A DNA stretch of 64,000 nt from Devosia psychrophila (GTDB lineage: Bacteria > Pseudomonadota > Alphaproteobacteria > Rhizobiales > Devosiaceae). The notes under the pieces are model-generated. The model was not told where the DNA came from. It saw nothing but the letters and a program-made list of their open reading frames with translations, and ran no database searches. Numbering within the stretch: position 1 is the stretch's first letter; each line of letters begins with the position of its first letter. The stretch covers positions 1-64,000 of the forward strand of contig NZ_LAPV01000153.1 of assembly GCF_000971275.1 (NCBI RefSeq), written 5' to 3'. The translations under genes and the position numbers were made by a program. Below are positions 1-64,000 of this stretch, piece by piece.

Positions 1-2
1 AG

Positions 3-221
3 GCCCATATTGCCGGTGGCCGTCTCTCGGTACGCTGCGCCCTCTACATGGCGAGCCTCTCCGCCATCCGCGCCAATCCCCCGATCCGAGACTTCTACCA
101 GCGCCTGCGCGACCAGGGAAAACCCGGCAAGCTCGCCATCGTCGCCGCCATGCGCAAACTCATCACCACAGCCAACGCCGTCATCGCCAACGATGCACCA
201 TGGAAGGGCAAAAGCGATTGA
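3..221 (+). CDS. IS110-family transposase, C-terminal fragment (cut by window start)
   Basis: The last 72 residues of a protein whose start lies before the window. The visible part has the ending typical of IS110/IS1111 (DEDD) transposases: a small-residue-rich helix (RCALYMASLSAIRANP), a basic stretch around KPGKLAIVAAMRKLI, and a short tail after NAVIAND. In the family this C-terminal part holds the serine-containing Tnp domain that works with the N-terminal DEDD RuvC-like domain under guidance of a bridge RNA; the catalytic residues themselves are not clearly visible in this piece. Whether the whole gene is intact cannot be judged here. A palindromic repeat begins 17 bp after the stop. Confidence 0.75.
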   Translation, partial: AHIAGGRLSVRCALYMASLSAIRANPPIRDFYQRLRDQGKPGKLAIVAAMRKLITTANAVIANDAPWKGKSD

Positions 222-237
222 CATCAAACACGGTTGC

Positions 238-312
238 TCAGGGGAGGGAGGCGCCAGGCCAACGGTCCGAGTTCTTTCTCATCCCTCCCCCTTGTGGGGA
301 GGGTGGCCCCAA
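238..312. repeat. Intergenic C-rich/G-rich palindromic repeat (class C)
   Basis: The segment starts CAGGGGAGGGAGGCGCC and ends with CCCTCCCCCTTGTGGGGAGGG, which folds on itself. The first part is the reverse complement of a stretch in the repeat at 40969-41082 (GGCGCCTCCCTCCCCTGA). It lies between the IS110 transposase tail and the ahcY terminator. Confidence 0.6.
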
Positions 313-360
313 CGTTAACGTTGCCCAATCAACCCAAACCGAGGCGAGACGGGCCGCCCC

Positions 361-396
361 TAAAGACAAAGGTGCCCGCGACCACGGTCGCGGGCA
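361..396 (-). terminator. Rho-independent terminator of ahcY
   Basis: A perfect 11-bp stem (TGCCCGCGACC at 373-383 with GGTCGCGGGCA at 386-396) and a 2-nt loop lie 22 bp beyond the ahcY stop. Read on the minus strand it is followed by the T-rich CTTTGTCTTTA, as expected for an intrinsic terminator. Confidence 0.8.
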
Positions 397-417
397 CAAT
401 GATCAATTCAACCGATC

Positions 418-1818
418 CTAGTAGCGATATTCGCCAGACTTGAACGGGCCATCGGTCGAGACGCCGATATAGTCGGCCTGGGCCGGGGTCAGCTTGGTCA
501 GCTTGGCGCCCAGCTTGGCCAGATGCAGCTCGGCGACCTTCTCGTCGAGATGCTTGGGCAACACGTGCACCTTCTTCTCGAGATTCTCGCCATTGGTCCA
601 CAGTTCGATCTGGGCCAACGTCTGGTTCGCAAACGAAGCCGACATCACAAAGCTGGGGTGGCCCGTGGCGTTGCCCAGGTTCACCAGGCGCCCCTCGGAC
701 AGCAGGATCAGCCGCTTTCCATCGGGCTTCTCGATCAGATCGACCTGTGGCTTCACATTGGTCCACTTGAAGTTGCGCAGGCCGAGCACGTCGATCTCGT
801 TGTCAAAATGGCCGATATTGCAGACGATGGCCATGTCCTTGAGCTTGCGCATGTCATCGACCATCAGCACGTCGCGGTTGCCCGTAGCGGTGACGACGAT
901 GTCGGCGCGCTCGGCAGCTTCCTCGAGGGTAACGACCTCAAAGCCTTCCATGGCGGCCTGCAGCGCGCAGATCGGATCGACTTCGGTAACCAGCACGCGG
1001 GCGCCAGCGCCACGCAGCGATTCAGCCGAGCCTTTGCCCACGTCGCCAAAGCCGCAAACGATGGCGACCTTGCCGGCCAGCATCACGTCAGTACCGCGAC
1101 GGATCGCATCGACCAGCGATTCACGGGTGCCGTATTTGTTGTCGAACTTGGACTTGGTGACCGAGTCATTGACGTTGATGGCGGGGAACGGCAGCTCGCC
1201 CTTGGCGTGCAGCTGGTACAGGCGCATCACACCCGTCGTGGTCTCTTCCGACACGCCGCGGATCGAGGCGCGGATAGCCGAGAAGAAGGTCGGGTTCTTG
1301 GCAAGACGGCGCTTGATAGTGTCAAAGAAGATTTCTTCTTCTTCATTGCCGGGCTTGTCGAGAATGGAAATATCCTTCTCGGCCTTGGCGCCGGTCAGGA
1401 TATACATGGTGGCATCGCCGCCATCGTCGAGGATCATGTTGGGCGTGGAGCCGGGCCAATCCATCATGCGGTCGGTGAAGTCCCAGTATTCCTCAAGGCT
1501 CTCGCCCTTGTGGGCAAATACCGGAATGCCGGCAGCGGCGATGGCAGCGGCAGCATGGTCCTGGGTCGAGAAAATGTTGCACGAGACCCAACGCACTTCG
1601 GCACCGAGCGCAACCAGCGTCTCGATCAGCACTGCGGTCTGGATGGTCATGTGCAGCGAGCCGGCAATGCGGGCGCCCTTGAGCGGCTGGGCCGCTGCAT
1701 ACTCAGCGCGAATAGACATCAGCCCAGGCATTTCGATTTCGGCGATGTCGAGTTCCTTGCGGCCAAAGGCTGCGAGGGAAATATCCTTGACCGCATAGTC
1801 GGTCGAATTGGTGGTCAT
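418..1818 (-). CDS. ahcY: Adenosylhomocysteinase (S-adenosylhomocysteine hydrolase)
   Basis: Reversible hydrolysis of S-adenosylhomocysteine to homocysteine and adenosine in the cytoplasm, which relieves product inhibition of methyltransferases. 466 residues, the normal bacterial length. Visible family marks: [16 protein letters not shown] near residue 80, the NAD-binding loop [20 protein letters not shown] in the centre, [11 protein letters not shown], and the conserved C-terminal end FKSGEYRY. It is last in the minus-strand run from chvI and has its own upstream region of about 100 bp with a palindromic candidate operator, so it is probably also transcribed on its own. No SAH riboswitch was recognised upstream. 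Confidence 0.97.
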
Positions 1819-1890
1819 GTTGAGGCTCCGGAGCGCAAATGGGGTTCGTTAGCTCTGCTATAAGCAAGGGCAAGCTTCGGATCAACTAAA

Positions 1891-1912
1891 GACATAAAGA
1901 AATGTTTATATC
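1891..1912. promoter_or_regulatory. Palindromic candidate operator upstream of ahcY (SahR-like)
   Basis: Two 9-bp half sites, GACATAAAG (1891-1899) and GTTTATATC (1904-1912), form an inverted repeat matching at 7 of 9 positions around a 4-bp AAAT centre. It is 73 bp upstream of the ahcY start. ArsR-family SahR regulators of methionine-cycle genes in Proteobacteria are known to bind AT-rich palindromes at ahcY; the assignment to SahR is inference, since no such regulator gene lies in the window. Confidence 0.5.
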
Positions 1913-1915
1913 TGA

Positions 1916-2431
1916 TTACCGATAGGCCGCATAACGGCGCTTCGCCAAGCTTTTGAACGGCATGGCGCCAAAGCGCCAAAGACCGGACAGCAGCAGATAG
2001 CCGAGGATGAAACCGCCGCCGGCGTAGAGGATACCCTCCATCGTGACGGGCACCGCAGGCCGATAATTCTCCAGCGTCCGTTGGCCGATATCAGTATCGA
2101 GATAGGCGGGCAGAGATTGAAAGCGCTCTATCGCACCGGCGCCTTGGATGCGAGCCAACGTCGTGCTGAGCTGCTCATAGCGCTGGAACGTCGCAGTCAT
2201 TGAGGTGCCACGCCCCGCCAAAAACTCGTCATTGGAGGCATTATAACGCGCCAGCGCCGCTGGGCGGTCAAGGCCACCGACTTGGGCCGCCCTGTCGAAA
2301 TCCTCAGTGATGACGCGCAACTCATCCACCGCACCGCCAAGGCGTTGGGTATATTGCTGGGCATATTCAGGAAACTGACTCAGCGCCGTAGCCAGAACCA
2401 CCCCGCCAATGCCCGCTATTATTCGCCGCAT
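1916..2431 (-). CDS. DUF2937 family membrane protein
   Basis: 171 residues. The N-terminal hydrophobic segment (about residues 4-18) followed by SQFPEYAQQYTQRLGGAVDEL is the conserved opening of the DUF2937 family. The middle is a helical, probably periplasmic region, and a second membrane segment (GILYAGGGFILGYLLLSGLW, about 133-152) precedes a basic tail. Function is unknown; such proteins are found near ahcY or PTS genes in related bacteria, as I recall. The stop is about 100 bp from the ahcY start. Confidence 0.8.
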   Translation of the reverse strand: MRRIIAGIGGVVLATALSQFPEYAQQYTQRLGGAVDELRVITEDFDRAAQVGGLDRPAALARYNASNDEFLAGRGTSMTATFQRYEQLSTTLARIQGAGAIERFQSLPAYLDTDIGQRTLENYRPAVPVTMEGILYAGGGFILGYLLLSGLWRFGAMPFKSLAKRRYAAYR

Positions 2432-2502
2432 ATAGGGCCTCCGCCTTGCACGGGGTCAATGTGGGAGACGTCGAGACGTTCCGCAATTGGCCATTCTAGC
2501 CC

Positions 2503-2811
2503 TTACCCCGCAGCCCCGTCGCTATCCTCGTCAAATCCGTTATTGACCAGTTCCACAATCGCCTCCAGCGCTTCGCGGGCCTGCTTGCCGCTCGCCTGCA
2601 CAAGGATGGTTGAGCCCGGGCCGGCGCCGAGCATCATCAGGCCCATGATGGAATTGCCGTTGACCGAGGAGCCGTCCTTGATGACGCTGATGTTCGCGTC
2701 GAAGCATTCGGCGGTGCGGACGAAGCGGGCCGAGGCGCGGGCGTGCAGGCCCTTGCGGTTGACGATGGTCAGTTGCTGGGCGACGGCCCGGCCGGCTCCG
2801 CTTCCGTCCAT
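2503..2811 (-). CDS. ptsH: Phosphocarrier protein HPr
   Basis: Small phosphocarrier of the phosphotransferase system. 102 residues. The active-site histidine is in GLHARASARFV and the regulatory serine region is SSVNGNSIMGLMML, the site that HprK phosphorylates. Together with the EIIA(Man)-type protein and the short HprK next to it, and with no sugar-specific EIIBC gene nearby, it fits the regulatory, non-transporting PTS described in alphaproteobacteria. The C-terminus carries a short acidic extension (NNGFDEDSDGAAG). 45 bp separate it from the EIIA gene, so they are probably co-transcribed. Confidence 0.93.
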   Translation of the reverse strand: MDGSGAGRAVAQQLTIVNRKGLHARASARFVRTAECFDANISVIKDGSSVNGNSIMGLMMLGAGPGSTILVQASGKQAREALEAIVELVNNGFDEDSDGAAG

Positions 2812-2856
2812 CAGCAGCCCCCTCGATTGAGACCGAAACGCGACGCGGCAGCCATT

Positions 2857-3258
2857 CTAGCCTGCGCCGAGTATCGAATTGGCTACGGTGATATATTTGC
2901 GGCCTGCTTCCTGGGCCAGGTTGACCGCATCCTTGATCGCCATGTCGCCGCGCACGCGTCCGAGCTTGACCAGCATCGGCAGGTTGACGCCGGCGATCAC
3001 CTCGACCTGACGATTCTGCATCACAGAAATGGCCAGATTGGACGGCGTGCCGCCGAACATGTCGGTCAGGATGATCACGCCGTTGCCGTCATCGGCGCGG
3101 TCAACCGCCGCCAGAATGTCGTTACGACGGGTTTCCATATTGTCATCGGGACCGATTGCGATGGTCTCGCAGAAGTCCTGCGGCCCCACGACGTGTTCGA
3201 GAGCCGACTTGAATTCATTGGCAAGCGCACCATGCGTCACCAAAACCAGACCTATCAT
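2857..3258 (-). CDS. PTS EIIA component, mannose/fructose type (regulatory)
   Basis: 133 residues. The phospho-acceptor histidine is in the N-terminal LVLVTHGALANEF. Further family marks are DMFGGTPSNLAISVM, which holds the conserved GGTP turn, and GVNLPMLVKL. In rhizobia and relatives the equivalent gene sits between hprK and ptsH and belongs to a PTS without a dedicated permease. No EIIB or EIIC gene is seen here. About 175 bp of non-coding sequence separate it from hprK upstream. Confidence 0.92.
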   Translation of the reverse strand: MIGLVLVTHGALANEFKSALEHVVGPQDFCETIAIGPDDNMETRRNDILAAVDRADDGNGVIILTDMFGGTPSNLAISVMQNRQVEVIAGVNLPMLVKLGRVRGDMAIKDAVNLAQEAGRKYITVANSILGAG

Positions 3259-3433
3259 GCAATGTCCCCAGCCTGCCGGACCACGCCACCAAAGCGGCGC
3301 TCACGGCATTCCAGCAAATTCCGCCCCCTGCCCGTTTGGCGCCATAGGCAGCCAGACGAACTCGAACCCGGCCCAGAAGGACGAGCATGCGTCATTTTCG
3401 GCCCGGAAGGCCGTGGATTCAAGTGGTATTTTG

Positions 3434-3904
3434 TCACGGTGCTGTGGGCTGCCGCGTCAGGGCGGTTATGGCCTCGATCACCAGCAACATTTGATGCCCT
3501 AGGCTGATGATGTCACCAGAAGGCACCGGCGCCCGCGCCACGCTGGTTCCGGCAATATCGGTCACCATGGCGTCCTCCTCAGGCATGCGTACCAGTTCGG
3601 GGACCAGATCGACGACAAGATGTAGGGTGACGAGGCTTTTGTGCGGTCGCTGCACGATGCCACGGCCGCGCAGTTCGATCAGCCCGGCAAGCTTGTCGGG
3701 CGCCACCATGCTGAGATCGCGTCCGGTCTGCACCAGATCGACGCGATCGTCCGACACGAGGAAAGCGGGCAGTCCCCTGCCGTCCCAGCGATCAAGCAAA
3801 CTCATGGCCAGGACCGATTTTCCGGCGCCGGATGGGCCTCGCAGCAAGATTCCGGTCTCGCCTAGCAACAAACCCGTCCCATGCACATTTTTTGGTTTGC
3901 TCAT
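3434..3904 (-). CDS. hprK: HPr kinase/phosphorylase, short alphaproteobacterial form
   Basis: Phosphorylates and dephosphorylates the regulatory serine of HPr. 156 residues, about half the length of the Bacillus enzyme: only the C-terminal catalytic domain is present, with Walker A GPSGAGKSVLA (residues 23-33), LVSDDRVDL and IELRGRGIV. This truncated form is usual in alphaproteobacteria, so it is not damage. It begins 9 bp after chvG ends, so the sensor kinase, response regulator and PTS kinase form one minus-strand operon. Confidence 0.9.
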   Translation of the reverse strand: MSKPKNVHGTGLLLGETGILLRGPSGAGKSVLAMSLLDRWDGRGLPAFLVSDDRVDLVQTGRDLSMVAPDKLAGLIELRGRGIVQRPHKSLVTLHLVVDLVPELVRMPEEDAMVTDIAGTSVARAPVPSGDIISLGHQMLLVIEAITALTRQPTAP

Positions 3905-3913
3905 GGCGCGAGT

Positions 3914-5725
3914 CTATTTGCGGGCGCGCGGCAACACAATCGTAAACACGGCGCCTGACGCGTCCTGCCGATTATGGGCGCGGATGGTTCCTTTATGCGC
4001 TTCAACGATTTGCTTGGAGATGGACAGGCCCAGTCCCGAATGGTCGCCAAAGCTCTCGGTGTCTGGTCGGTCAGTATAGAAGCGCTGGAATATCTTGCCG
4101 AAGTCGCCCGCAATGCCGGGGCCTTCGTCGGTCACCGTGACCACGATATGCTCGGGATCGGTCGATAGCGCCACGCGCACCACACCGCCTTCAGGCGAGA
4201 AGCTGACGGCATTATCGATCAGGTTGGCAAATACCTGCGCCAGCCGGCTCTCATGGCCATTGATCACCGCTGCGCCCTTGCCAGCGCGCTTGTTCATCTC
4301 CACCGTGACGCCGCGCCCGAGCGCCATATCCTTCTGGATCGACACCATGGCCTCGGCCAGCTTCTCCACGTCAACCCGCTCCGAACCCTCGCGGGCCAGT
4401 TCGGCATCGAGACGGCTGGCGCTGGAAATATCGGTGATCAACCGGTCGAGGCGCTTCACATCATGCTGGATGATTTCGTTGAGGCGGTCCTTGTCTTCCT
4501 GGCGCTTGGCCAGCGGCAGTGTTTCGACAGCACTGCGCAGCGAGGTCAGCGGGTTCTTGAGCTCATGCGCCACGTCGGCGGCAAAGCGCTCGATTGCCTC
4601 GATGCGGTTATACAGCGCGTCGGTCATGCGCCGCAAAGCTCCGCTGAGGTGGCCGATTTCGTCGGGGCGGTCGGTGAAATCGGGAATTTCGGCGCGCGCA
4701 TTGCCTGCTGTCTGCACGCGCTCCGCCGCTTCCGACAGGCGTCGCATCGGCCCGGCAATGGTGCCCGCCATCAACAGCGACAGCGCCACCTGCACGCCCG
4801 CCGCGATCATGGCAATGCGCAAGATGCTCCAGCGTTCCTGCGACACCACCGAGTCGATGTCGCCCGGCGCCGTAGAGAGCAGGATCGCCCCCACCACTGC
4901 GCGCAGGCGCTGCACCGGCACGGCGACCGAGACGACCAGTTGGTTCTGGGCATCGACGCGCACGAAGTCGGCGGGCGCACCGGACAAAGCCGAGGCGACT
5001 TCGGGATAACGACTGCCTTCGTCGACGCCATATTCCTGGTATTTGGGGAAATTATCGCCTGGTACCCAGGACAGCACGGCGTTCCACCAGTCCCATAGGA
5101 AGAAATTCTCCTGCTTGGTCTCGATGGTGGTCCGCATCACCTCGCCGCGCGCATAAATATTGTCGCTGTCGAGGATCATCAGCCCGCCCTGATCATAGAT
5201 GCGGGCACGCGTGCGGGTCGGCGTGATCAGGTTGCGCAGCAGCGGCGCCACGCGTTCGGGGCTGATCGGGAATTCGAGGCTGGGATCGAAGTAGGACAGC
5301 GATGAGACCGTGCCATCGCCCTGCAATTGCAGCAGGCGATCGGGGTTGATCGAGATGACGTCGCTATCGACCGTCGCCGAGGCGGCGATGGCCGCAGCGA
5401 TGATTTCACCCTGCACCCGCAGTGACTGGACGCGAGCATCGATCAGGCCGGCCCGCCACTGGTTGAGGTAGAGAATCCCCACCACCAGCACCAGCAGGCC
5501 CGCCAGGTTCAGCACGATGATGCGCTGGGTCAGGCTGGAAAAGATGGTGAAGTTCAGGAAGCGGCCAATAGCCGACGAGATCTTGTAGAACGGCGACAGC
5601 AGCAGCCGCCAGCGATTGGCCTTGCTCAGCGTCTCCTTGGGAGGCGCAGCCTTGTCCGCCCCCGGCGCGCGCCAATCGTGGCCTGCGTCGGGCTGGGAGT
5701 CCTGATCCGGATCGAGGATGGCCAC
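3914..5725 (-). CDS. chvG: Two-component sensor histidine kinase ChvG (ExoS)
   Basis: Inner-membrane sensor of envelope and acid stress. 603 residues: a cytoplasmic N-terminus, membrane segment IIVLNLAGLLVLVVGILYL (about residue 70), a large periplasmic sensing domain, a second membrane segment (IAMIAAGVQVALSLLMAGTI, about 310), HAMP linker, HisKA with the phospho-accepting His in ADVAHELKNPLTSLRS, and an HATPase domain with NLIDNAVSFSPEGG, DEGPGI and GLGLSISKQIVEAH. It follows chvI by 8 bp, so the two are translated from one message. In Agrobacterium and Sinorhizobium the pair controls pckA, exopolysaccharide and motility genes. Confidence 0.95.
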   Translation of the reverse strand: MAILDPDQDSQPDAGHDWRAPGADKAAPPKETLSKANRWRLLLSPFYKISSAIGRFLNFTIFSSLTQRIIVLNLAGLLVLVVGILYLNQWRAGLIDARVQSLRVQGEIIAAAIAASATVDSDVISINPDRLLQLQGDGTVSSLSYFDPSLEFPISPERVAPLLRNLITPTRTRARIYDQGGLMILDSDNIYARGEVMRTTIETKQENFFLWDWWNAVLSWVPGDNFPKYQEYGVDEGSRYPEVASALSGAPADFVRVDAQNQLVVSVAVPVQRLRAVVGAILLSTAPGDIDSVVSQERWSILRIAMIAAGVQVALSLLMAGTIAGPMRRLSEAAERVQTAGNARAEIPDFTDRPDEIGHLSGALRRMTDALYNRIEAIERFAADVAHELKNPLTSLRSAVETLPLAKRQEDKDRLNEIIQHDVKRLDRLITDISSASRLDAELAREGSERVDVEKLAEAMVSIQKDMALGRGVTVEMNKRAGKGAAVINGHESRLAQVFANLIDNAVSFSPEGGVVRVALSTDPEHIVVTVTDEGPGIAGDFGKIFQRFYTDRPDTESFGDHSGLGLSISKQIVEAHKGTIRAHNRQDASGAVFTIVLPRARK

Positions 5726-5733
5726 GTGAGTGC

Positions 5734-6444
5734 TTATTGCTCCTTGAAGCGATAGCCGACGCCATACAGCGTCTCGATCATCTCGAAGTCGTCGTCGGTC
5801 TGCTTGAACTTCTTGCGCAGGCGCTTGATGTGGCTGTCGATGGTGCGATCGTCGACATAAACCTGGTCGTCATAGGCCGCGTCCATCAAGGCATTGCGTG
5901 ACTTGACCACGCCGGGGCGCAGCGCGAGCGCCTGGAGGATCAGGAATTCGGTGACGGTGAGCGTGACGCGCTGGCCCTTCCAGGTGCAGGTGTGGCGTTC
6001 TTCGTCCATCACCAGCGAGCCGCGCTCGATCAGTGCTTTGCCGCCCACTTCCTGGGTGCCGGGAGGCGTCGAGGGATCGCGCGGTGCCGAACGGCGCAGG
6101 ATGGCCTTGACCCGCTCCACCAGCAACCGCTGGCTGAATGGCTTGGTGATGAAGTCGTCGGCACCCATCTTGAGGCCGAACAGCTCGTCGATTTCCTCGT
6201 CCTTACTGGTGAGGAAAATCACCGGCACGTCGGACTTCTGGCGCAGCCGGCGCAACAGCTCCATGCCGTCCATGCGCGGCATCTTGATGTCGAGGATGGC
6301 GAGGTCCGGCTTGTCCGTGGTCAGGCCCTCAAGGCCCGAGGCACCATCGGTATAAGTGGCGACCTGATATCCTTCGGCCTCGAGCGTCAGCGACACGGAA
6401 GTGAGAATATTGCGGTCGTCATCGACCAGTGCGATCTTTGGCAT
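5734..6444 (-). CDS. chvI: Two-component response regulator ChvI
   Basis: OmpR-family DNA-binding regulator partnered with ChvG. Receiver domain with acidic pair DDD near the N-terminus, phospho-accepting Asp in [13 protein letters not shown], Thr in FLTSKDEE and Lys in ITKPFSQR; C-terminal winged helix ending [11 protein letters not shown] start it at [10 protein letters not shown] because AAAGG lies at the right distance upstream; an in-frame start 10 codons earlier (6474) exists but adds residues not seen in the family. It is divergent from pckA across a 243-bp gap, which suits the known ChvG/ChvI control of pckA in rhizobia (inference for this organism). Confidence 0.95.
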
Positions 6445-6687
6445 GAAATGCCTTTCTTGTTCGGACGCTTGCAAACAGGCGGCACTTGGCCGTCAACTAT
6501 GCTTGCAGGGGACAATTACGCATTAAATAAGGCGCGGCCAAGGGCGCTACAACGCCAGTGCGCGAATTGGAGGCCATGCAACTTCAGTCTTACGACCGAT
6601 TTCGGGATGGTTGTAGGATCAATTCGTCCCGTAGTTTCAGCTCCACAGTAGGCGGCACGGTTGCCGAACCTGCGACGGAGCGATGCG

Positions 6688-8280
6688 ATGACCCAGTTTG
6701 ACCACGAGACTCTCAGGAGCCAGATTGCCGCCCGGGCCGGCTCGCTGTCGCTCAATGACATCGCCCCGGTGCTGGTTGCACGGTCCCTGCAGGGCGAAGA
6801 ATCCGAGCTGACCGCAGATGGCGCCGTCAGCGTGCGCACCGGTGCCTTCACCGGCCGCTCGCCCAAGGACAAGTTTATCGTGCGCGATGGCCTGACCGAA
6901 AACAGCGTCTGGTGGGACAATTCCGGCGCCCTGAGCCCAGCCCAGTTCGACGTGCTGCTCGACGATGCCATCGGCTCGTTCGGTGGCGTTGCCGCCTTCC
7001 GGCAGGACCTGTTGGCCGGTGCCGATCCGCGTCACCAATACGCCGTCACCGTACTGACGACGAGCGCCTGGCATGCCCTGTTCATTCGTAACCTGCTGAT
7101 CCGTCCCGGTGAAATGGTGGAAACCGGCAGCACTGCCGCGCCTGTCACCATCGTTCATGCGCCCTACTTCAAGGCCGATCCGGCCCGCCATGGCAGTCGC
7201 ACGGATACGGTGATCGCACTCGATATGAGCCGCAACATCGTGATCATTGCCGGCACGCTCTACGCCGGCGAAATCAAGAAGTCGGTATTCTCGCTGTTCA
7301 ATTTCCATGCACCGCGCCAGGGCGTGCTGCCGATGCACTGCTCGGCCAATCTGGGCAAAGACGGCGAAGCCGCATTGTTCTTTGGCCTCTCCGGCACCGG
7401 CAAGACTACGCTGTCCAATGATCCGAACCGTCCACTGATCGGTGACGACGAGCACGGCTGGAGCGAGCATGGCGTGTTCAACCTCGAAGGTGGTTGCTAC
7501 GCCAAGACCATCAAGCTCAGCCCCGAGGCCGAGCCGGAAATCTTCGCCGCTACCGAGCGCTTCGGCACGGTGCTTGAGAATGTCATTCTCGACGATGCCC
7601 GCGTGCCTGACTTCGATGATGTCTCGCTGACCGAAAATACGCGCGCCGCCTATCCGATCCATGTGCTGCCGGCCATCGCCAAGGGCAGCGTCGGCGGTAC
7701 GCCCAAAACCGTGGTATTCCTCACCGCCGATGCGTTCGGCGTGCTGCCGCCCATCGCACGCCTGACACCCGAGCAGGCGGTCTACCACTTCCTCTCCGGC
7801 TACACCGCCAAGGTCGCAGGCACCGAGCGCGGCATCACCGAACCGCAGGCCACCTTCTCGGCATGCTTTGGTGCCCCCTTCATGCCGCTGCATCCCACGG
7901 TCTATGGCGACATGCTGGCAGACAAGCTCCAGTCCAGCGGCGCCACCGCCTGGCTGATCAACACCGGCTGGACCGGCGGCGGCTACGGCGTCGGCAAGCG
8001 CATCGACATCGCCTCCACCCGCCGCCTGCTGTCGGCGGCTTTGGATGGCGCACTCGATGACGCCGAAATGCGCGTGGACGAACTGTTCGGCTTCGAGGTC
8101 CCGCTCACCGTACCCGGCGTAGAAACCCGCCTGCTCACCCCACGCCTCACCTGGGCCGACGCCGAAGCCTATGATCGCCAGTCAACTCACCTCGCCGGCC
8201 TGTTCCGCGCCAACTTCGAGAAATTTGGCGATGGTGCCAATGCCGCACCGGGTCCGCGCATGGCGCTTGCGGCTGAGTAA
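6688..8280 (+). CDS. pckA: Phosphoenolpyruvate carboxykinase (ATP)
   Basis: Converts oxaloacetate and ATP to phosphoenolpyruvate, CO2 and ADP, the entry to gluconeogenesis from organic acids. 530 residues from the ATG at 6688, chosen because ACGGAG lies 8 bp upstream; a TTG nine codons earlier lacks a site. Motifs: [11 protein letters not shown] near residue 55, the P-loop [11 protein letters not shown] with the following DDEHGW (metal site), [11 protein letters not shown], and ENTRAAYP. Length and motif order match the ATP-dependent family. It lies head-to-head with chvI. Confidence 0.97.
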
Positions 8281-8343
8281 TGGGAGGGGCGCATAGAGGC
8301 ACCCTTCTTGTTGGCTGCTCTAAGCCCACACAAGCACCGGAGT

Positions 8344-8512
8344 TCACCCTCCCCCTTGAGGGGAGGGAAGCGAGATAGGAGTTAGCTTCAGCTAACTCCG
8401 TTATCGAGTAGGGAGGGGGTTCAGGGCTATCCGCGAATTGTACGTTGCGGGATGCTCAGAACCCCCTCCCTTGATCCCTCCCTCCAGGGGGAGGGTGTCG
8501 ACTGTGGCCTCA
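8344..8512. repeat. Composite intergenic palindromic repeat (class B related)
   Basis: Between the convergent pckA and SleB genes. It opens with CCCTCCCCCTTGAGGGGAGGG, holds a perfect 9-bp hairpin (GGAGTTAGC at 8378-8386 with GCTAACTCC at 8391-8399, loop TTCA), and ends CCCTCCCTTGATCCCTCCC followed by GGGGGAGGGTGTCGACTG, the same end as the repeats at 10115-10219 and 59990-60098. Confidence 0.65.
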
Positions 8513-8881
8513 CACCAAAAACTTTTCCATCTTATCCCCACCCACCTCCGCCTCCCGCACAATGTCGCCATTCCCGCACGCACTGCGCGGTCGCCACGAA
8601 CGGTCGGTTCGGGGATGCCGGTTGGGCTGGGGGTCGCTCCAGTTCCTGCGGGAAGAGGATGATCTGTGACCCGATTTGAGCCCCGTGCCGAGGACGGTCC
8701 TCCCCCTAGAGTCGCCGGGATAACATGGGGCGAGGTGTGACCCACCTCCACCGATTTCGCCGGAAGACCGGCACCGGGACGCATCTCGCCCCATGTCGCA
8801 TAGCCACCACCCAAGCAAACAACCGCGCGGTCATCGCGGCGCGGGGCTCTGTTACGTCACGATGTCGGAAAGGTCAGCGCC
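8513..8881. other. Intergenic stretch without a recognisable gene
   Basis: Open frames exist on both strands (up to about 130 codons) but they lack a start with a ribosome-binding site, have no recognisable motif and show no codon pattern like the neighbours. I see no RNA gene or clear operator here. Confidence 0.5.
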
Positions 8882-9832
8882 TCAGTTGGGCGAGTAGAAG
8901 ATGTGCGAGCCGATCGAGGCGACGGCATTGTAGGTGTTGGACCAAGACGGGTTCACATTGGTCGTGTGGTAGTAAAGCGCCGAGCCAGGCACGGCGCCGA
9001 CGTCATCGCCCAGGGCAAATTCAGCATATACAGCCTGCGCCAGATCGGCTGAACGGGCCCACGCACGGCGTTCGCCCGGTGCGTCGTTGCGGCCGTCGCA
9101 GGCGAAGGTGAACTGGCAGCGGTGATAGCCCTTGTCGGCATTCTGGTAGATCACGCCGCAGAGGGTTCCCGGGAACTTGCCGGAACGAGCGCGGTTGACG
9201 ATGACATTGGCCACTGCCAGCTGGCCGGCTTCGCTCTCGCCGCGGGCTTCGTGATAGATCGCCTGCGCCAGGCAATCGCGCTCGGCATCGGCATGCTGCA
9301 CGCGCTTTTCCATCGGCTGGTAGCTGGTCTCGACATAGGCAGCCAGCATGTGCTGGTTGAGGTCGGGCTCGGGGCGCGCTGTCGGGCTGGTGAAGCTGGC
9401 AATTGCTGAAACGGCGCTGTTGCTCTTGATCGAGCCGCGGGCAATGTAGCCCATCAGCACGTCGGCGGTGAGTTCTTCGGGCGCCTGCAGGCCGAGCACA
9501 TCGACGGCGCGCAGCTGGTTCTGGCGATCGACATAATTGGCAAGAAGGGCGGGGGTGAGTGGCTGTTGGCCGGGCGCAACGGCGACCAGTGTCGGGCCGA
9601 TGGCGGGCTGGGCGCGGAGCGCCACCAGATCGGCCGGAACTGTAAGCGGGGTAACATCAGCAACGCGGATGGTCTGGGCGTGGGCAGGCACGAGGGTAAT
9701 GAACAGTACGAGCGCAAGCGCTCCGAAGGCGAGTACATGCGAAACCGCACGCACAACATTGTTCCGCCAGCTCTGCCCCAATGCCCCGTCCTTACCCATG
9801 AGCCCGTCCGGCCATATCCGGCGGGCCTTCAT
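8882..9832 (-). CDS. SleB-type cell wall hydrolase (Hydrolase_2), exported
   Basis: Probable peptidoglycan lytic enzyme acting in the periplasm. An N-terminal membrane or signal segment (VLAFGALALVLFITLVPAHA) is followed by a low-complexity region, then the C-terminal SleB/CwlJ domain: CLAQAIYHEARGESEAGQLA with the catalytic Glu, NVIVNRARSGKFPGTLCGVIYQ, and FACDGRNDAPGERRAW. I start at MKARRIW (316 residues); starts at 9883 or at MGKDG (9796) are also possible because no ribosome-binding site is strong. A perfect CtrA box lies about 110 bp upstream, which suggests cell-cycle control. Confidence 0.85.
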   Translation of the reverse strand: MKARRIWPDGLMGKDGALGQSWRNNVVRAVSHVLAFGALALVLFITLVPAHAQTIRVADVTPLTVPADLVALRAQPAIGPTLVAVAPGQQPLTPALLANYVDRQNQLRAVDVLGLQAPEELTADVLMGYIARGSIKSNSAVSAIASFTSPTARPEPDLNQHMLAAYVETSYQPMEKRVQHADAERDCLAQAIYHEARGESEAGQLAVANVIVNRARSGKFPGTLCGVIYQNADKGYHRCQFTFACDGRNDAPGERRAWARSADLAQAVYAEFALGDDVGAVPGSALYYHTTNVNPSWSNTYNAVASIGSHIFYSPN

Positions 9833-9940
9833 CGGGACCTGACTTGCAGGTCCTTCGTCATTTCCCGGCTGCACCCTATCCAAGGTCCGCAGCGGAGGGA
9901 AGTCGAAATTTACGGCTGCTTAACCATAGCCGTTAGCTTG

Positions 9941-9955
9941 TTAAGTTAGGGTTAA
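9941..9955. promoter_or_regulatory. Perfect CtrA box upstream of the cell wall hydrolase gene
   Basis: TTAA-N7-TTAA with no mismatch (TTAAGTTAGGGTTAA). A separate TTAACCAT half-site is at 9920-9927. Both lie within the ~110 bp before the chosen start of the minus-strand SleB gene. CtrA is the cell-cycle master regulator of alphaproteobacteria. Confidence 0.6.
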
Positions 9956-10114
9956 TCTACCGGGCAGCAGAAGAAAACCCAATTGATGTAAGTACTTCCA
10001 GGGTGGTGAAGGGTCAGTATAGCCAGCGCGTAAAAGTTTACGCATTACCGCGGTGAGCAGCGGATATTACTGTGGAGAGGGAAGTGGCTACCAACTAGCC
10101 GAGAGCACCAAGCT

Positions 10115-10219
10115 GCACCTCCCCCTCGACGGGGGAGGCTAGGTGGGGGTATCGTTTAGCCCCAATGCGGGCTAAACGCCCCCTCCCTGACCCTCCCCGC
10201 GAGGTGGAGGGTGTCGACT
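10115..10219. repeat. Class B palindromic repeat
   Basis: Starts GCACCTCCCCCTCGACGGGG, has a central 9-bp hairpin GTTTAGCCC / GGGCTAAAC with a 6-nt loop, and ends GGTGGAGGGTGTCGACTG. The repeat at 59990-60098 is a clear inverted copy with the same ends and core. The rest of the gap 9956-10114 shows nothing recognisable. Confidence 0.75.
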
Positions 10220-10242
10220 GCAACGAGCGCGGCTTCGATATT

Positions 10243-10926
10243 TCAGTTCCGGTCGAACGCCGCCAACCTTACGTGGTCGAGGCTTTCCATCACGGCGATG
10301 CCGAGGGCGCGAATTTCCTCGCTGGGATGCACCAGGTCCGGCACCATGACGGTCTGCATGCCGGCGGCATGCGCGGCGTGGACGCCGGCATGGCTGTCTT
10401 CCAGCGCCAGGCACTTGAGCGGATCTACGCCCAGCCGTCGCGCCGCCGTCAGATAAGGCTCGGGATGCGGCTTGGGATTGACCACGTCGTCGCGCGTGAC
10501 GATGGTTTCGAACAGGTCATACAGCCCCGCCGCCGTGAGGTGATGCTTGGCGTGAGGATTGCGCGACGAAGTGGCTACCGCGGTGGGAATGTTGCGCTCG
10601 CGCAATTCCGTCACCAGTTCCAGCGCCCCCGCCTTGACCGGCACGCCCGAATGGCTGCGTTCGCGCATGATGACGCGGCAGCGCTCGTCGAACAGGGTGT
10701 AGGGAAAGCTCACGCCGTAGGCTTCGAGCAGCAGCTTGTTGGTGTGCTCGTGGCTGCCGCCGACCATGGACATATGCACCGCATCGGTCATCTCGAAGCC
10801 AAGCTCGGTGCAGACTTCAAACACGATGGTCCGAAACACGCTCTCGGTGTCGAGCAGCGTGCCGTCCATATCGAAAATGACTGCCTGGAAAGGCGCTAGG
10901 CGCAAAATGTCGCTCTGGGGTTTCAT
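10243..10926 (-). CDS. HAD-superfamily hydrolase, beta-phosphoglucomutase-like
   Basis: 227 residues. Motif I FDMDGTLLDTES carries the nucleophile Asp and the general acid Asp; motif II is AVATSSRNPHAK; motif III Lys is in VVNPKPHPEPYL; motif IV is CLALEDSHAGVHAAHAAGM. An alpha-helical cap of about 70 residues after motif I puts it in subfamily IA (phosphatases and beta-phosphoglucomutases). The substrate cannot be read from sequence. It is divergent from selO with about 125 bp between starts. Confidence 0.88.
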   Translation of the reverse strand: MKPQSDILRLAPFQAVIFDMDGTLLDTESVFRTIVFEVCTELGFEMTDAVHMSMVGGSHEHTNKLLLEAYGVSFPYTLFDERCRVIMRERSHSGVPVKAGALELVTELRERNIPTAVATSSRNPHAKHHLTAAGLYDLFETIVTRDDVVNPKPHPEPYLTAARRLGVDPLKCLALEDSHAGVHAAHAAGMQTVMVPDLVHPSEEIRALGIAVMESLDHVRLAAFDRN

Positions 10927-11051
10927 TCATCTCGATATAGGGCGATTTGGTGCACCTTGCTAGGCAAGGGCTGGAAGGGCTGGGTTGCAACGCGCGCTTT
11001 TGCATGGGCGTGCATACGCAACGTAGGATCAATGTTAGCGTTGAAGCCACC

Positions 11052-12461
11052 ATGACCTGCTTCAAGCCCGCCAAGAACCACCTGTCGCTCGGCGACGCCT
11101 TCTTCGATCGCGTCAAACCGGCCGATTTTCCAAACACCATCCTGCGCCATCGCGACCAGCGCTGGGCCAAGCGCGTCGGGCTGGATGACCTCGCCGACGT
11201 CCAATGGCTCAGCCATTTTGGCCGCTTCGAACCTTTACCCGGTTCGCTGCCGCAGCCCTTGGCGCTGCGCTACCACGGTCACCAGTTCCGCAGCTACAAC
11301 CCAGATCTCGGCGATGGCCGCGGCTTCCTGTTCGCCCAAGGCCATGACCTCGCCGACAGTCGCCTGCTCGATTTTGGTACCAAGGGATCGGGCCGCACGC
11401 CGTGGTCGCGCGGCGGCGATGGGCGGCTCACCCTCAAGGGTGGCGTCCGCGAGGTACTGGCCACAGAGATGCTGGAAGCGCTGGGTGTCTATACGTCAAA
11501 GAGCTTTTCGCTGATCGAAACCGGCGAGAACCTCGATCGGAGCGACGAACCGTCACCGACGCGATCCTCGGTGCTGGTCCGGCTCAGTCACAGCCACATC
11601 CGCATCGGCACCTTCCAGCGCCTCGCCTATATTGAGGATCACGCGAGCCTCCGACAATTACTCGATTATGCCATTGCCACCTACTATCCCGAGCTGGCCA
11701 ACGCGCCAGACAAAGCCGTCGCTTTCCTCGAAGCGGTCGTCGGCAACGTAGCCAGGCTCGGCGCACAATGGATCGCTGCCGGATTTATCCACGGTGTGTT
11801 GAACACTGATAATATCAACATTACCGGCGAGAGTTTCGACTACGGCCCATGGCGGTTCCTGCCGACCTACGATCCAGGCTTTACCGCCGCCTATTTTGAC
11901 GAAACCGGGCTCTACAGCTTCGGCAAGCAGCCCGACGCGCTGGCCTGGAACCTGACGCGCCTCGCCGAGTGCTTGCTGCCGCTGTCCAGCATCGAAGCGC
12001 TTGAGCCAGCGCTTAATTCAATATGGCCCACCTTCCGGGCCGAACTGCCGCGCCAGATGCTGCGCCGCCTCGGTCTCAAGCCACTCGATGTGGAAAGCGA
12101 CGGGGCCTTTGTCACCGACCTGTTTGGTTTCCTCTCGGCCAGCCAGGCGCCCTATGAGCAGTTCTTCTTCGACTGGCGCGGCGGCGTTCTCAGCGCCGAA
12201 CGAGCGGCGCGCAGTCCATCTGCGGAGCACTATGCCAGCGAGGCGTTCCGAACGGTCGCCAACGGGTTCGAACGCTATGGTCCGGCCGATGATCTCAATC
12301 TCGATCATCCCTATTTTGCCCGGACCAAGCCGCGCAGCATGCTGATCGACGAGGTCGAAGCCATTTGGGCGCCGATTGTCGACAGCGACAACTGGAGCCT
12401 GTTCCACTTCACACTGGCGGAAATTGCCGAGATGCGGCAAGCCTATGGCATCACACCCTGA
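11052..12461 (+). CDS. selO: Protein adenylyltransferase SelO (YdiU/UPF0061)
   Basis: Pseudokinase-fold enzyme that transfers AMP from ATP to Ser/Thr/Tyr of proteins, linked to redox stress in other bacteria. 469 residues from MTCFKPAKNH. Family signatures in order: LALRYHGHQFRSYNPDLGDGR is broken here into LRYHGHQF and NPDLGDGRGF, then DFGTKGSGRTPWSRGGDGRL, LKGGVREVLATEML, and the catalytic-loop-like HGVLNTDNINITGESFDYGP. Length is a little under the usual ~490. The start was chosen because residues upstream in the frame are not family-like. The gamma carbonic anhydrase gene follows after 10 bp. Confidence 0.93.
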   Translation: MTCFKPAKNHLSLGDAFFDRVKPADFPNTILRHRDQRWAKRVGLDDLADVQWLSHFGRFEPLPGSLPQPLALRYHGHQFRSYNPDLGDGRGFLFAQGHDLADSRLLDFGTKGSGRTPWSRGGDGRLTLKGGVREVLATEMLEALGVYTSKSFSLIETGENLDRSDEPSPTRSSVLVRLSHSHIRIGTFQRLAYIEDHASLRQLLDYAIATYYPELANAPDKAVAFLEAVVGNVARLGAQWIAAGFIHGVLNTDNINITGESFDYGPWRFLPTYDPGFTAAYFDETGLYSFGKQPDALAWNLTRLAECLLPLSSIEALEPALNSIWPTFRAELPRQMLRRLGLKPLDVESDGAFVTDLFGFLSASQAPYEQFFFDWRGGVLSAERAARSPSAEHYASEAFRTVANGFERYGPADDLNLDHPYFARTKPRSMLIDEVEAIWAPIVDSDNWSLFHFTLAEIAEMRQAYGITP

Positions 12462-12471
12462 GGAGGACGCC

Positions 12472-13026
12472 ATGCCCCTTTATGCCCTCGACGGTATCGC
12501 GCCGCGGATCAATCCGGATGTGGGCTGGATCGCCCCAACAGCAGTGCTGGTCGGCGACATTGCGGTCGGCGCAGAGGCTGGGATCTGGTTCGGCGTGGTC
12601 GCCCGCGGCGATATCGAAGCCATCAGCATCGGCGCGCGCACCAATGTGCAGGAAAACTGCGTGTTGCATACCGATAAAGGATACCCGCTGGTCATCGGGG
12701 ACAATGTCACCATCGGCCACGGCGCCATCGTCCACGGCTGCACCATTGGTGACAACAGCCTGATCGGCATGGGCGCCACTGTGCTGAATGGCGCAAAAAT
12801 CGGCAAGAACTGCCTGATCGGCGCCAATGCGCTGGTGACCGAAAACAAGGTCATCCCCGACAATTCCATGGTGCTCGGCGCACCGGGAAAGGTGGTGCGC
12901 CAGATCGATGAGGAGGGAGTAAAATCGCTCGCCGCCTCGGCCGAGCGCTATGTTCGCAATGCCCGGCGCTTCGCCACAGGTATGATAGCGGTGGGCACGA
13001 CCCACACGGATTTTGATCCGGCATGA
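12472..13026 (+). CDS. Gamma carbonic anhydrase-like hexapeptide-repeat protein
   Basis: 184 residues of left-handed beta-helix repeats (IGARTNVQENCVLHT, IGDNVTIGHGAIVHGCTIGD, IGMGATVLNGAKIGKNCLIG). The three metal-ligand histidine positions are at VLHTD, IGHGA and IVHGC, as in the YrdA/PaaY/CaiE group. Some members are Zn carbonic anhydrases, others are of unknown role. An AGGAGG lies 5 bp before the ATG and overlaps the selO stop, which suggests translational coupling. Confidence 0.9.
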   Translation: MPLYALDGIAPRINPDVGWIAPTAVLVGDIAVGAEAGIWFGVVARGDIEAISIGARTNVQENCVLHTDKGYPLVIGDNVTIGHGAIVHGCTIGDNSLIGMGATVLNGAKIGKNCLIGANALVTENKVIPDNSMVLGAPGKVVRQIDEEGVKSLAASAERYVRNARRFATGMIAVGTTHTDFDPA

Positions 13027-13185
13027 GCGATACCAGCGAACGGACCAGGCCATCCACGTTGCTGAAATCTTGCGGCACCATTGTGTTAGCCTGGCGCTAA
13101 CCACTTGATAAGGTCGTTCCGCCGATAACCCAAACATAACCCTGACAGTGCAGTATGGCTCGGTTGGTCCCGAAGGTGGGCCGCG

Positions 13186-15864
13186 GTGGCGCACCCCGTG
13201 ACTTCAAACACTACACATATTCAGAAGCATCGCCTCCACTGGCCGCGGCCCACGCTGCTGCCATCGCTGGTGGCGCTTACCCTGCTGGTCATCGGCGGTG
13301 TATTCCTCGACCGCCAGAACAGCGTGATCAACGAAGAGCGTGCCCGTGCCAGCGTCGCAGGCGAAGTCTCCCTGGTTCGCGCAAAGCTCGAAGGCAATAT
13401 CAACGGCAATATCCAGCTGGTGCGCGGTTTGGTCTCTACCATTTCCACCGAGCCGCGAATGAAACAGCCGCGGTTCTCGGCGCTGGTTTCGAACCTGTTC
13501 GAGGAACACAGCCAGTTGCGATCGGTCGCCGCGGCGCCAGATCTGGTGGTCTCCATGACCTATCCAATTGTGGGCAACGAGAAAGTCATTGGCCTCGACT
13601 ATCGCCACACTCCGGCTCAACTCGAAGCCGTGCTGAAGGCGCGCGACACCGGCAAGCTGGTATTGGCAGGGCCGGTCGATCTGGTGCAAGGCGGACGCGG
13701 CTTTGTCGGTCGCTTCCCCGTCTATACCGATACTCCAGCGGGGCGCATGTTCTGGGGAGTGGTCTCGGCGGTGGTGGATGTGGGTCGCCTCTATGCCGAC
13801 AGCGGCTTGCTTGACAAGTCGCTTGGCCTCGACGTTTCGATTGCCCGGATCAGCTCACGCGACAATGCCGGAACGCCGTTCTTTGGCCCAGACCTTAGTG
13901 GCCAGAATGCCGTCACCGCAACGGTGGTCCTGCCGTCAGGACGTTGGGAAATTGCCGCTGTCCCCAAGGGCGGCTGGGGCACCGCACACAATAATAGCCT
14001 GCTGTTGCGCCTGGCCATGATCATCGCCGGCGCGCTGATCCTGCTGCCCATCGTGATTACCGGCCGCCTGTTGGGCGAACGGCAGAGCCATTTCCGCGAG
14101 GTCCAATCGCGTAAGGCCGAACTGGAGCAAATTTCGCGGCGCCTCGCATTGGCCCTCGACGTTTCAAAGGTCGGCGTCTGGGAAATGGACCTCGAAAGCG
14201 GCGATGAAACCTGGGATGCCCGCACTAATGAACTCTACGGGCTCGACACCGATGGCGGCAGCCGAAGTCACGAGCATTGGAAGGCGGCAGTGCATCCCGA
14301 GGACCAGGAGCGTGCCGAAGCTGACTTCCGGCGCATGATCGCTACCGGCCGCTACGAATCCCATTATCGCGTCATGCTGCCCAATAATACCATCCGCCAT
14401 GTGCGATCCATGGGCGCGCTGTTCAGTGAGTTCGACGCTCCCGAGCGCGTGGTCGGCGTTAATTGGGATGTGACTGCCGACGTGCTGCTCAATGAGGACC
14501 TTCGCTGCGCCACGCTGCTGACCGAGGCGCGCAATCGCGATCTCGAAGCGGCGCGCGTCCGCATTGAACACAATGCGCTGCATGACAGCCTGACCGGCTT
14601 GCCCAACCGCCGCTATCTCGATGAAATGCTGAAGCGCGAAGCCGCGGCGGGTTTTCGCGGTACCGGCAGCATGGCCATGCTGCATGTCGATCTCGACCGC
14701 TTCAAGCAGATCAACGACACGCTGGGCCATGCGGCGGGCGATGCCATGCTGATCCATGCCGGCGCCGTGCTGCGTGACAACTGCAGCTACAATGACTTCG
14801 TTGCCCGCATCGGCGGCGACGAATTCGTGGTGCTGACCAGTGCCGAAGACGGCCCCCTTTATCTTGGCGCGCTGGCCGAACGGATCGTGCGGCAGATGCG
14901 CCAGCCGGTGAAGTACCAAGGCCACGAATGCCGCTTTGGCGTCAGCATCGGTATCGCAGCGGACCGGCGGGAAGTGATCGATGTGCAGCGCCTGCTGATC
15001 AATGCCGATATCGCGCTCTATCGCGCCAAGGGCCGCGGCCGCAATCGCTACGAGTTTTTCACCGATGCGCTGCAGGCAGAAGTCGTCACGACCAAGCGCA
15101 TCGCCGATGAAATCCTCAACGGCTTGGAGCGTGACGAATTTGTCGCCTGGTTCCAGCCCCAATTCGACGCAAAAACGCTCGAAATGGTTGGCGTCGAGGC
15201 GCTGGTGCGCTGGCAACATCCCATCGAAGGGATCAAGCCGCCCGCCGATTTCCTGCTGGTTGCCGAAGAGCTCAATGTTGTCGCCACCATAGACCGCGTC
15301 GTGCTGGCGCAATCGCTTGAAGCGCTCGATCGCTGGGATAAGATGGGCCTCCATGTTCCGCGCGTCTCGGTCAATGTCTCGCATCGCCGCCTGCACGACG
15401 AAGACCTGATCAGGGGCCTGCTCGAACTCGACATCGAGCCCGGACGGATCGCGTTCGAACTGGTGGAGTCGATCTATCTTGACGAGGGCGATGCGATGAT
15501 CGGTTGGAATATCGATCGCATCAAGGAACTCGGCATCGACGTCGAGATTGACGATTTCGGCACCGGCTATGCCTCCATCGTCTCGCTGCAGAAGATGCGG
15601 CCCAAGCGGCTCAAGATCGACCGCCAACTGGTCGATCCTATTCTGGTCGATCCGGCGCAACGGCAACTGCTGGCCTCCATTGTCGAGATCGGCAAGTCGA
15701 TGGGCATCGAAGTCGTCGCCGAAGGCGTCGAGACCATGGAACATGCAGCCATCCTGCGCGACCTGGGCGTGGATATCCTGCAGGGCTACGCTTTCTCCCG
15801 TCCGCTCAGTATCGCCGATCTTGAAACCTTCCTCACCGCTAAAGCCTGGCTTGAGGCGTCCTAG
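13186..15864 (+). CDS. CHASE-PAS-GGDEF-EAL cyclic-di-GMP signalling protein
   Basis: Inner-membrane protein for turnover of cyclic di-GMP. 892 residues from a GTG (GAAGGTGGG lies just upstream). First membrane segment about residues 25-45, periplasmic CHASE domain (STEPRMKQPRFSALV to YADSGL), second membrane segment about 275-295, a PAS domain, GGDEF domain with intact RIGGDEFVVL, and EAL domain with intact VEALVRWQHP, DDFGTGYAS and VAEGVET. I see no RxxD inhibitory site before GGDEF. Both enzymatic motifs are intact, so the net activity is unclear. No signalling partner is adjacent. Confidence 0.93.
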   Translation: MAHPVTSNTTHIQKHRLHWPRPTLLPSLVALTLLVIGGVFLDRQNSVINEERARASVAGEVSLVRAKLEGNINGNIQLVRGLVSTISTEPRMKQPRFSALVSNLFEEHSQLRSVAAAPDLVVSMTYPIVGNEKVIGLDYRHTPAQLEAVLKARDTGKLVLAGPVDLVQGGRGFVGRFPVYTDTPAGRMFWGVVSAVVDVGRLYADSGLLDKSLGLDVSIARISSRDNAGTPFFGPDLSGQNAVTATVVLPSGRWEIAAVPKGGWGTAHNNSLLLRLAMIIAGALILLPIVITGRLLGERQSHFREVQSRKAELEQISRRLALALDVSKVGVWEMDLESGDETWDARTNELYGLDTDGGSRSHEHWKAAVHPEDQERAEADFRRMIATGRYESHYRVMLPNNTIRHVRSMGALFSEFDAPERVVGVNWDVTADVLLNEDLRCATLLTEARNRDLEAARVRIEHNALHDSLTGLPNRRYLDEMLKREAAAGFRGTGSMAMLHVDLDRFKQINDTLGHAAGDAMLIHAGAVLRDNCSYNDFVARIGGDEFVVLTSAEDGPLYLGALAERIVRQMRQPVKYQGHECRFGVSIGIAADRREVIDVQRLLINADIALYRAKGRGRNRYEFFTDALQAEVVTTKRIADEILNGLERDEFVAWFQPQFDAKTLEMVGVEALVRWQHPIEGIKPPADFLLVAEELNVVATIDRVVLAQSLEALDRWDKMGLHVPRVSVNVSHRRLHDEDLIRGLLELDIEPGRIAFELVESIYLDEGDAMIGWNIDRIKELGIDVEIDDFGTGYASIVSLQKMRPKRLKIDRQLVDPILVDPAQRQLLASIVEIGKSMGIEVVAEGVETMEHAAILRDLGVDILQGYAFSRPLSIADLETFLTAKAWLEAS

Positions 15865-15931
15865 GCCGATGCTGCCCTTCTCAAATCGCCTTCGCCGTGC
15901 ATTCTTCCCGCAATAAATAGGGGGGAACAGC

Positions 15932-16966
15932 ATGAGCGACGCACGAGGACGGTTCGGGATCGGCGTTATCGGCGCGGGGATGGGTGCCAAACCACACGCC
16001 TTGGCCCTGCAATCGCTCAACCAGGACATTGCCGTACTCGGTGTCTATCGGCGTGACGCCGCCCAGCGCGCCGAATTCTGCCGGACCTACGGCTTCCCCG
16101 AAGCGGAGAGTTTTAACGCCCTGCTCGCCGATCCGCGGCTCGACGCTCTGTTGGTGCTGACGCCGCCCAATGCGCGAAAATCCATCGTGGAGGGGGCTGC
16201 AAAGTCCGGCAAGCACGTGCTGCTGGAAAAGCCGATCGAGCGCACACTCGCGGCAGCGGAAGATATCGTGGCCATTGCCAGCCAAGCCGGTATTACCCTT
16301 GGCGTCATCTTCCAACACCGCTTCCGCCGCGCCTCGCGCTACCTCGCCGAGGCCGTCGCCGAGAACCGCTATGGCCCGCTGGAGGCGGTCAGTCTCACCG
16401 TGCCATGGTGGCGTCCCCAAAGCTATTACGACCAACCCGGACGCGGTACGTTGCAACAGGACGGCGGCGGGGTGCTGCTGACCCAGGCGATCCACTCGCT
16501 CGATCTGATGCTGAGCCTGTGCGGCGAAGTCAGCGCCGTCACCGCCATGGCCAAGACGACGCGCCTGCATAAGATGGAAACCGAAGACTTCGTCTCGGCG
16601 GGCCTCGAATTCGCCAATGGCGCCATTGGAGCCGTGACGGCAACCACGGCCAGCTTTCCGGGCGGCCCGGAAAGCCTGACGCTGAACTTTGCCCAGGTCA
16701 CCGCCACACTGACAGCCGGCAACCTCACCGTCCACACTATGAGCGGCGAAACCATCACTGAAGGCGACGCCACCCAGGGCGGCGGCGGCGCCGATCCCAT
16801 GGCTTTCCCCTTCGACTGGCACGCCGCCCAGATCGCCGAATTCGCCGACGCTGTGCGCCATGGAAGGCAACCGGTCAGCACCGGGCACACAGCCTTGCGG
16901 GTGCACAGGTTGATCGATGCGATGATGGCTTCTTCAAAGGCCGGGCAGAAGGTGGTGGTTTCCTAG
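15932..16966 (+). CDS. Gfo/Idh/MocA family NAD(P)-dependent oxidoreductase
   Basis: 344 residues. N-terminal Rossmann fold with GVIGAGMGAKPHALAL, then LTPPNARKSIV and the family signature GKHVLLEKPIERTL with the catalytic-site Lys; C-terminal substrate domain has QDGGGVLLTQAIHSLDL, containing the conserved His. The family oxidises sugars, inositols or sugar acids; the substrate here is unknown. A strong GGGGGGA site precedes the ATG. It ends at a class A repeat and faces the dipeptide ABC operon. Confidence 0.9.
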   Translation: MSDARGRFGIGVIGAGMGAKPHALALQSLNQDIAVLGVYRRDAAQRAEFCRTYGFPEAESFNALLADPRLDALLVLTPPNARKSIVEGAAKSGKHVLLEKPIERTLAAAEDIVAIASQAGITLGVIFQHRFRRASRYLAEAVAENRYGPLEAVSLTVPWWRPQSYYDQPGRGTLQQDGGGVLLTQAIHSLDLMLSLCGEVSAVTAMAKTTRLHKMETEDFVSAGLEFANGAIGAVTATTASFPGGPESLTLNFAQVTATLTAGNLTVHTMSGETITEGDATQGGGGADPMAFPFDWHAAQIAEFADAVRHGRQPVSTGHTALRVHRLIDAMMASSKAGQKVVVS

Positions 16967-16974
16967 GAAGCAAG

Positions 16975-17097
16975 AATACCCCCACTTAGCCTCCCCCTGA
17001 AAAGGGGGAGGGACTTCATCGAGTATTGGGCTCGATCCAGCCCAGGCACAGTTGGGATTCCTCCCCCTGATCAGGGGGAGGCTAGGTTGGGCTACCC
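16975..17097. repeat. Class A palindromic repeat between convergent genes
   Basis: Imperfectly palindromic as a whole: starts AATACCCCCACTTAGCCTCC and ends in the inverse GGAGGCTAGGTTGGG. Two inner hairpins are CCTCCCCCTGAAAAGGGGG and CCTCCCCCTGATCAGGGGG. Homologous copies are at 25103-25222 and, inverted, 33101-33222. Confidence 0.8.
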
Positions 17098-17124
17098 CAA
17101 CAAAGACTCTTCCGGCCGCAACCC

Positions 17125-17955
17125 CTACCCGACCAGAGCCGCCTTCTTCGCCAGCCGCGCCTTGATGCTCTCGACGCTCGAATTCGGCGTCGCGGCAAAC
17201 AACGTCCGCGTGTACTCATGCTGCGGATCACCAAACACCGCGTCGCGCGTGCCGTGCTCCACCACATCGCCAAAATACATCACCATCACCTCGTCGGCGA
17301 TGTAGCGCACGACGCTGAGGTCGTGGCTGATGAACACATAGGTCAGCCCGAACTCGTCCTGCAGGTCCTTGAGTAGGTTGAGAATCTGCGCCTGCACCGA
17401 CAGGTCGAGCGCAGACACCGGCTCGTCGAGCACGAGGAAACTCGGATTGAGCATCAGCGCCCGCGCGATGGCGATACGCTGGCGCTGGCCGCCCGAGAAC
17501 ATGTGCGGATAGCGATTAAAATGCTCCGGACCCAGACCGACCTTGGTCAACATGGCCATGGCCTTGTCGCGACGCTCCGGTGCCTTCATGTCGGTATTGA
17601 GCAGCAGCGGTTCGCCCAGCACGTCGCCGATCTTCTGGCGCGGATTGAGCGAGCCATAGGGGTTCTGGAACACGATCTGCACCTTTTGGCGCATCTCGCG
17701 AGTGACGTGGTGGGCATCGGCCTTGAGGCCGTCGATCAGGATTTCGCCCGCTGTGGGGGCGTCGATCAGCGTGATCATGCGGGCAAGGGTCGACTTGCCG
17801 CAGCCGCTTTCGCCCACCACAGCCAGAGTCTTGCCCTTCTGCAGCGTGAAGTTCACGCTTTTGACGGCATGCACCATCTTCGCCGGACGCAGGAAACCAC
17901 CGGAGGTGACATAGTCGCGGGTGAGGTTGCGGACTTCGAGAACGGGTGTCGCCAT
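17125..17955 (-). CDS. dppF: Dipeptide/oligopeptide ABC transporter ATP-binding protein (DppF-like)
   Basis: 276 residues. Walker A GESGCGKSTLA, Q-loop VFQNPYGSLNPRQ, signature FSGGQRQRIAIARAL, Walker B FLVLDEPVSALD, H-loop FISHDLSVV. The middle PYGSLNPR is typical of OppF/DppF. ATG at 17955 chosen because GGGAG lies upstream; a TTG two codons earlier is less likely. The start follows the stop of the partner ATPase gene directly, so the two are translationally coupled. Last gene of the operon. Confidence 0.92.
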   Translation of the reverse strand: MATPVLEVRNLTRDYVTSGGFLRPAKMVHAVKSVNFTLQKGKTLAVVGESGCGKSTLARMITLIDAPTAGEILIDGLKADAHHVTREMRQKVQIVFQNPYGSLNPRQKIGDVLGEPLLLNTDMKAPERRDKAMAMLTKVGLGPEHFNRYPHMFSGGQRQRIAIARALMLNPSFLVLDEPVSALDLSVQAQILNLLKDLQDEFGLTYVFISHDLSVVRYIADEVMVMYFGDVVEHGTRDAVFGDPQHEYTRTLFAATPNSSVESIKARLAKKAALVG

Positions 17956-17957
17956 TA

Positions 17958-18800
17958 TCAAACTCCCGGCGCCGGTTCGAAGACGAAGTCGGACACCGTC
18001 GGCAGACGATCACCCACCGCATTTTCAGGCAGCGCCGAAAGCAGCGCCCGCGTGTAGTTGGATTTCGGGTTCTCAAACAAAGTCAGCACATCGGCCTCCT
18101 CCATCTTACGGCCCTTATATTGAACAATGACGCGGTCGGCCGTCTCGGCCACCACGCCCATGTCATGGGTGATCATGATCAGCGCCATGCCGTGCTCGGC
18201 CTGCAGCCGCACCAGCAGATCGAGGATCTGCTTCTGGATGGTCACGTCGAGCGCCGTCGTCGGCTCATCGGCAATCAGCAGCTTGGGATTGCAGGAAATC
18301 GCCATGGCGATCATGACGCGCTGGCACTGCCCGCCGCTCATCTGGTGCGGATACGCGCCAAGCCGTTCGGCGCCGTCCTTGATGCCGACCAGCTTGAGCA
18401 GTTCCACCGCACGATCGCGCGCGGCGCGGCCATGCAGGCCGAGATGCTTGCCCAGCACTTCTTCGAGCTGGAAGCCCACGGTGAAGCAGGGATTGAGGCT
18501 CGCCACCGGCTCCTGGAAGATCATGGCAATGTCCCGCCCGATGATCTGCCGCTTTTCTTGCGGCGTCATCTTGAGCAGGTCGATGCCCTCGAATTCCATC
18601 TTGTCGGCAGTCACTGTCGCGGTGCCGGGCAACAGCCCCATCACCGCCAGCATGGCCACCGACTTGCCGGAACCGCTCTCGCCCACGATGGCCAGCACTT
18701 CGCGACTATCGACCGACACATCGACGCCATCGACGGCCTTGAACAGGCCGACGGAGGTGTCGAACGAGACGGTAAGGTTCTTGATTTCAAGCAGGGGCAT
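17958..18800 (-). CDS. dppD: Dipeptide/oligopeptide ABC transporter ATP-binding protein (DppD-like)
   Basis: 280 residues. Walker A GESGSGKSVAMLA, Q-loop IFQEPVASLNPCF, signature MSGGQCQRVMIAMAI, Walker B LLIADEPTTALD, and the C-terminal oligopeptide transporter region (VIVQYKGRKMEEADV). It forms the ATPase heterodimer with the DppF-like protein just downstream. 77 bp separate it from the preceding small membrane-protein gene. Confidence 0.92.
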   Translation of the reverse strand: MPLLEIKNLTVSFDTSVGLFKAVDGVDVSVDSREVLAIVGESGSGKSVAMLAVMGLLPGTATVTADKMEFEGIDLLKMTPQEKRQIIGRDIAMIFQEPVASLNPCFTVGFQLEEVLGKHLGLHGRAARDRAVELLKLVGIKDGAERLGAYPHQMSGGQCQRVMIAMAISCNPKLLIADEPTTALDVTIQKQILDLLVRLQAEHGMALIMITHDMGVVAETADRVIVQYKGRKMEEADVLTLFENPKSNYTRALLSALPENAVGDRLPTVSDFVFEPAPGV

Positions 18801-18876
18801 TATGATGCGCTCCCTTCGGTTTGTTGTAATGCGCCAGGGGAGGCGCTATATTTTAATGCAGTTACAGGAGAGAGCA

Positions 18877-19482
18877 TCATGGCGAAGCCTTCCGTCCAGC
18901 CGAAGCCGAAACCGATTGAGCTCCCGAAGCCGACACTAGGGTCGGTAGGACCGCGCCCGAGCTACTAAGCGAAGAATCAAGCTCCTGCAGGGCCTTGCGT
19001 GCGAGCACTTCCAGCCGCCCCTGCATTTCCAGATAATCACTGTACATGATGAGCTGCCGTTCAGCGGATAGTTGGCTGAAGCCAGGTGCTCTCATATCGT
19101 CGATGAACTGATCCAGCGTCTGACGCATCCGTGCGTAGTGGATCACCGGAGTGATGACATCACCCGGCAATATCGGAATGTCCCCCACGATTGCTTCAAA
19201 TACCACGTTGCGCGACAGCGTCGGTATGATCGGCGAATAGCTCAAATCAGCCTTATATCGCGCCGATACCTCATCGAGGAACGCCTGCCGGTCCGGCACT
19301 TCGAGTATGATCAGGTCGCTGGCGATCTCTGCCCTTAGCGCGATTTGAAAGTCGTGCACTTTCTCGTCGCGCCGCATCTGATCCCGTCGCTGCGCCCGCC
19401 AGGTCGAGACAAACCAGCCGGCGGCGCTGACAAGCGCCGAGACCAGCGCCGCCACGATCGCTGGGCCGATCCAAACCTCCAT
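18877..19482 (-). CDS. Hypothetical membrane-anchored protein inside the dipeptide ABC operon
   Basis: 201 residues, family not recognised. One N-terminal membrane segment (about residues 5-27, IGPAIVAALVSALVSAAGWFV) followed by a basic linker (RAQRRDQMRRDEK), then a mostly helical soluble domain with no Cys. The C-terminal 30 residues are Ser/Ala-rich. The start is 5 bp after dppC and its ribosome-binding site AGGAG overlaps the dppC stop, so translation is coupled. An insertion of this kind is not part of the usual dppABCDF order. A tiny ORF on the opposite strand overlaps its 3' end. Confidence 0.7.
   Translation of the reverse strand: MEVWIGPAIVAALVSALVSAAGWFVSTWRAQRRDQMRRDEKVHDFQIALRAEIASDLIILEVPDRQAFLDEVSARYKADLSYSPIIPTLSRNVVFEAIVGDIPILPGDVITPVIHYARMRQTLDQFIDDMRAPGFSQLSAERQLIMYSDYLEMQGRLEVLARKALQELDSSLSSSGAVLPTLVSASGAQSVSASAGRKASP
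18879..18968 (+). CDS. Possible 29-residue Pro-rich small protein, antisense to a neighbour
   Basis: Reads MAKPSVQPKPKPIELPKPTL and continues nine residues to a TAA. Its ATG has ACAGGAG eight bases upstream, and TATATTTTAA before that could be a -10 region. It lies wholly within the 3' end of the opposite-strand gene, so coding potential is hard to judge. Could be chance. Confidence 0.3.
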   Translation: MAKPSVQPKPKPIELPKPTLGSVGPRPSY

Positions 19483-19486
19483 GCCC

Positions 19487-20386
19487 TCAGCTCCTCTTGA
19501 GCTTGGGATCGAGCGCGTCTCGCAGACCGTCGCCGATGAGGTTGATGGCGAGCACAGTGATCAGGATGGCCAGGCCCGGGAATGTCACCACCCAGGGGGC
19601 GCGCAGGATGAATTCGCGGGCCGTAGCCAGCATGGTGCCCCATTCCGGGGTGGGCGGCTGGGCACCAAGGCCGAGGAAACCGAGAGCCGCAGCGTCCAAA
19701 ATGGCGCTGGAAAAACTCAGCGTCGCCTGCACGATCAACGGCGCTACGCAATTTGGCAGGATGGTGACCAGCATCAGCCGGAGGTGGCTGGCACCTGCAA
19801 GGCGCGCCGAGGTGACGTAGTCGCGGCTGGATTCGGCCATCACCGCTGCGCGCACCAGGCGGGCAAAGTGCGGCTGCAGCACGATGGCGATGGCGAGCAT
19901 GGCGTTGACCAAGCCCGGGCCCAGCACGGCCACCAGCACCAAGGCCAGCAGCAGCGAGGGGAACGCCAGGATGATATCCATGACGCGCATGATTACGATA
20001 TCGACCCAGCCGCGGAAATAGCCGGCAACCAGCCCGAGCGTGACGCCGCCAACAAGCGCCAGCACCACGACGACCACACCGATGACCAGCGAGAAACGGG
20101 CGCCATACATTAGACGCGACAGCATATCGCGCCCGACGGGATCGGTACCCAAAACATAGGTCCAAGAACCGCCCTCCTGCCAGGCCGGAGGCTTGAGCAA
20201 GGCGTCACGATATTGCAGCTCGGGCGCGTGTGGCGCCAGAACTGGTGCAAACAGCGCGATCAACACCATTATCGACAGCACGACGAGACCAATGACCGCG
20301 CCGCGGTTTTGCGAAAAATAGTGCCAGAATTCGCGCAGGCCAGAGACGGGCTTTCGCGTTTCAGGTGCGTTGGTAGCGGTACTCAT
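19487..20386 (-). CDS. dppC: Dipeptide ABC transporter permease (DppC-like)
   Basis: 299 residues with six predicted membrane segments. The N-terminal segment GAVIGLVVLSIMVLIALFAP is followed by LGTDPVGRDMLSRLMYGAR, the standard DppC/OppC motif. EAA loop: ARLAGASHLRLMLVTILPN; end DGLRDALDPKLKRS also typical. Its start overlaps the dppB stop by 4 bp. Confidence 0.94.
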   Translation of the reverse strand: MSTATNAPETRKPVSGLREFWHYFSQNRGAVIGLVVLSIMVLIALFAPVLAPHAPELQYRDALLKPPAWQEGGSWTYVLGTDPVGRDMLSRLMYGARFSLVIGVVVVVLALVGGVTLGLVAGYFRGWVDIVIMRVMDIILAFPSLLLALVLVAVLGPGLVNAMLAIAIVLQPHFARLVRAAVMAESSRDYVTSARLAGASHLRLMLVTILPNCVAPLIVQATLSFSSAILDAAALGFLGLGAQPPTPEWGTMLATAREFILRAPWVVTFPGLAILITVLAINLIGDGLRDALDPKLKRS

Positions 20387-21396
20387 GAGCTCTGCACCCG
20401 AATGCGCGGATTGATAACGGCGTAGAGCAGGTCCACGACAAGGTTCACGATCATGACGATGACCGCCACGATCAACAGGCCGTTCTGCACTACCGCGTAG
20501 TCGCGCTTATAGATGGAATCTACCAGCCAGCGGCCGATGCCGGGCCAGGAGAAGATGGTCTCGGTCAGGATAGCGCCACCCATCAACACACCGACCTGGA
20601 GACCGATAGTGGTGACCACAGGGATCAGAGCGTTACGCAGGGCATGCAGACCAATGACGCGCCGGCCCGAGAGGCCCTTGGCGCGCGCGGTGCGCACATA
20701 GTCCTCGCCCATGACTTCGAGCATGGCCGAGCGCGTCTGCCGGGCGATCACTGCCAGCGGAATGGTGCCCAGCACGATTGTCGGCAGGATAAGGTGCCGC
20801 AAAGCCGACACGAAAGCGTTGAAATTGCCGGCGAGCAGGCTGTCGACCAGCATGAAGCCGGTGACTGGCTTCATAAAAAATTGCAGGCCAATGCGGCCTG
20901 AAACCGGTGTCCAGCCCAGATAGCCCGAAAAGAAGATGATCATCAGCAGGCCCCACCAGAAGATGGGCATGGAATAGCCAACCAGGGCAGTTCCCATTAG
21001 TCCCTGATCGAGCCAGGTGCCGCGTTTGACGGCGGCAAAGATGCCTGCCGGAACGCCGATAGCGATGGCAAAGATCAGCGCGAATATCCCGAGCTCGACC
21101 GTCGCCGGGAACAGCTTGAGAAATTCTTCGACCACGGGGCGATGGGTCGCCAGCGAGTCGCCGAAATCGCCGCGGACCACCTGTCCGAGGTAGCGGAAAT
21201 ATTGCTCCCAAATCGGCCTGTCGAAGCCGTATTTTTCGACGAGCATGGCATAGCGCTCGGCAGTGACGCCGCGCTCGCCAGACAAAGCCAGGATCGGGTC
21301 GCCGGGGATGAGGCGCACGAACCCAAAAGAACAAATGGTGATGCCGATCAGGGTCGGGATCACCAGGAGAAGCCGGTTCAGGATATATTTGAGCAT
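20383..21396 (-). CDS. dppB: Dipeptide ABC transporter permease (DppB-like)
   Basis: 337 residues with six membrane segments. Opening MLKYILNRLLLVIPTLIGIT and FVRLIPGDPILAL are typical of DppB/OppB. EAA loop: RTARAKGLSGRRVIGLHALRN, which contacts the ATPases; end DLLYAVINPRIRVQSS. Follows the substrate-binding protein gene by 52 bp. Confidence 0.94.
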   Translation of the reverse strand: MLKYILNRLLLVIPTLIGITICSFGFVRLIPGDPILALSGERGVTAERYAMLVEKYGFDRPIWEQYFRYLGQVVRGDFGDSLATHRPVVEEFLKLFPATVELGIFALIFAIAIGVPAGIFAAVKRGTWLDQGLMGTALVGYSMPIFWWGLLMIIFFSGYLGWTPVSGRIGLQFFMKPVTGFMLVDSLLAGNFNAFVSALRHLILPTIVLGTIPLAVIARQTRSAMLEVMGEDYVRTARAKGLSGRRVIGLHALRNALIPVVTTIGLQVGVLMGGAILTETIFSWPGIGRWLVDSIYKRDYAVVQNGLLIVAVIVMIVNLVVDLLYAVINPRIRVQSS

Positions 21397-21448
21397 GGAT
21401 CAGCAGCGGGCAGCGCTGGACTGATCCAGCGCCGCCCTACCTTAAAGT

Positions 21449-23041
21449 TTATTCCGCAACGTCGACATTGTCGAAGCGATGCATGGCCAGAGGGTCCATC
21501 GTGTAGCCAAGAACCTTTTTGCTCATTGGCATGTAGATGGTCGAGTGAGCCATCAGGAATGCAGGCTCTTCAGCCGTCATCAGTTCCTGCGCCTTGACAT
21601 AGATCGCAGCGCGCTTGGCTTGATCGGTTTCAAGAACGCCGTCCTTGATCAGCTTTTCAAACTCGGCATTGTTCCAGATCGAGTAGTTCTGGGTGCCGAT
21701 TGCAGCAGCGCCAAACAGCACTGCGAAGAAGTTGTCCGGATCGCCATTATCACCACCCCAACCGATCTGAAATGCACCAGGGCGGTCGGACTTGGCGCCG
21801 TCGATGCGGTACTGCGTCCACTCAACAGTGTTGATGGTCGCCTTTACGCCGACAGCGGCCCAATCCTGCTGAATGATTTCAGCGGAACGAGCGAAAGCTG
21901 GATTGTAGGAACGGGCACGGTCCGAAGCCCAAAGCTCGATCTCGGTGACGCCCTTGGCAGCAAGGATTTCTTTGGCCTTCTCGGGGTTGTATTCCTGCTC
22001 AGGGGTCGCGTCGTTATACGACCACATGGTGGGCGGGATCAGGTTCTTGGCTGGCTCGGCATTGCCGGCGCCAAACAGCGCTTCAACCAGAGCTGGCTTG
22101 TTGATGGCCATGCTGAGGGCCTTGCGGACTTCAACGTCATCGGTGGGCGCAACGGTGGTGTTGTAGCTCATGTAGCCGACGTTGAGGCCGGCCTGGTCGA
22201 GCACCACGAGATCGGTGTTTTCCTTGAGCGAGGCGATATCGGTCGGGCTCGGATAGCTCATGATATCGCATTCGCCAGCCAGCAGGCGCTGAGTGCGTGC
22301 AGTGGTATCGGGAGTGATAGCAAAGATCAGGTCGTCGAGCGCGACCTTGCCCTTGAAGTAGTCGGGGAAGGCGGCGTAGCGGATGACGCTGTCGAGCTGA
22401 TAGTCGACATACTGGAACGGGCCGGTGCCGACTGGCTTGGACGCGAAATCGGTTTCAGTGCCGGAAGCGATCAGCTTGTCGGCATATTCCTTGGAAACGA
22501 TGGACGCGAAGTCCATGCCCAGGTTTGCCAGCATCGGCGAGTTTGGCGTGTTCAGCACGATCTTAACCGTCAGGTCGTCAACCTTGACCACTTCCTTGAT
22601 GTAGGACGGCATGGCCATGGCTTCGTAGTATTCGTACTGGCTATCGGCCAGGTAGGCGTGGAACGGATTGTCTTCCTTGAACTGGCGCTCGAAGGAGAAG
22701 ACCACGTCATCGGCGTTCAGGTCACGCGTGGGCGTGAAATAGTCGGTGGTCTGGAACTTGGTGCCGGGGTGCAGCTTGAAGGTGTATTCCAGGCCATCGG
22801 CCGAAATTTCCCAGCTATCGGCCAGGCCGGGCTCGAGTTCGGTGGCGCCGTGCTTGAATTCGACCAGACGGTTGTAGATCGTCCGTGCGGACGCGTCGAA
22901 GTCGTTACCACCTGTGGCCATCGCTGGATCAAAATGCTTGGGCGAAGCTTCCGAGCAATAGATCAACTGCTTAGCCTGGGCGGCGCCGGCGGCCACCGCC
23001 ACCATGGCGGTCGCCATCAGCAGCGTTTTCATCAATTTCAT
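21449..23041 (-). CDS. dppA: Periplasmic dipeptide-type substrate-binding protein (DppA-like)
   Basis: 530 residues, SBP family 5. Sec signal peptide MKLMKTLLMATAMVAVAAGAAQA, cleaved before KQLIY. The following YCSEASPKHFDPAMATGGN and NRLVEFKHGATELEPGLADSW match the DppA subgroup closely. It is the first gene of the minus-strand operon and faces the VOC gene across about 210 bp. Whether the ligand is dipeptides, haem or delta-aminolevulinate, all known for DppA relatives, cannot be told. Confidence 0.93.
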   Translation of the reverse strand: MKLMKTLLMATAMVAVAAGAAQAKQLIYCSEASPKHFDPAMATGGNDFDASARTIYNRLVEFKHGATELEPGLADSWEISADGLEYTFKLHPGTKFQTTDYFTPTRDLNADDVVFSFERQFKEDNPFHAYLADSQYEYYEAMAMPSYIKEVVKVDDLTVKIVLNTPNSPMLANLGMDFASIVSKEYADKLIASGTETDFASKPVGTGPFQYVDYQLDSVIRYAAFPDYFKGKVALDDLIFAITPDTTARTQRLLAGECDIMSYPSPTDIASLKENTDLVVLDQAGLNVGYMSYNTTVAPTDDVEVRKALSMAINKPALVEALFGAGNAEPAKNLIPPTMWSYNDATPEQEYNPEKAKEILAAKGVTEIELWASDRARSYNPAFARSAEIIQQDWAAVGVKATINTVEWTQYRIDGAKSDRPGAFQIGWGGDNGDPDNFFAVLFGAAAIGTQNYSIWNNAEFEKLIKDGVLETDQAKRAAIYVKAQELMTAEEPAFLMAHSTIYMPMSKKVLGYTMDPLAMHRFDNVDVAE

Positions 23042-23254
23042 GATTGTTGTCTCCCGAGTATCTTAGCGCTCCCGGCTTGCCATCCGGGGCTTGGGCGTCA
23101 ACAAAGCGTAGAATCCAAAAGAGCGCAACAGAGAGTTTGACCATTTGGTCAATCTGATGACAGCGGGAACGTCATTCCACAGGATTGGACGGTTTTGAAA
23201 TGAACCGTTCGCCGCACCGATGACGGCTTGACCCGGCGCACGGGCTGGTGATCC

Positions 23255-23659
23255 ATGATCGCCATGACTCAATCCCTTGCCACCGTCTCCCTCCTCGTCA
23301 CCGATTACGACGACGCGATAGCTTTTTACTGTGACACACTCGGCTTCAACCTCGTGGCCGATACCGATATGGGCGGCGGCAAGCGCTGGGTGGTGGTCGC
23401 CCCGGCCGGTCAATCCGGCGCGCAACTGCTGTTGGCCAAGGCCGACGGTCCGGCGCAAATAGCTGCCATCGGCAACCAGGGCGGTGGGCGCGTGATGTTT
23501 TTCCTCAACACCAGCCACTTCATCCGCGACCACGCCGCGATGCTGGAAAATGGCATCAAATTTCTCGAAGCGCCCCGGCAGGAGCCCTATGGCACCGTCG
23601 CCGTGTTCGAAGACCTGTACGGGAACAAATGGGACTTCATCGAACCCAAAAAGGCCTGA
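23255..23659 (+). CDS. VOC-family (glyoxalase/bleomycin-resistance fold) protein
   Basis: 134 residues, two beta-alpha-beta-beta-beta modules. TVSLLVTDYDDAIAFYCDTLGF is the usual opening and GTVAVFEDLYGNKWDFIE the usual end with a metal-ligand Glu position. Possibly a metal-dependent lyase or dioxygenase-like enzyme; substrate unknown. ATG at 23264 (MTQSLA) is an alternative start. Its 3' end overlaps the next gene by 31 bp in another frame. Confidence 0.85.
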   Translation: MIAMTQSLATVSLLVTDYDDAIAFYCDTLGFNLVADTDMGGGKRWVVVAPAGQSGAQLLLAKADGPAQIAAIGNQGGGRVMFFLNTSHFIRDHAAMLENGIKFLEAPRQEPYGTVAVFEDLYGNKWDFIEPKKA

Positions 23660-24132
23660 TCCTGGCTCTGGTCGTGTTGGCTACGCCTGCCGTGGCGCAG
23701 CAGTCGGGCTGGCATTATTCGCCGCAGCCCGGCGAAGGCGACCGTGCGACCCTGGGCTGCGACAGCGACGCCACGCCGCAGGAATACACCTGCGTTGCAG
23801 TCCGTTGCGAGGATGATCTCTCTACCGGCGTGCATGTGCATACCAACCGGCAGCCGGTGCTTGGCGAATGGGAAATGACGCTGGACCGCGAGAACGCCAG
23901 TTTCACCGCCGAGCCCTCCAGCGCGCCCTATGGTGGACGTTTCATGGAGCGTACCGATTGGCTGCTCGACCGCATCGAGCAGGGCAGCTTTATTTACCTG
24001 CGCAACGTCGATGATACCGACCCCAGCTTTGCCTATATCGACTTGAGCGGTTCGCTGCAGGCGATCACCCGGGCGCTGGCCTTTTGTGCACCGCGTGTCC
24101 CGCCTGAACCGAAAGCGGCTGCAGGCGTTTAA
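23629..24132 (+). CDS. Exported protein of unknown function
   Basis: 167 residues. A clear signal peptide (KGLILALVVLATPAVAQQ) followed by a mature domain with four to five cysteines (LGCDSDA, YTCVAVRCEDD, LAFCAPR) that may form disulfides. The start lies inside the 3' end of the VOC gene, so the pair is probably co-translated. I do not recognise the family. Confidence 0.7.
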   Translation: MGLHRTQKGLILALVVLATPAVAQQSGWHYSPQPGEGDRATLGCDSDATPQEYTCVAVRCEDDLSTGVHVHTNRQPVLGEWEMTLDRENASFTAEPSSAPYGGRFMERTDWLLDRIEQGSFIYLRNVDDTDPSFAYIDLSGSLQAITRALAFCAPRVPPEPKAAAGV

Positions 24133-24159
24133 GCTCACACACCACAATGGAGAAGCATC

Positions 24160-25098
24160 ATGGACCGTCGCCCCTTGGGCCGCAGCGAACTCGTCATCGA
24201 ACCCCTGGTTCTGGGCGGCAATGTCTTTGGCTGGACCGTCGATGAGAAACTCGGCTTCGATATTCTCGACGCCTATGTCGATGAAGGTTTTACCGCCATC
24301 GACACCGCCGAGGGCTATCCCAACTGGGTGCCCGGCAACCCACCCGGCATGAGCGAGACCATCATCGGCAAGTGGCTGAAAGCCCGCGGCAACCGCAACG
24401 CAGTGCATATTTTCAGCAAGGTCAATTCCGCCAAAAAACCGGGCGGTTTGAGCGCTGCTTCTATCCACGATGGCATCGAAGCCTCGCTGCAGCGGCTGCA
24501 GACTGACCACATCGACCTGTATTTCAGCCACTGGCCCGACGCCGAAACCGAGCATGCCGAAACGCTGGAAGCTTACGATCCGCTGGTACGCTCCGGCCGC
24601 GTCCGCGTCATCGGCGCCTCCAATTACACATCGCAGATGGTGAAAGAGGCCAACGAGACCGCCGTCATCAAGTCGCTGCCGCGCTATGAAGTGCTGCAGC
24701 CGCGCTACAATCTCTACGACCGCGAAGAATTCGACGCGTTGCGTGATCTGGTGATCGAAGACGAAATTGGCACCGTGGTTTATTACAGCCTCGCCTCGGG
24801 TTTCCTGACCGGCAAATATCGTTCCAAGGCCGACTTCGGTAAGTCGCCCCGCGGCGGCGGCGCCGAAAAGTACCTCGATGCCAAGGGCGAAAAAATCCTC
24901 GGCGTGCTCGATCAGGTCGGCAAGGCTAATGACGCGACGCCGGCTGAGGTATCGGTTGCCTGGCTGGTTGCCCAGCCCGGCGTTACGGCGCCAATTGCGT
25001 CGGCCACATCGGTCGAACAGGTCAAGAGCCTAGCCAAGGGCGTGCGGCTGAAACTCAGCGACGAGGATATCAAGCTGCTGACCGACGCTGGGAAGTAG
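24160..25098 (+). CDS. Aldo/keto reductase
   Basis: 312 residues. NADPH-dependent carbonyl reduction. Catalytic tetrad positions: Asp and Tyr in IDTAEGYPNW, Lys in IFSKVNS, His in LYFSHWPDAE. Later parts: VRVIGASNYTSQMV, VLQPRYNLYDR and the coenzyme site ASATSVEQVKSL. Resembles the YajO/Tas group. It begins 27 bp after the exported protein and ends at a class A repeat. Confidence 0.92.
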   Translation: MDRRPLGRSELVIEPLVLGGNVFGWTVDEKLGFDILDAYVDEGFTAIDTAEGYPNWVPGNPPGMSETIIGKWLKARGNRNAVHIFSKVNSAKKPGGLSAASIHDGIEASLQRLQTDHIDLYFSHWPDAETEHAETLEAYDPLVRSGRVRVIGASNYTSQMVKEANETAVIKSLPRYEVLQPRYNLYDREEFDALRDLVIEDEIGTVVYYSLASGFLTGKYRSKADFGKSPRGGGAEKYLDAKGEKILGVLDQVGKANDATPAEVSVAWLVAQPGVTAPIASATSVEQVKSLAKGVRLKLSDEDIKLLTDAGK

Positions 25099-25102
25099 GA
25101 AG

Positions 25103-25222
25103 AATACCCCCACGTAACCTCCCCCTGAAAAGGGGGAGGAATCCGATCTGCGAATGTTCTCGATAGCGCCCAAAACTCGATGGGGTCCCTCCCCCTCATC
25201 AGGGGGAGGCTAGGTGGGGGTA
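25103..25222. repeat. Class A palindromic repeat between convergent genes
   Basis: Starts AATACCCCCACGTAACC and ends GGAGGCTAGGTGGGGGTA. Inner hairpins are CCTCCCCCTGAAAAGGGGG and CCTCCCCCTCATCAGGGGG. It begins 5 bp after the aldo/keto reductase stop. Confidence 0.8.
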
Positions 25223-25237
25223 CCCTCTAAAGTACCC

Positions 25238-26176
25238 CTACCATTCAAAATCCGGCCCATTGACCCGAGCGCCCATCAAAAACACATCGCTCATCAAACG
25301 CAGCGGTGCCGCATCGACATCGCTCTGATGCCGCTCGAGCAAATCCGCGAAATGGTCATACATGGCGGCATATTCGTCATCACCGTGTTCCAGCGCCAGC
25401 TGGCCGTTGATCGTCAGCCGCCGGCCGCCGCCCTCGAGCTTGAGCTTGTCGCCAGTGCCAGTCTCGATGGCCAGCGTCCAGATCTCGCCGCTCTCCTCAA
25501 GCCAGTTGAAGCCCGCCGATAGCTGCGGCTTGTGCAACTGGCCCGACTTGAAGCCGATTTCCACGTCGACTGGCGTCTGCCGATTGGCCGGAAATGTCAG
25601 CTTGGCGCTTTCGACAAACACCGGAAACGGCATGATCTTGGTTAAAATCGAGAACGCATTGATGCCCGGATCGCAGACACCAAACCCGCCCGGCTCCCAG
25701 ACCCAATCCTGGCCGGGGTGCCACTTGCGCACGCTTTCGCGCCAATCGATACGCACAGACCGAACGCCCTGCGCCAGAAGGATTGCCCGCGTGCGATCCA
25801 CCGCTGGATTCCACTGGCTGTGCCAGGTTTGGTACAACACCCGGTCCAGGCGGGCCGCATGGGCGATCAGGTCGTCGAGCTCGGAAATCGTGGTGGTCGG
25901 CGGTTTTTCCATCATCACGTCCTTGCCGGCGTCGAGCGCCTCGCGGACATATTGATGGCGGATGCCCGGCGGGGTGCAGATCGACACCAGCGACACGTCC
26001 GGCAGCGCGGCATAGAGCTCGGCCGGGGTCTTGAACACCGGCAAGCCGTTGCGGCTCAGCCCGCGGGTCGAGACCGTCGCTGCCAGCTCGAAATCACTGG
26101 ACGCGTCGATCACCGGCAGGTGCTGGTCCTGCGCGATCTTGCCCAAGCCGATAACGGCAATCTTGCGTTTGGCCAT
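25238..26176 (-). CDS. D-galactose 1-dehydrogenase-like Gfo/Idh/MocA oxidoreductase
   Basis: 312 residues. Rossmann motif VIGLGKIAQDQHLPVI, ICTPPGIRHQYVREAL, signature GKDVMMEKPPTT, then YQTWHSQWNPAVD and RKWHPGQDWVWEPGGFGVCD, a stretch that I recall as characteristic of D-galactose dehydrogenases of the De Ley-Doudoroff route in proteobacteria. Probably oxidises galactose (or L-arabinose) to the lactone with NAD(P). No other galactose gene is next to it. Confidence 0.8.
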   Translation of the reverse strand: MAKRKIAVIGLGKIAQDQHLPVIDASSDFELAATVSTRGLSRNGLPVFKTPAELYAALPDVSLVSICTPPGIRHQYVREALDAGKDVMMEKPPTTTISELDDLIAHAARLDRVLYQTWHSQWNPAVDRTRAILLAQGVRSVRIDWRESVRKWHPGQDWVWEPGGFGVCDPGINAFSILTKIMPFPVFVESAKLTFPANRQTPVDVEIGFKSGQLHKPQLSAGFNWLEESGEIWTLAIETGTGDKLKLEGGGRRLTINGQLALEHGDDEYAAMYDHFADLLERHQSDVDAAPLRLMSDVFLMGARVNGPDFEW

Positions 26177-26318
26177 AAAAGGCTCCCCTCAAAAAGTCGC
26201 CGTATAGAACAGAGCCCGCCCCTTTCTGCCAAGGGGACTTGTATCATTATTTTGCTTCGAGCCGGCCAGAGGCAAAATCACGCCAGTGGCGCGATTTTAG
26301 ATGAGAAGGCCGCGAGAC

Positions 26319-26669
26319 CTATGGTCGAGTTGCTGGTTGCCAGAGTTCGACAGGATTGCCCTCAGGATCGTGAATGCGGGCAAACTTGCCGGTCTCGGGC
26401 GTGTCCCATTCTTCCCTGGTCTCCACGGCAATATCCGCCGCGCGCAGCTGCACCAGCAGCGCTTCCAGATCGTCGACGCGGAGATTGATCATCCACTGCT
26501 TGCCAGCGGCGAAATAATCGCTGTCGTGCTTGAACGGCGCGAACACAGTCATGCCCGCTTCCTGACTCCAGAAACCGGGAATGCCGAGATGGGTCTCGTA
26601 CCATTCTGCCATCGCTTCGGTGTCTTGCGCCCGAAAAAATACGCCGCCTATGCCTGTCGCCTTGGCCAC
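26319..26669 (-). CDS. VOC-family protein
   Basis: 116 residues. ATGIGGVFFRAQDTEAMAEWY opens the fold and FARIHDPEGNPVELWQP closes it, the last holding the metal-ligand Glu. Similar single-domain proteins are often called glyoxalase-like; no substrate can be assigned. Its start is 12 bp from the end of the glycerate kinase gene, so the two are probably co-transcribed. Confidence 0.85.
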   Translation of the reverse strand: MAKATGIGGVFFRAQDTEAMAEWYETHLGIPGFWSQEAGMTVFAPFKHDSDYFAAGKQWMINLRVDDLEALLVQLRAADIAVETREEWDTPETGKFARIHDPEGNPVELWQPATRP

Positions 26670-26681
26670 GTCGGCCTCCCT

Positions 26682-27938
26682 TTATCGGATCAAGATCGCC
26701 CGGAAATCATTCACATTGGTCCCCGTCGGCCCGGTGACCAGCAGGTCGCCGATGGCCGCGAATGCCGAATAAGCGTCATTGCCGGCCAACACCGCCAGTG
26801 GATCGACCCCCGCCTTGCGCAGCCGGGTGGCCGTGGTGCCATCGGCATAGGCGCCGGCATTGTCCTCGGATCCATCGATCCCATCGGTATCGGCGGCCAG
26901 TGCCGAAATGCCCTCAACGCCATTCACCGCTATGGCAAACGCCAGCAAGAATTCGGCATTGCGTCCGCCGCGCCCGCCTTTGCCGCGCAAGGTTACCGTG
27001 GTCTCGCCACCCGACAGCAGCACGACCGGCTTGTTGAACGGCCGGTTGCGCACGGCAATTTCGCGCGCCATCGCCGCCAATACCTGCGCCACGTCGCGGC
27101 TTTCGCCCTCGATGGAATCGCTGAGGATGGCCGCCTCGATACCATGCCCGCGCGCCAGTTCCGCCGCGGCTTCCAGCGATAGCGCCGCCGAAGCAATGGT
27201 GGTGACACTGTTGCCAATAAACTCCGCATCGTCGGGCGACGGCGCCAGATAATCATCGCCAGCCAGCAAGGCGTGCGCATGTGGCGGCAGGTCGAGCCGA
27301 TAGAGATTGGCGTACTTTCTTGCGAGTTCGCGTGTCCCCGCCAGGGGAATGGTCGGCCCCGACGCTACCAATGCCGGATCGTCTCCGGGTACATCCGAGA
27401 CCACCAGCGTCGCTACGCGCGCCGGTGCACATTGCCGTGCCAGCCGTCCGCCCTTGATCGATGAGAACTGGTTGCGGATCAGGTTCATCACCGAAATTGG
27501 AGCGCCCGACGCCAGCAACGTCCGGTTGATGGCCTGCTCGTCATCCAGCGTCAGGCCTATCGCTGGCGCTGGCAACAAAGCCGAGCCGCCGCCCGAAATC
27601 AACGCCACCACCAAGTCGTCGGCGGAAAGTCCCGAGACCATTTCCATGATGCGCCTGGCCGCCAGGAATCCCGCCTCGTCGGGCACCGGATGGGCAGCCT
27701 CGACGACCTCGATCCGCTCGCAGGCCTCGCCATAGCCGTAGCGCGTCACCACCAGCCCACTGAGCGGGCCGTCCCACGCTTGTTCGAACGCCCGCGCCAT
27801 CTGGGCCGATGCCTTGCCCGCGCCGATCACCACTGTGCGGCCCTTCGGCTTTGGCGGCAGGTGACGCATCACCGCCAGCGCGGGCTGTGCCTGCGCCACG
27901 GCGGCATGGAACATCTCTTCGAGCAGGGCGCGGGTCAT
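26682..27938 (-). CDS. Glycerate 2-kinase (MOFRL family)
   Basis: 418 residues from MTRALLEEMF (GAGAG upstream); the frame stays open for 23 more codons without support. N-terminal DUF4147 domain with VVIGAGKASAQMARAFE and ALISGGGSALLPAP; C-terminal MOFRL domain with VLLSGGETTVTLRGKGGRGGRNAEFLLA and ALAADTDGIDGSEDNAGA. Phosphorylates D-glycerate at C2, feeding glycolysis from the serine cycle, tartronate or hydroxypyruvate. Known symbols for this type are gckA/ttuD/garK-like. Confidence 0.92.
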   Translation of the reverse strand: MTRALLEEMFHAAVAQAQPALAVMRHLPPKPKGRTVVIGAGKASAQMARAFEQAWDGPLSGLVVTRYGYGEACERIEVVEAAHPVPDEAGFLAARRIMEMVSGLSADDLVVALISGGGSALLPAPAIGLTLDDEQAINRTLLASGAPISVMNLIRNQFSSIKGGRLARQCAPARVATLVVSDVPGDDPALVASGPTIPLAGTRELARKYANLYRLDLPPHAHALLAGDDYLAPSPDDAEFIGNSVTTIASAALSLEAAAELARGHGIEAAILSDSIEGESRDVAQVLAAMAREIAVRNRPFNKPVVLLSGGETTVTLRGKGGRGGRNAEFLLAFAIAVNGVEGISALAADTDGIDGSEDNAGAYADGTTATRLRKAGVDPLAVLAGNDAYSAFAAIGDLLVTGPTGTNVNDFRAILIR

Positions 27939-28051
27939 CGTCTCTCTCGGCTTGCGATTCTCTTGCCGCAAGGGTAGCCAGCAGGGAGCGAGATGCACAG
28001 GTGTCAAACGACCGACACAGAGAATGCGTAGCGGCTGGGCCAGGAGTTTCG

Positions 28052-28747
28052 ATGACAGAACGATTCGCGATCTACTATGCCCCGTCCGCCACCAGCAATC
28101 TCTGGGAGCGTGCCGCTACCTGGCTGGGGCGCGACGCCGCCGACGGCGACATGTTCGACGGCCCGGTGGCCGGCGTGGACCGCGATCGCCTGCTCAACCT
28201 GACCCAGTCGGCCAATCGCTACGGTTTCCACGCCACGCTCAAGGCGCCGATGGCGCTGTTCGAGGATACCAGTGAAGCCCGCTTACGCGACGCGCTGAGC
28301 GAGTTCGCTGCCAAGCATGAGCCGTTCAGCCTGGGCAAGCTCAGACTGGCTTCGCTGCACGGCTTCCTGGCTCTGATTGTCGACGGCGCGCATGAACACC
28401 TGCAGGATTTTGCGGCGCATGTCGTCGAGGATTTCGATCCCTTCCGCGCGCCGATGACGGTCAAGGATCGCGCTGCCCGTGCCAACAAGGGCCTCAGCGA
28501 ACGCCAGATCGAGCTGCTCGATGCTTATGGCTATCCTTACGTGTTCGAGGAATTCCAGTTCCACATGACGCTGACCGACCGGCTGGCCGATGAAGACGCG
28601 GCCGAGATTGCCCAGGCGGCGACCATCTGGTTCGGCCCCGCGCTGGAAGACGAGGTGTTGCTCGACCGGCTGTCGCTATTTCATGAACCCGATGCCGGCA
28701 AGCCGTTCCGCCGTGTCGCCGATTTCAAGCTGGGGCAGGCCCAATGA
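28052..28747 (+). CDS. DUF1045 phosphonate-cluster protein (2H phosphoesterase fold)
   Basis: 231 residues from an ATG with CAGGAG eight bases before. FAIYYAPSATSNLWERAATWLGRD is the DUF1045 opening. Two H-x-T-like motifs, YGFHATLKAP and FHMTLTDRL, mark the 2H phosphoesterase superfamily. DUF1045 genes are regularly found with phnM/phnN in alphaproteobacteria; the role is thought to be in C-P lyase product processing. Its stop overlaps the phnM start (ATGA). Confidence 0.9.
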   Translation: MTERFAIYYAPSATSNLWERAATWLGRDAADGDMFDGPVAGVDRDRLLNLTQSANRYGFHATLKAPMALFEDTSEARLRDALSEFAAKHEPFSLGKLRLASLHGFLALIVDGAHEHLQDFAAHVVEDFDPFRAPMTVKDRAARANKGLSERQIELLDAYGYPYVFEEFQFHMTLTDRLADEDAAEIAQAATIWFGPALEDEVLLDRLSLFHEPDAGKPFRRVADFKLGQAQ

Positions 28748-29880
28748 GCGAGCAGGTTTTCCGCAATGCCCGCGTGGTGCTGGCCGACGAAGTTGTCGAG
28801 GGCAGTGTCGTCATCAATGACGGCATCATCACCGCCATCGATGCAGGTCCGGCGCTGGCAGGCGAAGATTTTGACGGCGACTTTCTGATACCCGGCCTTG
28901 TCGAACTGCATACCGACCATCTCGAAACCCATTATCGCCCCCGCCCCGGCGTATTCTGGGACCCGGTTTCAGCGCTGCATGCCCATGACGTGCAGATCGC
29001 CGGCTCGGGCATTACCACGGTGTTCGACGCGATCCGCATCGGCTCGGACGTGGACATGCCCGAGATGCGCCAGCATGCGGGTCAGCTGGTTGCTGCGGTA
29101 CGAGACGCGCAGGCCAAAGGCTGGATGCGGGCCGACCACCTGATCCATCTGCGGTGCGAACTGCCAAGTGCGGATGTCATCGAGCACTTCGAAAGTTTTG
29201 TCGACCACCCCACCACGCGACTGATTTCGCTGATGGACCACACGCCGGGACAGCGCCAGTTTACCTCGCTGGAAACCTACAAGCTGTTCTACAAAAGGCA
29301 GTTGGGCGTGACTGAGGACGAAGTGGAGCGCTACCTCGCTGCGGCGCTGGCGCAGCATGAGCAATTTTCAGGCCCCAATCGTCGTTATCTGGTGCAGCGC
29401 GCGCGGGCCTTGAACCTGTCCATGGCAAGCCATGACGATGCGACGCTGGCGCATGTCGAGGAAGGTGTTGCCGACGGCGTCGCCATCTCGGAATTTCCGA
29501 CCACGCTGGAAGCGGCTTCGGCCGCCCATGACGCCGGCCTTGCAATCCTGATGGGCGCGCCGAACGTGGTGCGCGGACGCTCGCATTCGGGCAATATCTC
29601 GGCGACCGATCTGGTCAAGGCGGGATTGCTGGATATCTTGAGCTCGGACTATGTGCCCTTTGCCCTGCTGCAGGCTGCCTTCGTGTTGCCGCAGCGCGTC
29701 GACGGGCTTGCTTTGCCGCAGGCCTTGGCTACCGTAACGCGCAACCCGGCTAACGCGGCTGGGCTTGACGATCGCGGCGAGATCGCCATCGGCAAGCGCG
29801 CCGACATGGTGCGGGTGCAGGTGATGGACGACCGGCCGATCGTGCGCAGCGTCTGGCGAGAAGGCATAAGGGTTAGCTGA
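28744..29880 (+). CDS. phnM: Alpha-D-ribose 1-methylphosphonate 5-triphosphate diphosphatase PhnM
   Basis: 378 residues, amidohydrolase superfamily. Releases pyrophosphate from the ribose 1-phosphonate triphosphate in the C-P lyase pathway. Motifs: LVELHTDHLETHYRPRPG with the metal-binding His pair, AGSGITTVFDAI, SLMDHTPGQRQF, MGAPNVVRGRSHSGN and SSDYVP with the catalytic Asp. Sits between DUF1045 and phnN with almost no gap, so one transcript. Confidence 0.95.
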   Translation: MSEQVFRNARVVLADEVVEGSVVINDGIITAIDAGPALAGEDFDGDFLIPGLVELHTDHLETHYRPRPGVFWDPVSALHAHDVQIAGSGITTVFDAIRIGSDVDMPEMRQHAGQLVAAVRDAQAKGWMRADHLIHLRCELPSADVIEHFESFVDHPTTRLISLMDHTPGQRQFTSLETYKLFYKRQLGVTEDEVERYLAAALAQHEQFSGPNRRYLVQRARALNLSMASHDDATLAHVEEGVADGVAISEFPTTLEAASAAHDAGLAILMGAPNVVRGRSHSGNISATDLVKAGLLDILSSDYVPFALLQAAFVLPQRVDGLALPQALATVTRNPANAAGLDDRGEIAIGKRADMVRVQVMDDRPIVRSVWREGIRVS

Positions 29881-29883
29881 CAC

Positions 29884-30450
29884 ATGGTGCGACCACTCGG
29901 TTCTCTTGTCCTCGTCGTCGGCCCTTCGGGCGTCGGCAAGGACACGTTGATCGGTGGCGCGCGGCAAGCGCTCGATGGTGACAAGCGCTTCGTCTTCGTA
30001 CGGCGCCTCGTCACCCGCACGTCAGGCGCAGTCGGCGAAGAGCATGACAGCGTCGAGCCGGCGGTGTTTGCCGAAATGGAAGCGGGCGGTCGCTTTGCTT
30101 TGACCTGGGACGCGCACAACCTGCGCTATGCCTTGCCCCTCAGCCTCGATACCGACCTCGCCTTGGGCAAAATCGTCGTCGCCAATGTCTCGCGGCACGT
30201 CGTCGCCGAGGCATGCGCCAAATATCCCGCCTGTTCGGTGGTGCAGATCAGCGCCGAAATATCCCGCCGCGCCGAACGGCTGGTGGCCCGTGGGCATGAA
30301 AGCGGCGACCAGATCACCTCCCGACTGGCGCGTGAAAGCGCCCCGGTGCCGGCCGGCGTCGATCCGATCATGATCGACAATTCGGGCTCCATCGCCATCG
30401 GCGTCACCGCCTTTGTCATGGCTCTCCGGGCTATTGCCGCGCAGGAATGA
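29884..30450 (+). CDS. phnN: Ribose 1,5-bisphosphate phosphokinase PhnN
   Basis: 188 residues, guanylate-kinase fold. Makes PRPP from ribose 1,5-bisphosphate at the end of phosphonate breakdown. P-loop VGPSGVGKDTLI, then FVRRLVTRTSG and WDAHNLRYALP. Starts 3 bp after the phnM stop. The C-P lyase core genes phnGHIJKL are not in the window. Confidence 0.93.
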   Translation: MVRPLGSLVLVVGPSGVGKDTLIGGARQALDGDKRFVFVRRLVTRTSGAVGEEHDSVEPAVFAEMEAGGRFALTWDAHNLRYALPLSLDTDLALGKIVVANVSRHVVAEACAKYPACSVVQISAEISRRAERLVARGHESGDQITSRLARESAPVPAGVDPIMIDNSGSIAIGVTAFVMALRAIAAQE

Positions 30451-30513
30451 CCCGAGCGTGAACCTCTCGCCACGGTCGGGCGTTACTGTCGCATCAAGCG
30501 TCAGGAGTGCATT

Positions 30514-30663
30514 ATGAGTCGTAATGGTCTATATGCCGTCATCGCCATCCTGTTGATCGCCATCGTGGGTTTCGGCATCTATTCATATCAGCAGCAGCAG
30601 GCGCAGCCCGGTATCGAGGTTCGCGTCGATGGCAACGGAGTGTCAATCGATGGGAATGGCTAG
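30514..30663 (+). CDS. Small single-pass membrane protein
   Basis: 49 residues. An ATG with TCAGGAG at -11 opens MSRNGLYAVIAILLIAIVGF, a membrane anchor, followed by a Gln-rich stretch and IEVRVDGNGVSIDGNG. Such short proteins with an N-terminal anchor and a C-terminal polar strand are common in Rhizobiales but of unknown role. Its last codons overlap the next small gene in another frame. Confidence 0.6.
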   Translation: MSRNGLYAVIAILLIAIVGFGIYSYQQQQAQPGIEVRVDGNGVSIDGNG

Positions 30664-30853
30664 CGCAGACGACAGTCGGCGGCAGGCTATCGTCACCGCC
30701 ATTACCGCCGAACTTGACCGTCAGGCTAAAGATGGCGAGCCTCGGGTTAACATCGAGGCGTTGGCCAATGCCGTCGAGATCGCGCTTGACCCGGTTGCCC
30801 CGGTCAGCGAAGGCAAGCATCCCGCTGAACTCAATGCCAATAATGACGGCTGA
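30650..30853 (+). CDS. Small acidic soluble protein, unknown
   Basis: 67 residues. Start at 30650 or the next ATG at 30656; GGAG is 9 bp before the first. Contains RRQAIVTAITAELDRQAKDG and EALANAVEIALDPV, predicted helical. It overlaps the end of the preceding small membrane protein by 14 bp, suggesting coupling. No family recognised. Confidence 0.55.
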   Translation: MGMASADDSRRQAIVTAITAELDRQAKDGEPRVNIEALANAVEIALDPVAPVSEGKHPAELNANNDG

Positions 30854-30867
30854 CTGAGGACATACAC

Positions 30868-31062
30868 ATTCCCAGCGATACACTAACTCTTGTCGGCCTA
30901 GGCGTCGCCGCCGTGGTCGTTCTCTGGCTCGTCTTCTCGGTGCTCAAACGGGTGATCGGCCTGCTGGTACTCGCCGCCCTGCTGTTTGGCGCCTACATGC
31001 TCTGGCAAGATCCAATCCTGCTCAACCGCGTGTTCGACTGGGTACGAGGTTTTATCCCGTAG
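30868..31062 (+). CDS. Small hydrophobic protein, probably starting with ATT
   Basis: 64 residues if read from ATT at 30868. The frame is closed upstream by a TGA at 30844 and contains no ATG, GTG or TTG before GTG at codon 16, inside the first membrane segment. GAGGA ends exactly 7 bp before the ATT. The product has one long or two short membrane segments (VGLGVAAVVVLWLVFSVL and VIGLLVLAALLFGAYML) and ends WQDPILLNRVFDWVRGFIP. CTG at 30850 is another possible start but has no ribosome-binding site. Confidence 0.5.
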   Translation: MPSDTLTLVGLGVAAVVVLWLVFSVLKRVIGLLVLAALLFGAYMLWQDPILLNRVFDWVRGFIP

Positions 31063-31101
31063 GTCCCAACAACCGTCCTTCTCTACCTATTCTTTTCCCT
31101 A

Positions 31102-31164
31102 GGGCTTGACCCGAGGGCCACTCACCACATGGCACAAGCGGGCAATGGCCCTCGGGTCACGCCC
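31102..31164. repeat. Long inverted repeat (19-bp arms)
   Basis: GGGCTTGACCCGAGGGCCA (31102-31120) is matched by TGGCCCTCGGGTCACGCCC (31146-31164) with one mismatch. Arms are separated by 25 bp. It follows the small hydrophobic gene and faces a minus-strand gene, so it may act as a bidirectional terminator or be a dispersed repeat. Confidence 0.65.
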
Positions 31165-31211
31165 GAGGGAGAAAGATTGGCTGCGTTTTGATAACCTGCG
31201 CAAAGCGCCCC

Positions 31212-31427
31212 TTAGGCAGCGTCGCCCTTGCGTACGGCCTGTGACACGGCAAAATGCGCCCGTTCAACCGTTTCAAACTGCTGGCCGTCGATGGCAAACG
31301 CCGGCAGCTTCACGGCGAGAAAGCGGAAGCCCCCAGCGTTGGGCACGACGACGCCCTGCGGTTCTCCGCCGACTTCGATGACGATTGGCTTATGGGCCTT
31401 GGCCCGGTCGAGATTGCGTTCCAGCAT
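31212..31427 (-). CDS. Small conserved-looking hypothetical protein
   Basis: 71 residues from MLERNLDRAK, chosen because TGGAGA lies 9 bp upstream; an in-frame ATG five codons earlier is possible. Contains IVIEVGGEPQGVVVPNAGGFRFLAVKLPAF, beta-strand rich, then a helical tail. No family recognised, but codon use resembles the neighbours. Confidence 0.5.
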   Translation of the reverse strand: MLERNLDRAKAHKPIVIEVGGEPQGVVVPNAGGFRFLAVKLPAFAIDGQQFETVERAHFAVSQAVRKGDAA

Positions 31428-31958
31428 GGGTGGATTCTCCACTTGCGCATTGCACGGACAATAGGAAGAAGCTCATGGAGCTTGCACCATCGTCGCCGGC
31501 AACACTGGGGTTCTATCGAAGGAGTGAGACGAAGGCGTGACAGCGGTCACATTCGTTTCGAGCGACAGGTCCCTTGCCAGCGTTTTGCGGCGTGGAGGCT
31601 GGTGGTACGTACGAGCGAACAACCTGCATGGATGGTGAAGGTAATAGATGGAGTCATCATTATTCCTTTCCCGCTGGTTGAACGGTCGAAGATCGGCATG
31701 TGCCGATGCAGTGCTGGCAAGATAGGAGCGTTTCCATTCAATTGCTAGGCGGTCGGCAACCAGAAAATGCAGAATTTTAGCAATAGCCTGCCGTACATTG
31801 GTCGCATATCGAAAATCTGAATATCTTCATTGCTTTTGATGAACGTGCCTCATGCTCGAGTAGCAATGGCACGCTTGAAGTGTGCGGGACAATCTGGTGT
31901 TGTCCGTGCCTTAGCAAGCGTCGCCGTCGCTGCAGGCGGTCCGAGGGGTATAAATAAA
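31428..31958. other. Intergenic stretch, AT-richer toward the LacI gene
   Basis: No convincing gene. Base composition becomes clearly AT-richer from about 31740, which suits a promoter for the LacI gene, but I cannot single out -35/-10 boxes or a palindromic operator. Confidence 0.45.
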
Positions 31959-33008
31959 GTGTCAGAAGATGACGTGCCCGTTGCCATCATAGGCAAGCGC
32001 GGCATCAAGCCATCAGGCAAGCCGACGCTCAAGACCATTGCGCAGATGACCGGCTTTGCTGTGACCACCATTTCCCGCGCCCTCAACAATGCGCCCGAGC
32101 TCTCCCAGGATACCCGCGACCGGGTGCAGAAGATCGCCGCCGAAATCGGCTACCTGCCCGACCGGACCGCTTTGCGCCTCAGGACCGGCCGCACCAATGT
32201 TATCGCCCTGGTGCTCGAGCCTGACGAACAGATTTATGGCTTTGGCTCTTCCATCGTCACCGGCCTCAGCGAAGCCGTGCGCAACACCGCCTACCACATC
32301 GTCATTACGCCGCTATTCCGCAACGTCGAGCCCATCGAGCCGATCAAGCATATCGTGCGCAATCGAATGGCCGATGGCGTGCTGTTTTCCAAGGCCGAGA
32401 GCTTTGACGAACGCATTCGCATGCTGATAGACAATGACTTCCCCTTTGTCAGCCACGGCCGCACCAACTGGCCGGACAGTCACGCCTGGGTCGATTTCGA
32501 TAACCAGGCCTACGCCTATGGCGCCACCAAGCGCCTGGCGGAGAAGGGCTGCAAGAAAATTTCGATCATCCTGCCGGACAGTGCGCTGACCTATGCCGAC
32601 CACCTCAAGACCGGGCTGTCCCGCGCCGCGACCGAAGCTGGCGTCGACTATGAGTTCGCCGCCGACGTCAATCTGGGCAGTCCAACCGATGCGATCCGCA
32701 ACTATGTGATGAAGCGCACCAAGCGCCCTGATGGTCCCGACGGCTGGGTCTGCGCCTCGGAAGTGTCGGCCCTTGCGGTGATCGGCGCCCTCAACGAGAG
32801 CGGCAAGACAGTGGGCGGCAACGTCCACGTCGTGTCCAAGCAGGCCTCGGAAATGTTCGCCCAGTTCCAGCCGGGTGCCGAGACCGTGTTCGAAGACTTC
32901 ATCGACGCTGGCCGCCAAATGGGCAGCCTCCTGCTCCGCCGCATCGCAGGCGAGGAGATAGGGGACTTGCACCACCTCGCGGAGCCGAAGTTCGATTGGA
33001 AAGATTAA
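31959..33008 (+). CDS. LacI-family transcriptional regulator (orphan)
   Basis: 349 residues from a GTG preceded by GAGGGG; the frame is open further up but without a start supported by a ribosome-binding site. HTH: PTLKTIAQMTGFAVTTISRALNN, hinge region ALRLRTGRTNVIALVLEP, then a periplasmic-binding-protein-like sensor domain. It is clearly similar to the LacI gene at 39896 (shared RLRTGKTNVIALVL and PFVSHGRT segments). No metabolic operon is adjacent, so its target is unknown. Confidence 0.9.
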   Translation: MSEDDVPVAIIGKRGIKPSGKPTLKTIAQMTGFAVTTISRALNNAPELSQDTRDRVQKIAAEIGYLPDRTALRLRTGRTNVIALVLEPDEQIYGFGSSIVTGLSEAVRNTAYHIVITPLFRNVEPIEPIKHIVRNRMADGVLFSKAESFDERIRMLIDNDFPFVSHGRTNWPDSHAWVDFDNQAYAYGATKRLAEKGCKKISIILPDSALTYADHLKTGLSRAATEAGVDYEFAADVNLGSPTDAIRNYVMKRTKRPDGPDGWVCASEVSALAVIGALNESGKTVGGNVHVVSKQASEMFAQFQPGAETVFEDFIDAGRQMGSLLLRRIAGEEIGDLHHLAEPKFDWKD

Positions 33009-33100
33009 GAGCCGGCCCGCAGGGTAAATCAGCTCCAGTGGAGCGGATTTAGGCGAGCAGGCCATGAGAGCTACGCCCGAATGGCTAGGGTTATTAGTGG

Positions 33101-33222
33101 GCACCCCCACCTAGCCTCCCCCTGATGAGGGGGAGGGACTTCATCGCGCATTTGGCAAAATCTGTGACAACCACCGCCCAGATCCTCCCCCTTTTCAGGA
33201 GGAGGCTAGGTGGGGGTATTCT
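33101..33222. repeat. Class A palindromic repeat, inverted copy
   Basis: Between convergent LacI and ABC-F genes. Contains CCTCCCCCTGATGAGGGGG and CCTCCCCCTTTTCAGGAGG and ends GGCTAGGTGGGGGTATTC. Its reverse complement aligns along its length with the copies at 16975 and 25103, and even shares the outer GGAAGCAAGAATACCCCCAC of the first. Confidence 0.8.
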
Positions 33223-33234
33223 TGCTTCCTGAAA

Positions 33235-35058
33235 CTAGCCTTCCAACTCTTCCCGCAACAGTTCCAGCTCCATCCACTGCTCCTCAGCCTTGGCCTTCTT
33301 TGCCTCGGTTTCGAGCAATGTCTTGGACTTGGCGGCAAAGCTGGTTGGATCGCGGGCATACAGTTTTGGATCGGCTAGTGCGGCGTTGATCGCCTTGATC
33401 TCTTCTTCCAGCCTGTCGATGGTCTTGGGCAGCGTTTCAAGGGCGTGCTTTTCCTTGAAGCTCATCTTGCGCTTGGCGGCAGGGGCCGAGGTGGCCAGCG
33501 TGGTCTGGGTCAGACTGGTCTTGCCTGAGCGGTGCGCCTTCACGTTCGGTTCGCGGGCGGTGACGCCCTCGCCGCGCTGAATCACCATGTCGGAATAGCC
33601 GCCGGCATATTCGAGCCACACGCCATCGCCCTCGGCGATGATCACCGAGGTCGCGACCCGATCGAGGAAGTCACGATCATGGCTGACCACGATGACGGTG
33701 CCGGCATAGTCCGAAACCATTTCTTCGAGCAGGTCGAGCGTTTCAAGATCGAGATCGTTGGTCGGCTCGTCGAGCACCAGAAAGTTCGATGGCAGCGACA
33801 GTGCGCGCGCCAAGGCGACACGAGCGCGTTCACCACCGGACAGCTTGCCGATCGGCGTATTGGCCTGCTCGGGTCCGAACAGGAAGTCCTTCATATAGCC
33901 GACGACATGCTTGGGCTGGCCGTTGATCTGCAGCGTATCCGAGCCGCCCCCGGTCAACGCTTCCTTGAGGCGCGTTTCGGGATGCAGCTTGGCGCGGCCC
34001 TGGTCGAGCATGGCGAGTTCGAGCGCCGAGCCCATCTTGATCTTGCCAGTGTCAGGCTGTTCGAGGCCGGTCAGCATCTTGATCAGCGTGGTCTTGCCAG
34101 CGCCATTGGGGCCGACGATGCCGATCCGGTCGCCACGGATCACGCGGGTCGAGAAATCGCCGACGATAACCCGCTCGCCATAGGCCTTGGCGATATTTTC
34201 CGCCTCGACCACCAGCGCGCCCGAGGTGCGGCCCTCGGCAACCTGCATATTGACCGATCCGGTAACGCGGCGCTGTTCACGCCGGTCCTGGCGCAGGTCC
34301 CCCAGCCGTTCGAGGCGCCCGACGTTGCGCTTGCGCCGCGCAGTCACGCCATAGCGCAGCCAATGCTCTTCGCGCACGATCTGGCGGTCCAGCTTGTGGC
34401 GGTCACGCTCTTCTTCTTCCAGCACCTGGTCGCGCCAGGTCTCGAAATGGGAAAAGCCCTTTTCCAGCCGCCGCGTCACGCCACGATCCAGCCAGATGGT
34501 CGAGCGCGTCAGATCGGATAGGAAGCGCCGATCATGGCTGATCAGCACCATGGCCGAACGCAGGCTGTCGAGTTCGGCCTGCAGCCATTCGATCGCCGGC
34601 AAGTCGAGATGGTTGGTCGGCTCGTCGAGCAGCAGGATGTCGGGCTTGGGCGCCAGCACCCGCGCCAGGGCAGCGCGGCGGCCTTCGCCACCCGAAAGAT
34701 TTTTCGGATTTTCCGCCCCGGTCAGGCCGAGCGAGCTCAGCAAATATTGCGCGCGATATTCATCGTCGCCCGGTCCGAGGCCAGCCTCGACATATTCCAG
34801 CGTCGTCGCATAGGCCGTCAGATCGGGCTCCTGCGGCAGATAGCGCAAAGTGGCGCTGGGCTCGACAAAGCGCAGGCCACTATCGTGGGTCACATCCCCC
34901 GACGCGATCTTGAGCAGGGTCGATTTGCCCGAGCCATTGCGTCCCACCAGCGCAATGCGCTGGCCCGGCGAAACAATGAGTTCGGCGCCTTCGAGCAGCG
35001 TGGTGCCGCCAAAGGTCAATTTGATATTCTGAAGAGAAAGAAGGGGTGCTGCAGCCAT
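33235..35058 (-). CDS. uup: ABC-F family ATPase, Uup-like
   Basis: 607 residues from MAAAPLLSLQ. Two ABC domains without membrane segments: Walker A GRNGSGKSTLL and GPNGAGKTTLI; signatures LSGGEGRRAALARVL and LSGGERARVALARAL; Walker B motifs in LLLDEPTNHLD and LVLDEPTNDLD; the inter-domain linker of about 80 residues is rich in Arg/Glu. A C-terminal coiled coil (ETLPKTIDRLEEEIKAINA onwards) marks the Uup subgroup. ABC-F proteins act on the ribosome or its quality control. A strong intrinsic terminator lies 76-117 bp upstream of the start, which may make expression conditional. Confidence 0.9.
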   Translation of the reverse strand: MAAAPLLSLQNIKLTFGGTTLLEGAELIVSPGQRIALVGRNGSGKSTLLKIASGDVTHDSGLRFVEPSATLRYLPQEPDLTAYATTLEYVEAGLGPGDDEYRAQYLLSSLGLTGAENPKNLSGGEGRRAALARVLAPKPDILLLDEPTNHLDLPAIEWLQAELDSLRSAMVLISHDRRFLSDLTRSTIWLDRGVTRRLEKGFSHFETWRDQVLEEEERDRHKLDRQIVREEHWLRYGVTARRKRNVGRLERLGDLRQDRREQRRVTGSVNMQVAEGRTSGALVVEAENIAKAYGERVIVGDFSTRVIRGDRIGIVGPNGAGKTTLIKMLTGLEQPDTGKIKMGSALELAMLDQGRAKLHPETRLKEALTGGGSDTLQINGQPKHVVGYMKDFLFGPEQANTPIGKLSGGERARVALARALSLPSNFLVLDEPTNDLDLETLDLLEEMVSDYAGTVIVVSHDRDFLDRVATSVIIAEGDGVWLEYAGGYSDMVIQRGEGVTAREPNVKAHRSGKTSLTQTTLATSAPAAKRKMSFKEKHALETLPKTIDRLEEEIKAINAALADPKLYARDPTSFAAKSKTLLETEAKKAKAEEQWMELELLREELEG

Positions 35059-35133
35059 GGCGCGGGTAGAGCACAGGCGGGTGCCAAAGAAAAGGCCGGC
35101 CCGCGCCGTGGCAGCCAATCCCGATACGCAGAC

Positions 35134-35175
35134 AAACAAAAAGGCCGATCAAGACGTTGAGGATCCTGATCGGCC
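35134..35175 (-). terminator. Strong intrinsic terminator upstream of the ABC-F gene
   Basis: Perfect 9-bp stem GGCCGATCA (35143-35151) with TGATCGGCC (35167-35175) and a 15-nt loop. On the minus strand the stem is followed by TTTTTGTTTG. It lies between rirA and the ABC-F gene, both on minus. It can end a rirA message, a small RNA starting near 35272, or act as an attenuator for the ABC-F gene. An upstream GCCGAT (35216-35221, plus-strand sense) could pair with one stem arm. Confidence 0.8.
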
Positions 35176-35279
35176 CGGGGAGACGGTAGCAGCAAGCCCC
35201 CGTCGTCTTTGTGGCGCCGATGGCGGCTATCGATCTCTTGAACCATCACCTTCGCGATGACTGAAGAACACCACATGTT

Positions 35280-35302
35280 ATTATGACTGTCAAACTCATA
35301 AT
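35280..35302. promoter_or_regulatory. Candidate RirA operator (IRO box) over a minus-strand promoter
   Basis: Perfect 7-bp inverted repeat ATTATGA / TCATAAT around a 9-bp spacer, which gives TGA-N9-TCA, the core reported for RirA iron-responsive operators in rhizobia. On the minus strand, TTGATA and CATAAT 16 bp apart form a fair sigma-70-like promoter whose -10 box is half of the palindrome. It is 30 bp beyond the rirA stop. Confidence 0.55.
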
Positions 35303-35331
35303 ATCAAAGACGTGCAGAAATCGGCGAGACG

Positions 35332-35805
35332 CTAATGCGCAGTAGTGGGTTCCAGCGCCGTCACTGCTTCAATGGTCGATAGGCCGAGGCGGTCGCGGAT
35401 GGAGCGCTTCTTGCTGGCGAGGTCGGCAATAGTATAGCTGGCCAGCACGTCAAAGAATGCACCCAGGGCTTCGCGGAGCGCGCCGTTGAGGTCGCATTCG
35501 CCGATCAGCGGGCAATCGGCGCCATCCTCGAAACATTCCGCGAGCGCAAAGTTTTCTTCTGTGAGCCGGATTGTGTCGAGCAGCGTGATGTCTGCCGCTG
35601 GCTTGCCTAGCTTGATACCGCCATGGCGACCGCGAACGGTAGCCAGCAGGCCATTCTCGACCAGCGGCTTGATCAGCTTGAACAGGAACAGTTCGGAAAT
35701 ATTGTAAGCCCGGGCCACGTCGGCGACCCGACTAAGGCCCGGCTCGTTGACGGCACAATAGACCAGGGTGCGGATCGCATAATTGGATTGACGCGTCAGT
35801 CTCAC
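35332..35805 (-). CDS. rirA: Rrf2-family iron regulator RirA
   Basis: Iron-sulfur sensing repressor of iron uptake genes, used in Rhizobiales in place of Fur. 157 residues from a GTG with GAAGG upstream. RLTRQSNYAIRTLVYCAVN and the HTH region YNISELFLFKLIKPL and VRGRHGGIKLGKPAADITL agree closely with RirA as I recall it. The three cluster-ligand cysteines (residues 91, 98 and 104: AECFEDGADCPLIGEC) match RirA Cys91, 99 and 105 spacing to one residue. IscR or NsrR would have a different Cys pattern. The upstream region carries an Irr-box-like site. Confidence 0.9.
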   Translation of the reverse strand: MRLTRQSNYAIRTLVYCAVNEPGLSRVADVARAYNISELFLFKLIKPLVENGLLATVRGRHGGIKLGKPAADITLLDTIRLTEENFALAECFEDGADCPLIGECDLNGALREALGAFFDVLASYTIADLASKKRSIRDRLGLSTIEAVTALEPTTAH

Positions 35806-35885
35806 TGCGGACCTTCTTTCGGGCAAATCAAGGGAGGGTCGGAACGCCCTCCAGGCATGTTTCAGCTACATTTAATGTCACGCAC

Positions 35886-35902
35886 CTTATAACCATTCTA
35901 AA
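35886..35902. promoter_or_regulatory. Irr-box (ICE)-like site upstream of rirA
   Basis: CTTATAACCATTCTAAA: one perfect TTCTAAA half site and a 5-of-7 partner around a 3-bp centre, close to the reported iron control element of Irr (TTTAGAA-N3-TTCTAAA). It is 81 bp upstream of the rirA GTG, next to a possible minus-strand -35 TTGACA at 35907-35912. Irr control of rirA has been reported in rhizobia; here it is inference. Confidence 0.5.
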
Positions 35903-36011
35903 TTATGTCAAGATAAGCTGATTACCTTGTTCATATTTCATTGTCGCCGCTTCCCCCACTCGACAGGCATTTGACTTCGCACTATGAATTTAGGGGCAGG
36001 GGGACACTGCT

Positions 36012-36332
36012 TTGAATGAAACTTTTACGCGAGCTAGGCTCAGCGAAGCGGCTTCGCGCCGTACTGGAATAAACAAGACGGATACAGCCGCCATATGTGA
36101 CGCAATGTTTGATTTGATCGGCGACGTGTTGATGCGTGCCGAGACGGTCAAGCTTACAGCTTTCGGATCGCTGCAGGTGCGCTCGCGCGCCGAACGCGTG
36201 GGGCGCAATCCGCGAACGGGCACCGAACACAAGATCAGCCCGCGTCACACTGTGGTGTTCACGCCCAGTGCGCAATTGCGCGACTTGCTCAACCCGGAAG
36301 CATTACCCGACAAAATCAGCAAGAGTGCGTGA
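36012..36332 (+). CDS. HU/IHF-family DNA-binding protein
   Basis: 106 residues from a TTG start (no in-frame ATG nearby; GGGGGA lies upstream). LSEAASRRTGINKTDTAAICDAM and KLTAFGSLQVRSRAERVGRNPRTG are the helical body and the DNA-binding arm with the conserved Asn-Pro tip. It resembles IHF-alpha most but carries a longer tail (SAQLRDLLNPEALPDKISKSA) and diverges in the arm, so it may be a specialised paralog. Stands alone between rirA and the mannosidase. Confidence 0.85.
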   Translation: MNETFTRARLSEAASRRTGINKTDTAAICDAMFDLIGDVLMRAETVKLTAFGSLQVRSRAERVGRNPRTGTEHKISPRHTVVFTPSAQLRDLLNPEALPDKISKSA

Positions 36333-36415
36333 GAAATAACAACGATAACAGTGGCTGGTTCAGCTGCGGTAGCGCTTGCGTGCGGCTAAAGTTGGACAGG
36401 CCAGCTTGATCGATG

Positions 36416-36458
36416 GACAAGTCCCACGGACCACGTTGCGCGGTCCATGGGACTTGTC
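36416..36458. repeat. 17-bp-arm hairpin downstream of the alpha-mannosidase gene
   Basis: GACAAGTCCCACGGACC (36416-36432) pairs with GGTCCATGGGACTTGTC (36442-36458) with a single mismatch and a 9-nt loop. It lies 10 bp beyond the mannosidase stop, but neither strand shows the T-run of an intrinsic terminator. Confidence 0.65.
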
Positions 36459-36467
36459 TGATGGGGC

Positions 36468-39400
36468 TCAGACCTCGATCAGCAGAGTGGCGATTTCGAA
36501 GGGCCGCAGCGCCAGCGTGACGCCGTTGTCCTTGAGCTCCAGTGGCGAGGTGTCGCCATCCTCCATCAGGTTGACGATACGAGCCGACTTCACCGGAATA
36601 CCGAAGGTGATTGTCGCATCGGCGCGGATATTGGCGTGTTCGAAGATGCGCAGCACCACTGCGTCAGACTTTTCCGCCTTTTTGACGGTTTCGAGCGTGA
36701 CGTTGGACTGGTCGACGCTCGCAAAGCTGAAGCTGGCGAACTCGCTGGTCGGGCTTGCGGCGTGCTTGAGCGAGCCGACCACCGCCACCGGATTGTTGAA
36801 GCGTTCGGCAGCACGCTGCACGTCGGCCAGATCGGCCACCCCATCGTGCACCAACAATGCGTAGCGCAGGCGATGCTCGCCGATATCAGCCTGCGGATCG
36901 GGGAAGGTCGAGCCGCGCACCAGGGTCAAGCGGACGGATTGTTCAAGGCAATCATAGGCATACTTGCAGTCGTTGAGCAGCGCGACGCCGAAATCGGCCT
37001 CACTCAGATCGACCCAGCGATGCATCGAGGCTTCGAAGCGTGCCTTGTCCCAGCTGGTATTGCGATGGGTCGAGCGCTTGACGTGGCCAAACTGGATTTC
37101 CGAGCGGATGTCGGACGTATTGAGGTCAAACGGGAATTGCGCCTTGAGCACCGTCTGGCGTTCCTGCCAGTCGATGAAGGTGTCGAACTCCACCTGCCGC
37201 GCTCCGGCGGCCAGCGAGATGACCTGCACGATAGTGGACTTCTGATAGGTCCGCTCGACGCGGATGGCGGCGCGATGTGGACCGGTTTCCACCACCGAGA
37301 TCAGGGCCTTACCGTCAGCCAGCGGCCAGAACTGCTCCTCGAAATAGCGGTCGATATCCCAGGCGTCCCATTCCATCGGCTTGTCTTCATAGGCGATCAG
37401 GCGGTTTGCGGTTTTGCCCGGCTCCAGCGTTTCGCGATTGCGCGTCTTGTCGAAGATCGAGGTGATCTCGCCGGCCGCGTCGAAAGCAATCTTGAGCAGT
37501 TCGTTTTCGAGATGGGTTTCGGAGACCGAGAGCGTCGAGGAGCTGTTGTTGGCGCCGCCCGCCACCACTTGTCCCCCGGTCCAGCCAAGAGGCGCAATAT
37601 CGGATACGGGTGCAGCAAAGGCGCTCGAACCATCGGCTGAAACCACCTGTTGGAACGGCTGTACCGCCCCATCCGAGGCTAGTGAGGCGCCCTCCAAAAC
37701 GGATCCTGAACGGAAAATAACCAATCCTGAACGGGTTTGGCCGGTGAAATTGAACAGACGCAGCTGATCGGCGCCCGGCTTGGAAAAAGCCTGGGCGGCG
37801 GAATGCCACGGACCGTTCTCGGAACCGAGCGTCGAGAAGATCTGGCCGTACTCGTTATCGCTATCGACATAGACTTCGGGGATGGAGGTGCCGGGCAGGA
37901 TGTCGTGGAACTGGTTGATCAGCACCAGCTCCCAGAACTCGGCCAAGGTGTCGCTGGGATAGGCGGCGCCAGTCTGAACCAGCGCCATGGCGCCGAGGAA
38001 TTCCAGCTCGCGCAGCATCCGCTCGGCCTTGCGGTTATTGGCCTTATTCTTGGCCACCGAGGTCAGCGTGCCGCGATGGTACTGCAGGTAGAGTTCGCCA
38101 TTCCAGGTGGGGAATTTCGAAGCGGGCGCATCCATGCGCTGGCCGAGGCGGTCGAGGAAGGGAACGATGCCTTCGAGCTTTACCCTTGGAGCGCCGGGGA
38201 TGCCGCGTTCGAGGCGGATGCCGCGCTCGATCATGGCGCGGGTCGGGCCGCCGCCGCCGTCGCCATAGCCATAGGACATCACGAGTTCGTTATTGACGGC
38301 CTTGGGCTCGTATCGCTTCCAGGCGCCCATGGTTTCACTCACCGACAGGTCGCCGTTATAGGTCGTGTAGACCAGCTCGCTGTCATAATTCTGGGCGGTA
38401 ATGAGCTGCGCCTTGGTGACCGTGCCGTCGATGCCCTTCCAGAAAAACGTGTCATAGGGATGCCGGTCGGTATCGTTCCAACTCAGTTTGGATGTGACGA
38501 AATATTTCAGCCCAGACTTATCCATCACCTGCGGCAGGTTGGCAGAATAGCCGAAGGTATCCGGCAGCCAGACCGTCTTGGGGTCGACGCCGAAGTTTTC
38601 GAGGTGGAAACGACGGCCGCGCATGATCTGGCGCACCAGGCTTTCGCCCGAGACGATATTGACGTCAGGCTCGACCCACATGGCGCCTTCGATCTCGAAC
38701 TGGCCGGATTTTACCCGGGCCAGCAGGCGATCCCACAGCTCGGGATAATCCTGCTTGAGGAAGTCGAACAGCACCGACTGGTTATACATGAAGATGAATT
38801 CGGGATATTCTTCCATCAGGTTCAGCACGGTAGCGAACGACCGCCCGGTCTTGTCGCGGGTGTGCATGACGCGCCAGAGCCAGCCGACGTCGAGATGGGT
38901 CGAACCGACGGCAGTGATCTGCGGCTGGCTCTCTGTATCGACCAGGCCATAGATTTCAGCGGCAATGGCTTCAGCCGCGCCGAGCGAGGCTTCGAACTCG
39001 GGCGTATAGCCGGCGCGGCGATCGAGGGCGCGCAGAGCGCGGTCGATGATGTTGAGAATAGCCTGCCGGCGTGGATCGTTCTGATAGAGACGGACGGCGA
39101 CATCGAGCGGCGTCTGCAGGTCCCAATAGAGTTTTTCGGCCCGTTCGCTACGGGTATAAAAATCCACGGTGAAGCCGACCAGCGGCCGCTCGAAAAACGT
39201 AAATGCATTGACCAGCAGGGTGTGCTTGCTGCCCGGGGTGGCGTTGCGCTCGATCACCAGCTCGGTGTGATTGCCGTCGAGCGCCTGGGCGATCTTGCCA
39301 TCGATATAGGCGAGGCACTGCGGATCGGTCGAGCCGGGACGATCCTGCCACTGGCTGGTGAATTTCAGCACAAAGGTCTTGCCCGCTGCGGCTTCGGGCA

Positions 39401-39668
39401 CCGTGACTTCGGCTGCAAACCACGTGTGGCCCTGCTTTTTGGCCCAAACGGAATGGGCACCAAACTGCTCCCAGTTACGCCAGTCGGAAGCGAGCGCCTG
39501 ATCGGCGGTGACGTCGTCGCGCTGCACGTGCCATTGCCACGCGACGCCCTCGACAGGCGTCAGGATCTTCTTTTCGAGATCGGCGCAGAGCCGGATCAGC
39601 TTGCCTTCCATCTTGAGATCGTCGTCGAGCAGGCCGAGCTTGCTCGACATGGGATTGGAATAGGTCAT
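36468..39668 (-). CDS. GH38 alpha-mannosidase
   Basis: 1066 residues, the normal length for large bacterial class II alpha-mannosidases. N-terminal jelly-roll-like region, then the GH38 catalytic domain with ITAVGSTHLDVGWLWRVMHT (zinc-binding His-x-Asp), EGAMWVEPDVN, and WLPDTFGYSANLPQVM containing the nucleophile Asp; the zinc site is completed later by MSYGYGDGGGGPT; C-terminal beta-sandwich domains end ALRPFEIATLLIEV. No signal peptide, so it is cytoplasmic and likely acts on imported mannosides. The LacI gene at 39896 is divergent with a palindromic operator between. Confidence 0.94.
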   Translation of the reverse strand: MTYSNPMSSKLGLLDDDLKMEGKLIRLCADLEKKILTPVEGVAWQWHVQRDDVTADQALASDWRNWEQFGAHSVWAKKQGHTWFAAEVTVPEAAAGKTFVLKFTSQWQDRPGSTDPQCLAYIDGKIAQALDGNHTELVIERNATPGSKHTLLVNAFTFFERPLVGFTVDFYTRSERAEKLYWDLQTPLDVAVRLYQNDPRRQAILNIIDRALRALDRRAGYTPEFEASLGAAEAIAAEIYGLVDTESQPQITAVGSTHLDVGWLWRVMHTRDKTGRSFATVLNLMEEYPEFIFMYNQSVLFDFLKQDYPELWDRLLARVKSGQFEIEGAMWVEPDVNIVSGESLVRQIMRGRRFHLENFGVDPKTVWLPDTFGYSANLPQVMDKSGLKYFVTSKLSWNDTDRHPYDTFFWKGIDGTVTKAQLITAQNYDSELVYTTYNGDLSVSETMGAWKRYEPKAVNNELVMSYGYGDGGGGPTRAMIERGIRLERGIPGAPRVKLEGIVPFLDRLGQRMDAPASKFPTWNGELYLQYHRGTLTSVAKNKANNRKAERMLRELEFLGAMALVQTGAAYPSDTLAEFWELVLINQFHDILPGTSIPEVYVDSDNEYGQIFSTLGSENGPWHSAAQAFSKPGADQLRLFNFTGQTRSGLVIFRSGSVLEGASLASDGAVQPFQQVVSADGSSAFAAPVSDIAPLGWTGGQVVAGGANNSSSTLSVSETHLENELLKIAFDAAGEITSIFDKTRNRETLEPGKTANRLIAYEDKPMEWDAWDIDRYFEEQFWPLADGKALISVVETGPHRAAIRVERTYQKSTIVQVISLAAGARQVEFDTFIDWQERQTVLKAQFPFDLNTSDIRSEIQFGHVKRSTHRNTSWDKARFEASMHRWVDLSEADFGVALLNDCKYAYDCLEQSVRLTLVRGSTFPDPQADIGEHRLRYALLVHDGVADLADVQRAAERFNNPVAVVGSLKHAASPTSEFASFSFASVDQSNVTLETVKKAEKSDAVVLRIFEHANIRADATITFGIPVKSARIVNLMEDGDTSPLELKDNGVTLALRPFEIATLLIEV

Positions 39669-39751
39669 GCTGATACTCCGGCACCGGCGAAGCTGTGTTC
39701 AGGCCGCGCTACGACCGCCGATTCAAAGCGCGCAGGGAAATAATCACATGC

Positions 39752-39767
39752 TTTGCAACGTTGCAAA
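39752..39767. promoter_or_regulatory. Palindromic LacI-type operator for mannosidase/LacI pair
   Basis: TTTGCAACGTTGCAAA is a perfect 16-bp palindrome with the central CG common to LacI-family operators. It lies 84 bp upstream of the mannosidase start and 129 bp upstream of the divergent LacI start. Confidence 0.65.
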
Positions 39768-39895
39768 TTCTAAACGCACCTAGGGGAAGCGGGCGACATT
39801 TTCGTCTATGTGCGGCTCGGATTGCCGCTGGAATTGAGGGATTTGGTTTCGAGTCCGGCCAGTGTAAAAGCAAGCCTCGGAGACCCGGCAGCAGC

Positions 39896-40915
39896 ATGAG
39901 CCAAACGACGACACCAGCGAGCAACCGGCGCGTGACGCTGCGTACTATTGCCGAAGTGACGGGCTTGAGCCTCTCGACCGTTTCGCTATCGCTGCGCGGC
40001 GGCACCACGCTGAAGCAGGAAACCCGCGACAAGGTTGCCGAGGCGGCAAAAGCCTTGGGCTATGTGCCGGACCGGGCCGGTGTGCGCCTTCGTACCGGCA
40101 AAACCAATGTGATTGCGCTGGTGCTGGACGGCGCCGAAGACTCGATCGATTTCGCGCGCCAGATGATCCAGGGCATCGGTGGCGCCATCAAGGATACCCG
40201 CTACCACCTGACGGTAATCCCCGAATTTGAGCGCAACCAGAGCGCCGAGACGATCCGCTACATTCTCGACAATCGCACCGCCGATGGCGTCATCATCACC
40301 CATACCGGGCCGCGTGATGCGCGGGTGCAGATGATGGTGGATGCGGACTTCCCCTTTGTCAGCCATGGGCGCACGGCGTTCGAGGCGCCGCATCCCTATC
40401 ATGACTTCCACTCGGAAGCCTTCGCGGCGATGGCGGTGCAGCGGCTGGCCGGCAAGGGCTGCAAGCAGGTTATGCTGGTGATCGGCGATGACAGCACGAC
40501 CAATTACCACAATATCGTCACGGCCTTTGAAGAAGCAGCGGCGACGGCGGGGCTGAGTGGCACGGTGCTGCAAGGCACCAAGGGGCTGACGCCGGCCGAA
40601 ATGCGCAAGCTGGGGCTGGATCTCGCGTCAGGCAAGGACCGGCCGGATGGCATGATCTCGGATAGCGAAATGCGGACCATTGCGCTGGTCGGCGGGCTGC
40701 AGGAGGGCGGCGTGGTCTTCGGCCGCGACCTGCACCTGGTCTACAAGCAGACCTCGGGCATTTTGCCGACGCTGTTCCCGGCGCTGGACAGCATCCGCGA
40801 GGATGTGTTCGCCGCCGGGGGTGAGCTGACGCGGCTATTGCTGCGGCGCATCGAGGGGGTGGAGGTGGCGGAGCTGCAAACGCTGGCGGAACCACAGCCG
40901 CATTGGCGGAGCTAG
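39896..40915 (+). CDS. LacI-family transcriptional regulator, probable mannosidase regulator
   Basis: 339 residues from MSQTTTPASN; the longer frame upstream covers the intergenic operator and is not credible. HTH: VTLRTIAEVTGLSLSTVSLSLRGG, hinge GVRLRTGKTNVIALVLDGAE, then a sugar-binding-protein-like domain with PFVSHGRTAFEAPHPYHDF. Divergent from the GH38 gene and separated from it by the perfect palindrome at 39752, so local control of mannoside breakdown is likely. Paralog of the LacI gene at 31959. Confidence 0.92.
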   Translation: MSQTTTPASNRRVTLRTIAEVTGLSLSTVSLSLRGGTTLKQETRDKVAEAAKALGYVPDRAGVRLRTGKTNVIALVLDGAEDSIDFARQMIQGIGGAIKDTRYHLTVIPEFERNQSAETIRYILDNRTADGVIITHTGPRDARVQMMVDADFPFVSHGRTAFEAPHPYHDFHSEAFAAMAVQRLAGKGCKQVMLVIGDDSTTNYHNIVTAFEEAAATAGLSGTVLQGTKGLTPAEMRKLGLDLASGKDRPDGMISDSEMRTIALVGGLQEGGVVFGRDLHLVYKQTSGILPTLFPALDSIREDVFAAGGELTRLLLRRIEGVEVAELQTLAEPQPHWRS

Positions 40916-40968
40916 AGCTGCCGGGGCTGCGCCATACTCACACCCTTGGGCCGAAATTGGGGCCAAAC

Positions 40969-41082
40969 TACCCCCACCCTTGATCCCTCCCCACATGGGG
41001 AGGGAGACGATGAGCATGGGCATTAGGGCTGGCGCCTCCCTCCCCTGAATGTGGAGGGATTGGCGCTGGGGTGATGGTAGCC
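40969..41082. repeat. Class C palindromic repeat between convergent genes
   Basis: Contains ACCCTTGATCCCTCCCCACA, then GGCGCCTCCCTCCCCTGAAT and GTGGAGGGATTGGCGCTGGGG. Two inner hairpins. Shares the GGCGCCTCCCTCCCCTGA block, inverted, with the element at 238-312. The remainder of the gap to 41172 shows nothing recognisable. Confidence 0.65.
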
Positions 41083-41172
41083 CCACAGGCCCGTAGACGA
41101 ACACTGCCCTAAAGGGCGACGAAACAGCGTCAATCACTTCGTGAAAGACGCGAGTCTTCGACCGTAGTCCGA

Positions 41173-41415
41173 CTAAGCAGCAATTCGCGGCAGCGGATAC
41201 GCCTCAGCTTCGTAGAGGGCCTGGATGGCCTTGCCTTCGAAGCGGCGTTCGTTGACTTCGAGGAACGAGCCCATCAGGGCCTTTTCGGGCAGTTCTTCGA
41301 TGCAGTAGCGAATGGCCTCAGAGGCTGAGTTGAAGCGCTTGTACTGGGCCGAAGCGCTCTTGGCGTAGCGCTTGGCGACGAAGAGTTCGGCTCGTGCTGC
41401 GTAATCGATGACCAT
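41173..41415 (-). CDS. Small paralog-pair protein 2, unknown function
   Basis: 80 residues from MVIDYAARAELF; AAAGGAGA six bases upstream of the ATG fixes this start even though the frame is open further up. It reads as a single alpha/beta domain: ARAELFVAKRYAKSASAQYKRF, ASEAIRYCIEELP, RRFEGKAIQALYEAEAYPLPR. The same order of motifs occurs in the gene just upstream, so the two are tandem duplicates. No family recognised. Confidence 0.75.
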   Translation of the reverse strand: MVIDYAARAELFVAKRYAKSASAQYKRFNSASEAIRYCIEELPEKALMGSFLEVNERRFEGKAIQALYEAEAYPLPRIAA

Positions 41416-41710
41416 TGGAATCTCCTTTGGATGCGGTGATCTGCCGGCGCGAGCGGTCTTTTTGGACCTCATGCTTGCGCGACAGCGGATAGTCGGAGCT
41501 TCGATAAAGCTCCTTGAGATCGTTTCCCGAGAAAGCCATGTCGCCGACAATAAGCCGGGCGCCGTGGAGGCTGACGGGGGCAGCTTCTTCGAAGGCGAAG
41601 CGTATTGCCTGGGCGGCGGTGCGGAAGCTTTTAGCTCCCTGGGCAGACGCAGTATGCCAGTCGCTGCCAAGAAAAAGCTCGGCGCGAGCGTGGAAGTCTA
41701 GATGTATCAT
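41318..41710 (-). CDS. Small paralog-pair protein 1, with extended C-terminus
   Basis: 130 residues. The first ~77 (HARAELFLGSDWHTASAQGAK, AAQAIRFAFEEAAP, MAFSGNDLKELYRSSDYPLSR) are homologous by eye to the whole of the downstream 80-residue protein. The last ~50 residues are basic, have no counterpart, and are encoded in a region that overlaps the start of the downstream gene by 98 bp in another frame. The extension may come from loss of the original stop. Confidence 0.65.
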   Translation of the reverse strand: MIHLDFHARAELFLGSDWHTASAQGAKSFRTAAQAIRFAFEEAAPVSLHGARLIVGDMAFSGNDLKELYRSSDYPLSRKHEVQKDRSRRQITASKGDSNGHRLRSTSRTLRRQALRQERFGPVQALQLSL

Positions 41711-41818
41711 ATTTTCTCTATTAGTCCGGCATTTGGCGCGGACCTATTTTCTGGGTCCGGCCAGACTTTTTGGTTTTGACGCGTTTCAAGATAGAAACGC
41801 CTCGGCCGGACAGATATT

Positions 41819-41838
41819 GGGCCCGCCGAGGCGGGCCC
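41819..41838. terminator. GC-rich hairpin after cspA
   Basis: Perfect 9-bp stem GGGCCCGCC / GGCGGGCCC with a 2-nt loop, 8 bp beyond the cspA stop. The U-tail on the minus strand is poor (AATATCTG). A second perfect hairpin GCGTTTC-AAGATA-GAAACGC follows at 41780-41799. Probably the cspA 3' end. Confidence 0.6.
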
Positions 41839-41846
41839 GGCAGTGA

Positions 41847-42056
41847 TTACTTGACGAGAGTCAGGTTGGTCGCGGAAGCCTTGCCATCACGGCCGGTTTC
41901 CATTTCATAGGTGACCTTGTCGCCCTCATACAGGCCCGACAGGCCCGAACGCTCTACAGCGGAAACATGGACGAAAGCGTCCTTGCTGCCATCTTCAGGC
42001 GAGATGAAGCCGAAGCCTTTGGTCGAATTGAAAAACTTTACGGTGCCGGTGATCAT
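41847..42056 (-). CDS. cspA: Cold-shock protein, CspA family
   Basis: 69 residues, single OB-fold nucleic-acid chaperone. RNP-1 KGFGFISPEDG and RNP-2 DAFVHVSAVERSG are intact; opening MITGTVKFFN is typical. The 220 bp upstream to 42278 hold no gene and have short inverted repeats (for example CAGAT-AGCC-ATCTG), which may form the structured leader often seen for csp genes. Confidence 0.95.
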   Translation of the reverse strand: MITGTVKFFNSTKGFGFISPEDGSKDAFVHVSAVERSGLSGLYEGDKVTYEMETGRDGKASATNLTLVK

Positions 42057-42278
42057 GGCTTTAGCCTAACTTATCGTGCCCCGACCACATGACATGGCCA
42101 GAAAGCAGCATTGCCGCACCACGACATGTGGGACGGGCCTAACACGCTCTCAAAAACAGGGGGTAGCGAAAACCGGCATACCGGCGATCAGATAGCCATC
42201 TGAGCTCAAACGTATGCAACTCATATAGTCTATATTGCCGACAGTATCAAGGCAGCGGCAAATATTGGTTAAAGGCGC

Positions 42279-42557
42279 CTAAATCAATACCAGCATTCCT
42301 TCGGCGACCTGCGACGTCACATCGAAGATGGTGTCGTCCTCATCACGGGCGGCAAACGCCCCCAAAGCCCGCAATTGTTCGCCGCTGAATTCAAGGTCAT
42401 AGCGCGGCGCCGGCTTGCGATTGGACAGCATGGTGCTGGATGCCGAAGAGCGTTCCCATCCATCGTAGCGGCCGGCGGGCAGGAAGATGCCGCGCGCCAG
42501 CTCGAACTCGTCGGGGGCGTCCAAAGAGACCGCTTTCGGCTTCTTGCCCTGGCGCAT
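42279..42557 (-). CDS. Hypothetical protein, second of a coupled pair
   Basis: 92 residues. Basic N-terminus (MRQGKKPKAVSLDAPDEF) followed by LARGIFLPAGRYDGWERSSAS and an acidic end (FAARDEDDTIFDVTSQVAEG). No recognised family. Its ATG overlaps the stop of the preceding gene (TAATG), which indicates translational coupling. Confidence 0.6.
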   Translation of the reverse strand: MRQGKKPKAVSLDAPDEFELARGIFLPAGRYDGWERSSASSTMLSNRKPAPRYDLEFSGEQLRALGAFAARDEDDTIFDVTSQVAEGMLVLI

Positions 42558-42790
42558 TATTCGAACAGCCCGGGTGGCAGCTTACCGATTTCCAGCAGTA
42601 CGATAGGCCGGTCATAGGTATCGGTTTCGATATCGACTTCCTGGCTGAACGCCACCACACCGGCGCGCATCGGCCCGAGCCGCTCGGCCGTAGCGATCGC
42701 TGCTTCCTCGGTCTTGCAGGGCTTGACCACGTCGGCGATGAGCTTGGCGCCCTTTTGTTTAAAACCCTGCACCAAATAGGCGGTCGTCAT
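42557..42790 (-). CDS. Hypothetical protein, first of a coupled pair
   Basis: 77 residues: TAYLVQGFKQKGAKLIADVV, then CKTEEAAIATAERLGPMRAGVVAFSQEVDIETD, a small alpha/beta fold. Many short proteins of this sort (with the pattern TEEAAIATAERL) occur in Rhizobiales without assigned function. First gene of a two-gene unit. Confidence 0.65.
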   Translation of the reverse strand: MTTAYLVQGFKQKGAKLIADVVKPCKTEEAAIATAERLGPMRAGVVAFSQEVDIETDTYDRPIVLLEIGKLPPGLFE

Positions 42791-42900
42791 GGCAGATCCT
42801 TCGCACTGTCAGCGCCAAGCGCCGATGCGCAGTGCATAGCACAAACTAGAACAAAAATAGAACATTATTTTGCGTGGGCAGGGAGATAGCCCCTGCCCGC

Positions 42901-44241
42901 TCAGCTTTTGGCCAGGATGCGCGCCGCGAGATTGGCCGCCTGCACTCGAATGTCGGGAATGGCCTCGATCTCGAAAAAGCGCCCGCGTGTCAATGGACCG
43001 ATGACCAGCAGGCGATCGGTGGCCTTGCCGCCCGCGTCGATCACCGCGCAGTATTCGTCCACGTCGAGGCCAATGTGCAATTCGTCCGGCCGCGCCCGGC
43101 CATTGGCCACAAGTTCGCGAATTACCGGGTTGGAGCTGGACTGCACATCGACGCTGACGCCGCCGCAGTCATAGACCCGGGCGATGTCGATGGTTTCGCG
43201 CGTCGTGGTGCCGCGACGGCGGACCTGGGCCCGGGCCCCGTCTCCGTGGCGCTCGACACCGACGAATTCGCCCGCCACCAGGCTCACCTGCCCGCGCTGG
43301 ATTGCGCTGACCATGCGATCGTACAGATCGGGCGGCAGGCGATGACGGTGAATGTTCCACCACGGACGCAGGTGGCGCAGGAACTGGCGCCTGCTGTGTT
43401 TGGACCAGCTTTGCCAGATGCGCTGGTTGAAGGGGCGCAGGCCGTCGACAACGCTGCGCCAATCGCCAGCATCGTTCTCGGTTTCTCGCACCAAGGCGCG
43501 GAACCAGGCCATGAAATACGGCAGGTTGGTGCCGAAGGGCACGTCAGCCGCGTCAATATTGATCGGCGGTACGTCCTTGTGGCCCTTGGGCAGCAAACCA
43601 TTGCGCGACACCACGGTAATGGGGCCGCGATGATCGGCTTCAGACAGCGACACCCAGGCATCGACCATGCTGAGGCCGGAGCCGAGGATCATCACCTCGG
43701 CATCTTGTGGCAGAGGCGTGTCGCGCTCTGAGCCAAGGCGCACGGCAATGCCGCGGCCGCGCGATGGCTGGGTTTCGTGCCCCACCGCCAGCGCCACGTG
43801 ATGGCTAACAAGGCTGGTGCCATTATCCAGAACGGTCTCGATACCGCTCTTGCCTTCGCGCACCGCGACGACCTCCTCGGACAATACGACGAGGCGGCCA
43901 AGCCTCGACTGACCGGCCTGCCGCAAGACGTCTTCCAGATAGGCGCCATAGAGCCGACGCGGCACGAAAACCCAGGAATTCCCACCCGCCGCATAGCCAC
44001 GCGTCTGCAACCAACGGGAAAAATGCTCGGGATCATCGGAAAAGGCGCTCATGCCGCGGGCCGGCACATTGACGCGATGGTCGCGCTGGCTAGCCGAGTA
44101 GGCGACGCCCTGCCCGAATTGGCCGCGCTTCTCGATCAGCGTCACCGCGATGTCGGCCTTGGGATCACGTAACAGATGCGCTGCGAGCAACACGCCACTG
44201 GCGCCACCGCCGATAATGGTCACCGAAGAGCGTCCCGTCAT
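42901..44241 (-). CDS. FAD/NAD(P)-binding protein (COG4529-type)
   Basis: 446 residues from MTGRSSVTIIGGGASG; an upstream in-frame ATG at 44289 is possible. N-terminal FAD-binding GGGASGVLLAAHLL, then KRGQFGQGVAYSASQRDHRVNVPARGMSAFSD, typical of the NAD_binding_9 / COG4529 group; a second nucleotide-binding motif is MILGSGLSMVDAWVSL. Possibly a flavin monooxygenase or thiol-related reductase; substrate unknown. Stands alone. Confidence 0.85.
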   Translation of the reverse strand: MTGRSSVTIIGGGASGVLLAAHLLRDPKADIAVTLIEKRGQFGQGVAYSASQRDHRVNVPARGMSAFSDDPEHFSRWLQTRGYAAGGNSWVFVPRRLYGAYLEDVLRQAGQSRLGRLVVLSEEVVAVREGKSGIETVLDNGTSLVSHHVALAVGHETQPSRGRGIAVRLGSERDTPLPQDAEVMILGSGLSMVDAWVSLSEADHRGPITVVSRNGLLPKGHKDVPPINIDAADVPFGTNLPYFMAWFRALVRETENDAGDWRSVVDGLRPFNQRIWQSWSKHSRRQFLRHLRPWWNIHRHRLPPDLYDRMVSAIQRGQVSLVAGEFVGVERHGDGARAQVRRRGTTTRETIDIARVYDCGGVSVDVQSSSNPVIRELVANGRARPDELHIGLDVDEYCAVIDAGGKATDRLLVIGPLTRGRFFEIEAIPDIRVQAANLAARILAKS

Positions 44242-44471
44242 GAGGCCCGCCGCGCTTTGTAACCGTTCAGCCAGATGCCCATCGCCCACTCCCCGATGTC
44301 GCGCTTACTCGATTAGTTCAGTCGTGATTATGAGGGCAAGATGACGCCATGACCAGAGATCATGCAAGGCAATTAATGGAGCTTGAGCGTAACCTGCTGG
44401 AAGCAAGCATAAAACGCACGGAACCGCAGCGTGGCGTTAACGTTCATGCCGGTGAGGTGAGGAGTAATAAA

Positions 44472-44666
44472 ATGAACCTGAGCTGGTTTTCGCTGACCAA
44501 TTCCCAACGCAATGCGCTGCACAACCTGTGCCAGCACGGTCCGTGTGACTTGCCCCGCGAACTGGGCGAACAGCTCACCAATCTTGGCCTTGCGGAGCCA
44601 CTGACCCGTGGTGGCTACTGCGTCAGCCCGTTAGGCATGACCATTCCGCCGGCCACTATGCAATAA
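44472..44666 (+). CDS. Small hypothetical protein
   Basis: 64 residues from MNLSWFSLTN; GAGGAG seven bases upstream of the ATG supports this start over an earlier in-frame ATG at 44349 that lacks one. Contains NSQRNALHNLCQHGPCDLPRE and LTNLGLAEPLTRGGYCVSP, which looks like a small winged-helix-like unit. Role unknown. Confidence 0.5.
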   Translation: MNLSWFSLTNSQRNALHNLCQHGPCDLPRELGEQLTNLGLAEPLTRGGYCVSPLGMTIPPATMQ

Positions 44667-44669
44667 GAC

Positions 44670-44900
44670 TCAGCGGCCGCGCGTGCCGCCGGCTCGGGCG
44701 TAGAGCCGAACCATGTTCGTGGCCTCCAGCCCGATCTTCCAATAAACTTGCGCGATCAAATCTTTCCTCGACCCGCTCCGGACCAGGTCGAGGTCTAAGG
44801 CCTTTCTCGCGGCCGCCTCAGGCGAGCTGACGCCGTCGACAACGCCTTCCGCGACCTGCGTGTCGGGGCGCAAGTCGATCACCCGATAAAGATTTGCCAT
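44670..44900 (-). CDS. Small hypothetical protein
   Basis: 76 residues from MANLYRVIDL. Contains ASPEAAARKALDLDLVRSGS-like text (SSPEAAARKALDLDLVRSGS) and KDLIAQVYWKIGLEATNMVRLY. Weak ribosome-binding site; an upstream in-frame ATG at 44933 is possible. Ends 3 bp from the convergent small gene. No family recognised. Confidence 0.55.
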   Translation of the reverse strand: MANLYRVIDLRPDTQVAEGVVDGVSSPEAAARKALDLDLVRSGSRKDLIAQVYWKIGLEATNMVRLYARAGGTRGR

Positions 44901-45234
44901 GGATGCTTTTCCCAAATTTCCATCCATTTGGGAGGAGAGGCAAATGCCGGCAATCACACAGGTTAATTGGGCTGCAATTAGTCTCCGATCACACTCCCAC
45001 ATTTGGCTTGGGTGGCAACCAAGCGCGCCTACGTTGGTCGCGATAGACTTGTCGAGACGGGCAGACCCCATGCCGAGCCAAATCGCGGAAATTGAGGGAT
45101 TGCTGCAGCCGTTCTTCCAGAAGCTGAACCGACGGGACAGGATTGGCTTCGAATGTGCCCAAGGGGCCAAATCGCTCCTGAGGAGCGATTTGAGTGATGA
45201 AGGATCAAGGGGGGAGGTTTAGCCCTGATGTGAC
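44901..45234. other. Gap with a doubtful ORF and a hairpin
   Basis: An open frame at 44944-45222 (plus, MPAITQVNWAAISL start) has GGAGGAG upstream but unusual codon use, and I do not call it a gene. A hairpin AAATCGCTCC-TGA-GGAGCGATTT is at 45169-45191, beyond the end of the minus-strand fusion gene. Confidence 0.45.
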
Positions 45235-47154
45235 TTAGGCCGCCTCAGCCAACTGCCCGAGTTTCACCTGCACCAGCAGGCTCAGTTCGTCATACACATT
45301 CCACTCGTCGACGATCTTGCCGTCTTTCCAGTGGTAATGGCTCATGCCCATGACCTGGACGCGCTTGCCCGTCGGGTCGCCGAGTTCACCGAGGATGCCA
45401 TAGCCGAGGTGATGGCCTTCCATGACCCAGCGCACGGCGACCTTGGTGCCGCCCTCTTCGCTGGGGTTGGACGCCACGTGCTGGATTTCATAGCTCGCAT
45501 CCGGCAGTGAGCCGATCAGACCGAGATGCTGGTGCACGATGGCGGCGACGCCATACAGCTCCTTCATCAGCGGACCATGATATTGCGCGGTCGGGGCATA
45601 GACCTCGGCGATTTTTCCGAACATGCGCTTGACGAACACCTCATGCAGCATCTCGATGGTCTGCACTTCGATATCGTTGTGCGCATGGCTGAGGTCGGGC
45701 TTTTCGGCTGGGCGGGTCTGGCCTAGGAAGCGGCGGTTTTCGCCGATGTCGAGCGAGATCAGGCCGGCGTCGAACTTGGTCTTGGCGGTGCGGGCCGCGA
45801 AATGGTTGGGATCGAGCCCGAGCTGCTTGATGATGGCCATCTGATCGGCCACCACCCATTCGCGATAGATCATGTTGCGGTGGATCATGCAGTCGGCAAT
45901 GGTCCGCGATACGAAGGGCCGCCCGGTCGGCTGGCCAAGATGGCCATACTGGGTGTGGCGGCCCGAACCGGTCACCAGATGGCTGGTGTAGAAGCCGTCC
46001 TTGTCATTACCGTTCCAGATCACCTGGGTGCCCATGCCACGACGTTCGGGAAAGCTGACCAGGCGCTGGATGGTGTCGCGCACCACGTCTTCGCGATTGT
46101 AGATATTGCCGGTGGTGCCGTAGAGCACGCAGTTATGCGTGTAATGGGTGTAGATCAGCCCGATGTCGCGCTCGTCCCAGATCTTGTGAGTGCAGCGAAT
46201 GATGTAGTCGACGATATCGGTGTAGATGTCGTCAAAGCCATCCATCGACTGGCTGCGCGGACGACCGGTCGGGGCCAGATCAGGATAATCGCGGCGCTCG
46301 ACCTGCAGCACGTTTTCCTCGTTGCGGAGAAATGGTGCGCCCTTGCTCTTGGGATTGGTCTCGGTGTCGCTCATGATCGCTCCTTGGTCGTCTGCCGGAA
46401 TGGCTTGATTGATATCGGTCCAGTCCAGCCAGTCACGCACATGACGCGCCACTGCGGCCGGATTTTCAAGCGGGGCAAAATGACCCGCGTTCGGAATGGT
46501 AAAAAATCGCGCGCCGGGAACGGCCTCGGCGATCTCGCAATGTGCTTCGAGTGAGCAGACCTGTTCAGCCTCGCCAGCCAGGATCAGCGTCGGGACATTG
46601 ATGCCAGCAAGGCGCGGCCTGCCGTCGGCGCGGTTGATGGCGATTTCGGCTTGGCTGGCCAGACTGTCCGCCCCGGTATCGCGCGCCATCGCCGTAATGA
46701 GATCGCGCAGGTCGGCGTCACCGGCATTGGTCGGGGCGACGAGATCGCTCCAGCTATCGGCGATAAAGCTATCGACGCTGGTTCGAGCCTTCGCGACAGC
46801 GGCACGACGGCCCTCGGCATTGTCGGTCGGATCGGGCCGGGACGTGGTGTCGATCAGCGCCAGTCGCGCAATACGCTCGGGCGCCTGCGCCAGCATTTCC
46901 AGCGCGACAATCCCGCCCAGCGAAAAACCGAGCAGCGAAAACCGCTCCGGCGCTTCGTCGAGGATTTTTGCTGCAAGCCCGGCGGTCGTGTCCGCGCCCG
47001 TCATTTCGACCACAATGGCCACCGCCACGCCGAGCCGCGCCAGCATCGGCGCGTAGAGCCGTTCATCGCACGCCGTACCAGGCAACAACAGAAGCGGAAG
47101 GGGCACCGTTACGGCACCCTGCATGTCAGATCTGGCGGGGATAACCTTGTTCAT
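45235..47154 (-). CDS. Fusion of alpha/beta-hydrolase and double SnoaL-like (NTF2-fold) protein
   Basis: 639 residues from MNKVIPARSD (ATG at 47124 and upstream starts are possible). First ~255 residues: alpha/beta-hydrolase with LPLLLLPGTACDERLY, nucleophile Ser in LLGFSLGGIVALEML and His in IPNAGHFAPLENP, like enol-lactone hydrolases. The rest is a protein of two NTF2/SnoaL-type domains (MSDTETNPKSKG onward; THYTHNCVLYGTTGNIY and MSHYHWKDGKIVDEWNVYDEL). The join NQAIPADDQGAI carries no stop, yet AAGGAG and an ATG (46374) in the right place suggest that the second half was once, or still is, translated on its own. Promoter region carries a TTGCAT-type operator shared with the divergent HisD-like gene. 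Confidence 0.85.
   Translation of the reverse strand: MNKVIPARSDMQGAVTVPLPLLLLPGTACDERLYAPMLARLGVAVAIVVEMTGADTTAGLAAKILDEAPERFSLLGFSLGGIVALEMLAQAPERIARLALIDTTSRPDPTDNAEGRRAAVAKARTSVDSFIADSWSDLVAPTNAGDADLRDLITAMARDTGADSLASQAEIAINRADGRPRLAGINVPTLILAGEAEQVCSLEAHCEIAEAVPGARFFTIPNAGHFAPLENPAAVARHVRDWLDWTDINQAIPADDQGAIMSDTETNPKSKGAPFLRNEENVLQVERRDYPDLAPTGRPRSQSMDGFDDIYTDIVDYIIRCTHKIWDERDIGLIYTHYTHNCVLYGTTGNIYNREDVVRDTIQRLVSFPERRGMGTQVIWNGNDKDGFYTSHLVTGSGRHTQYGHLGQPTGRPFVSRTIADCMIHRNMIYREWVVADQMAIIKQLGLDPNHFAARTAKTKFDAGLISLDIGENRRFLGQTRPAEKPDLSHAHNDIEVQTIEMLHEVFVKRMFGKIAEVYAPTAQYHGPLMKELYGVAAIVHQHLGLIGSLPDASYEIQHVASNPSEEGGTKVAVRWVMEGHHLGYGILGELGDPTGKRVQVMGMSHYHWKDGKIVDEWNVYDELSLLVQVKLGQLAEAA
46375..46386 (-). 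promoter_or_regulatory. Internal ribosome-binding site within the fusion gene
   Basis: On the minus strand AAGGAG, five bases, then ATG opens the second (SnoaL-like) module in the same frame. This would give a 379-residue protein (45235-46374) independent of the fusion. Confidence 0.6.
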
Positions 47155-47235
47155 CACTACCCATGCCGCCTCGACCATCGAGGCCGACCCCGACCAATGG
47201 CCAAGACCGAATTTGCCAAAAAACTCTGGCAAATT

Positions 47236-47251
47236 TTGAATACGTATGCAA
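47236..47251. promoter_or_regulatory. Operator copy 1 of the catabolic regulon
   Basis: TTGAATACGTATGCAA, one mismatch from the palindrome TTGCATNCGNATGCAA. Placed between the divergent fusion gene and the HisD-like gene, 98 bp before the latter's ATG. Confidence 0.65.
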
Positions 47252-47348
47252 GATCAAAACGACACCCTGACGTGACGCTCGATGCTACCTCGCGTGACGC
47301 TCAACGCTAACAGTCTGCTAACCAATTGGCGCCTTCGGAGACCTGCGA

Positions 47349-48638
47349 ATGACCCAGAACACCACCTCGCCCTTCCCCGGCGTCACCTACGTCAAAGCCC
47401 CCGAGCGCTCTTCGCTCGGCGACAATGCACCGGTCGAAACGCTGGTCGCCGAGATCATCGCCAACGTCCGCAAGAACGGCGACGCCGCCGTTCGCGAGTA
47501 TTCCGCCAGGTTCGACAAGTCCGACATTTCGGTGTTCGAAGTCACCGCCGAGGAGCGCGCGGAAGCGTTGGCGGAGCTTGATCCGCAGACCCGCAAGGAC
47601 ACTGAATTTGCTATCGCCAACGTGCGCAAATTCGCCGAGGCACAGCTCGCCACCATCCTGCCGCTCGAAGTCGAGACCCTGCCCGGCGTGCATCTGGGCC
47701 ACCGCGTCATCCCGATCCAGCGCGTCGGCTGCTACGTCCCCGGCGGCCGCTATCCCCTTCTCAGCGCACCAATAATGACCATCGTTCCGGCCAAGGTTGC
47801 GGGTGTCGACGAGGTCATCGCCTGCCTGCCACCCAATGCCCACAAGGCGATGATCGCCGGCTGCGTACTGGCTGGCGCCGACCGCATCTTCAAGATCGGC
47901 GGGGCCCAGGCCATCGCCGCTATGGCCTACGGCACGGAGAGCGTACCGGCCGTCAACAAGATCGTCGGCCCCGGCAACGCCTTCGTCAACGAGGCCAAGC
48001 GCCAGGTGTTCGGCCCGGTGGGCATCGACCAGCTCGCCGGCCCATCGGAAATTTTTACCGTCGCCGACTCAACCGGCGATGCCGAAATGATCGCCACAGA
48101 CATGCTGGCCCAGGCCGAGCACGACATCCGCACCCGCGTCGGCCTGATCACCACCGACCGCGCCTTGGCCGAAGCTACCCTCGTCGAAATCGAGGCCCAG
48201 CTGGCAACCCTGTCCACGGCCGCAACGGCCCGTGAGGCCTGGATAAATTACGGCGAAATCACCGTCTGCGACAGTGAAGAGGCGATGATCGCCTACTCCG
48301 ATCTGATCGCCGCCGAGCACCTGCAGGTCCACACTGCCGACGCCAAGGCCTTCGCCCTCAAGCTGCGCAACTACGGCTCGCTGTTCATCGGTGAACTCGC
48401 CAGCGTGGTCTATTCCGACAAATGCTCGGGCACCAATCACACGCTGCCAACCATGGGCGCAGGCGCCTACACCGGCGGCCTCTGGGTCGGCGCCTACGTG
48501 AAAATCGCCACCCACCAGTGGCTTAGCGAAGAAGGCGTCAAGCAGGTCGCCCCGCCCGCCGCGCGCCAATCCGCCAGCGAAGGCCTCGAAGGCCACCGTC
48601 GGGCCGCGCAGCTTCGCCTCGACCGGATGCAGGCATAA
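47349..48638 (+). CDS. Histidinol-dehydrogenase-like NAD-dependent alcohol dehydrogenase 1
   Basis: 429 residues. Zinc-dependent, two-step oxidation of an alcohol to a carboxylate is the family reaction. [70 protein letters not shown] (Gln/His ligands), [29 protein letters not shown] and EGLEGHRRAAQLRLD are conserved. The catalytic Gln/His/Glu/His set is present. No other his gene is nearby and the gene shares an operator with catabolic genes, so histidine biosynthesis is unlikely. Closer in character to the sulfopropanediol dehydrogenase group. Confidence 0.85.
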   Translation: MTQNTTSPFPGVTYVKAPERSSLGDNAPVETLVAEIIANVRKNGDAAVREYSARFDKSDISVFEVTAEERAEALAELDPQTRKDTEFAIANVRKFAEAQLATILPLEVETLPGVHLGHRVIPIQRVGCYVPGGRYPLLSAPIMTIVPAKVAGVDEVIACLPPNAHKAMIAGCVLAGADRIFKIGGAQAIAAMAYGTESVPAVNKIVGPGNAFVNEAKRQVFGPVGIDQLAGPSEIFTVADSTGDAEMIATDMLAQAEHDIRTRVGLITTDRALAEATLVEIEAQLATLSTAATAREAWINYGEITVCDSEEAMIAYSDLIAAEHLQVHTADAKAFALKLRNYGSLFIGELASVVYSDKCSGTNHTLPTMGAGAYTGGLWVGAYVKIATHQWLSEEGVKQVAPPAARQSASEGLEGHRRAAQLRLDRMQA

Positions 48639-48657
48639 AAATTATCGGCTCGTGGAC

Positions 48658-48714
48658 TCCTCTCCCGTTTACGGGGGAGGGGGACCGCGCGTAGCGTGGT
48701 GGAGGGGGGAGCCC
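48658..48714. repeat. Left inverted repeat of the DUF559 cassette
   Basis: CTCTCCCGTTTACGGGGGAG, GGGGACCGCGCGTAGCGTGG, TGGAGGGGGGAG in order; two small hairpins. Matches the reverse complement of 49060-49113 with only a few differences. Confidence 0.75.
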
Positions 48715-48730
48715 CACACAGGGAGCTATC

Positions 48731-49081
48731 GTGCGGTCACCAGACTTCATTCGCGAACGCGCGAAAAACCTGCGCAGCAGCATGACTCAACCAGAGCGGA
48801 CGCTATGGTTTCTGCTTCGACGCAATAGCCTGGGTTGGCATTTTCGACGTCAGCACCCCGTTGGTCCATATATTCTCGACTTCTACTGCGCCGCGTTGCG
48901 GCTCTGTATCGAGGTCGATGGACCTGTTCATGCCGAACAGGCGGAACGCGATGAGCGGCGAACCAACTGGCTGAAAAAGGAGGGAATTGAGGTGATCCGG
49001 TTCTCCGCTGATGAGGTCGAAACGCGGCCTGCCGCGGTCATTGGCACCATCGCGCGCTTGGCACCCCCCTCCACCGCCTGA
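48731..49081 (+). CDS. DUF559 endonuclease-domain protein (Vsr-like)
   Basis: 116 residues from a GTG with GGGAG six bases upstream. PERTLWFLLRRNSLGWHFRRQHPVG is the DUF559 opening; PYILDFYCAALRLCIEVDG gives the Asp and Glu-x-Asp of a PD-(D/E)xK-type Vsr-like site, followed by H (GPVH), RRTNWLKKEGIEVIRFSADEV. The catalytic residues are intact. The last residues (LAPPSTA and stop) are encoded inside the right inverted repeat. Cellular role of the family is not established. Confidence 0.88.
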   Translation: MRSPDFIRERAKNLRSSMTQPERTLWFLLRRNSLGWHFRRQHPVGPYILDFYCAALRLCIEVDGPVHAEQAERDERRTNWLKKEGIEVIRFSADEVETRPAAVIGTIARLAPPSTA

Positions 49082-49113
49082 TGGCGGTCCCCCTCCCCCG
49101 CAAGCGGGAGAGG
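49060..49113. repeat. Right inverted repeat of the DUF559 cassette
   Basis: GGCACCCCCCTCCACCGCCT, GATGGCGGTCCCCCTCCCCC, GCAAGCGGGAGAGG in order. Contains the hairpins CCGCC-TGAT-GGCGG and CTCCCCCGCAAGCGGGAG. Confidence 0.75.
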
Positions 49114-49126
49114 AAAGCAGAATGGC

Positions 49127-49828
49127 TCAGCTGATCTTGTCAGCTTCAAGCCACGCCACCTTGAGCTTCTCGACCGTAAATCCCGGTGCTCGGGCCGCAG
49201 TCAAAATCGGCACTTCCTTGCGCATCACGACGTCGATGGCCCAGGCCATGCGCTCGATATGCTCGGCGGGAATGACCACGGCGCCGTGGCGGTCGGCGTG
49301 GATCAGGTCGCCGGGGCGTACCACCATGCCAAACACATTCACCGGACAATCGAGCTCGGTGACATGCACGAAGGCGTGGCTTGGTCCGACCGATCCGGCG
49401 ATGACCTGATAGCCCTCGTCGAGCATGCCGAGGTCGCGCAGCACGCCGTTGGTGACGGTGCCGGCGATGCCGAGGCCCTTGTGCTGGGCCACCTGCATTT
49501 CGCCCCAGAAACCGCCGATGGCGTGAGGGAAATCCGTGTCCTCGATGACCACGACATTGGGGCCGTCACCGTCCGCCACATACTCGTAATACTGCATGCG
49601 CAGCGCCCGGACCTCGGCGGCGGGCTTCTGCGCGGGGGACGAGGCGCGGATCTTGGCGGTGCGGGCAAAGCCCACCACCGGCGGCAGGCTTGGGTCGGCG
49701 CAGACCACCGGCGTCTTGGTGAAACCCTCGGCGGTACGGCCGCCCATGACATGTTCAAGGGCGTTGCAGACCGTCGGCGTATCGGCACCACGCAGGGCGG
49801 CAAGGACGTCGGGATTGATGTTGGGCAT
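49127..49828 (-). CDS. RraA-family aldolase/decarboxylase-like protein
   Basis: 233 residues from MPNINPDVLA. Family of 4-hydroxy-4-methyl-2-oxoglutarate aldolases and oxaloacetate decarboxylases, some acting as RNase E inhibitors. Conserved: ADTPTVCNALE, VVGFARTAKI, GFWGEMQVAQHKGLGIAGTVTNGVLRDL (the GExxAxxAxxxGxxGxxxxGxxRD-type core) and HADRHGAVVIP. Last gene of the cupin - MetE-like - RraA operon; 10 bp from the MetE-like gene. A role in cleaving a small keto or hydroxy acid is likely. Confidence 0.87.
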   Translation of the reverse strand: MPNINPDVLAALRGADTPTVCNALEHVMGGRTAEGFTKTPVVCADPSLPPVVGFARTAKIRASSPAQKPAAEVRALRMQYYEYVADGDGPNVVVIEDTDFPHAIGGFWGEMQVAQHKGLGIAGTVTNGVLRDLGMLDEGYQVIAGSVGPSHAFVHVTELDCPVNVFGMVVRPGDLIHADRHGAVVIPAEHIERMAWAIDVVMRKEVPILTAARAPGFTVEKLKVAWLEADKIS

Positions 49829-49838
49829 AGCTGTTTCC

Positions 49839-50969
49839 TCAGGCTGCCTTGCTGGCAATTTCGGCGCCTTCGCTGAGCGCTCCGAGCTTGGCCCAGACGA
49901 TTTCACTGTCCACAGCGCCAAACCCGGCGAACGTCGAAAACCCGCAATCCGTGCCGGCGATGACGCGCTCCGCGCCGACGATATCGACGAAATTCTTCAG
50001 CCGCTGGGCGATCAGTTCGGGGTGCTCGACGAAGTTGGAGGTCGAGTCGATGACGCCGGGTATCAGCACGTAATCATCTGGCAGGTCGACGTTTTTCCAG
50101 TCGACCCATTCATGGGCGTGGCGCGGATTGGCGCCTTCGAACAGCAGTGCGCGGGGCTTGGCCTTGAGCAGGCCGGGCAGGATTTTCTTGAGTGCGATGT
50201 CGCAGACATGCGGGCCTTCGTAATTGCCCCAGCAGACATGCATGCGCACTTTGCTACCGTCGATGTTGCGCAAGGCATGATTCATCACCTCGATGTGGCG
50301 GCCAGCGGCGACGACGAACCCGTCGTCATCGAGGTCCTTGTACATCATGTGGCGGCCCAGCCCGAGGTCGGGCGCATCGAGCTGCAGGATGAAACCGGCC
50401 TCGACGATGCCCTCATATTCGACGCGCATGCCCTCGGCCACGGCTTCGAGATAGTCGTCCTGGGTGGCGTAGAATTCATTGGGCTGGAACAGCGCGATGA
50501 CGCCGGGCGTCGCCGAATTCATGAAGCCCTTGGCATAGCCGTGGGCGCTGAGCGCCGACTGGAAGGCTTCGACATCCTCGCGCAGCGGCTCGAGGCTTTT
50601 GACGGTGATTTCGCCGACGCATTTGGGGCGACGATAGGTCGGCGTGCCGCCGGTATTGGCCTGGCGCTTCAGGAAGCTGGGGAACAGTTCGAGGTCGGCT
50701 GGGGGCTGGCGCGAACTGTCGCCGTCAAAACCGGTCAGCCGGTCCTTGATGTAGGTGGCGTATGAGATTTTGCTCATTTCGCCATCGGACGGCAGGTCGA
50801 CGCCGGCCGCCTTTTGGCGCGCCACGATGTCATGCACCGCGGCAGTGATGATTTCGTTGAAGCCTGCTTCCTCGATCGGGACGCCGGCCTCCTTGGCGAA
50901 CACAAGGTCCGCCACCTGCTTGGAGCGCGGCAGCGAGCCGACATGGGTGGTGAGGATCTTGTGGGTCAT
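49839..50969 (-). CDS. MetE-like (cobalamin-independent methionine synthase C-terminal) protein
   Basis: 376 residues, only the C-terminal zinc-binding TIM barrel of MetE. THVGSLPRSKQVADLV opens the domain; zinc ligand positions His and Cys are in MHVCWGNYEGPH, and Cys in GTDCGFSTFAG; a Glu follows in FEGANPRHAHEW. True MetE has about 750 residues and a duplicated barrel, so this is a member of the family that includes epoxyalkane:coenzyme M transferase. Likely acts on a thiol or methylated substrate in this locus. 6 bp from the cupin gene. Confidence 0.87.
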   Translation of the reverse strand: MTHKILTTHVGSLPRSKQVADLVFAKEAGVPIEEAGFNEIITAAVHDIVARQKAAGVDLPSDGEMSKISYATYIKDRLTGFDGDSSRQPPADLELFPSFLKRQANTGGTPTYRRPKCVGEITVKSLEPLREDVEAFQSALSAHGYAKGFMNSATPGVIALFQPNEFYATQDDYLEAVAEGMRVEYEGIVEAGFILQLDAPDLGLGRHMMYKDLDDDGFVVAAGRHIEVMNHALRNIDGSKVRMHVCWGNYEGPHVCDIALKKILPGLLKAKPRALLFEGANPRHAHEWVDWKNVDLPDDYVLIPGVIDSTSNFVEHPELIAQRLKNFVDIVGAERVIAGTDCGFSTFAGFGAVDSEIVWAKLGALSEGAEIASKAA

Positions 50970-50975
50970 TGTATC

Positions 50976-52013
50976 TTACTCGGCGGCTTGAGCGGTGGCG
51001 AATTGCGGCGCAGCAGGGGCAGCCGCACCACGGATGATGAAGGCGATCGCGTCGGCCGAGGCCGGGTTGCGGAAGCCATGCACGAGGCCGATCGGAACGG
51101 TCAAAGTGTCGCCAGCGCCCAGGATCAAAGTGCCCTCGGACCAGTTGAATTCCAGCGTACCGGACTGCACGAAGATCACTTCCCGCTCGGAGCGCGAATG
51201 CTGGGCAACCACGGCGCCGGTTTCGAGCTTCAGGCGACGCAGCGCGAAATCATGCGTCCAGTGGCCGATGATCGGACCGGCCTTGAAGCCATCCTGCGCA
51301 TCGACATCGCCGATCAGCGCGGCTTCTTCGACGCCCTCGCCAGCCAGCGGCGAGCTTGGATTGCCGGCCATCTTGGCGTGCGGAATGTAGTATTTGGACA
51401 GCTCATCCATTGACGGGGTAGCCAGCTCTGCCATTTTTTCGGCAGTTGGGGGCTGCTCGAGTTCGGCGCCTTCCGGCACGGTTTCGCCGATCGTGGTATC
51501 GACCAGCTTGCCGCCCTTAAGCAGCTTGAGGCCGAAATCCTCGGCCATCTTGAACACCGACGGGGCCCAGACAACCTTGCCCGGATCGTCATGGCCGAGC
51601 ACCACGGCGAGGAAGCCGGTGCCCTCGTCGCGCTTTTCGAAGCCGCGGAACATGTGGGTCGGGACGGTCGCCACGTCACCTGGCTCGACGTCTAGATAGC
51701 CTTCGTCCTTGTTGGCGCCGAAGACGAAGCGCCACTTGCCGGTGTGGACGAGGAAGGTTTCGGCAGTCAGGTGGGAATGCTGGCTATTGGTGCAGCCGAA
51801 CGGCTGGCGGGCGGCGCCGAAGTTGAAGCCGTGCGCCTCGGGGATATGCACCACCTGTGCCTTGTTCTCGGACACGCCCGGTCCGATGATGGTGAAGTTT
51901 TCTTTACGGTCGGAGCCGGGCGTGCGCGCGTCGATAAACGCGTTGCGCAGGCCCTTGAGGTCGGCATAGCGCACGAGGCGCTTTTCCATTTCGGCTTGGG
52001 TCCACTGGGTCAT
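50976..52013 (-). CDS. Two-domain cupin protein
   Basis: 345 residues. First cupin at about 75-160 (NSQHSHLTAETFLVHTGKWRFVFGANKDEG, then DVEPGDVATVPTHMFRGFE with the third His), second at about 260-330 (VVAQHSRSEREVIFVQSGTLEF and LTVPIGLVHGFRN). Metal ligands look intact in both. Such bicupins include dioxygenases and isomerases. First gene of a three-gene operon; an operator copy lies 38 bp before the start. Confidence 0.88.
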   Translation of the reverse strand: MTQWTQAEMEKRLVRYADLKGLRNAFIDARTPGSDRKENFTIIGPGVSENKAQVVHIPEAHGFNFGAARQPFGCTNSQHSHLTAETFLVHTGKWRFVFGANKDEGYLDVEPGDVATVPTHMFRGFEKRDEGTGFLAVVLGHDDPGKVVWAPSVFKMAEDFGLKLLKGGKLVDTTIGETVPEGAELEQPPTAEKMAELATPSMDELSKYYIPHAKMAGNPSSPLAGEGVEEAALIGDVDAQDGFKAGPIIGHWTHDFALRRLKLETGAVVAQHSRSEREVIFVQSGTLEFNWSEGTLILGAGDTLTVPIGLVHGFRNPASADAIAFIIRGAAAPAAPQFATAQAAE

Positions 52014-52050
52014 GGGACAGTCCTTTCACTCGCAAGAATGGGGATAAGTT

Positions 52051-52066
52051 TTGCATTCGTATGCAT
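52051..52066. promoter_or_regulatory. Operator copy 2 of the catabolic regulon
   Basis: TTGCATTCGTATGCAT, one mismatch from the consensus palindrome, 38 bp upstream of the cupin gene, a place where bound repressor would block the promoter. Confidence 0.75.
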
Positions 52067-52137
52067 AGCGCGCGCTAAGTGCGTCGAATTGTTGACAGAC
52101 GTGCCCGCGGCGGTCCGCGGGAGGTGTTGGATAGTCA

Positions 52138-53208
52138 TCACGCCTCCTTGGGCCGATAGATCTGCTGGCCGTCGCGCATGACGATGCCGGCGGCGGGAAG
52201 CCGCGCCGAGGTGCGAACGAACAGGTCGCCGTTGAGGATGCGATGCTCGGCTTCGATTTCGCCGCTGGCAATCTGGTCCATCAGGATTTCGACGGTGGCC
52301 TCGACCATGCGCTTGACCGGCTGGCTCATCGAGGTGATGCCATAGGAGGTCCACTTGGCCGGGCCCACGTCGTCATAGCCGACGATGGACAGATCCTCGG
52401 GTATCCTGATGCCAAATTCATGGCGGGCAACGTCCATCACGGCGACGGCCATATGATCATTGGCGACGAACAGGGCTTCGGGACGATCGGCGCGCGAGAA
52501 CATTTTCCGCGCGGCAGCTTCCGCGTCGGGGCGCGAATAATTGCCGGTCTCGATGACGACGGTGTCGAAACCAAGTGCGGCGAGGCCTTCGACATATCCT
52601 TGCTGACGGTCGCGGTTGGTCGATGAGTTTTCGAGGCCTGCGATATATCCAAATGTCTTATGGCCGCCGGCGACGAAGAAATCGGCAATGCGCCTGCCGC
52701 CTTCCTTGTTGCGCGTAGTGACGCTGGAAACGGCGTCGCGCTCGGTGGTGCGGTTGAACAGGACCACGGGAATGCCTGCGGTAGCGCATTCTTCCGATAG
52801 CTCGGACGACAGCGAGGTCGAGGCCAGGATGATACCATCGACGCGATATTGCATCAGCTGGTCGAACACCGGATCGCTATCGCGGTCCATGAAGCCGGTG
52901 AACAGCAGCAGGTGATAATTCTCGGCAGCCAGCGCCCGGCCCAGTTCTTCGAGTACGTCGGGATAAAACAGGTTTTCGAGATAGGCCATCACCACGGCGA
53001 TGATGCGCGATCGGTTGGTAATCAGCGAGCGGGCGATGGCATTTGGCCGGTACCCCAGCTGCTTGGCCGAGGCGAGAACCTTGGTCCGAGTCTTGGATGA
53101 AATCGAGGCGCCGGGGGTAAAGGTACGCGAGACAGCCGATTGCGAGACGCCCGCATGTTCGGCGACCTGGCTCGAGGTGACGCCCGGTTTTTTTACTCCG
53201 ATGTCCAT
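52138..53208 (-). CDS. LacI-family regulator of the catabolic locus
   Basis: 356 residues from MDIGVKKPGV. HTH VTSSQVAEHAGVSQSAVSRTFTPG, hinge NAIARSLITNRSRIIAVVMA, effector domain with DGIILASTSLSSELSEEC and IVGYDDVGPAKWTSYGITSM. Similar to many sugar or sugar-acid regulators. Encoded at the end of the HisD2-SDR unit, overlapping the SDR stop by 16 bp, so it is likely under its own control through the operator at 55307. The five TTGCATNCGNATGCAA sites in this locus are its likely targets. Confidence 0.9.
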   Translation of the reverse strand: MDIGVKKPGVTSSQVAEHAGVSQSAVSRTFTPGASISSKTRTKVLASAKQLGYRPNAIARSLITNRSRIIAVVMAYLENLFYPDVLEELGRALAAENYHLLLFTGFMDRDSDPVFDQLMQYRVDGIILASTSLSSELSEECATAGIPVVLFNRTTERDAVSSVTTRNKEGGRRIADFFVAGGHKTFGYIAGLENSSTNRDRQQGYVEGLAALGFDTVVIETGNYSRPDAEAAARKMFSRADRPEALFVANDHMAVAVMDVARHEFGIRIPEDLSIVGYDDVGPAKWTSYGITSMSQPVKRMVEATVEILMDQIASGEIEAEHRILNGDLFVRTSARLPAAGIVMRDGQQIYRPKEA

Positions 53209-53957
53209 CCACCATCCACCAGAAGGGAAGCCCCGGTCACCAAAGCGGCGGCGTCGGAGGCGAGGAACACTATCGGACCCATGATATCCTCGACCTTGCC
53301 GAGGCGACCCAGCTTGATCTTGGACAGAACCCATGACCTGAAATCCGGATCACTGAGGTTCTTGGCGGTCAATTCGGTCTCGATGAAGGTCGGGCAGACG
53401 GTATTGACGCGGATATTATGAGCGCCGAGCTCGATAGCCATGGCCTTGCTCAGGCCTTCAACTGCAAACTTGCTGGCGGCATAGACGGCGCGGTTCGGCC
53501 CGCCGACATGGCCCATCTGGGACGAAATATGGATGATGGAGCCGGGCAGACCCGACTCCATCAGTCGCGCCACAACCGCCTGGGAGACGAAAAGCGTGGC
53601 GGATAGGTTCAGGTCCATCACCGCCTGGTAATTGGCCGGGGTGATGTCGGCAAAGCTGGAGTGGCGCGCCGTGCCGGCCGAATTGACGAGGATCTGGAAT
53701 GGCTCGACTTCGGCGACGAACTGGCGGACCGCGTCATTGTCGGTGATGTCGAGGGCAACTCCCTCGGCACCCAACCCGGCATCGGCCATCTGGTTGACCA
53801 GCGCCTCGATATCGCCGGCCGTGCGGGCCGCAATGGTCACCGCGGCACCGGCTTCAGCCAGCGCCACCGACGCGCCCAGCCCGATGCCGCGTGTGCCCCC
53901 GGTTACGAGGGCGCGCTTGCCATCAAGACGGAAGCTGGGGGTGCGCGGCAGGGTCAT
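53193..53957 (-). CDS. Short-chain dehydrogenase/reductase
   Basis: 254 residues. Rossmann motif ALVTGGTRGIGLGASVAL, NSAG, catalytic Ser in IIHISSQMGHVGGPN, and YAASK; end FLASDAAALVTGASLLVDGG. Classical NAD(P)-dependent SDR, probably oxidising a hydroxy group of the pathway substrate. Start chosen at MTLPRTPSFRL, which directly follows the HisD-like gene (1 bp gap). Confidence 0.92.
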   Translation of the reverse strand: MTLPRTPSFRLDGKRALVTGGTRGIGLGASVALAEAGAAVTIAARTAGDIEALVNQMADAGLGAEGVALDITDNDAVRQFVAEVEPFQILVNSAGTARHSSFADITPANYQAVMDLNLSATLFVSQAVVARLMESGLPGSIIHISSQMGHVGGPNRAVYAASKFAVEGLSKAMAIELGAHNIRVNTVCPTFIETELTAKNLSDPDFRSWVLSKIKLGRLGKVEDIMGPIVFLASDAAALVTGASLLVDGGWTSE

Positions 53958-53958
53958 G

Positions 53959-55284
53959 CTATTCGGCAGCCTCGCGCGGGGTGGCGCCAGTGCCATAGGG
54001 CACATTGCGGCCGCCGTAGCGGCGCACGCGCACATTGGCCTGTTCCGCGTGGCCAACGAAGCCTTCAAGCATAGAAATGCGCGAGCCGTATTCGCCGATC
54101 ATAGCCGAGGCCGCGTCGGTCGTGACGGTCTGCCACGTACAGGTCTTCATGAATTTCCCCACCCACAGGCCACCCGTATAGCGCGCCGCCTTCATCGTGG
54201 GGAGGGTGTGATTGGTGCCAATCACCTTATCGCCATAGGCGACATTGGTGCGGGGTCCGAGGAATAGCGCGCCATAGTTGGTGATATTGTCACGGAACCA
54301 CATGTCGCGGTCGGTCATCACCTGCACATGCTCGGAAGCGATGCGGTCGGCTTCGGCCAGCATTTCCTCGTAGCTGTCGCATACGATGACTTCGCCGAAG
54401 TCGTTCCACGATTTGCGAGCAATCTCGCCGGTTGGCAGGATGGCCAGCAGGCGCTCGATTTCGGCCATGGTCTCGCGGGCCAGCTTTTCCGAATTGGTCA
54501 AAAGGATTGCCGGCGTGGTCGGACCATGCTCGGCTTGGCCGAGCAGATCGGTGGCGCAGATTTCGCCGTCAACGGTTTCATCGGCGATGACCAGGGTCTC
54601 GGTCGGGCCGGCAAAGAGGTCGATGCCGACGCGTCCGAACAACTGGCGCTTGGCTTCGGCGACGAAGGCATTGCCGGGGCCGACCAGCATATCGATGGCG
54701 ACGATGCTCTCGGTGCCGATCGCCATCGCGCCGATGGCCTGAATGCCGCCGAGGACGTAGATTTCATCGGCACCGGCCATTGCTTGTGCGGCAACGACGG
54801 CCGGTGCCGGCTTGGCTCCAAAGGGTGGAGCACAAGTGATGACGCGCTCGCAGCCGGCGACCTTGGCGGTGATTACCGACATATGGGCCGAGGCGAGCAG
54901 CGGATATTTGCCGCCGGGGACATAGCAGCCCACGGCATTGATCGGGACATGCTTGTGGCCGAGGATGACGCCGGGCAGCGTTTCGATCTCGAGGTCCTGC
55001 ATGGTGGCGCGCTGCGCCTGCGCAAAATTGCGCACCTGGGTCTGGGCGAATTCGATGTCGATCAAATCCTGGTCGGTCAGCTGGGCCATGCAGTCGTCAA
55101 TTTCGCGCTGGCTGAGGCGGAAATCGGTGCGGTCCCAGTTATCGAACTTCTGCGACAGCTCGCGCACAGCCGCATCGCCGCGCTTTTCGATATCGCCGAG
55201 AATGCCTTCTACGGTGGCGCGGACTTGACGATCCGCCTCCGCCCGCTCCTCGACATTTTTACCGCGCTTAAGCCAAACTGGCAT
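53959..55284 (-). CDS. Histidinol-dehydrogenase-like dehydrogenase 2 (sulfopropanediol 3-dehydrogenase-like)
   Basis: 441 residues from [10 protein letters not shown] with AAAAGGAG upstream. [76 protein letters not shown] (Gln and His ligands), [31 protein letters not shown] and [21 protein letters not shown]. The sequence is strongly of the type annotated as sulfopropanediol 3-dehydrogenase (HpsN) as I recall it, yet no sulfo-lyase is present in the window. First gene of the unit with the operator 23 bp upstream. Confidence 0.88.
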
Positions 55285-55306
55285 GTGCCGCTCCTTTTTC
55301 GCTATT

Positions 55307-55322
55307 CTGCATACGTATGCAA
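55307..55322. promoter_or_regulatory. Operator copy 3 of the catabolic regulon
   Basis: CTGCATACGTATGCAA contains the perfect 14-bp palindrome TGCATACGTATGCA, 23 bp upstream of the HisD2 start. Confidence 0.75.
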
Positions 55323-55372
55323 ATTTGTAAATATCGACCTTCGTGCGCGCCCGATAAAGGCATCGCAAACTT

Positions 55373-56929
55373 TCAGGTCGGCTGTGGTGGACGCTGGACA
55401 GCGTGATCGGTGGCGCGCTCGAACGCGTCGCCTAACTGGATGATCGTGGCCTCGGCGTGATGGCGGCCAATGACCTGCATGCCGATGGGCAGGCCGTCAT
55501 GGAAGCCGATGGGCAAAGCCAGCACCGGGTGACCGCTGACGTTGAAGCCGATGGTGCGCATCGGGGTCCAGACGGCTTCCTTTTCGAAGGGCGCGGCCAA
55601 CAAAGCAGTGGTTAGCGCGCCAACGGTGACGATGGCGTCGTGGCGGTCGAGCAGGCGATCGACCTCGCTGCGGAAGCGCGAGCCGGCATTGCGGGCCGCG
55701 GTCAGTTCTCCATCGGTCACGGCAACACCTGCTGCAATGCTCAGGAAGGCGCGACGGCCGAAGGCTTCGGGATGATCACGCAGTTCGGGGGCGTGATAAT
55801 CGAAGCTTTCCTTGTGCAGGATCGCAGCGGCGGCGACTTCGACGGCAGGATAATCGGGGAGTTCGATTTCCTCGATGACGGCACCAAGTTGCGACAGGGT
55901 CGAGATGGCCGCATCCATGGCCGTCAGCACGGCGGACATGGTCTGTGGATCGCGGGCGAACCAGTTGCGGGCGTAGCCGATGCGCTTGCCGGCGATGGAT
56001 TGTCCGATCAACCGCGAGGCGGAGCGCTCTGCCGGCAGATCGGCGATGACGTCCAGCGTCAGCGCGGCTTCGGCGACGGTAGCGCTCATCGGGCCTATAT
56101 GGTCCATGCTGGCGGACATGGCGAGCACGCCGGAGTTTGGCACTAGGCCGAGGGTGGGCTTGAGACCGACGACGCCGCAATAGAAGGCCGGGCCACGCAG
56201 CGAGCCGCCGGTGTCGGTGCCAAGCGTGGTGCGCAGCAGGCCACCTGCAACAGCGACGGCGCTGCCGGAGGAGGAGCCGCCGGTGATGTGGTCGAGGCTC
56301 CAGGGGTTGCGCGCTGGTGGGAACGCCCCGCGATCGTCGGGGCCAACCGTACCCCATTCGTACGTTGCGAGCTTGCCGATGATGATTGCGCCGGCAGCAC
56401 GCAGGCGCTTGACGACTTCTGCGTCAGTTTGGGCAACTGCAGTTTTGCGACCCGGCGCATTAGCAGTAGTCGGCAGGCCTTCGACGTCGATCAGGTCTTT
56501 GATGCCGACCGGAATGCCCTGCAGGTGGCCAGAGTCACCGCCTTCGGCGAAGTCGGCATCGGCCCGGCGGGCGGCGGCCAAAGCGCCTTCGCGGTCGACG
56601 GCGTAAAAGGCTCGATAGACGGTGTCGCGCGCTTCGATGCGCCGGATATACGCCTCGACCAAGGCGACGGAGGTGAGGCGGCCATCGCGCAGGCAATTTC
56701 CCTGTTCGAAAAGGGACAGATCAAGCGCGGCGTCGGCAGCGCTTTCGGTATTTGCCGGTAACGACGCATCTAGCCCAGTCAGGCCATCGCTCATCCATGC
56801 GACGAGCTTATAAACGCTTTGGGCCTCGTCGGCGTTCATGGTCAGGCCATGGCGGGCGAGGCTATCGGCGAAGGCCTTGCGGCTCGCCTGCTCGGTTGGG
56901 TCGATGGCCAAAGCCGGCTCCCCGATCAT
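55373..56929 (-). CDS. Amidase-signature hydrolase
   Basis: 518 residues from [10 protein letters not shown]; earlier in-frame starts overlap the ABC gene. Signature Ser-cisSer-Lys: Lys in [20 protein letters not shown], then [17 protein letters not shown] with the cis-Ser and the nucleophile Ser in [22 protein letters not shown]. Cleaves an amide or possibly an ester. Last gene of the sugar-type ABC operon (its start overlaps the stop of the ATPase gene), so the imported compound or a derivative probably has an amide bond. Confidence 0.9.
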
Positions 56930-56930
56930 T

Positions 56931-57989
56931 TCAGATGCCCGGAACGATACGCTGGCCGGTCGACTGGTCAAACAGGTGACAGGCGGCGGGCGCGATGTTG
57001 ACGCGGACTACGTCGCCGATTTCGGCGCGATAGTCCTTGGCGACCTTGATCGAGACCAGTTCTCCAGCGACGCGCATGGAAATCATGGTGGCCTCGCCGA
57101 GCAGTTCCACGGTGTAAATCGGGGCCTCGATCTGCCCTGTTTCGCCAGCCATGACGGCGTCTTCGGCGCGGAAGCCGAGGGTGACAGGACCATTGACCTG
57201 GGTCGATAGACCATCCACGCGAATGTGGTCGCCGGTGAATACGCCATCCTGCATGTGGCCGGGGATAAGGTTCATGGCCGGCGAGCCGATGAAGCTGGCG
57301 ACGAAGGTGTTGGCCGGACGATCGTAAATTTCCATCGGCGTGCCGACCTGCTGAATCAGGCCCTTGCTCATCACCACGACGCGGTCGGCGAGGGTCATGG
57401 CCTCGATCTGGTCGTGGGTGACATAGATGGTAGTGCGCTTGAGCGTGTGGTGCAGGTTCTTGATCTGGGCGCGGGTCGATACGCGCAGCTTGGCATCGAG
57501 ATTGGATAGCGGCTCGTCCATCAGGAAGGCATTGGGCTCGCGCACGATGGCGCGGGCCAGCGCAACGCGCTGGCGTTGGCCACCGGACAAGGCCGCCGGG
57601 CGACGCTGCAGGAAATCATCGAGTTCGACCATCTTGGAGGCGGCCATGACGCGATCATGGTGCTGCTCCTGCGGGACTTTGCGGACCTTGAGCGGGAAAC
57701 GGATGTTCTCGTAGACCGTCATGTTCGGATAGAGCCCGTAGCTCTGGAAAACCATGGAGATATCGCGGTCTTTGGGCTCGAGCTTGTTGACCAAGCGGTC
57801 GCCGATCCAGATCTCGCCTTCGGTGACGTCTTCCAGCCCGGCGATCATGCGCATGGTGGTGGTCTTGCCGCAGCCGGATGGACCGAGCAGGACGAGGAAT
57901 TCCTGATCGGCAATGTCGAGGTTGAAATTGTCGACGCCGACAAAATTGGTCCAGCGCTTGGAGACGTTCTTAAGACGGATCTGGGCCAT
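56931..57989 (-). CDS. Sugar-type ABC transporter ATP-binding protein (UgpC/MalK-like)
   Basis: 352 residues. Walker A GPSGCGKTTTMRMIAG, signature LSGGQRQRVALARAI, Walker B FLMDEPLSNLD, H-loop YVTHDQIEAMTLADR, then the MalK-type C-terminal TOBE regulatory domain (about 235 to the end). Works with the two permeases just upstream and the binding protein. Confidence 0.93.
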   Translation of the reverse strand: MAQIRLKNVSKRWTNFVGVDNFNLDIADQEFLVLLGPSGCGKTTTMRMIAGLEDVTEGEIWIGDRLVNKLEPKDRDISMVFQSYGLYPNMTVYENIRFPLKVRKVPQEQHHDRVMAASKMVELDDFLQRRPAALSGGQRQRVALARAIVREPNAFLMDEPLSNLDAKLRVSTRAQIKNLHHTLKRTTIYVTHDQIEAMTLADRVVVMSKGLIQQVGTPMEIYDRPANTFVASFIGSPAMNLIPGHMQDGVFTGDHIRVDGLSTQVNGPVTLGFRAEDAVMAGETGQIEAPIYTVELLGEATMISMRVAGELVSIKVAKDYRAEIGDVVRVNIAPAACHLFDQSTGQRIVPGI

Positions 57990-57996
57990 TACTGGA

Positions 57997-58887
57997 CTAG
58001 CCTTTCACTGCGCCGGCGGTCAGTCCGCTGACGATCTGGCGTTGGAAAAAGAGAACGAGGATGAACAGCGGCACGGTGGCCGAGACCACGGCGGCCACTG
58101 CAAACATGACATTGCCCTGTTCCTGCACCGAGCCGAGGAAACTTGAGATCTTGGGCACCATGGTCTGGTTATCTGAGGACAGCAGCATAGAGGTGGTGGC
58201 GAAGTCGTTGTAGGCCAGCAGGAAGCTGAACAGGCCAGTGGTGACGACGCCCGGCCACATTACCGGAATGATGACGCGCCGGAACGCCTCGAAGCGTGAG
58301 CAGCCGTCGACCATGGCGCTTTCGTCGAGATCCTTGGGGATCGACAGGAAGAACGAGTGCAGCATCCACAGCGTGAAGGGCTGATTGATGGCCACCAGCA
58401 CGATGATCGAGGTCGGCAGCACGCCCCAGATATTGAGCTGGAAGAAGGGCAACAGGTAGCCCGAAACCAGCGTGATATGTGGCATGGCACGGAACACCAG
58501 CGCCAGGATCAATATCCAGAAGGCATAGCCCCGGCCCGAGCGTGCCAGGGCATAGCCGCCCAAGGTTCCCAGCGTCAGCGAAATGATCGTGACCGAGACT
58601 GTCACGATGGCGGTATTGCCGGCGGCGCGCCAGAATTCGCGGGTCACCCAGGCGCCGTAATAGCCGTCGCCGGTGAAAGAGTTGCCGTCATTCTGGGCCT
58701 GGGTGTAGGTGCCGAAAATAGCGTTCCACCAGCTTTGGCGGGAGAAGAAATCGGGCTCGACCTTGAACGATCCCCAGACGGTCCAGATGAAGGGGAATGC
58801 GGCCAGCACGACCCAGATCACGATGAAAACGGTGATGAGAATAGTCAGCGGCAGCGGGCGTTTTTGCGACAGCGTTGCGTCAGACAT
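57997..58887 (-). CDS. Carbohydrate-type ABC transporter permease (MalG-like)
   Basis: 296 residues, six membrane segments. First segment ILITVFIVIWVVLAAFPFIW, EAA loop DESAMVDGCSRFEAFRRVIIPVMWPG, end FQRQIVSGLTAGAVKG, which is the typical MalG ending. 7 bp before the ATPase gene. Confidence 0.93.
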   Translation of the reverse strand: MSDATLSQKRPLPLTILITVFIVIWVVLAAFPFIWTVWGSFKVEPDFFSRQSWWNAIFGTYTQAQNDGNSFTGDGYYGAWVTREFWRAAGNTAIVTVSVTIISLTLGTLGGYALARSGRGYAFWILILALVFRAMPHITLVSGYLLPFFQLNIWGVLPTSIIVLVAINQPFTLWMLHSFFLSIPKDLDESAMVDGCSRFEAFRRVIIPVMWPGVVTTGLFSFLLAYNDFATTSMLLSSDNQTMVPKISSFLGSVQEQGNVMFAVAAVVSATVPLFILVLFFQRQIVSGLTAGAVKG

Positions 58888-58890
58888 GGG

Positions 58891-59922
58891 TCACACCACC
58901 TTGTGGTTGAATTCTTGCCAGGTGCGGATCAGCACCGGCATCAGCAGGACGATGACGCCGACAATGGTCAGCACCGAGGTGGCGCCGGCCGAACCGAACA
59001 GTTTGGCGTCGCCGGACAGGTCGTTGAAAATCAGCCAGCTCAACGACGTTGCATTGGCTTCAGCCGAGAAACCGACGATGGGCTCGAAAACCCGGAAATT
59101 GTCCATCAGTTGCACCAGGGCGACAAAGGTGGCCAGCGGCGCCAGATGGGGAATGATGACGAAGCGGATGCGCTCCCAGCGACTGGCACCGTCGATCATC
59201 GCCGATTCGAGCGTGTCGCCCGGCACCGTTTGCAGGCCGGCATAAAACACCACGAAGCTGAAGGGCGCATTGGTCCAGACGCCATAAAACAGCAGCGAGG
59301 CCCAGGTCAGCACCGGCGAAGCGCGCAGCGACAGCGTCGGGTCGTTGAACAGGTGTTGCAGGCTGGCACCGATGATGCCGTTCGACTGGATCATCCAGTA
59401 AAGGATCAGCGAGCCGATCAGCGGCGTGATGATCATGGGCAGCAGCGAGAAAAAGATCACCGGCCCCTTGGTCACCTTGGGCAGTGCATTGACCGCCAGC
59501 GCGATGGCAAAGCCAAGGGCCATGGCCAGCGGCGTCACCACGAAGCAGAACACCAGCGTGAAGCTCAGCGCTTTGTAGAAGGGCAGATTGTAGATGCGGG
59601 TGGCGATATCGCCGAAGCCATTATTGCTGGCAAGGATTGCGCCGATCTCATTAACGGCCAGGTGACCGCGATTGAGGTAGGTGCCAAGCCCGTTAAACTG
59701 GCCCATCGGCTTTTCCGCGCGCAATTCCGCCATGGCGGCAGTGTCGACGCGGGTCTCGGTGGTGCAGCCGCCAAAGGGCTGGCAGCTCTCGACCTCGACC
59801 AGCACGCGGGCATGCTCGACGTGCAGGCTCTGCACGATCACCGAAACGATCGGTAGCGCGATGAACAGCACCATCGCGATCAGCGAGGGCAAGATGAAGG
59901 CAAAGAATGTCTTATGCGGCAT
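58891..59922 (-). CDS. Carbohydrate-type ABC transporter permease (MalF-like)
   Basis: 343 residues from MPHKTFFAFI, chosen because GGGGAGG lies upstream. Six or more membrane segments; a periplasmic region after the first (about 35-95) has the unusual paired Cys of CQPFGGCTTETR. EAA loop ESAMIDGASRWERIRFVIIP. Followed by the second permease after 3 bp. Confidence 0.92.
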   Translation of the reverse strand: MPHKTFFAFILPSLIAMVLFIALPIVSVIVQSLHVEHARVLVEVESCQPFGGCTTETRVDTAAMAELRAEKPMGQFNGLGTYLNRGHLAVNEIGAILASNNGFGDIATRIYNLPFYKALSFTLVFCFVVTPLAMALGFAIALAVNALPKVTKGPVIFFSLLPMIITPLIGSLILYWMIQSNGIIGASLQHLFNDPTLSLRASPVLTWASLLFYGVWTNAPFSFVVFYAGLQTVPGDTLESAMIDGASRWERIRFVIIPHLAPLATFVALVQLMDNFRVFEPIVGFSAEANATSLSWLIFNDLSGDAKLFGSAGATSVLTIVGVIVLLMPVLIRTWQEFNHKVV

Positions 59923-59989
59923 GCAATGCCTCCCCGGAAGCTGAGCTGGCGAGTGTGCGCTGACCATAGTCTGGTGCGCAAATATATCA

Positions 59990-60098
59990 GTCGACACCCT
60001 CCCCCTTGCGGGGAGGGATCAAGGGAGGGGGTCGTTTGGCCCTAATATCGGGGCTAAACGCCACCCCCTCCCAACCTCCCCCGTCAAGGGGGAGGTGC
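59990..60098. repeat. Class B palindromic repeat inside the ABC operon
   Basis: Starts GTCGACACCCTCCCCCTTGC and ends CCCCCGTCAAGGGGGAGGTGC. It is the inverted copy of 10115-10219, including the hairpin-forming core GGCCCTAATATCGGGGCTAA. It lies between the binding-protein gene and the first permease gene, a place where a hairpin can protect the upstream message, as at other binding-protein genes. Confidence 0.75.
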
Positions 60099-60142
60099 AT
60101 TCCGTGGATGGGCACAATCCGCCCCATCCGGGACGGTTACCC

Positions 60143-61381
60143 TTACAGGTAGCCGCCTTCCTTGGCAGCGGTGTCGTAGGCAGCCTTGACGTCGGCCAGG
60201 GCCGTTGCAGCGTCTTCGGTACCGGCCATGAACTCAGCCAGCTCGGCGGACAGAGCCGTGTGCAGCAAGCCCATGTAGGGCTGCATCGGGTAAGCGCGGG
60301 CGCCGGCATTGGCGGTCGCGATCACGCCAACCGCAGTCGGGCCTGGCTCGAAGCCAGCAACCAGCCAGGTTGCGACGGTGGGGTTGGCTGCAACCATTTC
60401 CGGGCTAATGCCGTGCACCATGGCCTGAAACGAGGCCGCTGCGTCTTCATCGGAGATGTTCTTGGCGATGGTGAAACCGTCCCACCACAGGGCTACCGCC
60501 GGGGTCGTGCCGCCAGCAATGGTCGGAGCACTGGTGAGCACGGTATTTGCCACCACGCCTTCCGCGGCGCCTTCGCCAGCAAGCATATCGCCGGCGAGTG
60601 AGCCCCACTGTACCATCATCGCAACGTTGCCGGCCTTGTATTCGGCCTGGATGCCATTGGCGTCGAAGGTCAGGTAGTCGGGGTCCATATAGGCGGTCAG
60701 TGCCTTCATGTTTTCGAGGGTCTTGAGGCCGTCTTCGTTATCGATCGCCAGCTCGGCCGAGCCGGGCGCGAAGAATTCGCCGCTGGTGCCAAGATAGGTG
60801 TTGACGAATTCGGCAGCCAAATCCCAGCCGGGCTTGTCAGAAGCGGCCAGCGGATAGTCCATCAGGCCATCGGCCTTGATCTTTTCTGCTGCAGCGAGGA
60901 TTTCCTCGTAGGACTTGGGTTCGGCAATGCCGGCCTTGTCGAGAATGTCCTTGCGGTAGAACAGATGCTGCGCATTGCCCATGAAAGCAATGGCCATGGT
61001 CTTGCCGTCGATCTTGATCAACTGGTTGGGCTGCAGGGCAGCGCCATACTTGGCAACCAGATCGTCAAGCGGACGGATCAGGTCGTCGTTGAGCAGCGGC
61101 ACGATGGAATTGTTGGCGACCACGGCGACGGTATATTCGGCCGGGTTGATCGAGAGGGCCGGAACCTGGAGGTTCTTGTGCTCGGCGGTCGCATTGGCAG
61201 CGACGGTCACGCCATCAGCGGCGCATTCGCTGGCTGTGGTGTTGACGAGGCGCAGGGCCTCGAAATCGTTGGAAAGGATACGGACCGAACCGGTACCCTC
61301 GATGCCGCAAGCGGCGAACGCAGTGCCTGCAGTGAGGCAAAGAACCCCAAGCGACACGGTGGTCTTCAACATAAGCTTCAT
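60143..61381 (-). CDS. Extracellular sugar-type substrate-binding protein
   Basis: 412 residues, SBP family 1. Signal peptide MKLMLKTTVSLGVLCLTAGTAFA, cleaved before ACGIEG. Then GKTMAIAFMGNAQHLFYRKDILDKAGI and PAVALWWDGFTIAKNI, typical of carbohydrate-binding proteins. Two Cys in the mature chain (ACGIEG and SECAADG) may form a disulfide. First gene of the importer operon, preceded by two operator copies. Ligand unknown. Confidence 0.92.
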   Translation of the reverse strand: MKLMLKTTVSLGVLCLTAGTAFAACGIEGTGSVRILSNDFEALRLVNTTASECAADGVTVAANATAEHKNLQVPALSINPAEYTVAVVANNSIVPLLNDDLIRPLDDLVAKYGAALQPNQLIKIDGKTMAIAFMGNAQHLFYRKDILDKAGIAEPKSYEEILAAAEKIKADGLMDYPLAASDKPGWDLAAEFVNTYLGTSGEFFAPGSAELAIDNEDGLKTLENMKALTAYMDPDYLTFDANGIQAEYKAGNVAMMVQWGSLAGDMLAGEGAAEGVVANTVLTSAPTIAGGTTPAVALWWDGFTIAKNISDEDAAASFQAMVHGISPEMVAANPTVATWLVAGFEPGPTAVGVIATANAGARAYPMQPYMGLLHTALSAELAEFMAGTEDAATALADVKAAYDTAAKEGGYL

Positions 61382-61531
61382 TTCGTTCTCCTGATGGTGA
61401 ACGGCGCTCCCCTGAACAGTGCGCCGACCATCCCCTGTTGTCGTTTACGCTCCCGCAGCCAGATCAGGTCACTTGCTCAACTGACCCGTCCCAGCCATTT
61501 GTCTTCCGCACGTCACAATTGGTAAGCGGCC

Positions 61532-61570
61532 TTGCATACGAATGCAATACCATTTTGCATTCGTATGCAA
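61532..61570. promoter_or_regulatory. Tandem operator copies 4 and 5 of the catabolic regulon
   Basis: TTGCATACGAATGCAA (61532-61547) and TTGCATTCGTATGCAA (61555-61570), two near-perfect palindromes whose centres are 23 bp apart. They are 151-189 bp upstream of the binding-protein gene. The second site is the reverse complement of the first. Confidence 0.8.
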
Positions 61571-61664
61571 ATTGCCTTTTTGTTGAGCATATGCTGGTAT
61601 TTGTGGGGTGTCGGCCCTGTGCCCAAGCTTGACAATCGCAAAGGTTGGCCGGCCTGGCAGATGT

Positions 61665-62492
61665 TCACACGGGCTCTGTCGCCTTGTCACGGGTGACCCA
61701 GGCATTGTCGCGCCATTCGCGCACCGTCACCGAAATGCGCTCGGGATTGATATCGATCAGATTGTAGGCGTTGGGCTCGCCTCGTAGCCGTGTCGAAATG
61801 GCGGACGAAGCCTGGGCGATCAGAATGGGCGCAACTGTCGATTTACTCAGGCCAATCGGCTGGCCTTCACGTGCAGCCGCTTTGGTTTGATGCTTGCGGA
61901 CGTAGGAGAGATGGAAATGCCCCGATAGAACGAGGCGCACGCCGAGGCTCGCAAAGGTTTCGAGAGCATCGTCGGCGCGCTTCACGCGCTTGGTCTTCTG
62001 CATCATCGGCGCGGTCGGGAACAACAGGGGATGATGCGCAACGATGATGCGTACGGCATCCGGCGAGGCCTTGGCGAAGCGCTCCTCCAGATCTTCCAGC
62101 TGACCGCGTGAAATAGTGCCGTGACCCCAGTTCCATTCCAGGCGCGCCCGACGCGAGGTGCGCATCCCCACTAGTGCGACGCCATCCATTTCGAGGAAGG
62201 GCTCGAGGTCAGGGGAGATGTAGCGCTTGTAAAAGCCGTAAGGATCGAAAAAACGGCGCAGGATGTTGACTGCCGGAACGTCGTGATTTCCAGGCACGGC
62301 GAATACGGGTGCGTCGAGCTTGTCCAGAAATTCTCGTGCCTGCCCGAACTCTTCCTTAGTACCGATTTGCGTGAAGTCGCCACTGACAACCACCAGGTCG
62401 GGGTTCTGGGCATTTATGTCCTCGGCAAAGCCCTCCGCCAGGGCCGGGTCGTGGTGACCAAAATGCAGATCGGAGACATGGAGAATTTTCAT
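61665..62492 (-). CDS. Metallophosphoesterase (3',5'-cAMP phosphodiesterase-like)
   Basis: 275 residues. All five calcineurin-type metal motifs: [28 protein letters not shown] and SGHFHLSY. Family acts on cyclic nucleotides or other phosphoesters. Its ATG overlaps the stop of the lipid kinase gene (4 bp overlap), so the two are co-translated. Confidence 0.9.
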
Positions 62493-63415
62493 GCTGCTAC
62501 CGCCGGTGCCGAGGCCATGGCGGGCACGATAACCGAGAGTGCCTTGGGCTTGATCTTGAACTGCAGGGGGGTACGCAGCGTCTCGACTTCGCCGTCGAAC
62601 ATGACCTTGATCAGATCCTTGCGGGTATCGATGGTGACCGAGTTGACGCTTTCCATGGTCAGGGCCTCATCGTTCTTCCAGCGACCTAGCAGCATGCCCG
62701 TCGTGAGGCGGATAAAATCGCGAGCGGTGAAGTGGCGCAGCACGTAAAGCGTCAGCATGCCGCGATCGAGACTGCCGCGGGAAAAGAAGTGGCCGAGCCC
62801 TTCGTCATAGGAATTGCTGGCGACGGCCATGGCCTGGATGCGTTCGACGCGACGAACACCCGATTCAGTTTCGATGACAACCGCAATGCGCTTGGCACGA
62901 GCAAGACGTCGGAAGATATAGCGCAGGAACCCAATTTTGGCCGAGGTGTCATAGCGGCCGCGAATGTGCTCGCGACCGGCCGCGAGGCCTGGAATAAGCC
63001 CGACCACCACCTTGTGCAGGAAAATACGGCCATTGACCTCGCCGACATCGATGCGGTGCGCTTCGCCCGTCACCAGTGCAGCGACGGCCTGAGGCAGGGC
63101 CAGGGGCACGTGCAGGTCTTTGGCTAGGGCATTGACCGTGCCAAGCGGCAGGATGGCCAGGTTCTTGTCGGAATCGACCAGGGCGGCAGCGAGGGCCGTA
63201 ATGGTGCCATCGCCGCCTGCCGCAACGACGGTCGGTGCCGCGCTGGCCATGGCGTCAGCGATACGCTGGGAAAGGGTTACGTCGCTGCGCGCGTCGATTT
63301 CGGCATTGAGACCGTTAGCCTCGAACAATTTGGCGAGCGAGGCCGCGTCTACCCCTGTGGCATTGGCGGTGCCGGCATTTGAGTTGAGGATGACATAGTG
63401 GGTCAGGTCGGCCAT
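62489..63415 (-). CDS. Diacylglycerol kinase-like lipid kinase family protein
   Basis: 308 residues from [14 protein letters not shown] catalytic domain with [19 protein letters not shown], then [19 protein letters not shown], where GTVNALAK replaces the usual GTGND-F pattern of DgkB; C-terminal beta domain. Likely phosphorylates a lipid or sphingoid-type substrate, membrane associated. Divergent from the PAP2 gene; the pairing with a metallophosphoesterase and PAP2 suggests lipid metabolism. Confidence 0.88.
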
Positions 63416-63500
63416 GGTCGTTCCGGTCCTCGCGCGTGGCTGGTCCTGCGGAACGTGTGGCGGCATGGTACGTTGCGTCAGCGAACAAGGAAGCGTCAAA

Positions 63501-64000
63501 ATGTTCCAACACTGGGGCCACCCTCACGTCCGCCGCGTGCGCGACTTCGTCACCGGCGAGGCGCCGCTCCTCGCGGCAATCGCCATCATCAGCGGGTTGA
63601 TATTGGCTTTCCTGCAAATTGCCGGCGAAATGCTCGAAGGCGAGATGGAGCAGTTCGACAATTCCATCCTGATGCTGTTCCGCGACCCGGCCAATGTAGA
63701 TCAGGTCATCGGACCGGAATGGGTGCATGAAATGGTGCGCGACATTACCGCCCTCGGCAGCTTTTCGCTGCTCGGATTGATCGTGCTGGGGGTCTGCGTC
63801 TATCTGGTTATGGCACGCATGCGGGCTACCGCCGTTCTGGTGGTTGTATCAGTGCTCAGTGGTACGCTGCTCAGTACCGTGCTCAAGATGAGCTATAACC
63901 GTCCTCGGCCCGATCTGACGGTGATGTCACACCAGTTCACCTCCAGTTTTCCGAGCGGCCATGCGATGCTATCGGCGGTGACCTTCCTCACTCTGGGTGC
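63501..64000 (+). CDS. PAP2-family membrane phosphatase (cut by window end)
   Basis: 166 residues visible, reading to the window edge. AAGGAAG precedes the ATG. Membrane segments at about 25-45, 90-110 and 115-135. The PAP2 motifs KMSYNRPRPDL (KxxxxxxRP-type) and PSGHAM are intact; the third (SRxxxxxHxxxD) lies beyond the window. Dephosphorylates lipid phosphates such as phosphatidate or undecaprenyl pyrophosphate at the membrane. Confidence 0.88.
   Translation, partial: MFQHWGHPHVRRVRDFVTGEAPLLAAIAIISGLILAFLQIAGEMLEGEMEQFDNSILMLFRDPANVDQVIGPEWVHEMVRDITALGSFSLLGLIVLGVCVYLVMARMRATAVLVVVSVLSGTLLSTVLKMSYNRPRPDLTVMSHQFTSSFPSGHAMLSAVTFLTLG

Follow-up and report, generated by a model that had tools for sequence, protein, structure and literature searches.

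Many bacterial genomes contain dispersed palindromic repeats, some of which have no known enzyme. According to excerpts of Di Nocera et al. (PMC3733652), RAYTs have been reported for GTAG repeats, while the CGTC super-family "apparently lacks a dedicated transposase". The window studied here is a stretch of 64,000 nucleotides from Devosia psychrophila (contig NZ_LAPV01000153.1, positions 1 to 64,000), in which a small gene of the DUF559 family lies between two inverted, hairpin-forming sequences. The question raised by this locus is whether the gene and the hairpins belong together, and whether they could be a mobile pair of the kind formed by REP elements and RAYT transposases. Among the open PMC papers searched, no paper was found that ties DUF559 to such repeats.

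The cassette lies between a histidinol-dehydrogenase-like (HisD-like) gene on its left (47349..48638, plus strand; PF00815), a site that was compared in 29 genomes, and an RraA-like gene on its right (49127..49831, minus strand; PF03737). Both neighbours are outside the cassette. The left end, LE (48658..48713, plus strand), can be described as composed of two hairpins and a G-rich tail, and was delimited by its inverted arms, its fold and comparison with other units of the same subfamily. Hairpin A of LE (48659..48680, plus strand, from the fold) consists of CCTCTCCCG-TTTA-CGGGGGAGG. Hairpin B (48684..48700, plus strand, from the fold and the unit comparison) consists of ACCGCGC-GTA-GCGTGGT and is directly followed by the tail GGAGGGGGG at 48701-48709. 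The gene (48731..49081, plus strand) has a GTG start and encodes a DUF559, Vsr-like PD-(D/E)XK nuclease of 116 amino acids. The right end, RE (49060..49114, minus strand, from the inverted arms and the fold), is inverted and covers the final codons of the nuclease gene with its stop, as the first-pass annotation of this DNA had noticed. Its hairpin B, ACCGCC-ATCA-GGCGGT (49073..49088, minus strand, from the fold), contains the stop codon (49079-49081), and its hairpin A occupies 49092..49113 (minus strand, from the fold).

Terminal inverted repeats, by which insertion sequences and MITEs are recognised, are present at this cassette. The outer arms (48658-48688/49084-49114) are 31 nt long and the inner arms (48698-48713/49060-49075) 16 nt, each being 94% complementary. 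The two-hairpin fold has z-scores of -2.9 and -3.0 at the two ends, with 1 of 200 shuffles as good in each case. The inverted-repeat flank score of the cassette is 25, and a score of 18 or more is reached by 6 of 865 control genes. The arms and the fold statistics confirm that the gene sits between inverted two-hairpin copies of ~55 bp, and with the control genes they rule out a chance repeat. It had also been claimed that the cassette interrupts a locus whose other genes would share one operator. The two neighbours are convergent, so that the gene splits no transcription unit, and the earlier description needs correcting to this extent. The locus has two histidinol-dehydrogenase-like ORFs, at 47349-48638 (plus strand) and 53959-55368 (minus strand, by eye only), together with the RraA-like gene and a regulator-like ORF at 52138-53334.

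The exact end unit of the cassette is present in the window genome in two copies, which are the two cassette ends only, and this subfamily, T1, looks quiet in that genome. The first-pass annotation had likened the cassette hairpins to the dispersed repeats of the window. The C-rich/G-rich style is indeed common to both, but the dispersed repeats belong to another subfamily, and the cassette was rejected as their source on that ground. These repeats, of the form CCTCCCCC...GGGGGAGG, are found at 10118, 16969-17097, 25097-25225, 33103-33218 and 60075, the three middle ones being pairs of ~115-130 bp that face outward. The closest likeness is to the ends of the L054/L118-group nuclease clade, which has no member among the three DUF559 genes of the genome.

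The window ORF matches PF04480 with 112.4 bits against a curated cut-off of 20.6 (E 1.2e-32) and is thus a member of DUF559; PF18741 is also matched, below its cut-off. The D...ExDG..H core of the family is kept. Over 49 sequences, D50, D63, G64 and H67 are invariant and E61 is found in at least 90%, which bears out the earlier description of a Vsr-like nuclease with intact catalytic residues. The AlphaFold model of the protein is confident, with a pLDDT of 90.3. Among solved structures, the closest folds are those of 3hrl, an endonuclease-like protein from N. gonorrhoeae, and of 3r3p, the homing endonuclease I-Bth0305I. The catalytic fold is like that of this known homing endonuclease, which aligned to the model with a TM of 0.65/0.75 and a Foldseek E of 5e-4 (profile E 1.5e-3), whereas the match to Vsr itself (1vsr) is weaker, with a TM of 0.53 and an E of 0.14. 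In 13 pairs dN/dS is 0.05-0.26, with dS saturated in some, and the protein is therefore under purifying selection.

DUF559 is present in 47 of the 61 genomes of the genus. Of 137 DUF559 ORFs in the genus loci, 12 carrying only part of the domain and 6 exceeding 400 amino acids were set aside, which left 119 full-length genes of at most 400 amino acids. It had been considered that DUF559 genes elsewhere might lack such flanks, and this is not so. A flank score of at least 18, used here as the threshold, is reached by 81 of the 119 genes, compared with the 6 of 865 other genes of the same loci (Fisher test on genes, p 5e-81, relatedness not corrected for). Of those six, two belong to a split DUF559 relic (L150) and two are genes directly beside cassettes (L038, L044). 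When sites are counted, each by its median gene, ends are found at 25 of 36 sites if either flank may link two genes, or at 31 of 47 if both flanks are required. All three DUF559 genes of the window genome have inverted C-rich flanks (scores 21, 20 and 25). Among the named loci, which are the 80 most similar to the window protein out of 561, the threshold is reached by 46 of 80, or by 45 of 79 without the N-run artefact L273, and by none of 37 controls; in two of the 45 (L260 and L270) the inverted repeats are of a different sort. The named-locus matches include Alphaproteobacteria, Burkholderiales, Desulfobacterales, Chloroflexi, Prevotella and Pirellulaceae. The order-level loci, taken from the best hits, have such flanks in 16 of 29 cases. 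In 8 of the 41 plasmid-collection records, the threshold is reached by the genes of S. meliloti (score 102), Novosphingobium (score 45), Sphingobium (score 24) and Sphingomonas (score 21), and those of E. coli and N. gonorrhoeae and two of Azospirillum missed it. Strong ends are absent from 38 of the 119 genus genes, and in one 16-gene clade of the domain tree a score of 14 is reached by two genes only.

The nuclease gene forms a unit with its cognate hairpin ends. When 125 domains were placed in a tree, nuclease clade and end sequence matched as read by eye, and the end types T1 to T3 were read off the tree in the same way. Arm similarity rises with protein identity: over 3170 between-genome pairs, orthologues included, it averages 0.40 below 40% identity and reaches 0.76 at 70% or more (Spearman 0.37). 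The boundaries were compared in 246 cassette pairs of at least 55% identity that share no flank. Homology stops no more than 15 nt from the outer hairpin's outer foot in 89 pairs on the left, in 98 on the right and in 58 on both sides, and runs more than 15 nt past it in 8 and 7 pairs, respectively. It fades inside the cassette, before the ends, in 149 pairs on the left and 141 on the right. Among 11 pairs that were viewed, homology reaches to about 10 nt or less from the outer foot at both ends in four (L051/L060, L145/L147, L119/L059 and L015/L040) and at the right end alone in two more. In a further four it stops inside or close to another C-rich unit, and L062/L128 is without a right end. 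No target-site duplication was seen by eye in these 11 pairs.

The two ends of a T1 cassette differ from each other. In four cassettes with both ends matched, hairpin B is of the GCGTGGT kind 5' of the gene and of the GGCGGT kind 3' of it. Gene-less LE+RE pairs of T1, of ~150 bp and REPIN/MITE-like, occur in other genomes of the genus. There are eight such pairs, all inward, with starts 111-126 bp apart, compared with ~426 bp when the gene is present. The five readable ones (147-153 bp) have one GCGYGGT and one GGCGGT end each, and in the pair of L175 the hairpin-A variants are exchanged. The outer arm, inner arm and tail covary in the 37 units parsed out of 40 (T-A-A 20, C-G-G 13, T-G-G 3, C-G-A 1). 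The genus has an enzyme gene flanked by its own palindrome type together with gene-less dispersed copies of it, although T1 is not dispersed in the window genome. Over all types, adjacent units are inward in 42 of 58 cases with a DUF559 gene between them and in 28 of 111 without (p 4e-9). The gene-less ones are outward in 63 of 111 cases over all subfamilies, so that the picture of an internal deletion is shown for T1 only.

The number of palindromes was then compared with the genes that could serve them. The C-rich hairpin pattern occurs 165 times in the window genome and its reversed control does not occur. Over the 61 genus genomes, the hairpin count correlates with the number of DUF559 genes (Spearman 0.65), and each type has more copies where the matching clade is present. 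For T3 the means are 16.8 and 1.7 (p 6e-6, or 1e-4 with own ends subtracted); the corresponding p-values are 5e-5 and 0.017 for T1, and 0.009 and 0.041 for T2. In 149 genomes of the order, the median hairpin count is 16 with a strong DUF559 match (n=55), 3.5 with a weak or long-frame match (n=18) and 0 with none (n=76). Strong matches differ from none with p 2e-17 (genus averages 3e-8; other cut-offs 2e-16 to 7e-16). As the genes, genomes and pairs are related, p-values computed without a tree are too small. The strong and the weak or long-frame classes were sorted by hand, with G133 and G164, which have high scores, long frames and 0 hairpins, placed in the second; moving them to the strong class alters little. 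All nine informative within-genus contrasts in the order are as expected, with two ties. There are exceptions in both directions. Some genomes of the genus that are free of DUF559 (E<=1e-3) are rich in hairpins (G028 with 124, G032 with 108, G055 with 208), as are to a lesser degree some of the order (G009 with 34, G077 with 12, G108 with 37), and four order genomes with strong DUF559, or six including the two long-frame genomes, have 0 or 1 hairpins. The Y1/RAYT family, PF01797, is found in 3 of the 61 genus genomes and in 20 of the 149 order genomes, and was not found in the window genome. Order genomes with Y1 and no strong DUF559 match (n=10) have a median of 0.5 hairpins. Across genera, the number of C-rich palindromes follows DUF559 and not the Y1/RAYT family, and RAYT-driven repeats were rejected for the genus on these counts.

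The 119 genes of the genus are spread over 47 sites when a match of both flanks is required, and over 36 when either flank suffices. The largest syntenic groups have 19, 15 and 11 genes, which speaks for long residence at one site; a domesticated gene fits too. The 36 to 47 sites rule out vertical orthology as the whole story. The first-pass annotation had asked whether related genomes always carry the gene at the same place. As a general statement this fails on the number of sites and on the HisD-like locus, but several clades are indeed stable at one site across many species. Following the HisD-like gene, the cassette is present in 2 of the 29 genomes, namely G000 and, in the opposite orientation, G030, where the inversion is confirmed by the flanks. 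The other 27 have no DUF559 cassette there, and at least three of them (L087, L091, L101) have a different next gene. In G018 (L113), whose HisD-like gene is outside the 29, a cassette is present at the HisD-RraA site. The same site holds one symmetrical palindrome in G027 and in G066, a single end in G028, and other C-rich pairs in G072 and G007. In other species (L088, L090, L094) the HisD-like gene is followed by other palindromic pairs (e.g. GTCATTGCCCGG.../...GGTGACG) with a CGTC-like end, as seen by eye. At a second site the cassette is present in G011 and G025, present with a partial gene in G034, and absent from G005 and G039. No exact empty-site junction was obtained from the species compared at cassette sites, because the intergenic DNA is too diverged, and no clean empty site was found among the S. 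meliloti and Azospirillum plasmids searched. In E. coli, where ycjD (L304 2096-2680) has a C-rich palindrome on its 3' side only, a sapF-ycjD-fabI query was covered to at least 80% in 3363 of 5426 genomes, and in the three genomes inspected among those that lack ycjD, sapF is followed by efflux genes, not by an empty site.

Judged from sequence comparison, the DUF559 gene and its two double-hairpin ends are probably one mobile, REPtron-like unit, with a Vsr/EDxHD-type nuclease instead of an HUH transposase. This agrees with the analogy to REP and RAYT, with a PD-(D/E)xK-type nuclease, that was drawn by the first-pass annotation, and it is supported by flanks far above background, by ends that track the clade and by the gene-less T1 pairs. 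The nuclease would recognise its cognate hairpins, as extruded or single-stranded DNA, and would nick or cut at them, and host replication or repair would then copy or move the unit. The nuclease gene would be the autonomous member and the palindromes its non-autonomous offspring.

A variant of this reading, which does not exclude it and which we consider conceivable but rather unlikely, is that a palindrome at an unoccupied site is cut and the cassette is copied in by double-strand-break repair, the REPs being the target rather than the ends of a transposon. The opposite orientations of the cassette in G000 and G030 and the bare symmetrical palindrome in G027 and G066, all at the HisD-RraA site, suggest that the palindrome may be a target or a scar, in a homing-like manner, and such orientations and solo palindromes favour homing. 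The place of I-Bth0305I among the nearest solved folds and the lack of a visible target duplication in the 11 pairs viewed agree with this. On the other hand, gene-less LE+RE pairs at many sites are more easily read as mobile derivatives than as targets and favour a transposition-like process, and the symmetrical palindromes of this type number only two in the sequence compared. The data are compatible with homing into a palindrome as well as with a process like transposition.

It is improbable, in our estimate, that DUF559 is instead a resident repair nuclease, a VSP-like T:G nickase working with a cytosine methyltransferase, and that the palindromes are independent REPs or its terminators or insulators; independent REPs would then have to gather around a dispensable gene. 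Many of the genes are syntenic over many species and the fold has some likeness to Vsr, as given above, and excerpts of PMC12907096 report that Caulobacter VsrA (DUF559) is required for the SOS response on loss of the methyltransferase ScmA. Against this, such flanks are rare among the other genes of the same loci, the end sequence tracks the nuclease clade, the homology of cassettes at different sites seldom goes beyond the hairpins, and each type has more copies in genomes that have the matching clade. Least probable of all is that the palindromes are moved by another enzyme (Y1/RAYT or a host factor), with DUF559 as a mere passenger caught between a pair of them: the GGGGTGAG tails fit the GGGGWSAS motif that, in excerpts of PMC3733652, is common to the TIRs of some RAYT-like genes, and palindrome-rich genomes without DUF559 exist, but PF01797 is absent from the window genome and from 58 of the 61 genus genomes, the ten Y1 genomes of the order that have no strong DUF559 match contain few palindromes, and a single gene family at about two thirds of its sites is not expected of a passenger.

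The probable mobile unit shares with the REP/REPIN and RAYT (TnpA-REP) REPtrons the inverted palindromes that flank an enzyme gene, the dispersed palindromes of the same type and the gene-less inverted pairs. It differs from them in its two-hairpin ends with a G-rich tail and in its enzyme, which is a Vsr-like PD-(D/E)XK nuclease, the window ORF being PF04480, and not an HUH Y1 tyrosine transposase. No conserved GTAG or CGTC tag was seen by eye at the foot of the aligned units, which were those of T1. The unit would work in the manner of a REPtron but does not qualify as one, since it has neither an HUH transposase nor the tag. The CGTC super-family, as presented in excerpts of PMC3733652, also differs from the palindromes described here. 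The homing endonuclease I-Bth0305I has a similar fold, and in both cases the nuclease gene appears to be mobile. The gene described here is free-standing, encodes 116 amino acids and lies between hairpins and between convergent genes, and residence in an intron or intein was not seen. We take I-Bth0305I to be of the EDxHD, or Vsr-like, class of homing endonucleases. According to excerpts of PMC12907096, Caulobacter VsrA belongs to the same Pfam family and is a Vsr-like repair enzyme with a proposed role in T:G mismatch repair, its exact activity being uncharacterised. It has a Vsr-like fold as well. Unlike the nuclease here, it is treated in those excerpts as a putative mismatch-repair nuclease, and they make no mention of an association with palindromes.

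On sequence grounds, a common kind of short, G+C-rich palindromic repeat has in the DUF559 family a strong candidate for the enzyme that would spread it and that has so far been missing. Evenly balanced, in our view, is the wider proposal that a bacteria-wide superfamily of C-rich/G-rich palindromes has its dedicated enzymes in the DUF559 nucleases and is spread by a nick-and-repair or homing-like mechanism unlike that of HUH or DDE enzymes. This superfamily may possibly include BoxC of E. coli, near ycjD, and the rhizobial RIME. BoxC is 56 bp long and present in 32 copies, according to excerpts of PMC2267715. BoxC and RIME are, like the units described here, short intergenic stem-loop repeats, and both E. 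coli ycjD and a S. meliloti DUF559 gene adjoin C-rich palindromes. The units beside ycjD and the rhizobial genes may be BoxC and RIME, a lead taken from their style and not from a comparison of sequences. If the proposal is true, REP/REPIN populations would have a second, unrelated enzymatic origin, and there would have been two or more separate origins of REP-like replicators, one based on an HUH enzyme and another on a Vsr-type nuclease. DUF559, a large family still labelled "unknown function", would gain a role that can be tested in tractable hosts, E. coli (ycjD) and Caulobacter.

Some arrangements of DUF559 genes differ from that of the window. In Sphingomonas parapaucimobilis (L299 1477-1872), a DUF559 gene with inverted ends (score 21) lies inside an NAD(P) transhydrogenase operon, between the gene of the alpha subunit and the next subunit gene. 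In L164 (G042), an ORF of ~1480 amino acids has a C-terminal DUF559 domain with an inverted C-rich pair (score 45) around the domain, and the left copy of this pair falls inside the reading frame. In L035 (7432-9960) an amidohydrolase-like ORF, identified by eye, lies between two DUF559 genes that belong to different clades, and L038, L039 and L044 have two DUF559 genes each, ~2 kb apart.
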